Source: an uncultured Spirochaetaceae bacterium (lineage in GTDB: Bacteria > Spirochaetota > Spirochaetia > Sphaerochaetales > Sphaerochaetaceae). Taken from it: DNA of 44,623 nt. The notes beneath the pieces were generated by a model. It was not told the origin of the DNA and searched no databases. It saw only the letters and a program-made list of their open reading frames with translations. The DNA is taken from contig CALXMP010000018.1 of assembly GCA_944389505.1 (NCBI GenBank), positions 1-44,623 of the forward strand, in the 5' to 3' direction. Below are positions 1 to 44,623 of this stretch, piece after piece. Position numbers and translations under genes: made by a program. Each line of letters opens with the position of its first letter. Position 1 is the stretch's first letter.

Positions 1-168
1 GTTCGTTCCTTTTTGTTGTGGTTAACAAAACTTTAGAACTCACATGCTCTTCTTTTCAATCTCTATTCTTCATCCCTCAACTTTCCGTGAAGAACCTAAA
101 TATTCAATTCGGCTGATAATGAATAATCAAAGGAAAGTAATAACTAACATGACGGTATAAATAATAGT
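1..168. other. Short non-coding end of window
   Basis: No gene is supported here. It is the downstream flank of the fibre operon, which is transcribed leftward. I see no clear stem-plus-T-run terminator for the last operon gene, so the operon may continue beyond the left edge. Confidence 0.4.
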
Positions 169-753
169 TCAATCGGCTGGCGTATATATCAAAAGAACAA
201 ATCCTGTATATCGACCAGGAGAATAATAGTCCTGCCCCTCAGGTGGATTCATAGTCATCTGAATTTTATAACTTCCAGATTCAGTAATATGTACTGTACG
301 CTCATTTGTGCTTAACGCTTCCCCTGAGTCCTGAACAGTTATTGTATTACTTCCAAGTGCCATTCCATTTTCATCCGTACCAGTAATGGTAACATTATAA
401 TTCAATCCAATCTCTCCTCTTTCATGCATAAGCATGTAACCAGATGGCGTTGAAAGATAGTCATATGTATCATTACAATCGAAAATGACTGAGAGATCAT
501 GATTGCCTTCAAAAGTATTAAAATAATAGAAATACAAATCCGAGGCGATAGTCTCTCCTCTTGCGGCAGAAGGGAATGTGATATAAGAATCTCCTGGTGT
601 ATTCTCATCTATACCAAATCCGTACCTGAGAATCCCGTCTTTTTTAAATTCAATTTCAAAGTTTAAACCATCTCCATCTGGAGATATCTCCCTTGAATCC
701 AAAAAGGAAACTGCTACTGAAAGGATTAATAAAATGAATATGAACCTTTTCAT
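169..753 (-). CDS. Secreted pilin-like subunit 10 (last visible gene of chaperone-usher operon)
   Basis: A 194-residue protein with a Sec signal peptide (residues 1 to about 20, KR then a hydrophobic core) and a beta-rich body. It carries two marks shared with its neighbours: an aromatic strand YFYYFN at residues 74-79, and a C-terminal strand beginning PGRYTG near residue 179 followed by alternating hydrophobics. That ending is the pattern expected of chaperone-usher subunits, whose last strand packs against the chaperone. The start overlaps the stop of the upstream gene by one base and has GGAGG seven bases upstream. The role as an exported fibre subunit is inferred from context and motif. 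No individual family is recognised. Confidence 0.7.
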   Translation of the reverse strand: MKRFIFILLILSVAVSFLDSREISPDGDGLNFEIEFKKDGILRYGFGIDENTPGDSYITFPSAARGETIASDLYFYYFNTFEGNHDLSVIFDCNDTYDYLSTPSGYMLMHERGEIGLNYNVTITGTDENGMALGSNTITVQDSGEALSTNERTVHITESGSYKIQMTMNPPEGQDYYSPGRYTGFVLLIYTPAD

Positions 754-1319
754 TATTTGACCTCCAGTTTCATTTTGAGTGTTCCTTTATATGACACATT
801 CTTATCAAATACAGTATCTCCAGGAATACTCAGAATAACCATTCCTTTCTGGTATTCCGGGTTGTTATTTTCAATTACCAATGCACCTTCTATTTCTATT
901 TCTCCATTAGCCTCTCTCAATTCTGCCCCATCTGGTAATTCAGAAGATTTAACATTATATGAAAGTGTATCAGCTGAATTGGTTTCATTTATAACCTTCC
1001 CATCAAGTGTTACTGTCCATTGATATGTACTAGATGGCTCACCCTGAAAGGCCTGTACATAGAAATAAATATTTTTTGTCTCATAATTCTGAGTTATATC
1101 GTTATATGTAAAGTCAAAATTTTTAATATCTGTCACTTCTCCAACTGAAGAAACATTCTGATCTGTAAATCCAAAGAATGCTTCTATATCAGCAAAAAAG
1201 TATACAGGCATAACCTTTACAAAATGATACTTATCAGCATCGCCCTCACTAGGATATTCGATTGAATATAAAGAGAGAGAAGTCATCAATATAAGTAATA
1301 ATGCTATTATCTTTTTCAT
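753..1319 (-). CDS. Secreted pilin-like subunit 9
   Basis: A 188-residue secreted protein with a signal peptide at residues 1 to about 19 (cleavage likely after LYS). The mature part has the shared strand IYFYV (84-88) and a C-terminal strand around SYKGTLKMKLEV, a variant of the G-x-Y-x-G ending in which Y-K-G is kept. AGGAG lies just upstream of the ATG. It is tightly packed between two similar subunit genes, so co-transcription is nearly certain. It is probably a structural subunit assembled through the usher encoded in the same operon. Its divergence from its neighbours suggests subunits with distinct positions rather than recent copies. Confidence 0.68.
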   Translation of the reverse strand: MKKIIALLLILMTSLSLYSIEYPSEGDADKYHFVKVMPVYFFADIEAFFGFTDQNVSSVGEVTDIKNFDFTYNDITQNYETKNIYFYVQAFQGEPSSTYQWTVTLDGKVINETNSADTLSYNVKSSELPDGAELREANGEIEIEGALVIENNNPEYQKGMVILSIPGDTVFDKNVSYKGTLKMKLEVK

Positions 1320-1330
1320 AGTTCTCCTCT

Positions 1331-1918
1331 TTAATCCACTATTTTCAATGTAATAGTTAGTTCCCCTGAATAGCTTTTGTCCCCTGAACTAGTAGCAGCT
1401 GAAGTTGCTTCTACCTTAATTGAAAGAGGAAGACAATTGGTATCTGTACTCATTTCATTAGCAGCATTTTTCGTATGAATCAGCGTCCCTGGATTTTCTA
1501 AAGAAACATAGTCCTCAATACTTATCTCTTGTGAGGCCTCTGAGACACTTACCTGCCATTTAACAGGATTTGAGGAAGTTGTATCATTAATCTCCCCGAA
1601 ATCATTAGACTCTTTTCCAAGATATAGTTCACACCTCTGTGAACTTCTGAATTTCCAATAAACATATCCCAAATCAAATGTATCACTACTTCCTGCCGCT
1701 CCTACATCAAGATTTCTAATGACCGTGGTTGGCAGTTCTGTGGCAGCAGTACTCCACGAATAGATTTCATTCGATGAGAACCCGGCGATATAACTTCCCG
1801 TATCTGCCTTTAGAGTTATAGTAGCACTTGCTGAATTCTCCGACAGACCATTTTCATACTCAACTGAGTACAGTGGCAATGAAAGCAAAAGAAGAAATAT
1901 CAGAACCGGGTGTCTCAT
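1331..1918 (-). CDS. Secreted pilin-like subunit 8
   Basis: A 195-residue secreted protein. The signal peptide covers residues 1-18 (MRHP then a long Leu core, cleavage near LYS). The body shows the family strands AGFSSNEI (45-52) and YVYWKF (85-90), and a C-terminal strand SYSGELTITLKI. These line up with GFSGTEI and VYVYYQ in subunit 7 and support common ancestry. GCAGGTGG precedes the ATG. Expected to be an exported beta-sandwich subunit carried by the PapD-like chaperone. The function of the individual subunit is unknown. Confidence 0.7.
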   Translation of the reverse strand: MRHPVLIFLLLLSLPLYSVEYENGLSENSASATITLKADTGSYIAGFSSNEIYSWSTAATELPTTVIRNLDVGAAGSSDTFDLGYVYWKFRSSQRCELYLGKESNDFGEINDTTSSNPVKWQVSVSEASQEISIEDYVSLENPGTLIHTKNAANEMSTDTNCLPLSIKVEATSAATSSGDKSYSGELTITLKIVD

Positions 1919-1930
1919 AAACCACCTGCC

Positions 1931-2557
1931 TTACTCTGGTATTGTGACGAACATCTTAATTTTTCCACTATAATCGCCTGTCGCTCCAACAGGGATCTTA
2001 TCAATTGTTGTGGAAATAGTAAGAGCAACACTCTCAGCCTTTGCCTCTGCCACATTATCTTCAGTCGGCGTGAAAGCCAGAACAGGAGTAGCCTGCTCAG
2101 CCAAAGTTGCCATGGTTGCAGCGCTATCAATTGAGGTTGCCCCACCTGTAGTACCTTTCGGGGTAAATGAAATATTGAAAGGAATAGTGTGGTCATTTGC
2201 AATAGTGGACATATCTTCTGCTGCAAGAGAAATCTGAATCTTATCTGCAGTCCTTACCTGATAATACACATAAACATCATCAGAAGCATTATTAAACGTA
2301 CTTTCATCTGTTCCTGCTGCAAGAGTTACATTTGCCTTGTCAGAAATTATCCCAGTAGTGTCATTCGTGATTTCTGTGCCAGAAAAACCAACCCTGATAT
2401 AGTTAAGAGCATCTGGATCAATTGTGAGATTGACCTTAAATTCATTTCCTGCAGGTGTTTCCCATGAAGTTTTACTATTCAGATCTTGTGTAATATCTAC
2501 AGCAAATAGCATTGCAGCAGATAATCCGATTACCAAACAAAGCAATAATTTTCTCAT
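1931..2557 (-). CDS. Secreted pilin-like subunit 7
   Basis: A 208-residue secreted protein with a signal peptide at residues 1-19 (cleavage near LFA). It is the clearest representative of the short-subunit family: VGFSGTEI at 56-63, VYVYYQV at 95-101, and a C-terminal DYSGKIKMFVTI strand. An N-terminal stretch of about 25 residues precedes the first family strand and could act as the donor strand of the fibre; this is inferred from known chaperone-usher biology. AGGAGAGG lies upstream of the ATG. Composition is rich in Thr, Ser, Ala and Asp, as in many pilins. It could be a major subunit, but nothing in the sequence proves this. Confidence 0.7.
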   Translation of the reverse strand: MRKLLLCLVIGLSAAMLFAVDITQDLNSKTSWETPAGNEFKVNLTIDPDALNYIRVGFSGTEITNDTTGIISDKANVTLAAGTDESTFNNASDDVYVYYQVRTADKIQISLAAEDMSTIANDHTIPFNISFTPKGTTGGATSIDSAATMATLAEQATPVLAFTPTEDNVAEAKAESVALTISTTIDKIPVGATGDYSGKIKMFVTIPE

Positions 2558-2579
2558 TTTTTCCTCTCCTATCGCTTGT

Positions 2580-3155
2580 TTAATTTACATTGCAACTAAT
2601 CATTATTCCGCCAACATATGAATCTGTTTTCACACGAGTCGGAATATCCTTCTCAACATCAATATCAAACGTCAATTCATAAATATGAATTTCCGGATTT
2701 CCTCCGTTATATCTGAAAGTAGTAACACCGCCACTATGCACAGTTGTACTACTTAAGGTAGACGCATCACTCTCCCCAACACTTACCTCCTTTACAGCAA
2801 CACTATATTGAATATCCTCATAGCCCTCATCCTCAATAGACATAGGAAGAGGCCTAAATGTGAATGTACACCCTGAAGCATCGTATCTCTGCCAGTAGAA
2901 ATAAACCTTTGAAGGTGATTGTTCTATCTCCCGATTCTTATTCAAGAAAAGGCTTACACCAGAGCAAGAACTTGGCTCCTTCCCTGACTCCCAAGAGAAT
3001 CCTGTAGCTGATCCCGTAAAACCAACCTTAGTCTGGTCTTTGACCCCAATATTGAGATTGAAAACCATATTAGCCTGTCCATTCTGATCAAGCACACGAG
3101 CAGGAAGAAAACTTATGAGTAACAATGTGATTAATAAAACTGTCGCTTTTCTCAT
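2580..3155 (-). CDS. Secreted pilin-like subunit 6
   Basis: A 191-residue secreted protein when started at the ATG at 3155, chosen because GAGG lies six bases upstream and the product then begins with a normal signal peptide (MRKATVLLI plus a Leu-rich core). A GTG at 3167 would add four residues and overlap the upstream stop. Shared strands are VGFTG (44-48) and VYFYWQR (84-90). The C-terminal strand begins DSYVGG. It contains Cys at 64 and again near both the middle and the C-terminus, so a disulphide is possible. Probable exported fibre subunit, by family resemblance and operon position. Confidence 0.7.
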   Translation of the reverse strand: MRKATVLLITLLLISFLPARVLDQNGQANMVFNLNIGVKDQTKVGFTGSATGFSWESGKEPSSCSGVSLFLNKNREIEQSPSKVYFYWQRYDASGCTFTFRPLPMSIEDEGYEDIQYSVAVKEVSVGESDASTLSSTTVHSGGVTTFRYNGGNPEIHIYELTFDIDVEKDIPTRVKTDSYVGGIMISCNVN

Positions 3156-3163
3156 TGTCATCC

Positions 3164-3772
3164 TCACTCTGCCTGAACTGAAAGTGTTAGGCTTCCAGAA
3201 TACAATCCAGCAGGCCTGTTCCCTACAGCACCATCGATATGTTCCGTAACGACACTCAATGGAATGATTCCAATTGAAGTTCCAGATACACTTATACTGC
3301 CCTCTGAAGATGAATTTGCAGTATCATATGATGCATCACCTGCAGAGACATAGAATTCGATCGGTTTTACTCCATCCTTGTCGATAGTAAGACCTTTGGC
3401 ATCAACAAAAGCAATTTTATAATCCTTGTCTCCTACAATCCTGTAGAAAACATAGCATCTATCATTTGCATTGGTTGCTTTATCATCATTTTCATTATAT
3501 GAGAGCTCCAGCTGGCATTTGCTTCTTAAACTAGAAGCAAGCCGAACAAGACTGTCAGTACCTAAGACAGGAATAGCATTTTCACTATTAGAGTCCGAAG
3601 CCATAACAAGCTGATCATCACCAATGAATGCAACATCAACAAACTCTATTTGATCGACAAGAAGAGTCACACTAAGGGTATTGCCATCATCAATGATATA
3701 AGGAGATGATGCAGCAACACCAGAAAGCAGTAATATAGATGTAACAATCAACGCAAAGGCCCTTCTGTACAT
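3164..3772 (-). CDS. Secreted pilin-like subunit 5
   Basis: A 202-residue secreted protein with a signal peptide at residues 1 to about 22 (Val/Leu/Ala core ending GVAA-S). It shows VAFIGDD near residue 47 and CYVFYRI at 106-112, the equivalents of the GFSG and YVYYQ strands of other subunits. It ends in a textbook subunit strand, AGLYSGSLTLSV. GGAGAG precedes the ATG, overlapping the end of the preceding gene. Likely a structural or adaptor subunit of the fibre. The exact place in the fibre cannot be read from sequence. Confidence 0.7.
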   Translation of the reverse strand: MYRRAFALIVTSILLLSGVAASSPYIIDDGNTLSVTLLVDQIEFVDVAFIGDDQLVMASDSNSENAIPVLGTDSLVRLASSLRSKCQLELSYNENDDKATNANDRCYVFYRIVGDKDYKIAFVDAKGLTIDKDGVKPIEFYVSAGDASYDTANSSSEGSISVSGTSIGIIPLSVVTEHIDGAVGNRPAGLYSGSLTLSVQAE

Positions 3773-3775
3773 CCG

Positions 3776-4339
3776 TCACTCTCCACTCAGCATCAGAGAA
3801 AGATCTGTCGCATATATTCCAGGCATGAGAGTCATCGGAGACTCCCATGACAGTGTGATATCAGCTACAGGCTCGCCTCTTATAGGACCCGTCGCCTCAA
3901 TAAAGATATCAACGACACTATCATCGATTTTTGTGACCGAAGCAGTACCAAAGCAGTCATCACTTTCATAAATATTTACTTCAATCGGTATGGATACCGT
4001 TTCATTATTGTTTTCTCCCATCCAGTTCAACTCTGGAGAAGAAGAAAGCCTCACCTCGTAATCATTAGAAAGATTTCCATAGTAAAGCAGAGTAAATGTA
4101 ATACTGCTTCTCTCCGAGATTCTTATGTTCTCGGCCATGCTTTTAGTTATAACAGTATATCCTGTCGTTCTGTCGCCTATTGCAATAACAAAATGATCAA
4201 GACGCATAGCTTCATTCGGGAAAATGATCCCGAAATCATCCTCAAACTCAAGACCAAGCTGTATCGTCTCTGTATCGGCAAAAATCAGACTAGAAGGAAT
4301 CAAGATCAATAATATGAATGTCAGAATCTTTCTTATCAT
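3776..4339 (-). CDS. Secreted pilin-like subunit 4
   Basis: A 187-residue secreted protein. The ATG at 4339 is preferred over an upstream TTG at 4354 because a perfect AGGAGG sits six bases before it and the product starts with a standard signal peptide ending near IFA (residue 21). The mature protein is beta-rich and ends PGIYATDLSLML, again the G-x-Y ending. It lacks a clear YVYYQ strand, so it is more distant from subunits 5-10 and closer in feel to subunits 1 and 2. Probably an adaptor or structural subunit of the same fibre (inference). Confidence 0.65.
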   Translation of the reverse strand: MIRKILTFILLILIPSSLIFADTETIQLGLEFEDDFGIIFPNEAMRLDHFVIAIGDRTTGYTVITKSMAENIRISERSSITFTLLYYGNLSNDYEVRLSSSPELNWMGENNNETVSIPIEVNIYESDDCFGTASVTKIDDSVVDIFIEATGPIRGEPVADITLSWESPMTLMPGIYATDLSLMLSGE

Positions 4340-4350
4340 TTCATTCCTCC

Positions 4351-5802
4351 TCAAGGTGTTTCATCCTCAACAAATACATGGACATAGATATAACTGTGGT
4401 ATGTACCCGAGTACATCACGTTGTATTTATTCTCCAGAATAATATCGACAGATCCCTGATACTCCTGCCAAGCTGTCCCCTGACGTCCACTGCCAAGGTG
4501 TGATGTACGGAACATATCATGAGGAATTATCACTTGATCAGAACTATCCAGCTTGGCACGAGTCATAGTTCCATCAAAGCTGACGATATCTCCTGTATCA
4601 TTATCAGTAGTCCTCACCTCATAACTGATACTATTACGGTCATCAAGGATCTCACCTGTTTTCAGATCATTATGGACAAAACGGAATACGCCACCATCTA
4701 TCTCAGGATTTGCACTGGATGAAAGGAATATTTTTGTTTGATATTTTTCAAAGGTTCCATCAGGAGCATTAGATGTGAAAGTATCTACTTCATCAGAAGA
4801 GATTTCACGCCCCTCATCATCTCCCAAAACTTTAATTCCTGTTCCCAATGTCCTCATGAAATCAATAGTCGCAACTTCAACAGGAGTTCCCTGTTCCTCA
4901 TCCAGCTTTATATTGCTTGCCCGTCCTGTCGATATGATTGACAAAGATGAGAAATTGTCGCTCTCGCCATCATTCGAACCCAAACGGGAATCATAGAATC
5001 CTGAAAATGGAATAACGATTGTCTGCGACGGAGCTCCATCGATACCATTTGTAGCAATTGAAATACTGACAGACGCCATGTAATCATCAAGATTTGCAAT
5101 AGGCATTGTCGTTCCATTATCCAATGTTAAAACACCATTCGACACATTGCCTTCTAGCTCAAGAATGATATCAAAGATAACACAATATTTAGCATTATCA
5201 CCATTCTGGAGATTAGGATTATCAGGACTCAGATCAAATGTTACAGATGTGGGACCATTCAGTCTAACCGACTCTCGCTCGCTATCACTCAACCCCCTCC
5301 AGAGTCTTTTGCTTACCTTTTGAAACCATTCGTATTTTTCATAATCACCAATCACAACATAGGAGGTAGAAAGGATTATATTAAATGGTCTAACAAATGC
5401 AGGATTGCTTAATGAAACAAGATCAAATCCCTGCGGACAGTCAACATTTATCGTAACTGAAGCACCATTCTTGATATTATCCTCGCTTATACCCATAACA
5501 CTGGCAACAGCAACCTGATGATCAACTGTGAAATAATTCTTCTTTGACCCTGTATCAGAGGGACCTGAACCATATGTAAAATCTGCTAGATTATCCTCAA
5601 ACAAATATTTCGTAGAAGCAATATTTATACCATTAGAAGATGCCTGAGGAGTAATTGTTGCATACGCAGCACCATATTCTACAAAATATTGAGAATTCCA
5701 ATCACCATCCACATCTTCAGCAAATTTATTCCAATCAACTCCAATAACAGGAGAAATGCTGGATAAAAATAATATTATGAATAACAAATATTTATTTTTC
5801 AT
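4351..5802 (-). CDS. Large secreted subunit 3, candidate tip adhesin
   Basis: A 483-residue secreted protein, more than twice the size of most other subunits. The ATG at 5802 is favoured because GGGAGAG lies just upstream and a signal peptide follows (MKNKYLLFII..., cleavage near VIG). The sequence is beta-rich throughout and closes with SGTYHSYIYVHVF, the same C-terminal pattern as the small subunits. In known chaperone-usher pili, two-domain subunits with a receptor-binding N-terminal domain and a pilin-like C-terminal domain sit at the tip. Size and ending make this the best tip-adhesin candidate here. It is third of ten subunit genes, whereas adhesin genes are often last. No lectin fold is recognisable by eye. 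Confidence 0.6.
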   Translation of the reverse strand: MKNKYLLFIILFLSSISPVIGVDWNKFAEDVDGDWNSQYFVEYGAAYATITPQASSNGINIASTKYLFEDNLADFTYGSGPSDTGSKKNYFTVDHQVAVASVMGISEDNIKNGASVTINVDCPQGFDLVSLSNPAFVRPFNIILSTSYVVIGDYEKYEWFQKVSKRLWRGLSDSERESVRLNGPTSVTFDLSPDNPNLQNGDNAKYCVIFDIILELEGNVSNGVLTLDNGTTMPIANLDDYMASVSISIATNGIDGAPSQTIVIPFSGFYDSRLGSNDGESDNFSSLSIISTGRASNIKLDEEQGTPVEVATIDFMRTLGTGIKVLGDDEGREISSDEVDTFTSNAPDGTFEKYQTKIFLSSSANPEIDGGVFRFVHNDLKTGEILDDRNSISYEVRTTDNDTGDIVSFDGTMTRAKLDSSDQVIIPHDMFRTSHLGSGRQGTAWQEYQGSVDIILENKYNVMYSGTYHSYIYVHVFVEDETP

Positions 5803-5803
5803 A

Positions 5804-6409
5804 TCACTCTCCCGTCTCAATCATTATTTCGACCGATGCTTTATACTCACCAATCGGCGCATCATCTAATTCTTTAGTAGATTCAAGGAATTTAAAGAAA
5901 ATCATTCCATCTACACTGCCTATGAATGTCAAAGCCTCAAATTCATTCTTAAAAGAGAAAACAGGATCAAGCTCATCGATTGAAGATTCCTTATAATCAC
6001 TACTCTTTACAGAGAAGTTTTTCTTCGAATCGATAGAAGGTTCTCCTCCGGGAGCAATGGTTTCAAGTTCATACTGGAATGTCAATTCATAATCCAATGT
6101 ATAGGAATTATTGCCGACAGCATATAAAGGCTGAGCATTAACCATAATATTGAAATGATTGTTTGCAAGAAGACTCCAGTTGGCTATACCTCTCCCTGAT
6201 GAATCAGGCTGAACCGAATCATCTTTTATATTGAATGGCATGCCACCCATATAACCCTGCCCCTGAGCCTTGAGAATCTCAACATCGACAGAGCATACAT
6301 CCCCATAGCCCCCCTGAAGAGGAATTGATGCATTGGTATCCGGTCTATATGCATTAATAGATACAGGAATCATTATAAGTAAAAAGAATGTAAGTAGATT
6401 TTTCCTCAT
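5804..6409 (-). CDS. Secreted pilin-like subunit 2
   Basis: A 201-residue secreted protein with a signal peptide at residues 1-20 (MRKNLLTFFLL..., cleavage near NA). It is beta-rich and ends IGEYKASVEIMIE, a member of the G-x-Y C-terminal strand group. GGGAGG lies upstream of the ATG. It sits between the large candidate adhesin and the first subunit after the usher, a position where adaptor subunits would be expected. The GFSG and YVYYQ strands of subunits 5-10 are not evident. Confidence 0.65.
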   Translation of the reverse strand: MRKNLLTFFLLIMIPVSINAYRPDTNASIPLQGGYGDVCSVDVEILKAQGQGYMGGMPFNIKDDSVQPDSSGRGIANWSLLANNHFNIMVNAQPLYAVGNNSYTLDYELTFQYELETIAPGGEPSIDSKKNFSVKSSDYKESSIDELDPVFSFKNEFEALTFIGSVDGMIFFKFLESTKELDDAPIGEYKASVEIMIETGE

Positions 6410-6423
6410 ATCATTCCTCCCTA

Positions 6424-7212
6424 TTAATCTGTAGTTTTCAAAGTCAACGTCACAGTTGATGTATATGTACCTGCGCTTGCATCTTCATATGCTTTACGGT
6501 CAAAAACTAAAGAAACTGCACCTCTTATATACCAAGGCTGAAAATTAGAAGTACTTGTATATGAATGACTCCTTATACCTTCACCTGTACATTTTGAATA
6601 TTCAATGCTCCAGTTATGTAATGCAATGCCACTTCCGGATAAAACATGTCCACTAGAGACCGAATTCGAGAATCCAAGAAATATATCAGTCGTTTCATTT
6701 TCCCAGACAAGATAATGTTTATTTTCACATTCTCCAATTTTGTATGAAGATGATCCATCCTCAAAAGAGGCAGTTATATTCTGAATCCTAAACTTCGAAG
6801 CAATAGTAGTATCATCTGTAGTATTCGTGAACGGTTCCATACTAACCGAAACAGAATAGCTCAATTTATTGTCACGGGTTACGTCAGTAACAGAATCAAG
6901 ATATTCTTCTCCTCTGATAAGATAGGAGAACACAATCTTCTCATTATGATTCGGATATTGGCCATCAATATTGTTAATATCATCAACAAGCATATCCTCA
7001 ATGCTTGGAAGAACTATTTTATTGGTTGAGTAGTCCAGGATACCTCCTGTTACAGCATCTCCGATCTCAATATAGACACTTCCTTCAGGAGCACTAGAAT
7101 CTAGGCCTATGTTATATGCAGAAATTTCAAAGCTTGCCGTATCCTGTGCAGAATGAAGTGTTGATGAGAGAAGGAGGATGAAGATAAGTGCGATATGTTT
7201 CATTCTTCTCAT
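6424..7212 (-). CDS. Secreted pilin-like subunit 1 (directly after usher)
   Basis: A 262-residue secreted protein whose ATG overlaps the usher stop codon (ATGA) with GGAGG four bases upstream, so it is translationally coupled to the usher. The signal peptide spans residues 1 to about 22 (MRRMKHIALIFILLL..., cleavage near HSA). The C-terminus, AGTYTSTVTLTLK, closely resembles the ending of the spore coat U/archaic pilin domain. It is longer than most of the other small subunits and has two Cys in the middle (ECENKHY region and SKCTG region). Likely a fibre subunit, perhaps a base or adaptor. The specific role is unknown. Confidence 0.68.
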   Translation of the reverse strand: MRRMKHIALIFILLLSSTLHSAQDTASFEISAYNIGLDSSAPEGSVYIEIGDAVTGGILDYSTNKIVLPSIEDMLVDDINNIDGQYPNHNEKIVFSYLIRGEEYLDSVTDVTRDNKLSYSVSVSMEPFTNTTDDTTIASKFRIQNITASFEDGSSSYKIGECENKHYLVWENETTDIFLGFSNSVSSGHVLSGSGIALHNWSIEYSKCTGEGIRSHSYTSTSNFQPWYIRGAVSLVFDRKAYEDASAGTYTSTVTLTLKTTD

Positions 7213-10200
7213 ACAGCCTCCTCAAATGATGGGTAAAGCATTGTCCAGAACTCATTGCTGGTCATGGCTTTTCCCTGATTGAATATGTAAGCCATGATAT
7301 AAGGCTCAGGGACCTGGGCGTTATCAAACTCAGCCATTGAATCAAAGACCTCTATCTGACCGTCCTCTCCGATATTTCCAACAGTGAAGATATAGAGAAT
7401 CCACCCGTCCTCGCTCATCACATCAAATGCGTATGTACCAGCTGCAAGATCTGTTATAGTGAATCTTCCATCACTGTCAGCAAATAGGTAGTTATCAAGC
7501 GTATTGAGAATTACATTCCCATTCTCAATCGATACAGCATAGAGCGGTGATGCTCCATTTATCCACATCGAATCATCTGGAAGTACAACCAATCCAGATG
7601 CGGAGTATCTGTTGTCTGCTGAGATTCTGATAGCGTATCCTTTTCTATTTGAATACGGGAGATTGTACTCAAATGAAGAGCCTCCACTGAATGATTCCGG
7701 ATCAACACTGTAGAGAGCAAAGCTGGAATCAGATCTGGAAGAAAGTCCTGTATATATACCCATATCAAGGAATGTTCCAATCTCACGAGTAGCAGAGCTT
7801 CCGGAAGAACCTACTGTCAGCTGATTTCCTTTCAGCGCTCCGGACTGTCCTATAATGACGAAGTTCGACGGGATATACGACTGGAATGCAAGGAGACCGT
7901 CTGCAAAGATTGAGGCTGTCGACAGAGACAGCGTTCCATCAAGACGGTGGAACAGCTCTGAAGCATCAAGATCAACACCGACATTGAAGATATTTCCAGA
8001 GTAGTCGTAATCGAAGCCAAATCCATATGTATCTGGTTTTACTACCTCTGCAAGATTTGCAGAAGCATTGATTGAATGCTTGCCGAATCTTGCTGTCGTA
8101 TTTGCCGTAATGTTCTTTCCTGTTGTCTCGATAGTCACATTGCCATTTCCGAAATAGAATGTCATAGCGACCCTGCCTGTGACATTCGCAGATGGAATAT
8201 CAAAGTTCTCGGCATTAATGTTGAATGATGCAGAGAGGTATACATTGCGATTGAACGAGAATGAGAGTGAACCACCAAGATTCCACTGATATTCCGAAAG
8301 ATTGTCAGAATCAATTGTACCGGAATAATTAAGGCTGTATCCCATGATTCCTATTCGTCCTGAGATTCCTGTTGACAGAAGGAACCTATGCCTGTTAGTT
8401 ACATTCACCTCTTCCGGAGAAGAGTATGCAAGAGCTAAATTGAATGAGCTGAGACCAGTAAAACCGGTACTTACCTGATGACCGATTCTTGCATAGAAAC
8501 CAGGCATCTTAAGCGTTCCATCATTCTTTGCACGCTCGGTGACATTGAAGTTGTACCTTGTTGTTCCGAGTATGTTGGCATGAGTCATCTCGGAAGCAAA
8601 CTTCATAACAGGACGGAATGCAGCCTGATTTGTCGGGCTATTCTGCAGCGCAAGTGTTGCGTCGAGTGTCAGATTATCCGTAAGACCAGTTTCAAGATAA
8701 CCACTGAGAGTAACATTCCTGAAATCATAAATGACGGCCTTGTTGATAAGAGGAAGCTTGACTTCGCCATTCACTGTAGAAGCACTCTTCTCATCCTCAT
8801 AACGACCAATGGAGACAGAGGCACCATAGTTGACCTCTCCTTTTGAAAGGAGAGAGTTCGAATAGACGATATCAACATCCTTCTCGTAATACGGAGTACC
8901 ATCAAGGGGTGTCACTCTGATCTTTATATGATTGATACCGGAATATAGCGTGAAGTCTTCAAGCCTGTACATACCTGGCTGGAGCGTATCACGGTAGATC
9001 TCTTTCCCATCATTAAAGACCTGAACCTCAGATTCCTTATCAATGACAAGTACCTCATGGATAGCATTCTTCTTTTCCACAATATCATCTGAATAAATGG
9101 GATCTCTGTCGAATCTTATACCTACAGTCGTGCCCCTAGGAGAAAGAAGATCTGTCGAAATATTTCCCCACTGAAGCCTGATTCCAGGCTCAGTGAAATC
9201 AGTATAGAACTTGTAAGTCAGCAAATTGAAATCAAACCATCTAGTAGAGAAATCAAATCCATAATCAAGATCAAGGTAAACATCATACAATCGGGCCTGG
9301 TTGTATGCCCTGAATGAGAACCTCAGAGAATCAACAAAGCTTGTCCTCTCATTTAGAGAGAAACGCGATGTGAGAGTATATCTTGATCCAAGCGTGAAGA
9401 CAGCTGGCTCAAGAATCGTACCACCTGTCATCGGTCGTCTTGCAACTCTCCTGACATTTCCCTTAAGGCTTAAGGTCTGGATAGGCATATCACTTGCTTC
9501 AAAGAAAAGATCGATAAGATATCCTTCACTATCGAAATCAGACCTGACACCAAGTTCGGAAAGACGTGTCAGAGATATATATTCAGTATCATCAACGAAT
9601 ATGCGATTGAAAGCATCATCTGTCAGATTCTGTTCCACCATGGTCTTCAGCTGTGACATGAGAAGTGAAGCTTCCTGATTCTCCATATATGCTTCAATCT
9701 CCCCACAGTATTCACCATTTGCATATAGATCGAAATAGTAAATCCCATCGTCAAACTCAAGGCCCTCTCCTGCTATATAGAAATCAGCCCAGAAATCATC
9801 CTCAAGGAAATCAGGCATAACATATACATCACCAGATTCTTCTGAGACTGTTGAATCTTCCTCTACTGGAATTGCTTCAACTTCTTCTGTATTTTCAGAT
9901 ATAATAATATCTTCCTCTTCTGATTCCACAACCTCTTCAGCATCAGTAGTAGGTGCTACTTCCTCGATTGATTCCTCTTCAGTTGTTTCAGCTATAGCAG
10001 ATTCATCTATGTCAGAAGGTTCATCAATAACCTCTTCTATATCTGGCTCTTCATCTTCAACAGGCTCCAAAGATTCCAGTGCGATCTCTTCAGGAACAGA
10101 ATACGGCCCTGCTTCAGCCGACTCCTCCGCAAATACTTCCTCAATCTCTTCTATAACTGGTTTTCCATCTTTTTCAGACGCTGGAGACTCCACTATTGTC

Positions 10201-10691
10201 GGAATAGAATCCTGCTCTGCTTCAAGCTCCTCTGCCTCATCCTCCGTGCTTTCCTGGTTGTCATCTTCCTCCTGCTTCTCTGTTATCACTGCAGGAAGAT
10301 CATCTGGAGATGGAGACTGATTGCCATTCATGGTATCAATGGGTGATTCAGATTCTTCGAAGTATGCAGGAGGATCTGCCTCGGTTTCCACTGCAGACGG
10401 GACAGATTCCGGAAGATTGGAGAACAGGTATGAGACAAGGTATGCCCCCGCAGTGGACAGAACGATGACAGAGAGGACCGTCATCACCAATGCCATCTCT
10501 GCAGCAGTTTTCCCAAGATAAGATGAGAGAAGGAAAACCGCTGCGGACATGGCATCAAGAAGCAGGACAGCTATAGCTGCTGCCGATATGACGCCGTCTG
10601 AAAATAAATATGTGGTAAAAGCGCCTATAGCAATGACCGCATTGGCTGATAAACCTCTGCGGATTGCCTTAAGCCAATCCAGCCTATTCAT
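7209..10691 (-). CDS. Outer-membrane usher with N-terminal membrane anchor and acidic linker
   Basis: An 1160-residue protein with four parts. Residues 1-92 hold three predicted membrane helices (about 15-30, 33-58, 64-90). Residues 93-290 are a low-complexity linker very rich in Glu, Asp, Pro and Ser. Residues 300-410 resemble an usher N-terminal domain (GIYYFDLYANGEYCGEI). Residues 420 to about 1050 are amphipathic strands of a large beta barrel with usher-like phrases. A C-terminal beta domain contains DGRFTITDLAAGTYAFDV. Ushers are normally 800-900 residues with a cleavable signal peptide, so the first 290 residues are extra. The start is firm: AAGGGGAAT precedes the ATG. An alternative reading is that helix 3 is cleaved as an internal signal. 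Its role is secretion and assembly of the ten downstream subunits. The usher call is by motif and context. Confidence 0.8.
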   Translation of the reverse strand: MNRLDWLKAIRRGLSANAVIAIGAFTTYLFSDGVISAAAIAVLLLDAMSAAVFLLSSYLGKTAAEMALVMTVLSVIVLSTAGAYLVSYLFSNLPESVPSAVETEADPPAYFEESESPIDTMNGNQSPSPDDLPAVITEKQEEDDNQESTEDEAEELEAEQDSIPTIVESPASEKDGKPVIEEIEEVFAEESAEAGPYSVPEEIALESLEPVEDEEPDIEEVIDEPSDIDESAIAETTEEESIEEVAPTTDAEEVVESEEEDIIISENTEEVEAIPVEEDSTVSEESGDVYVMPDFLEDDFWADFYIAGEGLEFDDGIYYFDLYANGEYCGEIEAYMENQEASLLMSQLKTMVEQNLTDDAFNRIFVDDTEYISLTRLSELGVRSDFDSEGYLIDLFFEASDMPIQTLSLKGNVRRVARRPMTGGTILEPAVFTLGSRYTLTSRFSLNERTSFVDSLRFSFRAYNQARLYDVYLDLDYGFDFSTRWFDFNLLTYKFYTDFTEPGIRLQWGNISTDLLSPRGTTVGIRFDRDPIYSDDIVEKKNAIHEVLVIDKESEVQVFNDGKEIYRDTLQPGMYRLEDFTLYSGINHIKIRVTPLDGTPYYEKDVDIVYSNSLLSKGEVNYGASVSIGRYEDEKSASTVNGEVKLPLINKAVIYDFRNVTLSGYLETGLTDNLTLDATLALQNSPTNQAAFRPVMKFASEMTHANILGTTRYNFNVTERAKNDGTLKMPGFYARIGHQVSTGFTGLSSFNLALAYSSPEEVNVTNRHRFLLSTGISGRIGIMGYSLNYSGTIDSDNLSEYQWNLGGSLSFSFNRNVYLSASFNINAENFDIPSANVTGRVAMTFYFGNGNVTIETTGKNITANTTARFGKHSINASANLAEVVKPDTYGFGFDYDYSGNIFNVGVDLDASELFHRLDGTLSLSTASIFADGLLAFQSYIPSNFVIIGQSGALKGNQLTVGSSGSSATREIGTFLDMGIYTGLSSRSDSSFALYSVDPESFSGGSSFEYNLPYSNRKGYAIRISADNRYSASGLVVLPDDSMWINGASPLYAVSIENGNVILNTLDNYLFADSDGRFTITDLAAGTYAFDVMSEDGWILYIFTVGNIGEDGQIEVFDSMAEFDNAQVPEPYIMAYIFNQGKAMTSNEFWTMLYPSFEEAV

Positions 10692-10724
10692 ATTCCCCTT
10701 TTTTCTTCTTAAAGAACTAATTGC

Positions 10725-11462
10725 TTAATAGCTGAAATCGTATGTGAGCGAGACGGTGTAAGCGGTTGAGTCAGCTAATTCCTCAGGAACATCGATTATT
10801 GTCCTGAGACGCGAATCGGTAAGGAGATTCTGTCCCGATACAGGGGCAAGCTCCTCCTCTGTCAATGTATAGTTTCCGCCACTGTTGCCAGAGACGGTAA
10901 TTGACACACTATTGAGCATCTGATGCACAGAGCCTGTATTCTCGAGAACGATCTCAAGTTTTCCCTTATCGTTGAGTGAAGCCGTTCCTGTGACGCTCTC
11001 GACAACACGCGATGGCTTTACATAAGCGCTTGTCGAATAGACGAAGAGGAATGAGATCATCTGCCCTGCTTCCTGCTCTGACGCTCCGGAAGGCATCGGG
11101 ATCTGCTCTGAGATGATGCGGAATGAAAGCTCCTTTGTAACAGTTGATGGTCCACGATACTGGACGCGCACAAGCTGTGTCGAGTCAGGTCTTATGATCA
11201 TCTTGTTCGGCTGGATGGAGAAATACTGAGGGACATCCTCGTTGTATTCATTGCCATCAATGTCGATGCTGCGCTTTACAGCCCTGACCTCGATTGCTAT
11301 CGGGGAATCGGAGTCGTTTACGATCGTATAGACCTTAGCGCTTCCTGCCCCTGTGGGATCATATGTCACATTCAGCGGCGACAGCTGATAAGCAGCTGCT
11401 CCGAAAAGTGTGACAGCAAGGAAAAGCAATAACAGTATTGCCCTTCGTACATTTGTGATCAT
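10725..11462 (-). CDS. PapD-like periplasmic pilus chaperone
   Basis: A 245-residue protein with a signal peptide (NVRR then a Leu-rich core, cleavage after GAAA near residue 24) and two Ig-like domains. Family marks are YFSIQPNKMIIRPDSTQ (80-96), LVRVQYRG, KELSFRI (110-116) and SEQIPMP, the conserved core of domain 1 of PapD-type chaperones. It should hold unfolded subunits in the periplasm and deliver them to the adjacent usher. The ATG at 11462 (or 11465) is chosen because AAAGGGGG lies just upstream. An ATG at 11516 would add 18 residues before the signal peptide and has no SD. The N-terminal conserved Arg of classical chaperones is not evident. It is first in the operon, downstream of the poly-G tract. 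Confidence 0.82.
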   Translation of the reverse strand: MITNVRRAILLLLFLAVTLFGAAAYQLSPLNVTYDPTGAGSAKVYTIVNDSDSPIAIEVRAVKRSIDIDGNEYNEDVPQYFSIQPNKMIIRPDSTQLVRVQYRGPSTVTKELSFRIISEQIPMPSGASEQEAGQMISFLFVYSTSAYVKPSRVVESVTGTASLNDKGKLEIVLENTGSVHQMLNSVSITVSGNSGGNYTLTEEELAPVSGQNLLTDSRLRTIIDVPEELADSTAYTVSLTYDFSY

Positions 11463-11532
11463 CATGCCCCCTTTGCTATGCCCTATCAGGCATATCTCTA
11501 TCGCATGATGAAACATGGGGTTTCGTAGCTCA

Positions 11533-11559
11533 AAGATACCCCCCCCCCCGTTGAGTAAA
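11533..11559 (-). promoter_or_regulatory. Candidate promoter P2 with poly-G inside its spacer
   Basis: On the minus strand, TTTACT (11559-11554) and TATCTT (11538-11533) flank a 15-base spacer made of CAAC plus the 11 G residues. With 11 Gs the spacer is shorter than the 17-base optimum; with 13 it would be 17. The arrangement resembles known phase-variable promoters in which a homopolymer sets -35/-10 spacing. Both hexamers are imperfect matches, so this is a candidate only. Confidence 0.4.
11539..11549. repeat. Homopolymer of 11 C (poly-G on operon strand)
   Basis: Eleven uninterrupted C on the plus strand, about 77 bases upstream of the preferred chaperone start. I noticed no comparable G or C run elsewhere in the window. 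G/C runs of this length are prone to slipped-strand mispairing and are a known basis of phase variation in surface genes, including poly-G tracts before tpr genes of Treponema pallidum. Confidence 0.9.
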
Positions 11560-11596
11560 GGGTGCCCAACGAGAAGGCAGTACGGTTTGGGCCAAC

Positions 11597-11617
11597 TCTG
11601 AGAGAATCTGTCTCAGA
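11597..11617. promoter_or_regulatory. Inverted repeat in operon leader
   Basis: A perfect 7-base inverted repeat, TCTGAGA (11597-11603) and TCTCAGA (11611-11617), with a 7-base loop. It lies between candidate promoter P1 and the poly-G tract. It could be a leader hairpin or an operator; nothing further supports either. Confidence 0.4.
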
Positions 11618-11644
11618 ACCAGTCTCATCTTATACCGAGATAAA

Positions 11645-11673
11645 TTTTTAGGGGAAAGAATAGCTAGTGTCAA
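11645..11673 (-). promoter_or_regulatory. Candidate promoter P1 of chaperone-usher operon
   Basis: A perfect TTGACA (11673-11668), a 17-base spacer, then TAAAAA (11650-11645), facing the chaperone gene. Transcription would start near 11638, giving a leader of about 175 bases to the SD-led start. That leader would contain the hairpin and the poly-G tract. The -35 begins directly after the T-run of the upstream lipoprotein terminator. Confidence 0.6.
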
Positions 11674-11680
11674 GCAAAAA

Positions 11681-11711
11681 CATCGGATAACGGTAAATAC
11701 GCTATCCGATG
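11681..11711 (-). terminator. Rho-independent terminator after lipoprotein gene
   Basis: CATCGGATA (11681-11689) pairs perfectly with TATCCGATG (11703-11711), with a 13-base loop. Reading on the minus strand it is followed by TTTTT. It ends the lipoprotein transcript 50 bases after its stop and separates it from the fibre operon. Confidence 0.8.
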
Positions 11712-11760
11712 CGGGGAAAAGTATACAGCTGTCCAGTTATGTTGATTTAATTTTACAGAA

Positions 11761-12141
11761 TCAAGTGAAAGTGAAGACCAAAGGATCGCTTCCTGCCTTC
11801 TTCAATGTCAATATTCCATCCTTGCCTGAGAACTCAATCGGGTTCCTTCCAGGGAGGCTTACCGGAGCATTTCCCTCTCTGTATTCATACCTCTCTTCAT
11901 TGAGAATAAGCGTATAGACCCCTTCTTCATATGACACCCCGCCGAAACCTGACGGGAAGTATTCGCTGATATCGCCGGAATCGGGCTGGGTAACAAGCTC
12001 CTCACGATCCGTATCATCTGACGGTGTTGCCGGGTCGGAAGATGGTGTCTCAACCGGAATGGGAAAGAAATCCGAGAACGAGCATCCAATGAACATCAGA
12101 ATGGCTATGATTGATATGACTGCCACTATTTTCTTCTTCAT
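11761..12141 (-). CDS. Small lipoprotein of unknown function
   Basis: A 126-residue protein. The ATG at 12141 is chosen because AAAGGAGA precedes it and it gives a canonical lipoprotein signal peptide: MKKK, hydrophobic core, lipobox FIGC with Cys 20. An upstream in-frame ATG at 12180 would add 13 residues and spoil this. After the Cys comes a Pro/Ser/Asp/Thr-rich linker (about 25-60), then a small beta-like domain (VYTLILNEERYEY ... GILTLKKAG). Membrane-anchored by inference; no family recognised. It has its own terminator and so is probably not part of the neighbouring fibre operon, although it is read in the same direction. Confidence 0.7.
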   Translation of the reverse strand: MKKKIVAVISIIAILMFIGCSFSDFFPIPVETPSSDPATPSDDTDREELVTQPDSGDISEYFPSGFGGVSYEEGVYTLILNEERYEYREGNAPVSLPGRNPIEFSGKDGILTLKKAGSDPLVFTFT

Positions 12142-12220
12142 AACGTCTCCTTTTGAATCCTGTACTCTAAGGATTCTCATGGAGGAAAGGCGGTAGCATA
12201 AGGTTCTTTGAGTTTAAATA

Positions 12221-12244
12221 AGGGCTGGGTTCGCGCCCAGCCCT
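12221..12244 (-). terminator. Terminator after ilvE
   Basis: A perfect 9-base stem AGGGCTGGG/CCCAGCCCT with a 6-base loop, followed on the minus strand by TTATTTAAA. It lies 24 bases after the ilvE stop. Confidence 0.8.
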
Positions 12245-12267
12245 ATGATCGAATCCGATTGTCCTGA

Positions 12268-13293
12268 TCAGCAGATCTTGTGGATCCAGCCTGCAGGTCC
12301 TTCGATAGTACCTTCCTGGATTCCCGTGATAGTCTCGCGGAGCTTCGTAAGGACAGGTCCCATTGAATCCATTCCGGAAGGAACGAGGATCTCACCACCA
12401 TCATATGTGATTGAACCAACAGGTGAGATTACAGCAGCTGTGCCGCAGAGACCGATCTCAGCGAAGTCCTTGACCTCAGTGAACGGCACCTTGCGCTCCT
12501 CAACCTCCATTCCGAGCATCTCCGCAGCTACGACGAGGATTGAGCGGCGTGTGATTGAAGGAAGAATCGTGCTGGATTTCGGCGTTACGAGCTTTCCATC
12601 CTTTGTGATGAAGATGAAGTTAGCACCGCCAGTCTCCTCGACATATGTCCTTGTAGCAGCATCGAGATACATGTTCTCGCTGAATCCATGCTTGTGGGCA
12701 TAATCGCCAGGATAGAGGGACATAGCGTAGTTCAGTCCTGCTTTGATATCGCCTGTGCCATGCGGGGCTGCCCTGTCATATGCACTCAGAAGGAGCTTGA
12801 TAGGCTTCACGCCGCCCTTGAAGTAAGGACCGACCGGTGTTGCGAACATCCTGAACTCATACTCAGGTGCTGGAGCGACTCCGATGACAGGGCCAGAACC
12901 GAAGAGGAACGGCCTGATATAAAGCGTTGCACCAGATCCATATGGAGGAACCCAGGCTGCATTTGCCTTGACCATCTCATCGAGAGCCCTGAGGAACATC
13001 TCCTCGGACACTTTGGGCATAAGGAGCCTGTCTGCACTGTCCTGCATTCTCTTCGCATTGAGATCGGGGCGGAATGCCACGATATCCCCATTCTTCTGAG
13101 TATAGACCTTAAGGCCTTCGAAGCAGGTCTGTGCGTACTGAAGGACGCCTGCACTCTCTGAGATTGTGACGGTTGCGTCCTTTGTAAGACCACCTTCATC
13201 CCAGCTGCCGTCCTTCCAATGTGCGACGAAACGATAATCCACCGGCATATAGCCGAAGCCGAGCTTGGACCATTCGATATTCTTCTTTTCCAT
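12268..13293 (-). CDS. ilvE: Branched-chain amino acid aminotransferase
   Basis: A 341-residue fold-type IV PLP aminotransferase of the longer (type II) BCAT form. It transfers the amino group between glutamate and the keto acids of Leu, Ile and Val in the cytoplasm. Visible marks are the PLP lysine K184 in GDIKAGLNYA, FEGLKVY (58-64), the phosphate/cofactor region EETGGANFIF (219-228), and CGTAAVISP near the C-terminus. Length is normal for the family. AGAGG precedes the ATG. It follows the Nudix gene by 50 bases on the same strand and may be the last gene of the nnr transcript; a terminator lies just downstream. Confidence 0.93.
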   Translation of the reverse strand: MEKKNIEWSKLGFGYMPVDYRFVAHWKDGSWDEGGLTKDATVTISESAGVLQYAQTCFEGLKVYTQKNGDIVAFRPDLNAKRMQDSADRLLMPKVSEEMFLRALDEMVKANAAWVPPYGSGATLYIRPFLFGSGPVIGVAPAPEYEFRMFATPVGPYFKGGVKPIKLLLSAYDRAAPHGTGDIKAGLNYAMSLYPGDYAHKHGFSENMYLDAATRTYVEETGGANFIFITKDGKLVTPKSSTILPSITRRSILVVAAEMLGMEVEERKVPFTEVKDFAEIGLCGTAAVISPVGSITYDGGEILVPSGMDSMGPVLTKLRETITGIQEGTIEGPAGWIHKIC

Positions 13294-13343
13294 AGTTAAG
13301 CCTCTTTGATGATTAAGGTAATGATAGTCATCTGAGGTGTGCG

Positions 13344-13739
13344 CTACAAGATTTCAGAGGCTACGTACTCAGCGATTTTCCTGTCAGAAGGGCCGAAATC
13401 ATAGGAAAGAAGCTCTTCTTTCGCAACATACAGCACCTCTGTATGGACAGAGAGCGCAAAAGCGAGGGAAAGCGGTGTGACAAGACAGCACTTCAGATGG
13501 TAGAGCTTATCATTGTTGGTGAAATCAAAGGAGAGAACCTCCTCCCCTATCTCGATACCAATACCGAGCTCTTCGAGCCACTCGCGCTTAAGAGTATCTG
13601 AGACGGTCTCACCGTACCTGTTCTTGCCTCCGGGGAATTCCCATTTGCCAGAGATCGATCCCCCCGCTACGCGGTGTGCTATGAGGACCCTGCCGTTATC
13701 ATCTACTGCGATTCCCGCAGTTGTTATCCTTTCTTCCAT
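13344..13739 (-). CDS. MutT-type Nudix hydrolase
   Basis: A 131-residue Nudix protein. The Nudix box G-x5-E-x7-REuxEExGu runs from G38 to I60, with E44, R52, E53, E56 and E57 all present. WEFPGGK just before it is typical of MutT/8-oxo-dGTP diphosphatases. Substrates are damaged or excess nucleoside triphosphates by family knowledge. The ATG at 13739 is preferred over one 17 codons upstream, which lies inside the preceding gene. It has no SD but has TGCTATAAT ending six bases before it. It is read with the small membrane protein and nnr, a plausible metabolite-repair grouping. Confidence 0.85.
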   Translation of the reverse strand: MEERITTAGIAVDDNGRVLIAHRVAGGSISGKWEFPGGKNRYGETVSDTLKREWLEELGIGIEIGEEVLSFDFTNNDKLYHLKCCLVTPLSLAFALSVHTEVLYVAKEELLSYDFGPSDRKIAEYVASEIL

Positions 13740-13745
13740 ATAGCT

Positions 13746-13754
13746 ATTATAGCA
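13746..13754 (-). promoter_or_regulatory. Extended -10 element before mutT-like gene
   Basis: TGCTATAAT on the minus strand, a perfect extended -10, ending six bases before the ATG at 13739. There is no SD. If active it would give a leaderless message. It overlaps the end of the upstream gene. Confidence 0.4.
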
Positions 13755-14151
13755 GGACAAACTGCGGAATGATGAAATGCACAGCAGCAATCAGAGCTGT
13801 AATCCAGCCAAGGCGCGTTGTCCTATCCTGCGTGAATGTCTCAAAGAAGGCCTCGCCCTGCTCCGTACGCTTCTCTGAGTAGCGGAATCGGAAGAAGAAT
13901 GCGGAGTAGAATATCCAGAGAGCAGGTATGAGATCTCCGAGTATCACAGGGCCGGGATGCATAGGGAAGAACAAAGCCAGCAGCGAGATGATGATTCCCG
14001 ATACGAAGAAGGCATCAAGAAGCTTCCTGTTCTCCATCAGCGCACCCTTGATCCTTATGGCAAATGAAATACGCCTCCTATAGGAATCGACAAGGAAGAG
14101 GAAGGAAACGAGTATCAGATAGGCAATCGATAGAAAATACTGCTGGATCAT
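13747..14151 (-). CDS. Small integral membrane protein, unknown
   Basis: A 134-residue protein with about four predicted membrane helices (5-21, 47-63, 68-90, 113-132) and a basic loop YRRRISFAIRIKG between the first two. The ATG overlaps the nnr stop by four bases (ATGA), so it is translationally coupled to nnr. No family is recognised and no catalytic motif is seen. Conserved placement between nnr and a Nudix gene would be worth testing, but membership in metabolite repair is only suggested by position. Confidence 0.65.
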   Translation of the reverse strand: MIQQYFLSIAYLILVSFLFLVDSYRRRISFAIRIKGALMENRKLLDAFFVSGIIISLLALFFPMHPGPVILGDLIPALWIFYSAFFFRFRYSEKRTEQGEAFFETFTQDRTTRLGWITALIAAVHFIIPQFVLL

Positions 14152-15512
14152 CTCACCTTCCCCACAGAGAGGATAAGCTCATCTGCTGAATAGAAGCCAT
14201 AGTCCTCATGAGCCTTCCTTCCTGCTCTCTGATGGAGGATAACGCCATCGATAGCCGCCCTCAATGGTTCCTCCCCCGCTGCAAGAAGCGTGGCGATTAC
14301 TCCAGAAAGGACATCCCCTGATCCGGCAACGCCTAATGACGGATTCGCTCCATCGTAGATATAGATATCATCACCAGCTGTTATCCACACAGTAGATGAC
14401 TTAAGCACGATCACAGCAGAAAGTCTCCGGGCAAGCGCTCTCAAGGAATCTTCAAGCGAGAGCGCTGAGCCAAGTCCATCATCCATATCCATGGATGCCA
14501 TAAGCCTGCGGTACTCACCGATATGAGGCGTAAGAACAGCCTTGTTGCCAAAATCATGCCCAGGAGCGAACTTCAGTCCATCAGCATCCAGCACAAGGTT
14601 CTTCCCTGATTCAATAGCTTCATCAACTAGGGAAGGAATACCATTCCCCCAGCCCGGTCCTACAAGGAGTGCATCATAGTGCGAGAGATCGGAACCAGGC
14701 TTCCTTATCATGAATGAGGGATTGTCATCACGTATCTTCTCGGAGTCCGTGATGACAGTCACAAGGCCACACCCCGCGAAGAATGCAGCCCGCCCTGCAA
14801 GCCTCGGAGCGCCTGTATACTCATCGGATCCGCCTATTATCGCAAGATGCCCCCTGCTGTTCTTGAAATCAGCAAGTCCGATTTCCCTTATGCGGCTGTC
14901 GCTATCTGTTATGAGATATGTACCGGAAGGACTTACCACAAGCTCGTTATCGGGGAAACCGGGATTGAATATATGTATCTCCCCTGCAATGCCTCTTACA
15001 GAAGGAAGATATAGCTCAAGCTTCGGTGCCATGAATGATATGGTGATATCTGCACGGATGATACCACCGGAAGGAACATCCATCGCAATGCGGATAGCAT
15101 CCTGATCAATCTCCGCATCCAGCTTCCTTATGATCTCATCGCTACCTTCTCTGTATGAGAATCCAAAGAGTGCATCGATGACAATGTCATACCCCGCTGG
15201 CGATCCTGCCATATGGACAGCTGAAGAAAGATCCTTCCTTCTCTTCAGATTCTCCTCATTACCATTCGTATAAGGAAGTATTACCGAGACATCATATCCA
15301 TCGGATGCCATAAGCGACGCAAGCTCCAGTCCATCGCAGCCATTGTTTCCAGGACCAATCATCACAACGATACGGCCATTAAGTCTAGGACGGATTATCC
15401 CATAAGCTCCCGCTGCAGCGCTATCTATGAGCGCTGAGGAAGAGAGCTTATACTGCTCAATTAGCGATCTATCCTTCTTCCCTGCATCTGAGAGAGTGAA
15501 AATGGCATCCAT
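14148..15512 (-). CDS. nnr: Bifunctional NAD(P)HX epimerase/dehydratase
   Basis: A 454-residue two-domain enzyme that repairs hydrated NAD(P)H. The N-terminal NnrE (YjeF_N) domain, about 1-210, contains GPGNNGCDG at 53-61; the usual motif has GG where this has GC. It also has the region DALFGFSYREG. The C-terminal NnrD dehydratase domain, about 215-454, contains LTPHIGEYRRL and LGVAGSGDVLSGVIATLLAAG, the ribokinase-like nucleotide site. Length is slightly short (usual about 500) but both domains look complete. It starts a minus-strand group with a membrane protein and a Nudix gene. No SD is visible; TAGAAT ends seven bases before the ATG. Confidence 0.92.
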   Translation of the reverse strand: MDAIFTLSDAGKKDRSLIEQYKLSSSALIDSAAAGAYGIIRPRLNGRIVVMIGPGNNGCDGLELASLMASDGYDVSVILPYTNGNEENLKRRKDLSSAVHMAGSPAGYDIVIDALFGFSYREGSDEIIRKLDAEIDQDAIRIAMDVPSGGIIRADITISFMAPKLELYLPSVRGIAGEIHIFNPGFPDNELVVSPSGTYLITDSDSRIREIGLADFKNSRGHLAIIGGSDEYTGAPRLAGRAAFFAGCGLVTVITDSEKIRDDNPSFMIRKPGSDLSHYDALLVGPGWGNGIPSLVDEAIESGKNLVLDADGLKFAPGHDFGNKAVLTPHIGEYRRLMASMDMDDGLGSALSLEDSLRALARRLSAVIVLKSSTVWITAGDDIYIYDGANPSLGVAGSGDVLSGVIATLLAAGEEPLRAAIDGVILHQRAGRKAHEDYGFYSADELILSVGKVR

Positions 15513-15519
15513 GGTCTAT

Positions 15520-15525
15520 ATTCTA
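15520..15525 (-). promoter_or_regulatory. -10-like hexamer before nnr
   Basis: TAGAAT (one mismatch to TATAAT) on the minus strand ends seven bases before the nnr ATG, which has no SD. It fits the near-leaderless pattern seen at several genes here. Confidence 0.35.
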
Positions 15526-15581
15526 ATCAGAGGCAGGATATATGTCATTACATTGACCTGAATGGAAAACTATGACCTTAC

Positions 15582-15636
15582 GGGGACGTATCCTGAGAAT
15601 CTTCAGAGGATGTAATACAGGTAATATTCTGTCCCC
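15582..15636. repeat. Small inverted-repeat element, possible transposon remnant
   Basis: Ends are GGGGAC and GTCCCC, 6-base inverted repeats 55 bases apart. The interior contains a weaker pairing of ATCCTGA with TTCAGAGGAT. Such compact elements with GGGGAC ends can accompany REP/RAYT-type sequences, but no transposase is present. Copy number cannot be judged from one window. Confidence 0.3.
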
Positions 15637-15822
15637 TAAAAAAGTTATCAAATGTTCTAATTCTTTAGTTTATCATCTTCCTCTTAGGAAGGAATATTAG
15701 ATGAAATTCATTCGATAAGAGAACATCGGGAAATATCGAGTTTGGTTTTTGATCCTGCATGCTGATAAATCACTTTATGCAATAAATGACTTTTCCAAAT
15801 CCATTTTTCAATCCCCACATTT

Positions 15823-16974
15823 TTAATTAGTATATTTCAGATACTTTTCTAGTAAGCTACACACTCGCTTTGTCTCAAGCCGTACATCATACCCTGCCTT
15901 GCGTATAATATCTGCAGATTCAGAGCTTTTTCTCATGCCAGCAATCTTTTCATTATTATAAATATCTAATATTGCACCAGCCCAAGCAGAAACAAATTCT
16001 GGAGTAATAGGAAGGAAATGGCACTCATTCTTTCGTATATCAAGTTCTTTTGGGATGGTATCACTGAAAAGGCATGGAAGACCTGCTGTCTGAGCCTCTA
16101 TTCCTACAATACCTAATCCCTCGAACTTGCTTGGAAAAGCAAACACGTCGAATGCAGAATAAAACTTTTCAATATCATTGCGAGAACCTGTAAAAATAAT
16201 AGAATCTTCTATCTTATATCCTTCAATCTTCTCTTTTATTTTCGTGAAAAGCTTTTGCTGCTGCACCGCCCCAACAATAATCAGTTTTGCAGCAGGAACA
16301 AGTTTCTTTGCCTCTGCGAAAACATCAATCAGGTATTCTTGATTCTTCTGGAAATCAATCCTCCCCACATTTCCAATCAGAAAATCAGATTCGGCAATAC
16401 CAAGAGATTCCCGTATTTCCTTTCTCCAATCTTCCCTGAATGCAAACTTCTCCGGATATATTCCATTCTTGATTACCTCGAAATCAGAATTCTCCCCAAA
16501 CATCCACTTACCGGCGATATCAGAACAGGCCCATCTTGCAATATTCAGGCTACCAAATCTCTTTCTAAGTGATTTCAGTTCTTTTCTATGACCTACTCTA
16601 TCAAATCCCCTGAATGGATAATTTCTGGCAATATGGCTATGAAGAATTATCTTCTTGAAACTTGAGTATTTCTTCAGCTCACGATGGTAATAGATTGAAC
16701 CAGTACCCATAAGATTCAGAATCAAAAAATCGTAATCTGTATGAGTCTGCAGAAATTCCTTCCAGGCTTTCCTATTCCTAAGATAGAAAACATTACTGCC
16801 TCTTGAATTCACTTCTTCTATATAGCGTTCAGGAAATTCACCTGTTGAGAGATCATATACGAAATCAAACTGGAACTGAGAAGTGTCTATGCATTCGTAC
16901 TGAGTCATTATGTAGGTTTCCCTTCCGCCCACAATCGAAGTCACACCTTCTACCAGCACCTTGATTTTCTTCAT
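15823..16974 (-). CDS. Glycosyltransferase family 4, polysaccharide biosynthesis
   Basis: A 383-residue GT-B transferase of the EPS/capsule type. The N-terminal domain has the loop EGVTSIVGGRETYI (9-22). The C-terminal domain has VGRIDFQKNQEYLI and FPSKFEGLGIVGIEA with the E-x7-E pair E285/E293, which contacts the donor nucleotide sugar. It probably adds a sugar to a lipid-linked oligosaccharide on the cytoplasmic face of the inner membrane; donor and acceptor are unknown. GCAGGT lies just upstream of the ATG. It stands alone on the minus strand, separated on both sides by non-coding stretches. Confidence 0.85.
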   Translation of the reverse strand: MKKIKVLVEGVTSIVGGRETYIMTQYECIDTSQFQFDFVYDLSTGEFPERYIEEVNSRGSNVFYLRNRKAWKEFLQTHTDYDFLILNLMGTGSIYYHRELKKYSSFKKIILHSHIARNYPFRGFDRVGHRKELKSLRKRFGSLNIARWACSDIAGKWMFGENSDFEVIKNGIYPEKFAFREDWRKEIRESLGIAESDFLIGNVGRIDFQKNQEYLIDVFAEAKKLVPAAKLIIVGAVQQQKLFTKIKEKIEGYKIEDSIIFTGSRNDIEKFYSAFDVFAFPSKFEGLGIVGIEAQTAGLPCLFSDTIPKELDIRKNECHFLPITPEFVSAWAGAILDIYNNEKIAGMRKSSESADIIRKAGYDVRLETKRVCSLLEKYLKYTN

Positions 16975-17509
16975 TTACCTGCACCTTCTGAGTTCAGAAT
17001 AATAATTGCATATAGGATCATTTTCATCCAGAGCTAATCTGATTATAAAATCCGCATGGACTTATATTTGATACAGGTTATATAACCCCTGTATGACATC
17101 TATGGAAAAGCACGCTTACCTCTGGAGTTTAAAATTTAATCTGTAACCTTCATTTTTAGATTGCTGGATTAGGAGTGTAATGAACCATGGATTGAAAAAA
17201 GACAGCATCTGCAATCTGTGAGGTTTTCTTCTTCCTAGCAGATAGAATTCTATTCCCTATTCAGTCTCACCATCATCATCTTCTACAATGAATCCATCAG
17301 ATCTTTGAATGACACATTACGCCCTTTTCCATTAAGATATATATTTCTGAAAATGCATCGTATCTCATCACTGACGAAAGATGAACATCCATTCGAAATA
17401 TATTGAAACTCAAGTTTCACGCAATGCCTCAGGATAGCACCCGCAGGAAGAAAAGAAAGCCCGGCAGGTCAGGAATCCTGTCAGGCTATCATCATTGTGA
17501 TAATAGAAA
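16975..17509. other. 535-base non-coding stretch
   Basis: No open frame with coding character was found on either strand. The left end should hold the promoter of the GT4 gene. The right end holds the terminator of the outer-membrane protein gene (17458-17487). The middle is AT-rich with many stops and could be decayed sequence, but no homology is recognisable. Confidence 0.5.
17458..17487 (-). terminator. Terminator after outer-membrane barrel gene
   Basis: AGCCCGGCAGG (17458-17468) and CCTGTCAGGCT (17477-17487) form an 11-base stem with one mismatch and one G-U pair and an 8-base loop. On the minus strand it is followed by TTTCTTTTCTT. It lies 22 bases past the stop of the gene starting at 19195. 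Confidence 0.75.
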
Positions 17510-19195
17510 TTAAAACGGAGAATATGTTAGACCTAGATACATCTGAGGTATGAATACATTCTTATCCTGATGATTCTTATAATTGACATGATAAGCGAAG
17601 GAAACACCACCGAATAGCTCCAGAGAATCATAGAATTCCCACCCAGCATGTGCATTCAATTCAATTGTATGCGCAGGAATTCCTGAAGGTGTGCTCTCAT
17701 ATGGACCTTCGCCACCATCCAATGTCGGGTTGAGAATACCCTTCTCACCCTGCACTTTGTATATAAGCTCTCCATCTATCCAGTAGTTACCATCATAATT
17801 ATCATAATTGGTTCCCAATGCAACTGCGATTGTATCTGGACCAAAAGGGTGCCCAGAGAAATTGATCTCAGGAGCTCTGTTGCTATCCCGGTAGTATCCT
17901 AATATCCAATCATAATTGTAGTTAGGGGTTCTATTACCATTTTCATCAACATTATATTTTTCATTCAGGTATAGGTATGGAGTTGTATAAAGGAATTCAA
18001 ACCAGAATCTAGCAGCTGAATTCCCGAATGTTTCCGTCCAGGAAGCATTTGCAAGAAATCCTAGAGCATTGGGAAGTCCATTAGTCTCCCAAGGCAGAAG
18101 AAACTGATCCATGACCGCCTGCATCGAAACAGACAGCTTGGGTATTATCGTCCATTCAATTTCAATCGATCCAATATTGTTTGCTTCATCGCAATCATTA
18201 ACGATGTTGAGATCATTTGAATTATTGTAATAGTTATGTGCAATCATAAATGGGGTGAAGAAACGGAAATCCAAGGCTGAATCAGCATAATATGTTGAAC
18301 CAAAGTTGAGTACTATCCTAGCTTTATCGGCAATATTGAAATCAAACCTATGAACTATCCTTGTCTGATGCTTTCCACCGAATGACTCTTTCTTGAAAGC
18401 TTCCAACCCTGTCTGGGAATCAAAATGGGTAAGAGACATATCATATGAAAAGAAGTTGCTGTTGAGGCTTATATCAAGAACTTCCTGATAAAGGAAATTA
18501 TCACTTATTATGAGATTGCCAGTAAAACCGGTTCCCATAGAATGCGGCGTACGACCTATGATCACATTAATCCATTTATTACCTACTGAACCTCTTGCCA
18601 ATACAGGAATATTTGATAGCAAGTCAGGGCCTTGGTTCCAAGCTGTTATCCACCCATCGTTCCTGTATGTCGCAATCCAATCAAGACTAGTTATATTCAT
18701 CCCAATCGGAGAAGCGCCACTTAATAAAGGCAAAGCTCCTTCGACAAATACATACCTTCCAAAATTAAAACCGACTCCTAAATCAAGGAAGGGACGTTCC
18801 TCATTATATGGAAGAAAGAAATCACGTCTGTCTTCTATGATTCCTTCTTTACCCTGCATATCCGTAGAAAGGAAAAACTGTGCGGTCAAATCAATATTAT
18901 ATTCCCAAGAGAATGAATTATCGTACCCTGCAACCTTGGAGTATATTTCGTCGAATATTGCCCTGAGTTCTGAATTGAGATTCTCAGTTCTCACTCTATC
19001 GAGAGCAATAAGAAGTTCTTCTCCTGTTACAGGTGTTGCAGACGAGGGGCCTATTACACCACTGCTTATACATAAAATAACGGTTTTTCTGTATTCATCG
19101 TCATTGGCATCATATAATTTCTGATTAGCAGATGAATATAGAAGTTGAGATATGAACAAGAGGAGGCACAAGACAGCAAGGAGTTTGTTTTTCAT
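17510..19195 (-). CDS. Outer-membrane beta-barrel, Wzi-like capsule-assembly protein
   Basis: A 561-residue secreted protein: signal peptide at 1-22, a short alpha-helical N-terminal part (about 25-95), then many amphipathic strands and a final residue Phe, typical of outer-membrane barrels. The segment IGRTPHSMGTGFTGNLIISD resembles the signature GR-x-G-x-G-x-LL-S region of the Wzi family, which holds capsule polysaccharide at the cell surface. The surrounding glycosyltransferase, flippase and sugar genes fit this. The Wzi assignment is by pattern memory and should be treated as probable only. It has its own terminator and a TATATT hexamer six bases before the ATG. Confidence 0.6.
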   Translation of the reverse strand: MKNKLLAVLCLLLFISQLLYSSANQKLYDANDDEYRKTVILCISSGVIGPSSATPVTGEELLIALDRVRTENLNSELRAIFDEIYSKVAGYDNSFSWEYNIDLTAQFFLSTDMQGKEGIIEDRRDFFLPYNEERPFLDLGVGFNFGRYVFVEGALPLLSGASPIGMNITSLDWIATYRNDGWITAWNQGPDLLSNIPVLARGSVGNKWINVIIGRTPHSMGTGFTGNLIISDNFLYQEVLDISLNSNFFSYDMSLTHFDSQTGLEAFKKESFGGKHQTRIVHRFDFNIADKARIVLNFGSTYYADSALDFRFFTPFMIAHNYYNNSNDLNIVNDCDEANNIGSIEIEWTIIPKLSVSMQAVMDQFLLPWETNGLPNALGFLANASWTETFGNSAARFWFEFLYTTPYLYLNEKYNVDENGNRTPNYNYDWILGYYRDSNRAPEINFSGHPFGPDTIAVALGTNYDNYDGNYWIDGELIYKVQGEKGILNPTLDGGEGPYESTPSGIPAHTIELNAHAGWEFYDSLELFGGVSFAYHVNYKNHQDKNVFIPQMYLGLTYSPF

Positions 19196-19201
19196 GTTTA
19201 A

Positions 19202-19209
19202 AATATACA
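19202..19209 (-). promoter_or_regulatory. -10-like element before outer-membrane barrel gene
   Basis: TGTATATT on the minus strand; TATATT ends six bases before the ATG at 19195, which lacks an SD. A TTTCAA lies 17 bases upstream as a weak -35. Near-leaderless architecture. Confidence 0.35.
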
Positions 19210-19370
19210 GGATAGTCTTGTTAATTGAAAGGCATAAAATTACATGACAATATCTATCATTATCATGACGATAATCGAATCGTGATAACTCATCAGATAA
19301 TCAGTCAGATATTCAGTGGTTAATGCAGCATACTCAGGGAATACGCGGTGTACGCAATTATTGAGCTTTT

Positions 19371-19379
19371 TGATATAAT
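19371..19379 (+). promoter_or_regulatory. Extended -10 element before MMPL gene
   Basis: TGATATAAT is a perfect extended -10 and ends seven bases before the ATG at 19387. Transcription from it would begin at about the ATG itself. Confidence 0.4.
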
Positions 19380-19386
19380 AGCGTTC

Positions 19387-21867
19387 ATGGAAGAAAAGAA
19401 AGCAAGCAAATCGTTGTTCGTAAAGGTATTCGAAATTGTTATTAGTTTCATACTGAAATTCAGAATACCTGTACTCATATTCATTGGTGTGATGACTGTT
19501 TTCTTTGCTTACCGATTATTCTCATTGCAGATTGATGCTAACATTTTCAGCTTCACATCAGGAGTGCCTCCTGCTGAATATGTGCCTACTCCAACAAACG
19601 TACCTGATAGAGCTCCTGTATTCTATACACTACCTGATGACTATGTGAAATTCACCCCTGAAGCTTATGGGCATACAGAAAGATCGGAAAACGAAAAGCT
19701 GCAGGCTGATATTCCGGCAAGCATGGTCAATGGAATGGAATATTCTGGTTATCCAGATGGTTTTGTCGTCATTTTCTCATCCTCGCTCCTTTATACACCG
19801 GAAGTGCTGAATCTCTTATCGGATGTAATGGCAGAGCTTGAATCGCTTGATATGGTCGGGCCTTGCCTCTCTCCTTTTGATTTCGTCACAGTACAGAAAA
19901 AAGGTTCCAGGCTTTCCATCATTCCGATTTCCCCGATAAGCGACGGAGAGAGATGGACTGAAGAAAGCGCGGCAATCTTCAAAGATCGCCTTCTGAATGA
20001 TGATATGGCAAGGAACTACCTATACAGCGAAGATGGCAATACAATAATGCTGTATTACAGGACCGCCCACTACAATCAGGCTCAGCAGGATATACTGAAT
20101 TCAATAATTGATCCGCTCAGGGATTATGGCAGAGTTGCAATTAACGGCGGCAGCACGATAATAAACAGAGTAACCTACTACATCTTCAAGGATCTGAGCA
20201 TACTTCTTTCGCTCTGCTTTCTTGTGATTCTTCTGGTATATTTCCTATCATACAGATCTCTCAGAGCTGTTATCATCCCATCATCACTCTCAATAATAGG
20301 CATCATATGGACGCTTGGCATGATGAGCCTACTAGGATTCAAGCTGACAATCGTTTCTATCCTTACGCCATGTCTTGTACTTACGCTTGGATCATCCTAT
20401 TCGGTTCATATGCTATCAGAGTATTTCACAGAGACAAAAGACCCAGAAAAGGCTGTAAATGGTTATGCAAGGATCTCAAAGACAATCCTTTCGGCCTGTC
20501 TGACAACCGTTGTAGGGTTCCTTTCGATGCTGGTATGCAAAACTCCTATGTTCAAAGAGTTCGGGCTTTCTGTATCAATAGGAATTGCGTTCTGTGCTAT
20601 CCTCGCAATCATGTATCTCCCCTCGATATTGTCGCTTCTGCCGCAACCAAAGGCTACTAAGGTCGAAAAGATTGAACATGGAAAGATAATGGGAGGCTTC
20701 CTGAACTTTGTAGAGATAACGGTCACAAAATTTTGGGGTGTCGTACTTGTGCTTGTTGCAGCTTTAATTCTCTGCTTTGCCATCGTGCATGATAAAGTTG
20801 ACTTCAATTCAAACTATGTCGATTACTTCCCACAGAATGATCAGTTCGTGCTCGATACGAAATTCTTTGCCCAGACAATGGGAGGAACAGATCCATATTA
20901 TATGGAAATAGTGGCTCCTGACAGGGAGCCAGGATTCTTCCTTAAATCAGAGAATATAAAGAAAGTATTCGACTACGAAAACAAAGTCATGGAAGCCTGC
21001 CCTGATATCGTGCAGAGCCTGTCATTGCCACAATATGTAGGATTCCTCAATAAAGTATATTCAGACAACAATGACATTCCTGAAAGCAATGGTCTCATAA
21101 ATTTCCTGTACAGGATTCTTCAGATGATGAAATCGCACATTGGTACAAATGTACTCGATATCATAGTCAATGAAGATGCGTCAGTGATAACACTTGCCAT
21201 GAGAAATTATGATGCTTATGAGCAGAACCTCCAGACAACAGCAAGTGCTAGAAGAGTCGAGAACACCCTTGACTATTACAGATACATGCTGCCTGAGGGA
21301 ACAACAACAAAGATATATTGCGGCGCATCTAGCTCAATAAAGGCAAGCGACATGATTGTCGCAGACCAGAATACTGCGACATGGATATCCATGATATGCA
21401 GCATCATTATAGCTTCAATTACCTTGTTCTCTGTTTTCAGAGGATGTGCTTCGATTGTTCCTGTTCTTATCGGAATAATGTTCAACTATATATTCATGTT
21501 CATCACAGACATTCCTTTTGACCTTGTGACAATAGGCTTTTCGTCTATAACATTTGGAGCAGGCATAGACGATGCCTTGCATTATCTTCTCAGATACAAA
21601 TACAACAAAGACTTATATCCGGGGAAAAAGATTGAAGACATAATCACAATAACGATGAATGAGACGGGACGCCCTATAATACTCACAACAGTCTCCATTG
21701 TTGCAGGCATGTGCGTGTTGATATTCGGATCATTCACGCCGATCAAGTACTTCGGTCTATTCATGTCAGTTGCACTTACAATAGCCATGCTCGCTACCCT
21801 ATTTGTGCTTCCTGTTGTGATGATATTGTCGAATAAAATAAAAGACCGATTAATCAAAAGGAATTAA
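19387..21867 (+). CDS. MMPL/RND-superfamily exporter
   Basis: An 826-residue inner-membrane transporter with the duplicated RND plan: helix 1, a large extracytoplasmic loop, five helices, then a second copy of the same. Each half carries the helix-4 region, seen as LGSSYSVHMLSEYF in the first half and FGAGIDDALHYLLRY in the second. The acidic pair is clear only in the second half. Family members move lipids or other hydrophobic molecules using the proton gradient; the substrate here is unknown, but it sits between a Wzi-like barrel and a flippase. The start is uncertain: the ATG at 19387 has an extended -10 right before it and no SD, while a GTG at 19348 has AGGGA seven bases upstream and adds 13 residues. 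Confidence 0.82.
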   Translation: MEEKKASKSLFVKVFEIVISFILKFRIPVLIFIGVMTVFFAYRLFSLQIDANIFSFTSGVPPAEYVPTPTNVPDRAPVFYTLPDDYVKFTPEAYGHTERSENEKLQADIPASMVNGMEYSGYPDGFVVIFSSSLLYTPEVLNLLSDVMAELESLDMVGPCLSPFDFVTVQKKGSRLSIIPISPISDGERWTEESAAIFKDRLLNDDMARNYLYSEDGNTIMLYYRTAHYNQAQQDILNSIIDPLRDYGRVAINGGSTIINRVTYYIFKDLSILLSLCFLVILLVYFLSYRSLRAVIIPSSLSIIGIIWTLGMMSLLGFKLTIVSILTPCLVLTLGSSYSVHMLSEYFTETKDPEKAVNGYARISKTILSACLTTVVGFLSMLVCKTPMFKEFGLSVSIGIAFCAILAIMYLPSILSLLPQPKATKVEKIEHGKIMGGFLNFVEITVTKFWGVVLVLVAALILCFAIVHDKVDFNSNYVDYFPQNDQFVLDTKFFAQTMGGTDPYYMEIVAPDREPGFFLKSENIKKVFDYENKVMEACPDIVQSLSLPQYVGFLNKVYSDNNDIPESNGLINFLYRILQMMKSHIGTNVLDIIVNEDASVITLAMRNYDAYEQNLQTTASARRVENTLDYYRYMLPEGTTTKIYCGASSSIKASDMIVADQNTATWISMICSIIIASITLFSVFRGCASIVPVLIGIMFNYIFMFITDIPFDLVTIGFSSITFGAGIDDALHYLLRYKYNKDLYPGKKIEDIITITMNETGRPIILTTVSIVAGMCVLIFGSFTPIKYFGLFMSVALTIAMLATLFVLPVVMILSNKIKDRLIKRN

Positions 21868-21929
21868 TGGGGTATTCTTTATATTGAAAAAAGTGTTATG
21901 TTAGTCGAGTAAGTTTTGACAGGTTGATA

Positions 21930-23474
21930 ATGGCAAATAATACCAACGAATTCAGATTCAAGAGTTCAACGAGAAATGCAATGACTGCAGTCATTACTCA
22001 GATTGTAATGGGAGTTGTCAGCTTTGTTGAGAGAATGGCATTCAATCAATGCTTCATATCTGATTATCTTGGTTTTTATAGTTTATTCTTAAACATCATT
22101 TCAATTTTATCTGTTGCAGAGCTTGGAATATCGGTAGCAATATCATTTGCATTATATGCACCTTTTGCAGAAGATAATTTTTCAGAAATAACCGCAATCC
22201 TTGCATATTATAAAAAAATATATAGAACAGTAGGAACGATAATACTTGTAGGAGGATTGATATTCATTCCATTCCTGCAATTTCTAGTAAAAACTGACGT
22301 CCCTATGGCTGCCGTTTCTATTTTCTTTGTTATTTTCTTACTCAATACTGTATTTGAGTATTATTTTTCATACAAAACAATTCTCTTCTCTGCTAGTCAG
22401 AGAGATTATGTATCTACATTAATAACTAATTTATGCAGAACAGCGACATATGCCTTACAGATTGCCGTTTCTCTTTTGACTCAGAATTTTTATCTATACT
22501 CGTTATGTTTGTTGACAATAACACTTATCAAATGCTTGATAATCAATTTAATCGCAAACAAAGAGTATAGCTTCATCAAGCAAAAACCTAAAAAGCTAAG
22601 CAAAGAGAGTCGCCATAAAATATTACAAAATGTAAAAGGACTTATTGCAGCTAGGATTGGAACGGTTATCTCAGATTCAACAAACGGAATATTGATAAGT
22701 GCAATGGTTGGATCTTCTATACTTGGTCTATACTCAAATTATCAGATGATAACGTTAGGATTGCTGGGTTTTACCAATATACTTCCGTCTGCAATAACAG
22801 CATCATTGGGTAATGTTGGTGCTACTGAATCAAATGATAATGTTGCAGAAAGCTATAAATACATTGACACATGTTTTTTCATTCTCTATGCACTAATTTC
22901 AATAGTTCTTGTAAATATAATCAATCCAATAATTGCTACGTTTTTTGGTGTAGATCGCTGCTTGCCATTCAGCTCAGCCTTGCTGATCTGCATATATTTT
23001 TATATCCGTAATGTGAAACATTTATTCAACACTTATAAATCCTCCTTGGGGTTATATTGGTATGATAGGTATAGGCCAGTACTCACAGGGCTTTCAGATT
23101 TGATTCTATCTATTTGTCTTGGAAGATTCTTAGGTTTCAATGGAATAATCTTGGGAACAATAATTGCTTATACTTTCATTGACCTTTGGGTTGAGCCATT
23201 GATTATTTTCCATAATGGATTCCATGCAAGTTCTAGAAAAATGATTGCAAAGCAGATGATCCGTTTAGCATTTGTAATATGTATGATGTTAGGAACGAGT
23301 TATATTACTTCAGAAATTCCTGAAAAAGGAATAATAAGCTTATCCTTAAGATTGGTAGTATCTATAATCACAACTAGCATAATATTTTTTATTCTGTTCC
23401 ATAAAAATAAATATGTAAAAGATGCCTATAAAGCAGTAAAAAGATATCTTTTTAAAGATAGTTCCCTAATTTAA
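21930..23474 (+). CDS. Polysaccharide flippase, Wzx/MATE-like
   Basis: A 514-residue integral membrane protein with about 12-14 helices spread along the whole length, Ile/Leu/Phe-rich, and few loops. This is the layout of MOP-superfamily O-unit or teichoic-acid flippases, which move undecaprenyl-linked oligosaccharides across the inner membrane. The N-terminal pattern (RNAMTAVITQIVMGVVSFVERMAF) is typical of the polysaccharide-export branch. The ATG at 21930 has ACAGG six bases upstream; an in-frame TTG at 21924 is less likely. The gene is visibly more AT-rich than the housekeeping genes to the right, which suits an exchangeable surface-sugar locus. Confidence 0.82.
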   Translation: MANNTNEFRFKSSTRNAMTAVITQIVMGVVSFVERMAFNQCFISDYLGFYSLFLNIISILSVAELGISVAISFALYAPFAEDNFSEITAILAYYKKIYRTVGTIILVGGLIFIPFLQFLVKTDVPMAAVSIFFVIFLLNTVFEYYFSYKTILFSASQRDYVSTLITNLCRTATYALQIAVSLLTQNFYLYSLCLLTITLIKCLIINLIANKEYSFIKQKPKKLSKESRHKILQNVKGLIAARIGTVISDSTNGILISAMVGSSILGLYSNYQMITLGLLGFTNILPSAITASLGNVGATESNDNVAESYKYIDTCFFILYALISIVLVNIINPIIATFFGVDRCLPFSSALLICIYFYIRNVKHLFNTYKSSLGLYWYDRYRPVLTGLSDLILSICLGRFLGFNGIILGTIIAYTFIDLWVEPLIIFHNGFHASSRKMIAKQMIRLAFVICMMLGTSYITSEIPEKGIISLSLRLVVSIITTSIIFFILFHKNKYVKDAYKAVKRYLFKDSSLI

Positions 23475-23689
23475 TGATCTTCACCCTCTTATACCAATTG
23501 CCATAAGATCTAAAGATTTTGATATCTTCTGCTGCACAAGCCCTATTTCTATACTTGGAGTACCCATAAATCAGGATACCTTTGTAACTTATGCAAGTGA
23601 TACATATCCCTGTGAATAGAATCATCTGGGGATTAAAAGCAAAAGGCAAAAGGTTGAAATTTGGAACCACATAAAATAAACTTTCTTCC
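23475..23689. other. Short intergenic stretch with possible gene remnant
   Basis: On the plus strand, directly after the flippase, one frame stays open for about 49 codons without a start codon (reading DLHPLIPIAIRSK... then ILGVPINQDTF...) and ends in TAG near 23618. It may be the tail of a decayed sugar-modifying gene. An 84-codon open frame on the opposite strand overlaps it and I do not consider it real. No family can be assigned. Confidence 0.25.
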
Positions 23690-24715
23690 ATGAATAGAAT
23701 TTGCATAGGGTTCCCAGATTATAAAACATTTGATGCTGGGTCAAAAGCAAAAAAAGATGCAGAAAATATTGTAGTTGATTTTCTATCATATGATTTCTTC
23801 TCTCTCTCATGCAAATTCCAGGATTTTCATATTAGCCACTTTCACCCTTTTCTCGAACTATATAATTTACTTCGATTCCCTAAAATAAAAAATTCTATTG
23901 TCTTCGTTCAACAGCCTTTTTCGATTGCTGCATTGGATTTCAATTTTCCAATATTATCAAAATCCAATAAGACAATTGTTCTATCACATGATGTCGATTT
24001 TTTAAGATGGGGGAAATCCAATAAAACCAATGGATTAATTAAGAAGCTAAACAAAGCTTCTTGTGTAATTGCTCACAATGAAAAATATGAAAAGGCTTTA
24101 AGAGAGGCAGGGCTACGAACACCGATAATCAATTTGGAAGTATTTGATTATCTAGTTGACGATAATATTGAAGTACTTTCTAATAGAAAACTCTCTAAAA
24201 CTGTATCATTTGTTGGAAACTTAAATAAATCAGAATTTATTCAAGAATGGGTCAATGATAAAAACAGAAATTTTAATATTGAGCTTATAGGGAAATGGAT
24301 AGATAAAAAACCAGATTGTCCCAATTATGTGTATAAAGGGGTATTCACCCCTGAAGAAACACCGTTTAAAATTGAAGGCTCTTTTGGACTTGTATGGGAT
24401 GGTAGTTCAACTAAATCTTGTATTGGGGCTCTTGGACAGTATTTACGTTATAATTGTCCACATAAAATTTCATTATATCTTGCTTCCTTCATGCCTGTAT
24501 TTGTATGGTCCGAATCTGCAATGGCTGATTTTGTATTATCAAATAATATCGGATATGCCATAAACAGCTTAGATGATATCAATGCAATTCTTGATGATAT
24601 GACTGAATCACAATACCAGACTCTTATAAATAATATAAAGCCAATACAATATAAAATTACTCATGGGGAATATTTGAGAAGCGCCATAAAAAAAGCCGAA
24701 GCTTTATTGATTTAA
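23690..24715 (+). CDS. Gtf3/galactofuranosyltransferase-like glycosyltransferase
   Basis: A 341-residue single-chain transferase. The C-terminal half contains the phrase FGLVWDGSSTKSC, then LGQYLRYNCPHKISLYLA and MPVFVW. This order is characteristic of the Gtf3/WbbI-like group that includes beta-galactofuranosyltransferases. The N-terminal half has ICIGFPDYKTFDAGSKAKKD. The acceptor is probably a lipid-linked glycan made by this locus. No SD precedes the ATG. It is AT-rich like the flippase upstream and probably arrived with it. The family call is moderately secure; donor sugar is unknown. Confidence 0.65.
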   Translation: MNRICIGFPDYKTFDAGSKAKKDAENIVVDFLSYDFFSLSCKFQDFHISHFHPFLELYNLLRFPKIKNSIVFVQQPFSIAALDFNFPILSKSNKTIVLSHDVDFLRWGKSNKTNGLIKKLNKASCVIAHNEKYEKALREAGLRTPIINLEVFDYLVDDNIEVLSNRKLSKTVSFVGNLNKSEFIQEWVNDKNRNFNIELIGKWIDKKPDCPNYVYKGVFTPEETPFKIEGSFGLVWDGSSTKSCIGALGQYLRYNCPHKISLYLASFMPVFVWSESAMADFVLSNNIGYAINSLDDINAILDDMTESQYQTLINNIKPIQYKITHGEYLRSAIKKAEALLI

Positions 24716-24737
24716 GGTTCTTATGAACGAAAAATCC

Positions 24738-25556
24738 TCAAAGGATATTATCTAAGCCTATTCTAGGAAAGACCTCCAAGGCCCCTCCCCTTGTGCAGTT
24801 ATAAATATGGAAATCAAGATTCTTATGCTCTATATCATCCTTGATGCTTTGGAAATCCTTGATCATCAGCTGCCCCTCCCCTTTGATATATGCATTGTTC
24901 TTAACACTGCCCAATCCTTCACAGTAGCTTTTCTTATCAGAACTTGTACCACAATCCGTTCCAAGAAGATAAACTTCTGAGAAACCCATATAGTATGCTA
25001 GCTGGATTATCGTATGAGCGCACGAGCTCCCGGCATAAACATATTCATATGCATCGGTACTTAAAAGGCAATCATGGGCTCTAGTCCTATATTTCCTTTT
25101 CATAGAATTCCGCAGGATAAAATCAATAAAATTTACTTTGAAGTATAGAGCATCCTTTGGCATCCCGGAAATCTCAGACCGACTATATGCTACGGTCGTT
25201 CCGGCAGAAAGCATAGAATCAATCGCAGACATAGTTTCAGAAGTGCATGCCTTCGCATCAGATACGACATAACAATCAGGCCTCCATGCCGTCTTGTCAA
25301 AAAGGCGATAACACCTGTTCATTGAAAATGTATACTCATGATTCTCTGCAAGTAAATCAAGATCCGCAACTTTCAAACTTGGCCCTAGCCCGACAATAAA
25401 GCATCTCCGATTTCTATACTTATCCTTCAACCTAAGAAGGCGACTATCAGGCTTCAATAATCTGAAGCTGATCTTCATATAAAGCAAGCATAGAAATGTG
25501 CAATGCCCCAAGATGAAGTCCAGCAAAGGTGTTATTTTCTCTCTGAATGTTTTCAT
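24738..25556 (-). CDS. DUF115/MptE-like protein of sugar locus, possible glycosyltransferase
   Basis: A 272-residue protein with a hydrophobic N-terminal segment (about 10-33) that could anchor it to the membrane. It has a Rossmann-type motif FIVGLGPSLKVADLDLL (53-69), then SMNRCYR and RPDCYVVSDAK, and later YYMGFSEVYLLGTDC. This series matches DUF115/6-hydroxymethylpterin-pyrophosphokinase-like proteins common in polysaccharide loci. A sialyltransferase of the GT42 type also begins with a GPSL motif and is an alternative, attractive because the two upstream genes make an activated nonulosonate. It follows the cytidylyltransferase gene by four bases, so it is coupled to it and may use its product. 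Confidence 0.55.
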   Translation of the reverse strand: MKTFREKITPLLDFILGHCTFLCLLYMKISFRLLKPDSRLLRLKDKYRNRRCFIVGLGPSLKVADLDLLAENHEYTFSMNRCYRLFDKTAWRPDCYVVSDAKACTSETMSAIDSMLSAGTTVAYSRSEISGMPKDALYFKVNFIDFILRNSMKRKYRTRAHDCLLSTDAYEYVYAGSSCAHTIIQLAYYMGFSEVYLLGTDCGTSSDKKSYCEGLGSVKNNAYIKGEGQLMIKDFQSIKDDIEHKNLDFHIYNCTRGGALEVFPRIGLDNIL

Positions 25557-25560
25557 ATAT

Positions 25561-26739
25561 TTACGCCTGAAGCTGCTTCAATAACATATCAGCAACATCT
25601 CGGATCACACCTTCACCTCCCTTTAATTCGGAAATATAATCCACTTCATTTCTGACAGCCTCCACCGCATCGCCAGGGCAGCAGCTGAAGCCGACAGACT
25701 TAAGCAAAGGCAGATCATTTATATCGTCCCCGATATATATAACCTCATTCAGTGAAAAACCTTTTTCAGCACAGAGGTTCTTTACAAATCCTAGTTTATC
25801 CTTGCAGCCTGGTGCATATATATCGAGATGAAGTTTATCGGCTCTCCTTTTATTAAGTTCCACAGACTCCCCTGTTATCAAACCTGTAAGAATCCCTGCC
25901 TCTTTAAGAAGAGAGAATCCCATTCCATCCTTTGTATTGAATTTCTTGAGTTCGTCTCCTTTTTCAGAATAATACATTCCCGCATCTGTAAGACAGCCAT
26001 CACAGTCAGTCAGGAAAACCTTTATGCCTTTAAGATTCCTTTCAATGCCAAGGCCTCTTTTGCGCATCAAGGCCTCTATAATAATCCAATCACTCAACTC
26101 ATCAATCTCAAAGAACGAGTCCTCATCCATCTCAACAATGTGGATATTACCTGATACTCTGTTTCCTGATTCAAGAAGCCGTTTCCTTGAAGTAATATAG
26201 AATGCTCCATTCTCTACAAAATACCCCTTGAACTCCTGTCTTCTAGGCCTTTTGAAAACATCATAGTTCGTTGGATGGGCATTGCCATTTTTATCAACAT
26301 CCCAATGGAATCTTTTCTGTCTGACAACTGAAAGAACACTATCGGTAGATTCTTTTCCGAATTCAATGAACCCATTATCAAGATCTTTACCTGTAAGCAA
26401 TGGAGATGTTGCCTGAACCAGAACAATATTATCGAAGTCATAAGTTGCAGCGAATTCAAGCATCGCCGACTCTGTAGAAGCCGTATCCGTCGCAGATTCA
26501 GCAGACCTGCCAATGACAAATAGCTTCGAGAATAATACCGCTTCATCACCTGATGCAAATGATCTGACAGTCTCCATGATTGCAGGGCTGTCAGTCGCGA
26601 CATATACCTTGTCTATATACCTGCAGGCACATGCAGCTTTTACCGTCCAGTATACTAATGGCTGGCCGCATATCTTCCTGATATTCTTTAATGGTATAGA
26701 CTTGCTACCACCTCTGACAGGGATAAATGCAACATTCAT
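25561..26739 (-). CDS. neuA: Nonulosonate cytidylyltransferase fused to KdsC-like phosphatase
   Basis: A 392-residue two-domain enzyme. Residues 1 to about 230 are a CMP-sialate synthetase type cytidylyltransferase (PVRGGSKSIPLKN at 7-19, QATSPL at 109-114, FEIDE at 210-214). Residues about 237-392 are a HAD phosphatase of the KdsC type (FLTDCDGCLTD with D245/D247; GDDINDLPLL from 337). The first domain activates a nonulosonic acid with CTP. The second should dephosphorylate a sugar acid phosphate, implying a 9-phosphate intermediate such as KDN-9-P or Neu5Ac-9-P. AGGAG precedes the ATG. It lies 13 bases after the synthase gene and four before the DUF115 gene, one operon. Exact sugar unknown. 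Confidence 0.85.
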   Translation of the reverse strand: MNVAFIPVRGGSKSIPLKNIRKICGQPLVYWTVKAACACRYIDKVYVATDSPAIMETVRSFASGDEAVLFSKLFVIGRSAESATDTASTESAMLEFAATYDFDNIVLVQATSPLLTGKDLDNGFIEFGKESTDSVLSVVRQKRFHWDVDKNGNAHPTNYDVFKRPRRQEFKGYFVENGAFYITSRKRLLESGNRVSGNIHIVEMDEDSFFEIDELSDWIIIEALMRKRGLGIERNLKGIKVFLTDCDGCLTDAGMYYSEKGDELKKFNTKDGMGFSLLKEAGILTGLITGESVELNKRRADKLHLDIYAPGCKDKLGFVKNLCAEKGFSLNEVIYIGDDINDLPLLKSVGFSCCPGDAVEAVRNEVDYISELKGGEGVIRDVADMLLKQLQA

Positions 26740-26752
26740 CTTGATCTCCTAA

Positions 26753-27625
26753 TCAATGTATTCGATATTTTAATTTAGCTCTCTGGACTTCCTCTATCGG
26801 AAGAATCTCCTGTGATTTATAAGTCAGGGCAGCATGGACTGCATTAAGATCCCTGGCTAAGCGCCGGATACCATCCGGCTCAAGCGATGCAGCTTGATCA
26901 GTCCCTTTCCATGTACGGTCCAGAGTATAATGGCGTTCGATAACATTAGCTCCCAATGTATAGGCCGCAATATCAACAGAGATTCCAAGATGATGACCTG
27001 AAAACCCTATTGATTTAACCCGTGAACCGAACTTTTCCTTTAATCTTAGAATCTCAAGAAGGCATACATCTTTAAAAGGAACAGGATAACCTGAAGTACA
27101 ATCGAAGATAACAAGATCTTTTGCCCGACCTTTATCTTCGAATAGCTTCACAATTGCTTCCTCTTCGTCATGAGTAGTCATACCAAATGAAAGCTGGATT
27201 TCTCCTTTGTAATTCTCACAAAGCCAATCAAGCATTTCATAATGGGTATTACAGGCAGATGGTATCTTTATGAATTCAGGTTTGAGGCTGGCAATTTCCT
27301 TAGCACTTGTAAGGTCCCAGACCGAAGTGGAATAAATTATTCCTTCCTCTTCACACCATTTTTTTAGAAGGGCATGCTGCTCAACGGTAAACTCAAGAAA
27401 TTCCCTATGAGCTCCATAGGTAGCCCCAAACGAATTAGCAGGATTAGGATGCGGCGCATTGTACTGCTCTTCAGTCAGAAGCTCCTTAGGACATCGTTTC
27501 TGGAATTTAATAGCATCAGCCTTGCAGAATGCGGCTGCGGTCTTAATCATTTCATGTGCAATCTCAATCTGTCCCATATGATTGCACCCTGCTTCAGCAA
27601 TAACAAAAGGCTTTCGATATTCCAT
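26753..27625 (-). CDS. neuB: NeuB-like nonulosonate (phosphate) synthase without SAF domain
   Basis: A 290-residue aldolase-type TIM barrel condensing phosphoenolpyruvate with a hexose or hexosamine substrate. Marks are IAEAGCNHMGQIEIA (8-22), AIKFQKR (38-44), IKIPSACNTHYEML (118-131), and the C-terminal GANVIERHYTLDRTWKGTDQ region. Typical bacterial NeuB is about 340-350 residues because of a C-terminal SAF/antifreeze-like domain; that domain is absent here. With a phosphatase fused to the next gene, a synthase using a 6-phosphorylated substrate is likely (inference). No strong SD; TGCTATACT lies about 17 bases before the ATG and may be the operon promoter. Confidence 0.85.
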   Translation of the reverse strand: MEYRKPFVIAEAGCNHMGQIEIAHEMIKTAAAFCKADAIKFQKRCPKELLTEEQYNAPHPNPANSFGATYGAHREFLEFTVEQHALLKKWCEEEGIIYSTSVWDLTSAKEIASLKPEFIKIPSACNTHYEMLDWLCENYKGEIQLSFGMTTHDEEEAIVKLFEDKGRAKDLVIFDCTSGYPVPFKDVCLLEILRLKEKFGSRVKSIGFSGHHLGISVDIAAYTLGANVIERHYTLDRTWKGTDQAASLEPDGIRRLARDLNAVHAALTYKSQEILPIEEVQRAKLKYRIH

Positions 27626-27707
27626 GCTCTATACCCAGACAAAGTATAGCATCATGATGATTATTAGACTACAACGAAGTCACACAACAGAAAGTCTGCA
27701 ACATATA

Positions 27708-28646
27708 CTACAACCCAATAAAATGGTCATAATAAGTTTTTCTGTTTGATGCCTTTCCCTCTATTTTCCATCGGAGCTTCTGAAACTCATTCTCAGCAAT
27801 TATCTGATTCCACTTTTCAGGATCAAAGGGCTTCAGCATATTCTGTCCTAAAAAATATGAACATGAAACAGATGGAGCAACAGAATCAATCATCATTTTT
27901 GCCCACTCAAAATGAGTATAAGCATAAAGCCATATATAATCTATCTGAAAATAATCAAAAATGACTTCATACTGATCATAATATTTTAAAAACATTTCAT
28001 AAATAAAGGAAAATATAGGATTATTCTTACCTCCTCCACAGCCATAACCACTCCATCGTCCTTCTGTAAAATACTCATTCCACTTTTTTTTAAGAAGCAA
28101 ATCATTAGTCAAATGATGAATTGTAAAGAATGTCAGATTCTTATGAGTCAGAATAAAATCCTGACGAGTAACGAACAGAGTGGCATCAAACCAGAATCCA
28201 CCCCATCTGCTCAATAACTGACAACGCAGTATATCAGAGAATGTCTGTATCGATATGTTGCCATTCTCGAAATATTGCTTTATGTTCCCTTCGAAAATGA
28301 AGTATTCCTCAAGGTTGGTCTTATCAATTACTACTAAATCCACATCAGGCAGCTTCGAGACTATTGAAACACATTTCCTTACTATCGGCGGAGCACTCTC
28401 CAATCCGGTATACCAGAACATCCATACTCTATTGCCTATTGGTTTTAAAGAAGATAAGTCCATATCCCTGAACTTATCATAAAGACCGCTTTCTTTAGCG
28501 ACTTCATCCAATAAACTATCAGCAAGCATTTGCTTCTTATCCCCCACTAAATCTCTGAAGAATCTGCAAGGGGGAAGGAATTGCAAGCAATTAAGAATCA
28601 ATCTGATTCTCTGAAGTTTTTTTATTTCTGATATAGTAGTATCCAT
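27708..28646 (-). CDS. Caps_synth/GT32-like capsular polysaccharide transferase A
   Basis: A 312-residue protein of the capsular polysaccharide synthesis group. Motifs in order: VWMFWYTGLESAPPIV near 73-88, SDILRCQLLSRWGGFWFDAT near 136-155, and a C-terminal KTYYDHFIGL. The W-G-G-x-W-x-D-x-T element takes the place of the DXD donor-binding motif in this family. It is homologous to the divergently oriented gene at 28779, sharing the WWQGEESAP-like start and the GGxWxDxT core. AGGAA lies seven bases before the ATG. A run of eight A occurs in the coding strand (plus-strand T at 28084-28091). Substrate unknown. Confidence 0.72.
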   Translation of the reverse strand: MDTTISEIKKLQRIRLILNCLQFLPPCRFFRDLVGDKKQMLADSLLDEVAKESGLYDKFRDMDLSSLKPIGNRVWMFWYTGLESAPPIVRKCVSIVSKLPDVDLVVIDKTNLEEYFIFEGNIKQYFENGNISIQTFSDILRCQLLSRWGGFWFDATLFVTRQDFILTHKNLTFFTIHHLTNDLLLKKKWNEYFTEGRWSGYGCGGGKNNPIFSFIYEMFLKYYDQYEVIFDYFQIDYIWLYAYTHFEWAKMMIDSVAPSVSCSYFLGQNMLKPFDPEKWNQIIAENEFQKLRWKIEGKASNRKTYYDHFIGL

Positions 28647-28778
28647 GGCAATTTCCTAAACAACAAAGTTATTCTTCAGATATTATGTGCTGAACATCAA
28701 TAACAGACAACTTAGAAGAAATTAAATGAAAATGCAAATCTATACAGCAAGAACACTGTAAGCTAAAATATTTCACTG

Positions 28779-29723
28779 ATGAGCAATATCTGGCATATAA
28801 AGAACTGGTTCAGAGTCGGACACAATATATCCTGGAAGCTTAATTTCCATACATTATTCGGCTTCCTATATCTTTCGTACCCTTCTGATTTCTTCTATAG
28901 ACAATCGCTCAAGAAACATCAATTCGTGCTTGATTATCTTAAAAAAGATTACTGTAGCATAATAAAAAAATATAAAGATATTGAGGAAGGCATAGATAAT
29001 CCAAAGACAAGAAAGATATGGATTCTGTGGTGGCAAGGAGAAGAGACAGCTCCAGATCTAGTGAGAGCCTGCATAAAAAGCACGAGAAGGAATGCTAACG
29101 GAGCAACTGTCACAGTCATCACAAAAGACAATGTGAAAGATTATATTGAGATACCAGACTATATCATGGAAAAAAGAGCGAAGGGCTGGATATCCTTTGC
29201 TCAGCTGTCAGATATAATAAGGTTCCTTCTATTGGAAAAATATGGTGGGTTATGGCTGGATTCGACTGTGTTCACAGCAAAACCTATTCCTGAATCATAT
29301 TTCTCATATCCATTCTTTTCCCAGCATACAAAATGGCAGAAGACCTGCTTTGTGCAACACAATCTCTATCATGGTTTCATAATAGCAAGCAGGCCTCATG
29401 CGAAACTTGTGTCATTTGCAAAGGAAATGTTCCTAGAATACTGGAAGAATCATGATACGCTTATCGATTATCTTATGATTGATTACATAATCATGATAGC
29501 GTACAACGAGTTTTCGGACATCCATGAAGAGATAGATGGATTGCCATATTCCAGTGAGCGTCTTTATGATCTAGTACACATGATGGACATGCCATACAGC
29601 AAAGATGAGTTCAATAGACTTTGCAATGAATGCATCTTCTCAAAGCTTGACTGGCACAGAAAGTACAAGAAAGAAACACATGGAAAAAGAACTTACTATG
29701 CAAAGCTACTAGATCTCAGTTAA
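28779..29723 (+). CDS. Caps_synth/GT32-like capsular polysaccharide transferase B
   Basis: A 314-residue homologue of the gene at 27708-28646, oriented away from it. Motifs: IWILWWQGEETAPDLV near 79-94, LSDIIRFLLLEKYGGLWLDS near 144-163 and a C-terminal KRTYYAKLLDLS, matching KTYYDHFIGL in the paralogue. Predicted cytoplasmic transferase of the surface polysaccharide locus. There is no SD; TAAAAT lies nine bases before the ATG. Its end overlaps the convergent diacylglycerol-type transferase gene by eight bases. The two paralogues probably add different residues or use different acceptors (inference). Confidence 0.72.
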   Translation: MSNIWHIKNWFRVGHNISWKLNFHTLFGFLYLSYPSDFFYRQSLKKHQFVLDYLKKDYCSIIKKYKDIEEGIDNPKTRKIWILWWQGEETAPDLVRACIKSTRRNANGATVTVITKDNVKDYIEIPDYIMEKRAKGWISFAQLSDIIRFLLLEKYGGLWLDSTVFTAKPIPESYFSYPFFSQHTKWQKTCFVQHNLYHGFIIASRPHAKLVSFAKEMFLEYWKNHDTLIDYLMIDYIIMIAYNEFSDIHEEIDGLPYSSERLYDLVHMMDMPYSKDEFNRLCNECIFSKLDWHRKYKKETHGKRTYYAKLLDLS

Positions 29724-30858
29724 ACCGCTTAATATATTCAATCGAATCAGATATAACCAGTTCTGCTAGTTCCCGGGCACTGTATCGAATCGGAACATTT
29801 CTGAATGAAGTTTCCATTTCATCCAGCAAAGATGGATTTTCAGCATATTTTCGCACGATTTCCATCTGTTTCCTTACGTCATTCTCACAGTTCCAGCCAA
29901 CATGATATTTCTCAAGATAAGCAGCTGATGGAATGACCGTATAGACAAGCTCTGTAATCAGGAATGGCCTATGGGCATATATTGCCTCGACTATCGTATT
30001 TATCCCCGCTCTTCCTGCAATAATATCAGAAGCCGAAAGATACTCATTAACATTACTGACAAACCCTCGCACATATACTACAGTTCTGCCTTCACAATGC
30101 GTTGCTATATTCTCTATGTGCTTCTTCGATTCCTCAGACAGTCCACCGATTATAACAACCTGCACCGGAAGTTTCTCCTTGATAATATTTTCCAGCAATG
30201 CAAGAGATCCTATTCCCTCTCCGCCAAGATTGAGCTGAAGCGTAAAAAGTGACTCATCAAGCCCAAGCGTCTTCCTTGCCTCGCTTTTTGATATCACAGA
30301 ACCTTCAGCAACAGATTTCTGCAAAGGAAATGGACAGATTTCTATCGTATCAGGATTTTGCCCCATCCGCCTTACGGCTTCGGCTCCTTCTTCTGTCGCA
30401 ATATAGAACTTCTGGAGCTTCGGGCAAATCGATGCAACAGGGGCAGAGAACACATCTGTAGCAAAATAGTAAACAGGGATGTTTATATCAAGAGCACTGA
30501 ACATCTCAGCCAGAATCGTACTGGCATATGGGTGCGTTGCAAAAACAAAGTCAGGATGAAATTCCATAAGATTGTTTTTCAATCTCTGGCTGAAATGCCG
30601 CAATGCGAACTTCACAGCCAGTTCCATGCCATTTGATCCGCTATCATTGAATCTGGAAAGCTTCTTCTCAAGATTCGGCATTTTCAGCATTGTCCGCCAG
30701 TATTTCTTGTTTATCCATCCTATCCAGCGGATTCTAAGATAATCGAAGAATTCTACAAGCCTTGTATCCACTCCGAATGATATCAGTTCTTCACTAACAG
30801 CTCTGGCTGGGACATAATGGCCCTTGCCTCCATCAACATATACACATAGAGCCTTCAA
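29716..30858 (-). CDS. GT28 diacylglycerol glycosyltransferase-like (MGDG synthase/UgtP/MurG type)
   Basis: A 380-residue GT-B enzyme. The N-terminal DGGKGHYVPARAVSEEL (9-25) is the glycine-rich loop of the MurG/UgtP/MGDG-synthase group. PDFVFATHPYAS and the C-terminal GRAGINTIVEAIYAHRPFLI donor-binding region follow. The family adds a sugar from a nucleotide donor to diacylglycerol or lipid II at the inner membrane; MurG proper looks different here, so a glycolipid product is more likely. The start is TTG at 30858, with GAGG six bases upstream. A second lipid-type transferase is encoded nearby at 31304. Confidence 0.72.
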   Translation of the reverse strand: MKALCVYVDGGKGHYVPARAVSEELISFGVDTRLVEFFDYLRIRWIGWINKKYWRTMLKMPNLEKKLSRFNDSGSNGMELAVKFALRHFSQRLKNNLMEFHPDFVFATHPYASTILAEMFSALDINIPVYYFATDVFSAPVASICPKLQKFYIATEEGAEAVRRMGQNPDTIEICPFPLQKSVAEGSVISKSEARKTLGLDESLFTLQLNLGGEGIGSLALLENIIKEKLPVQVVIIGGLSEESKKHIENIATHCEGRTVVYVRGFVSNVNEYLSASDIIAGRAGINTIVEAIYAHRPFLITELVYTVIPSAAYLEKYHVGWNCENDVRKQMEIVRKYAENPSLLDEMETSFRNVPIRYSARELAELVISDSIEYIKRFN

Positions 30859-31303
30859 AGCATTACCTCGTCTTTATTTAAGAATAGCATAGTAATGGAG
30901 GCGATGGTATACAGCTTTGAACAGATAAATGATCCGAACACTCAGCAAAGCAATGGACTGACGATCTTATGATTCCACACTGCTCCATAATTAAATAGCT
31001 TCAGGCGCACTATGTCCAGATTCCAGAAAAACTTTCCAGAATCCGCATATGCAGTCAACAGAACCTGCAATGATGCACCTTTTAACATGTGCTTTTTTAT
31101 TCGAGGATGGTCAAGCTTGGGATATGGGGTAATATAAAAATGCGAAAATAAGAAGCCCTCTCCTACGATGGAGGTCTCTTGATGCAGTAGTCTTCAAGCC
31201 ATCTCATCTTCATCAAGCGCTAGCGCTTCATTCGCAAAATATGATTGATGGAATACTGCTGTTCTGTTAACATTCCACTAGCACTATTCAAGGGGTTATT
31301 CCG
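30859..31303. other. 445-base non-coding stretch with a 14-base palindrome
   Basis: Lies between two divergent glycosyltransferase genes and should hold both promoters. Contains the perfect palindrome AAGCGCTAGCGCTT at 31215-31228. No credible gene; an 85-codon open frame on the minus strand overlaps the start of the rightward gene and lacks coding character. Confidence 0.5.
31215..31228. promoter_or_regulatory. Perfect palindrome upstream of GT4 gene, possible operator
   Basis: AAGCGCTAGCGCTT is its own reverse complement and lies about 75 bases upstream of the ATG at 31304. Dyad symmetry of this size can bind a dimeric regulator. No other copy was noticed in the window. Confidence 0.3.
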
Positions 31304-32578
31304 ATGCGGATTGCCTTCGGGTTCGACATCTTCTATCCAGAGACCAATGGCGTTATAACAACGACAATAAATCTTGCCAACAATCTTATACGCCAGGGTC
31401 ATTCCGTGTGGTTTTTTGTGCCGAAGGAAAAAGGATTCACCGCGAACGTCATAGAAGAAGGAATCAGGGTTGTGCATGTTCCTGCCATTCCGGCATGGAT
31501 CTACAAAGGAATTAAGCTGCTGCCGATCTATGGATGGTACCTAATGCCCTATCTTGTGAAGTATCACATAGATATAGTGCATAATACATCCCCATGGCTG
31601 ATGGGAATGGCTCTCAACCATGCAGCAAGACGGCTCCACATCCCTACGATAGCTACGCATCATACGCTTATTGATAACCCCATATACATTCGCTATGCAC
31701 TGAAGAGCAAGACTCTTGCAAATGCTGCAAAAGATGCTATCTGGACTGTGGTCTTCAATCCTTTCTATAAGCTGACATGGATGGCAACGGCTCCAAACAA
31801 GGAGACATGCGAGCAGGTGCGGAGCAGGATACCGGGACTTGAAGTGAGATATGTCTCCAATGGCATAGATATCTCACGCTTCGATGACTCGCTTCCCGAA
31901 TCTCCGCTTCCTGCGAAGATCGCCCCCGAATGGCTCGGAAAGCGAACCCTGCTCTACATAGGCAGGCTTGGATATGAGAAAGCTGTTGATGTAGCAATCA
32001 AAGCATTCGCGCTGTGCCTTGAGAAGAATCCAGATGCCCATTTCATCATCATAGGACAGGGGCCGGCTGAGGATGAGCTGATAAAGCTTGCCCAGAGCGT
32101 CGATAAGACAAACCATATCCATATGACGGGAATGATACCCAATCAGGAGCTGATCGGATCGAAGCTTCTGAAGAAGATATCTGCATTCGTGACAGCATCG
32201 CTTTCAGAGAATCAGGCGATGACAGTCATCGAATCGCTCTGCTCTGGCACCCCAGTGATAGCAGCTGATGTAGCGAATATGAGGGCTTTGATCTCCGATG
32301 AGCAGGGATGGTTCTTCGAGGGCGGCAGCATCGATTCCCTCGCCGATATGATGGATCATGTCCTCAACAATCCTGAGGAGCGCGACAGAAAAGCTGCCGA
32401 AGCGGGCAAAGCGATAAGGAAATTCGACGGAGCTAAGGTAGCAAGTGAGTTCGTATCGCTCTATGAGGAGCTGATAAATATGAAGAAAGAAGGATTCTTC
32501 GTCCCCGGAGGGGAGAAGAGAGCCAGAAAGTATCTCAGGAAGATAAGGAAAGCTGATCAGAACATAGCCGTGAAGTAG
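31304..32578 (+). CDS. GT4 glycosyltransferase, 1,2-diacylglycerol 3-glucosyltransferase-like
   Basis: A 424-residue GT-B enzyme. The N-terminal FDIFYPETNGVITT (7-20) and the GHSVWFFVP segment match the monoglucosyl-diacylglycerol synthase/PimB-like branch of GT4. The C-terminal donor site has LSENQAMTVIE with E302/E310 (E-x7-E) and CSGTPVIAAD. A basic tail (KRARKYLRKIRKADQ) could bind acidic membrane lipids. It probably makes a glucosyl or related glycolipid on the inner membrane. AAGGGG lies eight bases before the ATG. The end overlaps the convergent outer-membrane gene by 22 bases. Confidence 0.75.
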   Translation: MRIAFGFDIFYPETNGVITTTINLANNLIRQGHSVWFFVPKEKGFTANVIEEGIRVVHVPAIPAWIYKGIKLLPIYGWYLMPYLVKYHIDIVHNTSPWLMGMALNHAARRLHIPTIATHHTLIDNPIYIRYALKSKTLANAAKDAIWTVVFNPFYKLTWMATAPNKETCEQVRSRIPGLEVRYVSNGIDISRFDDSLPESPLPAKIAPEWLGKRTLLYIGRLGYEKAVDVAIKAFALCLEKNPDAHFIIIGQGPAEDELIKLAQSVDKTNHIHMTGMIPNQELIGSKLLKKISAFVTASLSENQAMTVIESLCSGTPVIAADVANMRALISDEQGWFFEGGSIDSLADMMDHVLNNPEERDRKAAEAGKAIRKFDGAKVASEFVSLYEELINMKKEGFFVPGGEKRARKYLRKIRKADQNIAVK

Positions 32579-33735
32579 GCTCCAAGGTCAAGAGAGACTC
32601 CCCCTTCATAACCTTCCATCGGCAGGTAATCATAGTAGAATCCGACATGGCACTGGAAAAACCCTAGTATATGCAGACGGAGCCTTGCCCCGAGCGTTCC
32701 ATAGAATTTCACGGAGTCGCTCTCCATTGTACTATTCAGCACATCACCAGCAGAGAGTGCATTCTCAATGAATACAATAAGTTCAGGATAGGTTCCCTTC
32801 GTCAGGAATTCGGGGCCATTGAGTATCACAGCAGCATAGGCATCGGTCATGAATGCTCTGGGAGGAATCTCCTTGGTACGGAATGATACGGCATATGCAT
32901 GGCGTGGAACCGCGCTTCCGAAGAGGAACTGGCATGTCATATTGAAATCGACGACAAGCGAGTATAGATTCATATCGCTCCTTGCCTTCTGATTCTGGCT
33001 CAGTATCGTATGCTTCCATGATGCGGAGTAAATCATCCGGTAATAATCCGTCCTCGTCTCAAACATCGGCAGGTCATTGAAAAGCCACCATGGTGCAAGG
33101 GTTATCGATGCTGAGAAATTATAGCCCTCCGGATAGAGGTAATGGTTATCCAGATTCCTGAAGATAAGAGACAGATTCACATAATTCGACAGCGCATAGA
33201 GATTGCCTGAAAGCTCCGGTGTGCCGGGAAAGTTCCCTCCTGCGGAATCAGGGAAGTAATCCTTGTTGCCGAAAAGCCCGCTGAAATTGCCATGCTGGAT
33301 ATCATAGAGGGATGCAAAGGCCTGCTCCCATCTCATACCCACAGAGAAGCTCAGTGTCAGAAAATCTGGCTTTGAAGGGTCCGGATTGTCTATAAGCCCC
33401 TGATCAATACCTACAGAGCCATCGGAGAATACAACGGAGTAATTCTCCGCCTGCCCAGGATTATGGTCAGTTATTATCTCACCAGTCTGAGGATCCTGTC
33501 TGAGCGTCCTCTGCGCCATTCCAGCCTCTACCCTCACGACCGCTCGTGAATCGAGATCCTCGAAGAAATCAAGGTTATCGATACCGAACTCTCCCCAGAA
33601 GCTAACGGGGAATACGCTGTATGCGAAGTCCGTAAGGAATGATGCATTGATGATATTCGAGAAGAACACCTCGCCCTCTGCGCCTAGGGGCAGCATCATG
33701 ACGGCGGAAATGACAATCAGGATCAAACGGCGCAT
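32557..33735 (-). CDS. Predicted outer-membrane beta-barrel protein
   Basis: A 392-residue secreted protein when started at the ATG at 33735, which gives a clean signal peptide (MRRLILIVISAVMMLPLGAEG). An ATG at 33765 would add ten polar residues before it. The rest is a run of amphipathic strands with alternating aromatics (NFSASITLAPWWLF, RLHILGFFQCHVGFYY) and the protein ends YFTAMF, with terminal Phe as in barrels recognised by BamA. No family recognised. No SD; TGATAATAT ends ten bases before the ATG. Divergent from the YhhQ-like gene and convergent with GT4. Confidence 0.68.
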   Translation of the reverse strand: MRRLILIVISAVMMLPLGAEGEVFFSNIINASFLTDFAYSVFPVSFWGEFGIDNLDFFEDLDSRAVVRVEAGMAQRTLRQDPQTGEIITDHNPGQAENYSVVFSDGSVGIDQGLIDNPDPSKPDFLTLSFSVGMRWEQAFASLYDIQHGNFSGLFGNKDYFPDSAGGNFPGTPELSGNLYALSNYVNLSLIFRNLDNHYLYPEGYNFSASITLAPWWLFNDLPMFETRTDYYRMIYSASWKHTILSQNQKARSDMNLYSLVVDFNMTCQFLFGSAVPRHAYAVSFRTKEIPPRAFMTDAYAAVILNGPEFLTKGTYPELIVFIENALSAGDVLNSTMESDSVKFYGTLGARLRLHILGFFQCHVGFYYDYLPMEGYEGGVSLDLGAYFTAMF

Positions 33736-33745
33736 AACGCTGATG

Positions 33746-33754
33746 ATATTATCA
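33746..33754 (-). promoter_or_regulatory. Extended -10 element before outer-membrane protein gene
   Basis: TGATAATAT on the minus strand ends ten bases before the ATG at 33735. No SD is present. It sits 15 bases from the opposite extended -10 serving the YhhQ-like gene. Confidence 0.4.
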
Positions 33755-33769
33755 TTTAGCGGCATTTTA

Positions 33770-33778
33770 TGATATAGT
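33770..33778 (+). promoter_or_regulatory. Extended -10 element before YhhQ-like gene
   Basis: TGATATAGT ends ten bases before the ATG at 33789; TTATCA lies 18 bases upstream as a -35. No SD is present. Confidence 0.4.
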
Positions 33779-33788
33779 TCCCGGCATT

Positions 33789-34460
33789 ATGGAATACAAG
33801 GTACCGGAAAACCCTTCAGAAAACCGGATCGGCAGCTTCACACCGCTTGTTGCCGTTTCCGGACTATTGATCATGCTTTACTTAACCGCCAACCTAATGG
33901 CTGTTAAAGTCATCTCGATCGGCCCCTTTGCCCTCTTCGATGCAGGAACGATCACATTCCCGATAGCATATATGCTCTCCGATGTGCTTGCTGAGATATG
34001 GGGATACAGGACAGCGAAGAAGGTCATATTCCTGACTTTCGTCTGCAATATCCTGCTGGTGGTATTCACCTCTATCGGCATAATCCTGCCCTATCCCGAT
34101 TATATGGAAGAGGTCCAGAACGCATATGCGACGATCTATACATACGTTCCAAGAATCGTCATTGCATCACTGATATCATTCCTTGCAGGGGATATCATGA
34201 ATGCAAAGATCCTCGTTGCGATGAGGGACAGAAGCAGGAATGGACGCAATCTGTGGATGAGAACGATAGGTTCATCCGCTGTCGGATATCTCATAGATAC
34301 AGTGCTCTTTGTGCTGATAGCATTCACAGGCACGGCTCCTGCATCGGATCTTCTTTCGATGATAGCAGTCCAGTACGTAGCGAAGCTTGGCCTTGAAGCT
34401 GTCTTCGGCACCCCTCTTGCATATATGGCAATAGGATTCATAAGGAGGAAGTATGATTGA
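33789..34460 (+). CDS. Queuosine precursor transporter, YhhQ family
   Basis: A 223-residue inner-membrane protein with about six helices. It has the family block LYLTANLMAVKVISIGPFAL (30-49), followed by FPIAYMLSDVLAEIWGYRTAKKVI, the conserved SDxxAE-x-wGy-x-A-K region of the YhhQ/QPTR family. Members import preQ0, preQ1 or queuine for tRNA modification. The stop overlaps the start of the radical-SAM gene by eight bases, a coupling that suggests the two act on the same compound. Length is typical. Confidence 0.85.
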   Translation: MEYKVPENPSENRIGSFTPLVAVSGLLIMLYLTANLMAVKVISIGPFALFDAGTITFPIAYMLSDVLAEIWGYRTAKKVIFLTFVCNILLVVFTSIGIILPYPDYMEEVQNAYATIYTYVPRIVIASLISFLAGDIMNAKILVAMRDRSRNGRNLWMRTIGSSAVGYLIDTVLFVLIAFTGTAPASDLLSMIAVQYVAKLGLEAVFGTPLAYMAIGFIRRKYD

Positions 34461-35136
34461 GAGATACAGCAGGATAACCCAGGGGCTGAAAAGGGAGTTC
34501 ATACTGCTCCAGGGAACAGGATGCATATGGAGAAAGTGCGTATTCTGCGATTACTACACCGACTCCTCTGCAGATCCATTCGCAGTCAATTCGCCTGTTC
34601 TCGATAAGGTAACGGGTGAATTCGGTGTGCTTGATATCATAAACTCAGGATCGGCACAGGAGTTCGATGAGAAGACAGTCAGAAAGATTGCGGATACGGT
34701 AAGGGAAAAAGGAATCCATGATCTCTGGTTCGAATCGCACTGGGTATGGAGAAATGAGCTTGAATCGTTCGCATCCAATTTCCCCTGCCGCGTGCATTAC
34801 CGTCTTGGGATTGAATCCTTCAATCCTGATCTCCGCCTTCAGTGGAGGAAGGGAATCGGGAGGGATGTCACACCGGAGATGGTCAGAGAGCGGTATGATG
34901 GGGTTTGCCTGCTTGCCGGAATCAAGGGACAGACCGAGAAGGATATCATGGAGTCGGTAGAGATTGCGGAGAGGCTGTTCGATTACTACTCCGTCAATCT
35001 CTTCTGCCCTAATAGCACCTCTACGGAGAAGGATGAGGAGCTTTCAAGGCTATTCATCGAGAAGCTCGCTCCCGAGATAAGGAAGAGCCGCAAGGCAGAA
35101 GTCCTTATAGAGAATACAGACCTGGGCGTCGGCTGA
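34453..35136 (+). CDS. Radical-SAM enzyme, candidate queuine lyase (QueL-like)
   Basis: A 227-residue radical-SAM protein. The cluster-binding cysteines are C24, C29 and C32 in GCIWRKCVFC, a CX4CX2C spacing rather than the common CX3CX2C. The rest is a small TIM-barrel core with LWFESHWVW, LGIESF and CLLAGIKGQTEKD, normal positions for SAM and substrate contacts. Overlap with a queuosine-precursor transporter gene recalls the Clostridioides difficile salvage set, where a radical-SAM queuine lyase (QueL) converts queuine to preQ1 next to YhhQ. The lyase role here is inferred from neighbourhood; GGAGG lies just before the ATG. Confidence 0.62.
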   Translation: MIERYSRITQGLKREFILLQGTGCIWRKCVFCDYYTDSSADPFAVNSPVLDKVTGEFGVLDIINSGSAQEFDEKTVRKIADTVREKGIHDLWFESHWVWRNELESFASNFPCRVHYRLGIESFNPDLRLQWRKGIGRDVTPEMVRERYDGVCLLAGIKGQTEKDIMESVEIAERLFDYYSVNLFCPNSTSTEKDEELSRLFIEKLAPEIRKSRKAEVLIENTDLGVG

Positions 35137-35157
35137 TGGATTTGCCCTGCTTAAAGA

Positions 35158-35166
35158 TGCTATAAT
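35158..35166 (+). promoter_or_regulatory. Extended -10 element before P-loop/Asp23 gene
   Basis: TGCTATAAT is a perfect extended -10 that ends six bases before the ATG at 35173. No SD is present, so a leaderless message is likely if this is the promoter. Confidence 0.45.
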
Positions 35167-35172
35167 ACCGCT

Positions 35173-36030
35173 ATGAACAGATTCTTCCAGTTCGCATTCT
35201 CAAAGCTCAAGGGAGTGAAGGTCTATGCGCTTGTCGGGCGGTCAGGGACAGGCAAGAGCTATCACTCAAAGCTTGTCGCTGCGAAGCACAGGATCGATCT
35301 GATCATCGACGACGGACTTCTCATAAAAGGCAACAGGATTCTTGCTGGGCACAGCGCGAAGAAGGATTCGGACTTCCTCGCTGCAGTCCGCACTGCTGTC
35401 TTTGATGACGAGGAGCACCGCGATGAGGTGATGAACGCCCTTCTCAAGGAACGCTATAAGAAGATCCTGATAATAGGCACCTCCGAGAAGATGGTAAGGA
35501 AGATAGCAAAGCGCCTCGAGCTTCCTGAGCCTGAGAAGATCATACATATTGAGGATGTGGCCTCGCAGGAAGAGATTGAGACTGCAATGAGGATCAGGTA
35601 TACAGAGGGTAAGCATGTAATCCCTGTTCCCTCGATTGAGGTCACGCGCTCAGCCCCTCAGATTGTCTATGATTCCATGAAGGTATTCATGGGAAAGAAA
35701 GGACACAGCAAGAGAAACCAGACATATGAGAAGACCATTGTCCGCCCTGAGTTCTCACGCCCTGATAAAGAAGAACTGTCGGAAGCAGTCCTTACGCAGA
35801 TGGTCAGGCATGCTATCGGCGAATATGATCCTGTGATGAAGGTAAAGAAAGTCCGTGGATCCAAAAACCAGGACGGCTCCTACTCCGTCAGCATAACACT
35901 GCGTCTTCCAGTCAGGCATTACATAGGCTCAACCATCTCCGATCTCCAGGAGTATGTCACGGAATGCATAGAGAAGTACGGAGGCATAATGGTGAAGAGC
36001 GCAAGCATAGAGATCGAGGAATGGGGTTAG
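35173..36030 (+). CDS. P-loop NTPase with C-terminal Asp23/Gls24-like domain
   Basis: A 285-residue protein. Residues 1 to about 170 form a P-loop domain with Walker A GRSGTGKS at 22-29 and an ILIIGT strand. A basic linker (GKKGHSKRNQ) leads to residues about 195-285, where TQMVRHAIGEYDP and then LPVRHYIGSTISDLQEYV ... ASIEIEEW resemble the Asp23/Gls24 (DUF322) alpha-beta domain. Asp23 proteins are usually short and associate with the cell envelope; joining one to an NTPase is unusual. Function unknown; an envelope-linked ATPase or regulatory kinase are possibilities only. Read with its own promoter-like element. Confidence 0.65.
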   Translation: MNRFFQFAFSKLKGVKVYALVGRSGTGKSYHSKLVAAKHRIDLIIDDGLLIKGNRILAGHSAKKDSDFLAAVRTAVFDDEEHRDEVMNALLKERYKKILIIGTSEKMVRKIAKRLELPEPEKIIHIEDVASQEEIETAMRIRYTEGKHVIPVPSIEVTRSAPQIVYDSMKVFMGKKGHSKRNQTYEKTIVRPEFSRPDKEELSEAVLTQMVRHAIGEYDPVMKVKKVRGSKNQDGSYSVSITLRLPVRHYIGSTISDLQEYVTECIEKYGGIMVKSASIEIEEWG

Positions 36031-36112
36031 CCGCAATCAGCTAAAAATTTTCTACTTCACATTGGCAGTGATGGGCACTTGGAGCGTATAGATATCAAGG
36101 AGGAAGATATCT

Positions 36113-37774
36113 ATGTCTTCAAATGCAGGTGAAAATAACTATACTGATAGCATGAAAGGAATCATAACCGACAGGTTCAGCTTCGAATATTTCATAACGA
36201 ATGATTTTCTGTACGTCGATAAGACGATGTACGCTTATGAGCTGGTAGAATCGGATAAGAACTTCTTCTTCGTCTCCCGCCCAAGGAGATTCGGCAAGTC
36301 CCTCTTCTGCTCTACGCTCCATTCAATCTTCGATGGAAGGAAGGATCTCTTTAAGGGGCTGTATATAGCGGAGGAAACCGATTACTCATTCGAGAAGTAT
36401 CCTGTCATCCACCTGGACTTCAGCAAAATGTCATTGCTCTCAGAGCAGGCCGCGCTCAATGCCTTGCAGAAGAGGATACTCGGTGCTGCAGAGGATAATG
36501 GGATATCGATAGAAAGGGACAGCCCCTCGGAGATGCTTGATGATCTGATAATGAAGGCCACCAGGGCAACCGGAAAGCAGGTCGTCATAATAATCGATGA
36601 GTTCGATTCCCCGTTTACCTCAAAGATATCATGGAAGCCAGAGCTCATCGAATACATCCGAGAGTTGTTCAATGAATTCTACAAATCCATAAAGGCAGAC
36701 AGCGCATACATAAGGTTCTTCTTCATGACAGGATGCGTGAGGCTCTCCAATCTCTCGATATTCTCAGCTATGAACAACCTCTATGACATATCTATGGACA
36801 GGAGGTTCGCAGGGGCATTCGGGTATACGGAGAAGGAGCTTGAGGACAATTTCGGGGAGGGGATGGATGAGTACCTTGAGGCCAATCCCGGGATATATGG
36901 ATCGAAGGAAGTGTTCATAGGGAGGATAAGGGACTACTATGACGGGTACAGGTTCTCGCCTCGTTCTGATATAAAGGTATACAATCCTGTATCTATAGGC
37001 AGGTTCTTCGACAGGCTTGAGTGCAAGTTTGATAACTACTGGGAGAAGACTGGTGTATCAACGATGGCTGTTGGGCTTGCGAGGAGGTGCAATCTCGTAA
37101 GCCTGCTTTCGGAGAACTCCTCTCTTCTGCTGCCTTCGTTCTCATCATTTGATATCTCTCTGATCTCGGAGGCAAAGCTATCCAGAAGCAGCGTACTTGC
37201 CCTTCTGTATTATGCGGGCTACCTGACGATAGCCGACAGCGATGATGATGGAGTGGAGCTCGGATTCCCCAACATGGAGATCAGGTCATCCTTCATCCAA
37301 TCGCTGTCTCTGCTCTATGCTGATAATGGCGATGATGCTGCCGGAATGATAATCCAGGGCGCAAAGGCGGCCCGGAGAGGTGATGCGGAGAAGATGATCG
37401 ACTCCCTTAATGAGTTCTGCAGGCAGAGCTCTGGGCAGATAATCAGGGAGAAGCTCGAGAATCCATACCATCTCATTGCCCACATGTTCTTCGTCGCGTG
37501 CGGATGCAGGGTTACTGCGGAGGACAGCACCTCAAGAGGACGGATAGACCTCACTGTAGAGAAGGATAAGCACCTGTATATCATGGAGCTTAAGATCGAT
37601 GGAACAGCGGATGAAGCCATGAAGCAGATAAAGGACAGGGACTATGCTGGCAAATACATCGGCTATGCCCGGAAGTCAGGGATAGATATCCACCTCATTG
37701 GCATCTCATTCTCATCAAAGGAGAGAAAGGTTTCCGAATGGAAGGAGGAGGTGCTTTCTCCCGGAAGCTGCTGA
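36113..37774 (+). CDS. AAA-ATPase-like/PD-(D/E)XK protein (DUF1703 type)
   Basis: A 553-residue protein of the widespread AAA-ATPase_like plus PDDEXK_9 family. The N-terminal part has DRFSFEYFITNDFLYVDKT, Walker A RPRRFGKSL (57-65) and Walker B VVIIIDEFDSPF (157-168). The C-terminal nuclease-like core has RIDL (D479) and ELK (E492, K494). AAGGAGG precedes the ATG. The family is multicopy in many anaerobes and is often considered mobile or defence-linked; its biochemical role is not settled. The gene ends seven bases before the convergent pcnB. Confidence 0.85.
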   Translation: MSSNAGENNYTDSMKGIITDRFSFEYFITNDFLYVDKTMYAYELVESDKNFFFVSRPRRFGKSLFCSTLHSIFDGRKDLFKGLYIAEETDYSFEKYPVIHLDFSKMSLLSEQAALNALQKRILGAAEDNGISIERDSPSEMLDDLIMKATRATGKQVVIIIDEFDSPFTSKISWKPELIEYIRELFNEFYKSIKADSAYIRFFFMTGCVRLSNLSIFSAMNNLYDISMDRRFAGAFGYTEKELEDNFGEGMDEYLEANPGIYGSKEVFIGRIRDYYDGYRFSPRSDIKVYNPVSIGRFFDRLECKFDNYWEKTGVSTMAVGLARRCNLVSLLSENSSLLLPSFSSFDISLISEAKLSRSSVLALLYYAGYLTIADSDDDGVELGFPNMEIRSSFIQSLSLLYADNGDDAAGMIIQGAKAARRGDAEKMIDSLNEFCRQSSGQIIREKLENPYHLIAHMFFVACGCRVTAEDSTSRGRIDLTVEKDKHLYIMELKIDGTADEAMKQIKDRDYAGKYIGYARKSGIDIHLIGISFSSKERKVSEWKEEVLSPGSC

Positions 37775-37781
37775 TAAGGCA

Positions 37782-39005
37782 TCAGAGATCGTGCTCTTCA
37801 GCCATGGTCTTCGGAGCTTCCTGGACAACAGGCCTTTTCTGCCCTTTCCTCCTGCGCTTCTTGCCCGAGGCTGCGGTTGAGAGCTCTTCCTCTGCAGCCC
37901 TCTTCCTGCCGATGATTGCGTTAGGCTTCTTCCTCCTGACTCTCGGCTCTGGCTTCCTCTGCCTCCTGAGACCCATATCCTGCATGATCATCTCAACAGC
38001 GCGCTCAAGCTCATAATTCGGAGGGGTCATAGGAGAAAGAAGAATCTTAGCCTGCCTGAACCCCTCCTTGAAAAGCTCTTCGGCTGTCATGGATGAGGCA
38101 TCTGGGAAAACAATCATAGGACGGAGAAAATGGTAGATTATCTCCTCCTTCTGCACAGGAGTGCCATTCGCCTTCCCTTCTGATACGACCCGGTCAAGCT
38201 CAGCGATCGACTTCCTTACGGAATCATATCCAAGATAGACCGAGATCTGCGGAAGGATATACTCAACAAGACCGTATTTCTCAAGATTGGACAGAATAGG
38301 AAGCGCAGATCCGGACGAAAGGATCTTCGACACCTCCTCGGTAAGCCTTGAGGTGGAACACTGCTGTATATTCGCGGCATTCTTCTTTATTGCACGCCGC
38401 ACATCTGGCTTCAGCCTGAAACCTGTCGTTGCCTGATACTTCAGAGCACGTATCATCCTCACAGGATCCTCCGAGAAGGAATATGAGAGCGGAATCAGGG
38501 AGCGTATGACATGCCTGCGGAAATCTGGCAAAGCATCATTGAAATCAAGGAGCTGCCCATTCGAAGGGTTGTAATAGAGGCTGTTGATGGAGAAATCACG
38601 GCGCTTGGCATCCTGCTCTATCGTACCGAAGACATTGTTCCTGCCATCCTCGAAGTTCTCCTCATCTGACCGGAATGTCGTCACCTCGATTATCTTCTGT
38701 CCGAAGAAGAGATGGACTATGCGGAACCTGCGCCCTATTATCCTTGCATTCCAGAAAAGACGCTGGACCTGCCTTGGGGAAAGAGAAGTCGCTATATCGA
38801 AATCCTTAGGAGCGCGGCCTAGGATTATATCGCGGATAGCACCTCCGACAATATATGCCTCCCCTCCAGCCTGCTGTATCTTCCTTATAGCCCAGAGCGC
38901 ATCCTTATCGATCTGGCTGTTGCGCACTGGGTGCTCACCCTGAGGATATATGCTTGCGACAGGAACGCTCCTGCCTTTGCCGTTATTCTTGTATCTTCTG
39001 AACAC
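37782..39005 (-). CDS. pcnB: Poly(A) polymerase/tRNA nucleotidyltransferase family, PcnB-like
   Basis: A 407-residue nucleotidyltransferase. The head domain has EAYIVGGAIRDIILGRAPKDFDIAT with the catalytic G-G and D-x-D, then RRDFSINSLYYN and the neck region SEDPVRMIRALKYQATTGF. The C-terminal tail is very basic (RRKKPNAIIGRKR, GKKRRRKGQKR), as in poly(A) polymerase I, which adds 3' A-tails to RNA and promotes decay. The GTG at 39005 is chosen because it places a usual family start (FRRYKNNGKGR) at the N-terminus; a TTG at 39038 would add 11 residues. Divergent from hisS. Confidence 0.87.
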   Translation of the reverse strand: MFRRYKNNGKGRSVPVASIYPQGEHPVRNSQIDKDALWAIRKIQQAGGEAYIVGGAIRDIILGRAPKDFDIATSLSPRQVQRLFWNARIIGRRFRIVHLFFGQKIIEVTTFRSDEENFEDGRNNVFGTIEQDAKRRDFSINSLYYNPSNGQLLDFNDALPDFRRHVIRSLIPLSYSFSEDPVRMIRALKYQATTGFRLKPDVRRAIKKNAANIQQCSTSRLTEEVSKILSSGSALPILSNLEKYGLVEYILPQISVYLGYDSVRKSIAELDRVVSEGKANGTPVQKEEIIYHFLRPMIVFPDASSMTAEELFKEGFRQAKILLSPMTPPNYELERAVEMIMQDMGLRRQRKPEPRVRRKKPNAIIGRKRAAEEELSTAASGKKRRRKGQKRPVVQEAPKTMAEEHDL

Positions 39006-39130
39006 TATTCCACACCGTCTGGCCAATACCACGGACAATTCTGAAGATGTCCTGCCAGACTCCTGAGCATCATATTACCATATGAGGGCAGAGCTGAGAA
39101 CCACCTCATATAGACCCCGCCGGTCTTCAA

Positions 39131-39139
39131 TGATATTAT
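39131..39139 (+). promoter_or_regulatory. Extended -10 element before hisS
   Basis: TGATATTAT ends eight bases before the ATG at 39148, which has no SD. This supports 39148 as the true start of hisS. Confidence 0.4.
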
Positions 39140-39147
39140 CCGGATAT

Positions 39148-40437
39148 ATGATAGAACCAGCAGTACTCAAAGGCTTCAGGGATAGCCTTCCAGAGGAGGA
39201 AATCCCAAAGAAAAGAATAATAAGGATACTCGAGGACGTCTTCTCATCCTACGGTTTCGTACCTATCGACACACCTGTGCTTGAATATACGGAGGTGCTT
39301 CTCGGAAAGGGAGGCGGAGAGACAGACAAGCAGATCTTCCGCTTCCAGGACAATGGTGGAAGGCAGGTTGCGATGCGCTTTGACCTTACGGTACCGTTCG
39401 CCCGTTTCCTTGCAATGCATCACGACAAGCTCGGCGTACCATTCAAGAGATACCACATAAACAAGGTATGGCGTGGAGAGAATCCTCAGAAAGGCCGCTA
39501 CAGGGAGTTCATCCAGTGTGATTTCGATATCGTCGGAGCAGACAACGCAGAAGCGGACTATGAGATTCTGTCCATGATGCATCGCTCATTCTCTGCGCTC
39601 AGGATAGATGGATACACATTCCATCTCTCGCACAGGGCGCTTTTCAGTGCTTTCCTTGCTCATATCGGGATCGAGGATAAATCCATTGACATCCTCCGTA
39701 CAGTAGACAAGATGAGGAAGATCGGAACCGACGAGGTCCGTAAGCTTCTTGATGAGATAACAGGGGACAGCAGCAAGACGGAGGGAATTCTCTCCTTCAT
39801 AACTGCAGGAGACGGCAGGGACTTCATCGGAACGTTAGAGGCTATCGAGAAGCTGTCAGGGGGCCCTTCTGAGCACTCTGAGAGGATGCGCACAATCTAT
39901 TCGATGCTCGAAAAGACGGGCATAGCATCATCATTCGTATTCGATCCATCGATAACAAGAGGCCTGGATTACTATACGGGAATCGTCTACGAGACCTTCC
40001 TCGATAAACTCCCATCGCTCGGCTCTGTCTGCTCGGGAGGCAGATACAACGATCTGGCATCGCTCTATACAAAGGAAAAGCTTCCGGGAGTGGGCTCATC
40101 AATAGGACTGGACAGGCTCATGGCGGGGCTTGTTGAGCTTGGAAGCCCTCTTCTTGCCGATTCCTCGGCTGCTGATGTCCTTATTATCCACAATGCTGAT
40201 GATACAGAGAAGGCGGTCATTGCAGGAGAGATTCTCAGAGGAATGGGCATACGCACCGATATCTATCTGCTGCCGGAGGCGAAGATGAAGAGAATCTATG
40301 GCTATGCCGAGGCAAGGCACATACCATACTCTCTGCAGATAAAGGATGGAAGCTACGTGCTGAAGAATCTCGGAACGAGGGAGGAGACATCCTTTGACGA
40401 TCTGTCTCAGATCAGAGAGGTGATACGTATTGATTGA
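39148..40437 (+). CDS. hisS: Histidyl-tRNA synthetase
   Basis: A 429-residue class II aminoacyl-tRNA synthetase charging tRNA-His. Motif 1 region KGFRDSLPEEE; motif 2 VAMRFDLTVPFARFLA; KRYHINKVWRGENPQKGRYREFIQCDFDIVG; the HisA motifs TRGLDYYTGIVYE and CSGGRYNDL; motif 3 VGSSIGLDRLM. The C-terminal anticodon-binding domain starts near DVLIIHNAD. Starts upstream at 39082 or 39130 would add residues not seen in the family; 39148 gives the usual beginning. The stop overlaps the helicase start, so the two are co-transcribed. Confidence 0.95.
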   Translation: MIEPAVLKGFRDSLPEEEIPKKRIIRILEDVFSSYGFVPIDTPVLEYTEVLLGKGGGETDKQIFRFQDNGGRQVAMRFDLTVPFARFLAMHHDKLGVPFKRYHINKVWRGENPQKGRYREFIQCDFDIVGADNAEADYEILSMMHRSFSALRIDGYTFHLSHRALFSAFLAHIGIEDKSIDILRTVDKMRKIGTDEVRKLLDEITGDSSKTEGILSFITAGDGRDFIGTLEAIEKLSGGPSEHSERMRTIYSMLEKTGIASSFVFDPSITRGLDYYTGIVYETFLDKLPSLGSVCSGGRYNDLASLYTKEKLPGVGSSIGLDRLMAGLVELGSPLLADSSAADVLIIHNADDTEKAVIAGEILRGMGIRTDIYLLPEAKMKRIYGYAEARHIPYSLQIKDGSYVLKNLGTREETSFDDLSQIREVIRID

Positions 40438-42871
40438 TTTCAAAACCCTTCCGGTATACAGGCACAGAGATGAGATACTGAAGGCTCTTGAATCGAGCCA
40501 GACAATCATTGTCGAAAGCCCTACAGGGTCAGGGAAGACAACACAGATTCCTCTTATCCTCCGCGAAGCAGGATATGACAGCAATGGAATCATAGGAATA
40601 ACACAGCCGAGGCGCATAGCGGCGCTCTCGGTCTGTGAGTTCATAAAGCGCCAGATCGGAGACACTGGTTCCTACGCCGCATACAAGATGCGCTTTGCCG
40701 ATACATCGACGAAGGACACCAGGATAAAGATAATGACGGATGGGATCCTGCTGCAGGAGGTGAAGCTCGACAAGACGCTCTCCCGCTACTCCGTAATCAT
40801 GGTCGATGAGGCACATGAGAGAAGCCTCAACATCGATTTCATCCTGGGGCTCTTAAAGGAAATCACGGAAGAGAGAAAGGATCTGAAGATCATAATCAGC
40901 AGTGCGACAATCAACGCAGAGTCCTTCTCCAGATTCTTCTCCGATGCTCCTATCATATCCATAGACAGCAGACCTTACGACGTAGAGGTAAGATACGTCC
41001 CTGCAGTCCTCTCCCGGGATACAGAGGACTATTACTATTCAAAGCTCCTGCAGCTGGTCCATGAAGCCATGGAGAGCAATATGGGAGATGTCCTCATATT
41101 CCTTCCAGGTGAGGCAGAGATAAAGACAGCGGTATCGTATCTTGAATATGCTCCATTCTCCAAGAAGCTTACGATATATCCCCTTTACGGGAGACTCTCG
41201 AAGGAGGAGCAGGAGCGTGTCTTCATCCCCACAGAGGAAGGGAAGACAAAGGTAGTCGTCGCAACGAATATCGCAGAGACATCGCTGACAATCGATGGAA
41301 TAAGGACCGTGATAGATTCCGGCATGGCCAAGGTGAACTTCTATAATCAGAAGAACTTCACCTCTGCCCTCCTCCCTATGCCTATATCAAGGGCATCGGC
41401 CGATCAAAGGAAAGGAAGGGCTGGAAGAACCGCGCCTGGGATATGTTACAGGATGTACAGCCGCCAGAGCTATGATTCAAGGCCTGAGTATGCCGAGGAG
41501 GAGATTCTCCACTCAGATCTTGCAGAGGTCGTTCTGCGCATGAGCGAGCTTGAGATCTACAATACGGACTCCTTCCCATTCATCACACCCCCAAGAAAGA
41601 GCGCCCTCCAGTCCGCGGAAGAGACCCTGATGATAATAGGAGCCATAGAGAAGAACCACCATCTTACGAAAATCGGTGAGATGATGATATCCTTCCCGCT
41701 CCTTCCTCGCCTCTCAAGGGTAATTGTCGAGGCAATCATGAACTATCCGGATGTGATTGGATCGGTTCTTATCGCCGTTGCAACGCTCTCTGCCAAGACC
41801 CCGTATGTGCTTCCTCCCGGAGAGGAGCTCCAGGCAAGGGATCAGCATCGTTCGCTCTCAGACTCCTTCTATGGCGACTTCGTTACAATGCTGAAGCTAT
41901 TCAGACGGTATAAATCCATTGAGGGGAAGAAGGCCCGCGAGGACTTCTGCCACAGGAAGTATCTCGATTACGAGACCATGGAAGAGATCCAGCACATCAA
42001 GACACAGCTTGAGGAGATTGTCTCAGAGATGGGCATACCGATTTCCGATCAGCCGAAGATTGCGGAGTACTTCTGCTGTCTGACAGCAGGCCTGAGGCAG
42101 TATGTCTGCATGAAGATTGACAGGTTCTCATACCGCTCGCTGACAGCCGACAAGATCATGATCCACCCTGGATCTGCATGGTTCAGAGTCCTTCCCGACT
42201 ACATCCTTGCAGGAGAGATCGTACAGACGACGAAGATGTATGCAAGGACGGTCTCCCCACTGAGGAAAGAGTGGATATCAAGGGTGGATCCCAACCTTAT
42301 GGAAAGCCTCAGAAACGGTGGAAGGAAGAAGGCGCAGAAATCACTCATCTCTCCTGAGGATGGACTGAAGGAGATGAGGAAATACAGGATAAGCAAGGGA
42401 AAGAGCGAGGTATATGCCGTTCCGCTCAATGCCGTGGGTTCGCTTCCTGTAAGATCCGCCTCCGTAAAGTTCTATATACGATGCGGACAGTCTCTCTCCA
42501 AATGCATGTTCAAGGCATCCAGGATCGATAAGGAGATATCGCTGATTCCGATTGTACAGAGTCCTGCAAAGATGAAGATGAAGGGAAAGTACAGCCCCGA
42601 TGACAAGGAGTTCGGAGAGATCTCATCGCTGATCGATTCAGCATTCATGCCGATAACCTCAGGGAAGAAATGCTTCTCATTCCTGGGAATCACCGAAAAA
42701 GGCGGGAAATTCGCCCTTGCTCCATTTCCTTCGGTCGGAAGTGCAGCAAAGGAAACTCTCTTCTCACTCTCATCGATGCTAGACAGGATCCCGAAGAAGC
42801 AGGAGAAGCTCAGGAAAAAGGCACTGACTCTGCAGCAGCGCATAACTGCAGCTCTCGATATGGATGAGTGA
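40430..42871 (+). CDS. hrpA: DEAH-box ATP-dependent RNA helicase, HrpA/HrpB type
   Basis: An 813-residue superfamily 2 helicase. Motif I GSGKTT (33-38), TQPRRIAA (58-65), DEAH (126-129), SSAT (157-160), motif VI QRKGRAGR, then helicase-associated HA2 and OB-fold regions. Length matches the short HrpA found in spirochaetes such as Borrelia and also HrpB, rather than the about 1300-residue enterobacterial HrpA. It unwinds RNA, with possible roles in RNA processing or ribosome rescue. The start is TTG at 40430 with GAGAGGTGA just upstream, overlapping hisS by eight bases. Confidence 0.88.
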   Translation: MIDFKTLPVYRHRDEILKALESSQTIIVESPTGSGKTTQIPLILREAGYDSNGIIGITQPRRIAALSVCEFIKRQIGDTGSYAAYKMRFADTSTKDTRIKIMTDGILLQEVKLDKTLSRYSVIMVDEAHERSLNIDFILGLLKEITEERKDLKIIISSATINAESFSRFFSDAPIISIDSRPYDVEVRYVPAVLSRDTEDYYYSKLLQLVHEAMESNMGDVLIFLPGEAEIKTAVSYLEYAPFSKKLTIYPLYGRLSKEEQERVFIPTEEGKTKVVVATNIAETSLTIDGIRTVIDSGMAKVNFYNQKNFTSALLPMPISRASADQRKGRAGRTAPGICYRMYSRQSYDSRPEYAEEEILHSDLAEVVLRMSELEIYNTDSFPFITPPRKSALQSAEETLMIIGAIEKNHHLTKIGEMMISFPLLPRLSRVIVEAIMNYPDVIGSVLIAVATLSAKTPYVLPPGEELQARDQHRSLSDSFYGDFVTMLKLFRRYKSIEGKKAREDFCHRKYLDYETMEEIQHIKTQLEEIVSEMGIPISDQPKIAEYFCCLTAGLRQYVCMKIDRFSYRSLTADKIMIHPGSAWFRVLPDYILAGEIVQTTKMYARTVSPLRKEWISRVDPNLMESLRNGGRKKAQKSLISPEDGLKEMRKYRISKGKSEVYAVPLNAVGSLPVRSASVKFYIRCGQSLSKCMFKASRIDKEISLIPIVQSPAKMKMKGKYSPDDKEFGEISSLIDSAFMPITSGKKCFSFLGITEKGGKFALAPFPSVGSAAKETLFSLSSMLDRIPKKQEKLRKKALTLQQRITAALDMDE

Positions 42872-42883
42872 TTAAGGTGCAGG

Positions 42884-42916
42884 AATATGCATCCAATGCA
42901 TCATTGCATGCATATT
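42884..42916. repeat. 33-base near-perfect palindrome
   Basis: AATATGCAT (42884-42892) pairs with ATGCATATT (42908-42916), and inside it CAATG pairs with CATTG, with one mismatch and a 3-base loop. It follows the helicase stop by 12 bases. There is no T-run after it on either strand, so it is not a standard terminator. Could be an mRNA 3'-end stabiliser or a binding site. Confidence 0.55.
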
Positions 42917-43008
42917 ATGTATATGCTACTATCCTTGCCTGAAAGGAGAAGAGAGATGTCATCGATCCAGATTAACGACTAAGCGCTTTATTTCTTCTGG
43001 AGGATACG

Positions 43009-44520
43009 ATGTTTCTGCAGCTCGAAGGCATTTCCTTTTCATACCCAGGTTCCGGGTGTGCTTTGTTTTCCGGTTTGTCATTATCTTTTTCCGAAGGCTG
43101 GACAGTAATAGCAGGTGCGAATGGCACAGGCAAGAGTACGCTTATATCCATAGCCTCTGGACTTCTCATGCCCGATTCCGGCCGTGTGAGAAGAAGCGGG
43201 GATGTGATACTCTGCCCACAGGTATTCGAAGGACTCCAGCCAGAGGACTGGAGCGATATCTTCTCAGGCGACAACCATGTAGGGATGCTGAAATCCTCAC
43301 TAGCGCTCACGGATGAGATGATAGAAAGGGAGCATAGCCTCTCTGGAGGTGAGAAGAAGAGACTTCAGCTTCTTGCAGCCCTCTCCCACTCCCCTGAGAT
43401 TCTCATACTCGATGAACCTACGAACCACCTTGATGCATACAGCAGAGATCTTATGATAAGGGCTCTCAGGACATTCAGCGGCATAGGGATCATTGTCTCC
43501 CATGACAGGACATTCGCCTCTGCCCTTTCACACAGGACAATACTCCTTGAGCGCGGTACGGACAAAGCTGCATCGATTGAAGACATTCCGCTGCCTCTGC
43601 CTGAAGCGCTTGATGAGAGTGAGAGAAGGAGAAAATCAGGACGCAGCTCATACGACAGCATCCTATCAGCTATATCCGACGAGAATGCAATCGCTGCAAA
43701 ACTGAGCGAAAGAAGCCGCGAAAAGCAGAGAGGATTGTCGAAAAGAGGCATAAGCAGCAAGGACCATGATGCAAAGGCAAAGATCGATGGAGCACGCCTG
43801 ACAGGCAGGGATGCCTCCCTTGATGGTGCCATGAGGAACCATATTTCGCACTCAAGGCAGCTGGAGGAGAAACTTTCCGCAATGGGGAAGCCTCTTATGA
43901 GGAAAAAAGGATTGACGCTTATCACGGGCATGCATGTCCCGGACCTGTCATTTCCTGAATCGATTCTTGCTATCGGGGACTATACGCTCTCTGTTCCAGC
44001 ATTGTCCATAAAAGCTGGCTCACACATTGCGCTCAAGGGAAGGAATGGAAGCGGAAAGACGCTCTTCCTCCGCTCGTTTCATGAGCATCTGATCGGACAA
44101 GGCAGGGAACGGCATGTATTATACCTTCCACAGGAATTCACAGGGAATGAGATAAGCAGGATCATCACATCCTTCCTGTCGCTGGAGGATGATGAGAAGG
44201 GAATGATTCTCTCCGATATGTACAGAATGGGCTCAAATCCCTCAGCGCTTTTCTCCAATTCTCTGGCACTTAGCCCTGGAGAGATGAAGAAGCTTGCCAT
44301 TGCGCTTTCGCGGAGGGAGGGTCGGTCTGTACTGCTCATGGATGAACCCACGAACCACCTCGACATAGTCTCAATGAGGATACTGGAGAGGATGTTCCGC
44401 GAGGATGGAAAGAATCTGACGATGATACTCGTCAGCCATGATGAGTCGTTTCTTTCTGCTTGCACGGATACGGTATGGGAAATAATACGGGATGGACAGA
44501 GCGGCAGGCTTACTACATGA
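43009..44520 (+). CDS. ABC-F family ATPase
   Basis: A 503-residue protein with two ABC ATPase domains and no membrane segments. Domain 1: Walker A GANGTGKST (36-44), signature LSGGE (112-116), Walker B LILDEPTNHLD. Domain 2: GRNGSGKT (345-352), a degenerate signature LSPGE (422-426), LLMDEPTNHLD. The linker between them (about 205-300) is basic and helical as in ABC-F ribosome-binding factors, which act on the ribosome in translation or antibiotic protection. GGAGG precedes the ATG. Which subgroup (Uup, EttA, Vga-like) cannot be told by eye; a duplicated-domain transporter ATPase is the alternative. Confidence 0.82.
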   Translation: MFLQLEGISFSYPGSGCALFSGLSLSFSEGWTVIAGANGTGKSTLISIASGLLMPDSGRVRRSGDVILCPQVFEGLQPEDWSDIFSGDNHVGMLKSSLALTDEMIEREHSLSGGEKKRLQLLAALSHSPEILILDEPTNHLDAYSRDLMIRALRTFSGIGIIVSHDRTFASALSHRTILLERGTDKAASIEDIPLPLPEALDESERRRKSGRSSYDSILSAISDENAIAAKLSERSREKQRGLSKRGISSKDHDAKAKIDGARLTGRDASLDGAMRNHISHSRQLEEKLSAMGKPLMRKKGLTLITGMHVPDLSFPESILAIGDYTLSVPALSIKAGSHIALKGRNGSGKTLFLRSFHEHLIGQGRERHVLYLPQEFTGNEISRIITSFLSLEDDEKGMILSDMYRMGSNPSALFSNSLALSPGEMKKLAIALSRREGRSVLLMDEPTNHLDIVSMRILERMFREDGKNLTMILVSHDESFLSACTDTVWEIIRDGQSGRLTT

Positions 44521-44582
44521 AAGACAAAGGGCAGGAATCGCTCCCTGGAGACTGTAAATAAGTTTGTGGACATTTGAGAAAG

Positions 44583-44618
44583 CTCCTAAGCTGGAAGGAA
44601 GAAGGCATAGGAGTTTTT
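44583..44618 (+). terminator. Possible terminator after ABC-F gene
   Basis: CTCCTA (44583-44588) and TAGGAG (44608-44613) can pair, followed by TTTTTG. The loop is long (19 bases), so it is weaker than the other terminators. It may belong to another element that begins near 44551. Confidence 0.4.
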
Positions 44619-44623
44619 GTTAT

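Follow-up and report, generated by a model that had tools for sequence, protein, structure and literature searches.

Does the usher of this locus ever leave the inner membrane? As a rule, signal peptidase releases barrel proteins into the periplasm before BAM folds them. The window, by which we mean the whole stretch of 44,623 nucleotides analysed here, comes from an uncultured Spirochaetaceae bacterium and carries an open reading frame (7209-10691, minus strand) for a 1160-residue usher of the chaperone-usher pathway. Its layout is not the classical one, in which a single short signal peptide is followed by the N-terminal domain (NTD); three helices and a linker of 210 residues stand there instead. 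Our best reading, with a probability of about 0.65, is that the usher remains anchored in the inner membrane, as a covalent tether between it and the outer membrane. If this is true, a single chain with a helical anchor in one membrane and a barrel in the other challenges the rule of release by signal peptidase. It also raises the question of how load on surface fibres is dealt with in diderm cells that have little wall support.

The usher frame is free of stops throughout, and its ATG at 10691 has AAGGGG, a good Shine-Dalgarno sequence, a short way before it, just as the original prediction had claimed. A wrong start or a mis-joined reading frame is ruled out by the open frame, the Shine-Dalgarno sequence and the constraint on the anchor described below.

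An AlphaFold2 model of the usher, built with 23 family sequences as input, consists of three helices (residues 5-30, 34-59 and 63-91), a stretch with pLDDT below 50 (88-311) and a confident beta-rich body that runs to the C-terminus. Searched with Foldseek, this model finds FimD/PapC entries in all of places 1 to 18 (best E 2.2e-29). VIA-align scores it against FimD/PapC with Z between 14.5 and 18.7, the best being 18.7 across 611 residues, and the alignment with 3rfz takes in residues 311-1133, including the NTD and the C-terminal domains. The model therefore holds a complete usher fold: a beta-barrel with plug, a periplasmic NTD and C-terminal domains. Sequence searches are far less telling. 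The match to PF00577 is weak (residues 553-637, 16.3 bits, under the cut-off), and PF00577 has no match in the genome at E 0.001, a result that says no more than that this family model lacks sensitivity here. A PDB profile search with the usher core has no match at E 1. Hence, the fold match carries the usher identity. It also bears out that an usher-like NTD follows the linker, beginning near residue 311. The parts of the usher body are:

9768-9794, minus strand: conserved junction FWADFYIAG, usher residues 300-308 (F304 and G308 invariant in A1)
9480-9761, minus strand: periplasmic N-terminal domain, usher residues 311-404 (aligned with FimD 26 onward in 3rfz)
7902-9404, minus strand: beta-barrel with plug, usher residues 430-930 (AlphaFold2 strands, VIA-align, weak PF00577 match)
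7212-7901, minus strand: C-terminal domains, usher residues 931-1160 (alignment with FimD reaches residue 834)

The FWADFYIAG junction is probably the equivalent of the usher N-terminal tail described for PapC (PMC8410936). The barrel itself very probably sits in the outer membrane.

The neighbouring genes fit an usher as well. All lie on the same strand:

10725-11516, minus strand: PapD-type periplasmic chaperone with an ordinary signal peptide (PF00345, E 3.8e-6, above the cut-off)
6424-7212, minus strand: pilin-like acidic subunit with a signal peptide (open reading frame, charge, GxY C-terminal end)
5804-6409, minus strand: pilin-like open reading frame with a signal peptide and acidic pI
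4351-5820, minus strand: pilin-like open reading frame, signal peptide, acidic pI
3776-4354, minus strand: pilin-like open reading frame, signal peptide, acidic pI
3164-3772, minus strand: pilin-like open reading frame, signal peptide, acidic pI
2580-3167, minus strand: pilin-like open reading frame, signal peptide, acidic pI
1931-2557, minus strand: pilin-like open reading frame, signal peptide, acidic pI
1331-1918, minus strand: pilin-like open reading frame, signal peptide, acidic pI
753-1319, minus strand: pilin-like open reading frame, signal peptide, acidic pI
169-753, minus strand: pilin-like open reading frame, signal peptide, acidic pI

The chaperone gene (product net charge -11) lies directly upstream of the usher, and the start of the first pilin-like frame downstream overlaps the usher stop. 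The nine frames between 169 and 6409 have pI values of 4.1-4.7 and C-termini that are mostly GxY...G, with the tyrosine invariant in A3. In all, ten acidic, signal-peptide-bearing, pilin-like frames follow the usher, most of them ending in a GxY strand. Usher fold, upstream PapD-type chaperone and downstream pilin-like frames together identify a chaperone-usher locus whose usher is unusual. Like FimD/PapC, the system combines a 24-strand barrel fold with plug, NTD and C-terminal domains, an adjacent PapD-type chaperone and downstream pilin-like genes. Unlike FimD/PapC, the usher starts with three anchor helices and a linker of 210 residues instead of a signal peptide; identity to FimD/PapC is about 11%, and the protein falls under the Pfam and NCBIfam thresholds.

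The unusual part is the N-terminus:

10419-10691, minus strand: inner-membrane anchor of three helices, usher residues 1-91 (AlphaFold2, hydropathy, K/R on the cytoplasmic side)
9789-10418, minus strand: disordered acidic linker, usher residues 92-301 (pLDDT below 50 at 88-311, composition)

The three hydrophobic helices first seen within residues 1-92 are recovered by both AlphaFold2 and hydropathy, the latter with peaks at 17-35 (weak, 1.34), 37-55 and 68-86. The stretch behind them is dominated by Glu, Asp, Pro and Ser, as had been noticed: the 208 residues from 93 to 300 hold 78 D/E, 19 P and 32 S/T but just 3 K/R, and the linker of about 210 residues has a net charge of -73. No second hydrophobic segment that could direct export follows between linker and usher fold, so the helices are the sole export signal. 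The anchor has no Pfam or PHROG match above the cut-off. Together with the variable helix number in relatives, this speaks against an enzyme or a known domain, and the segment looks like a plain anchor.

Is this fusion a peculiarity of one genome, absent from close relatives? It is not. Among the other genomes of the genus, which we searched first, 24 of 35 have a related usher, and all 24 ushers carry the helices and the acidic linker. In a profile search with the usher core across the class, 57 of 297 genomes have an usher. An N-terminal membrane anchor with a linker of 104-431 residues is present in 50 out of 50 ushers examined from Sphaerochaetaceae (with the family assigned by inference), which rules out that the architecture arose by chance. 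These ushers, with anchor plus linker, are about 1100 amino acids long. In other spirochaete families ushers have about 800-950 amino acids and mostly ordinary signal peptides, with a few uncertain N-termini. The anchor also occurs in a one-helix form, for example at locus L030 of a Sphaerochaeta species. AlphaFold2 gives a one-helix relative of the Sphaerochaeta type a helix at 2-31, disorder at 32-179 and then an usher fold that matches that of the window. Two Sphaerochaeta ushers, L030 (2080-2160) and L092 (G312), are broken across two reading frames, which may be an assembly error or a broken gene. The sister-genus genome G148 holds two ushers (L073 and L096), one with three helices and close to the genus of the window, the other with a single helix. 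This suggests lateral transfer.

The number of helices varies. Counted by plain hydropathy (19 residues, peak 1.3) and without the lone weak peaks that occur inside linkers, anchors have 1, 3, 5 or 7 helices. The sole exception is L009 with two, which is without a clear ribosome site. Mapped on a maximum-likelihood tree built from 49 usher cores, helix number changed at least eight times and, L009 aside, stayed odd throughout. The counts vary with the threshold: a charge filter moves six further ushers to even numbers, and among the helices it discards are some second helices containing two acidic residues. An odd-numbered anchor that enters with its N-terminus inside brings the linker out on the periplasmic side, which the usher has to reach. 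The distribution of K and R agrees for 45 of the 50 ushers, in which these residues are found mostly across the membrane from the linker. A home-made dynamic programme for positive-inside topology predicts an outside linker for no more than 18-41 of the 50 as its parameters are varied; because of this sensitivity we do not rely on it. The anchors of L005 and L070 consist of three helices, an acidic stretch and then a further two helices, followed by the main linker; this arrangement looks like a partial duplication that kept the number odd.

Whether the helices remain attached after export is a separate question. They could be a mere elaborate export signal. Once translocation is over, the last helix or the linker would then be cleaved, leaving an ordinary free outer-membrane protein as the mature usher. 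In favour of this, the last helix is the only export signal. To judge this we scored the last usher helices against 169 distinct signal peptides from the same loci. In these local signal peptides the uncharged run to the cleavage site measures 15.4 ± 2.8 residues, with a maximum of 20, and A or S stands at -1 in 93%. The uncharged runs of the last usher helices measure 20-30 residues (43 in one; 29 in helix 3 of the window) and in nearly all cases exceed those of all 169 signal peptides. No consistent signal-peptidase site is found. In the window the end of helix 3 has no site resembling those of the local signal peptides, and the internal site AGA|YL of this helix scores 8.9, at the low edge of the local signal peptides (5th percentile 8.5), so that the cut in helix 3 at which the original prediction would fail does not stand out. 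Higher-scoring internal sites exist in some relatives, which makes the cleavage test indirect; LFS ends or LSA/LLA sites fall within the local range in L013, L014, L015 and L021-L024.

Selection on the two parts differs. We compared codons in eight pairs of relatives and took anchor dN/dS from pairs with more than five synonymous changes. It amounts to 0.03-0.27, and no pair has an indel in the anchor. The usher core gives 0.05-0.10, the linker 0.13-0.67 with indels. The anchor is coding and under purifying selection and the linker drifts, a pattern that agrees with anchor retention. A linker that evolves so fast could nevertheless hold a protease site, and a later cut there would release the usher. 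Against release stand the constraint on the anchor and the consideration that a gain of three to seven helices is pointless for a signal. In addition, BamA, the barrel that we checked, has ordinary signal peptides in the genus of the window, so that the anchor is not general to the barrels of the genus. Taken together, we consider a mere export signal unlikely and retention of the anchor in the inner membrane, judged from sequence, likely. In two species with seven-helix ushers (L125/G001 and G014:C13:429573-430391) the BamA open frames have 1270 and 1224 amino acids, compared to about 850 elsewhere in the genus.

For a tethered usher we propose the following sequence of events. A permanent inner-membrane anchor would take the place of the usher signal peptide. 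Its helices would insert through Sec with the N-terminus inside, and the last of them would direct the export of linker and usher to the periplasm. The barrel would then be folded by BAM in the outer membrane and the anchor would not leave the inner one, and with the two ends so placed one chain would span the envelope. Pilus assembly would proceed as in FimD/PapC: the NTD would bind chaperone-subunit complexes, and these would polymerise through donor-strand exchange with no external energy.

What the linker contributes has several possible answers. One is that it mainly acts as a recruitment antenna, whose VPSxPxF-type motifs dock chaperone-subunit complexes near the Sec exit and hand them to the NTD. 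Indeed VPxxPxF (VPSxPx[FM]) occurs 78 times in 36 of the 50 linkers (L004-L096), compared to 7.2 times expected from shuffled sequences, and often in repeats, with a period of 14 residues in L021-L023 from three species. There is a precedent, since the N-terminal tail of the FimD/PapC usher binds the chaperone through aromatic residues (PMC8410936). However, the motif is absent from the linker of the window and from 13 others, and an acidic linker and an acidic chaperone repel each other. Recruitment as the main function seems unlikely to us. As a second role compatible with tethering, the tether might keep the site of assembly close to the inner membrane and the motifs might serve as docking sites, which for the motifs is possible though doubtful.

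It had also been suggested that the acidic linker guides basic chaperone-subunit complexes electrostatically. The linker is strongly acidic, but the cargo is not basic. Chaperones have net charges of -11 to -20, and not one of the 174 signal-peptide-bearing locus proteins is positively charged; all are acidic. The linkers of one-helix relatives are also far less acidic (net -6 to -41). These charges contradict the suggestion, to which we give hardly any credence.

A further suggestion was that the usher couples to an inner-membrane partner. In its most concrete form the anchor would transduce force in the manner of TonB/TolA, linking the usher to a proton motor of the inner membrane. Like TonB/TolA, the usher has an N-terminal helix and a long Pro-rich or disordered periplasmic linker that reaches the outer membrane (PMC12204202), a likeness that is closest in one-helix ushers, and genomes of Sphaerochaeta and some sister genera have one MotA/ExbB-family gene. 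Unlike in TonB/TolA, the barrel itself forms the C-terminal part of the usher. None of the 50 anchors has the SHLS motor-binding motif, none of 18 genomes of the genus, including that of the window, has a MotA/TolQ/ExbB gene, and ushers work without external energy (PMC8410936). Force transduction is thus very improbable. Of the original idea, tethering by a linker that spans the periplasm is supported by family-wide occurrence, odd helix numbers in all but one case, K/R bias, constraint and the long last helix; coupling to a motor of the TolQ/ExbB type is not supported in this genus.

Why should a tether exist in this family? OmpA/Pal-domain proteins occur in 1 of 101 family genomes. Outside the family, genomes with ordinary ushers have them in 21 of 21 cases, with 4-9 each. 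L,D-transpeptidase (YkuD) domains are found in 2 of the 101 family genomes and in none of the genus of the window. A PBP transpeptidase domain is absent from all 16 genomes of this genus searched for it; usher-carrying relatives of the family have one and other families mostly 3-6. A divergent FtsW is still present in the genus, as are MurD-like proteins, so some precursor chemistry persists. For Sphaerochaeta and Bullifex, PBPs, RodA and MreC are reported missing and cells are spherical (PMC7738495).

A pilus that is pulled from outside needs a mechanical ground, and in this lineage the inner membrane would be the obvious one left. Fully extended, the linkers have a median length of 59 nm, so their reach could be tens of nanometres. 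The tether might then ground the usher, and hence the pilus load, on the inner membrane where OmpA/Pal wall links are absent and there is little or no cross-linked wall; we see the odds for this as slightly short of even. Still more tentative is the general form of the idea, that a family without wall links and most cross-linking evolved inner-membrane-tethered outer-membrane barrels, grounding its pili via a disordered tether. The correlation between missing wall links and anchored ushers amounts to a single evolutionary event, which is no proof of function.

The nearest counterpart in function is GspB/OutB of type 2 secretion, in which an N-terminal inner-membrane segment and a periplasmic linker anchor an outer-membrane pore (PMC12274547). 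GspB/OutB, unlike the usher, is a separate scaffold that binds the secretin and is attached to peptidoglycan. Here anchor and pore are in one chain, in a lineage with few wall links. The parts are known and their fusion is a new usher variant; we found no description of an anchored usher in the literature searched, which includes few subscription journals. Since the system misses the standard family models, pili of the family are probably under-annotated. Cultured Sphaerochaeta carry the one-helix form, which makes experiments possible.

Anchor and usher body also part ways in evolution. Chaperone and anchor share 93-100% DNA identity with those of the nearest relative, G019 (anchor 99%). At about 10250, inside the linker, identity falls from 97-100% to about 50% for the rest of the usher:

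10240-10300, minus strand: junction of recombination within the linker codons, seen against G019 (L031) and placed by the drop in DNA identity

This comparison (G000 with G019) indicates that recombination exchanged the usher body and the pilins while chaperone and anchor were kept. Because the drop lies inside the linker, anchor and usher body recombine as modules, with the linker as their joint.
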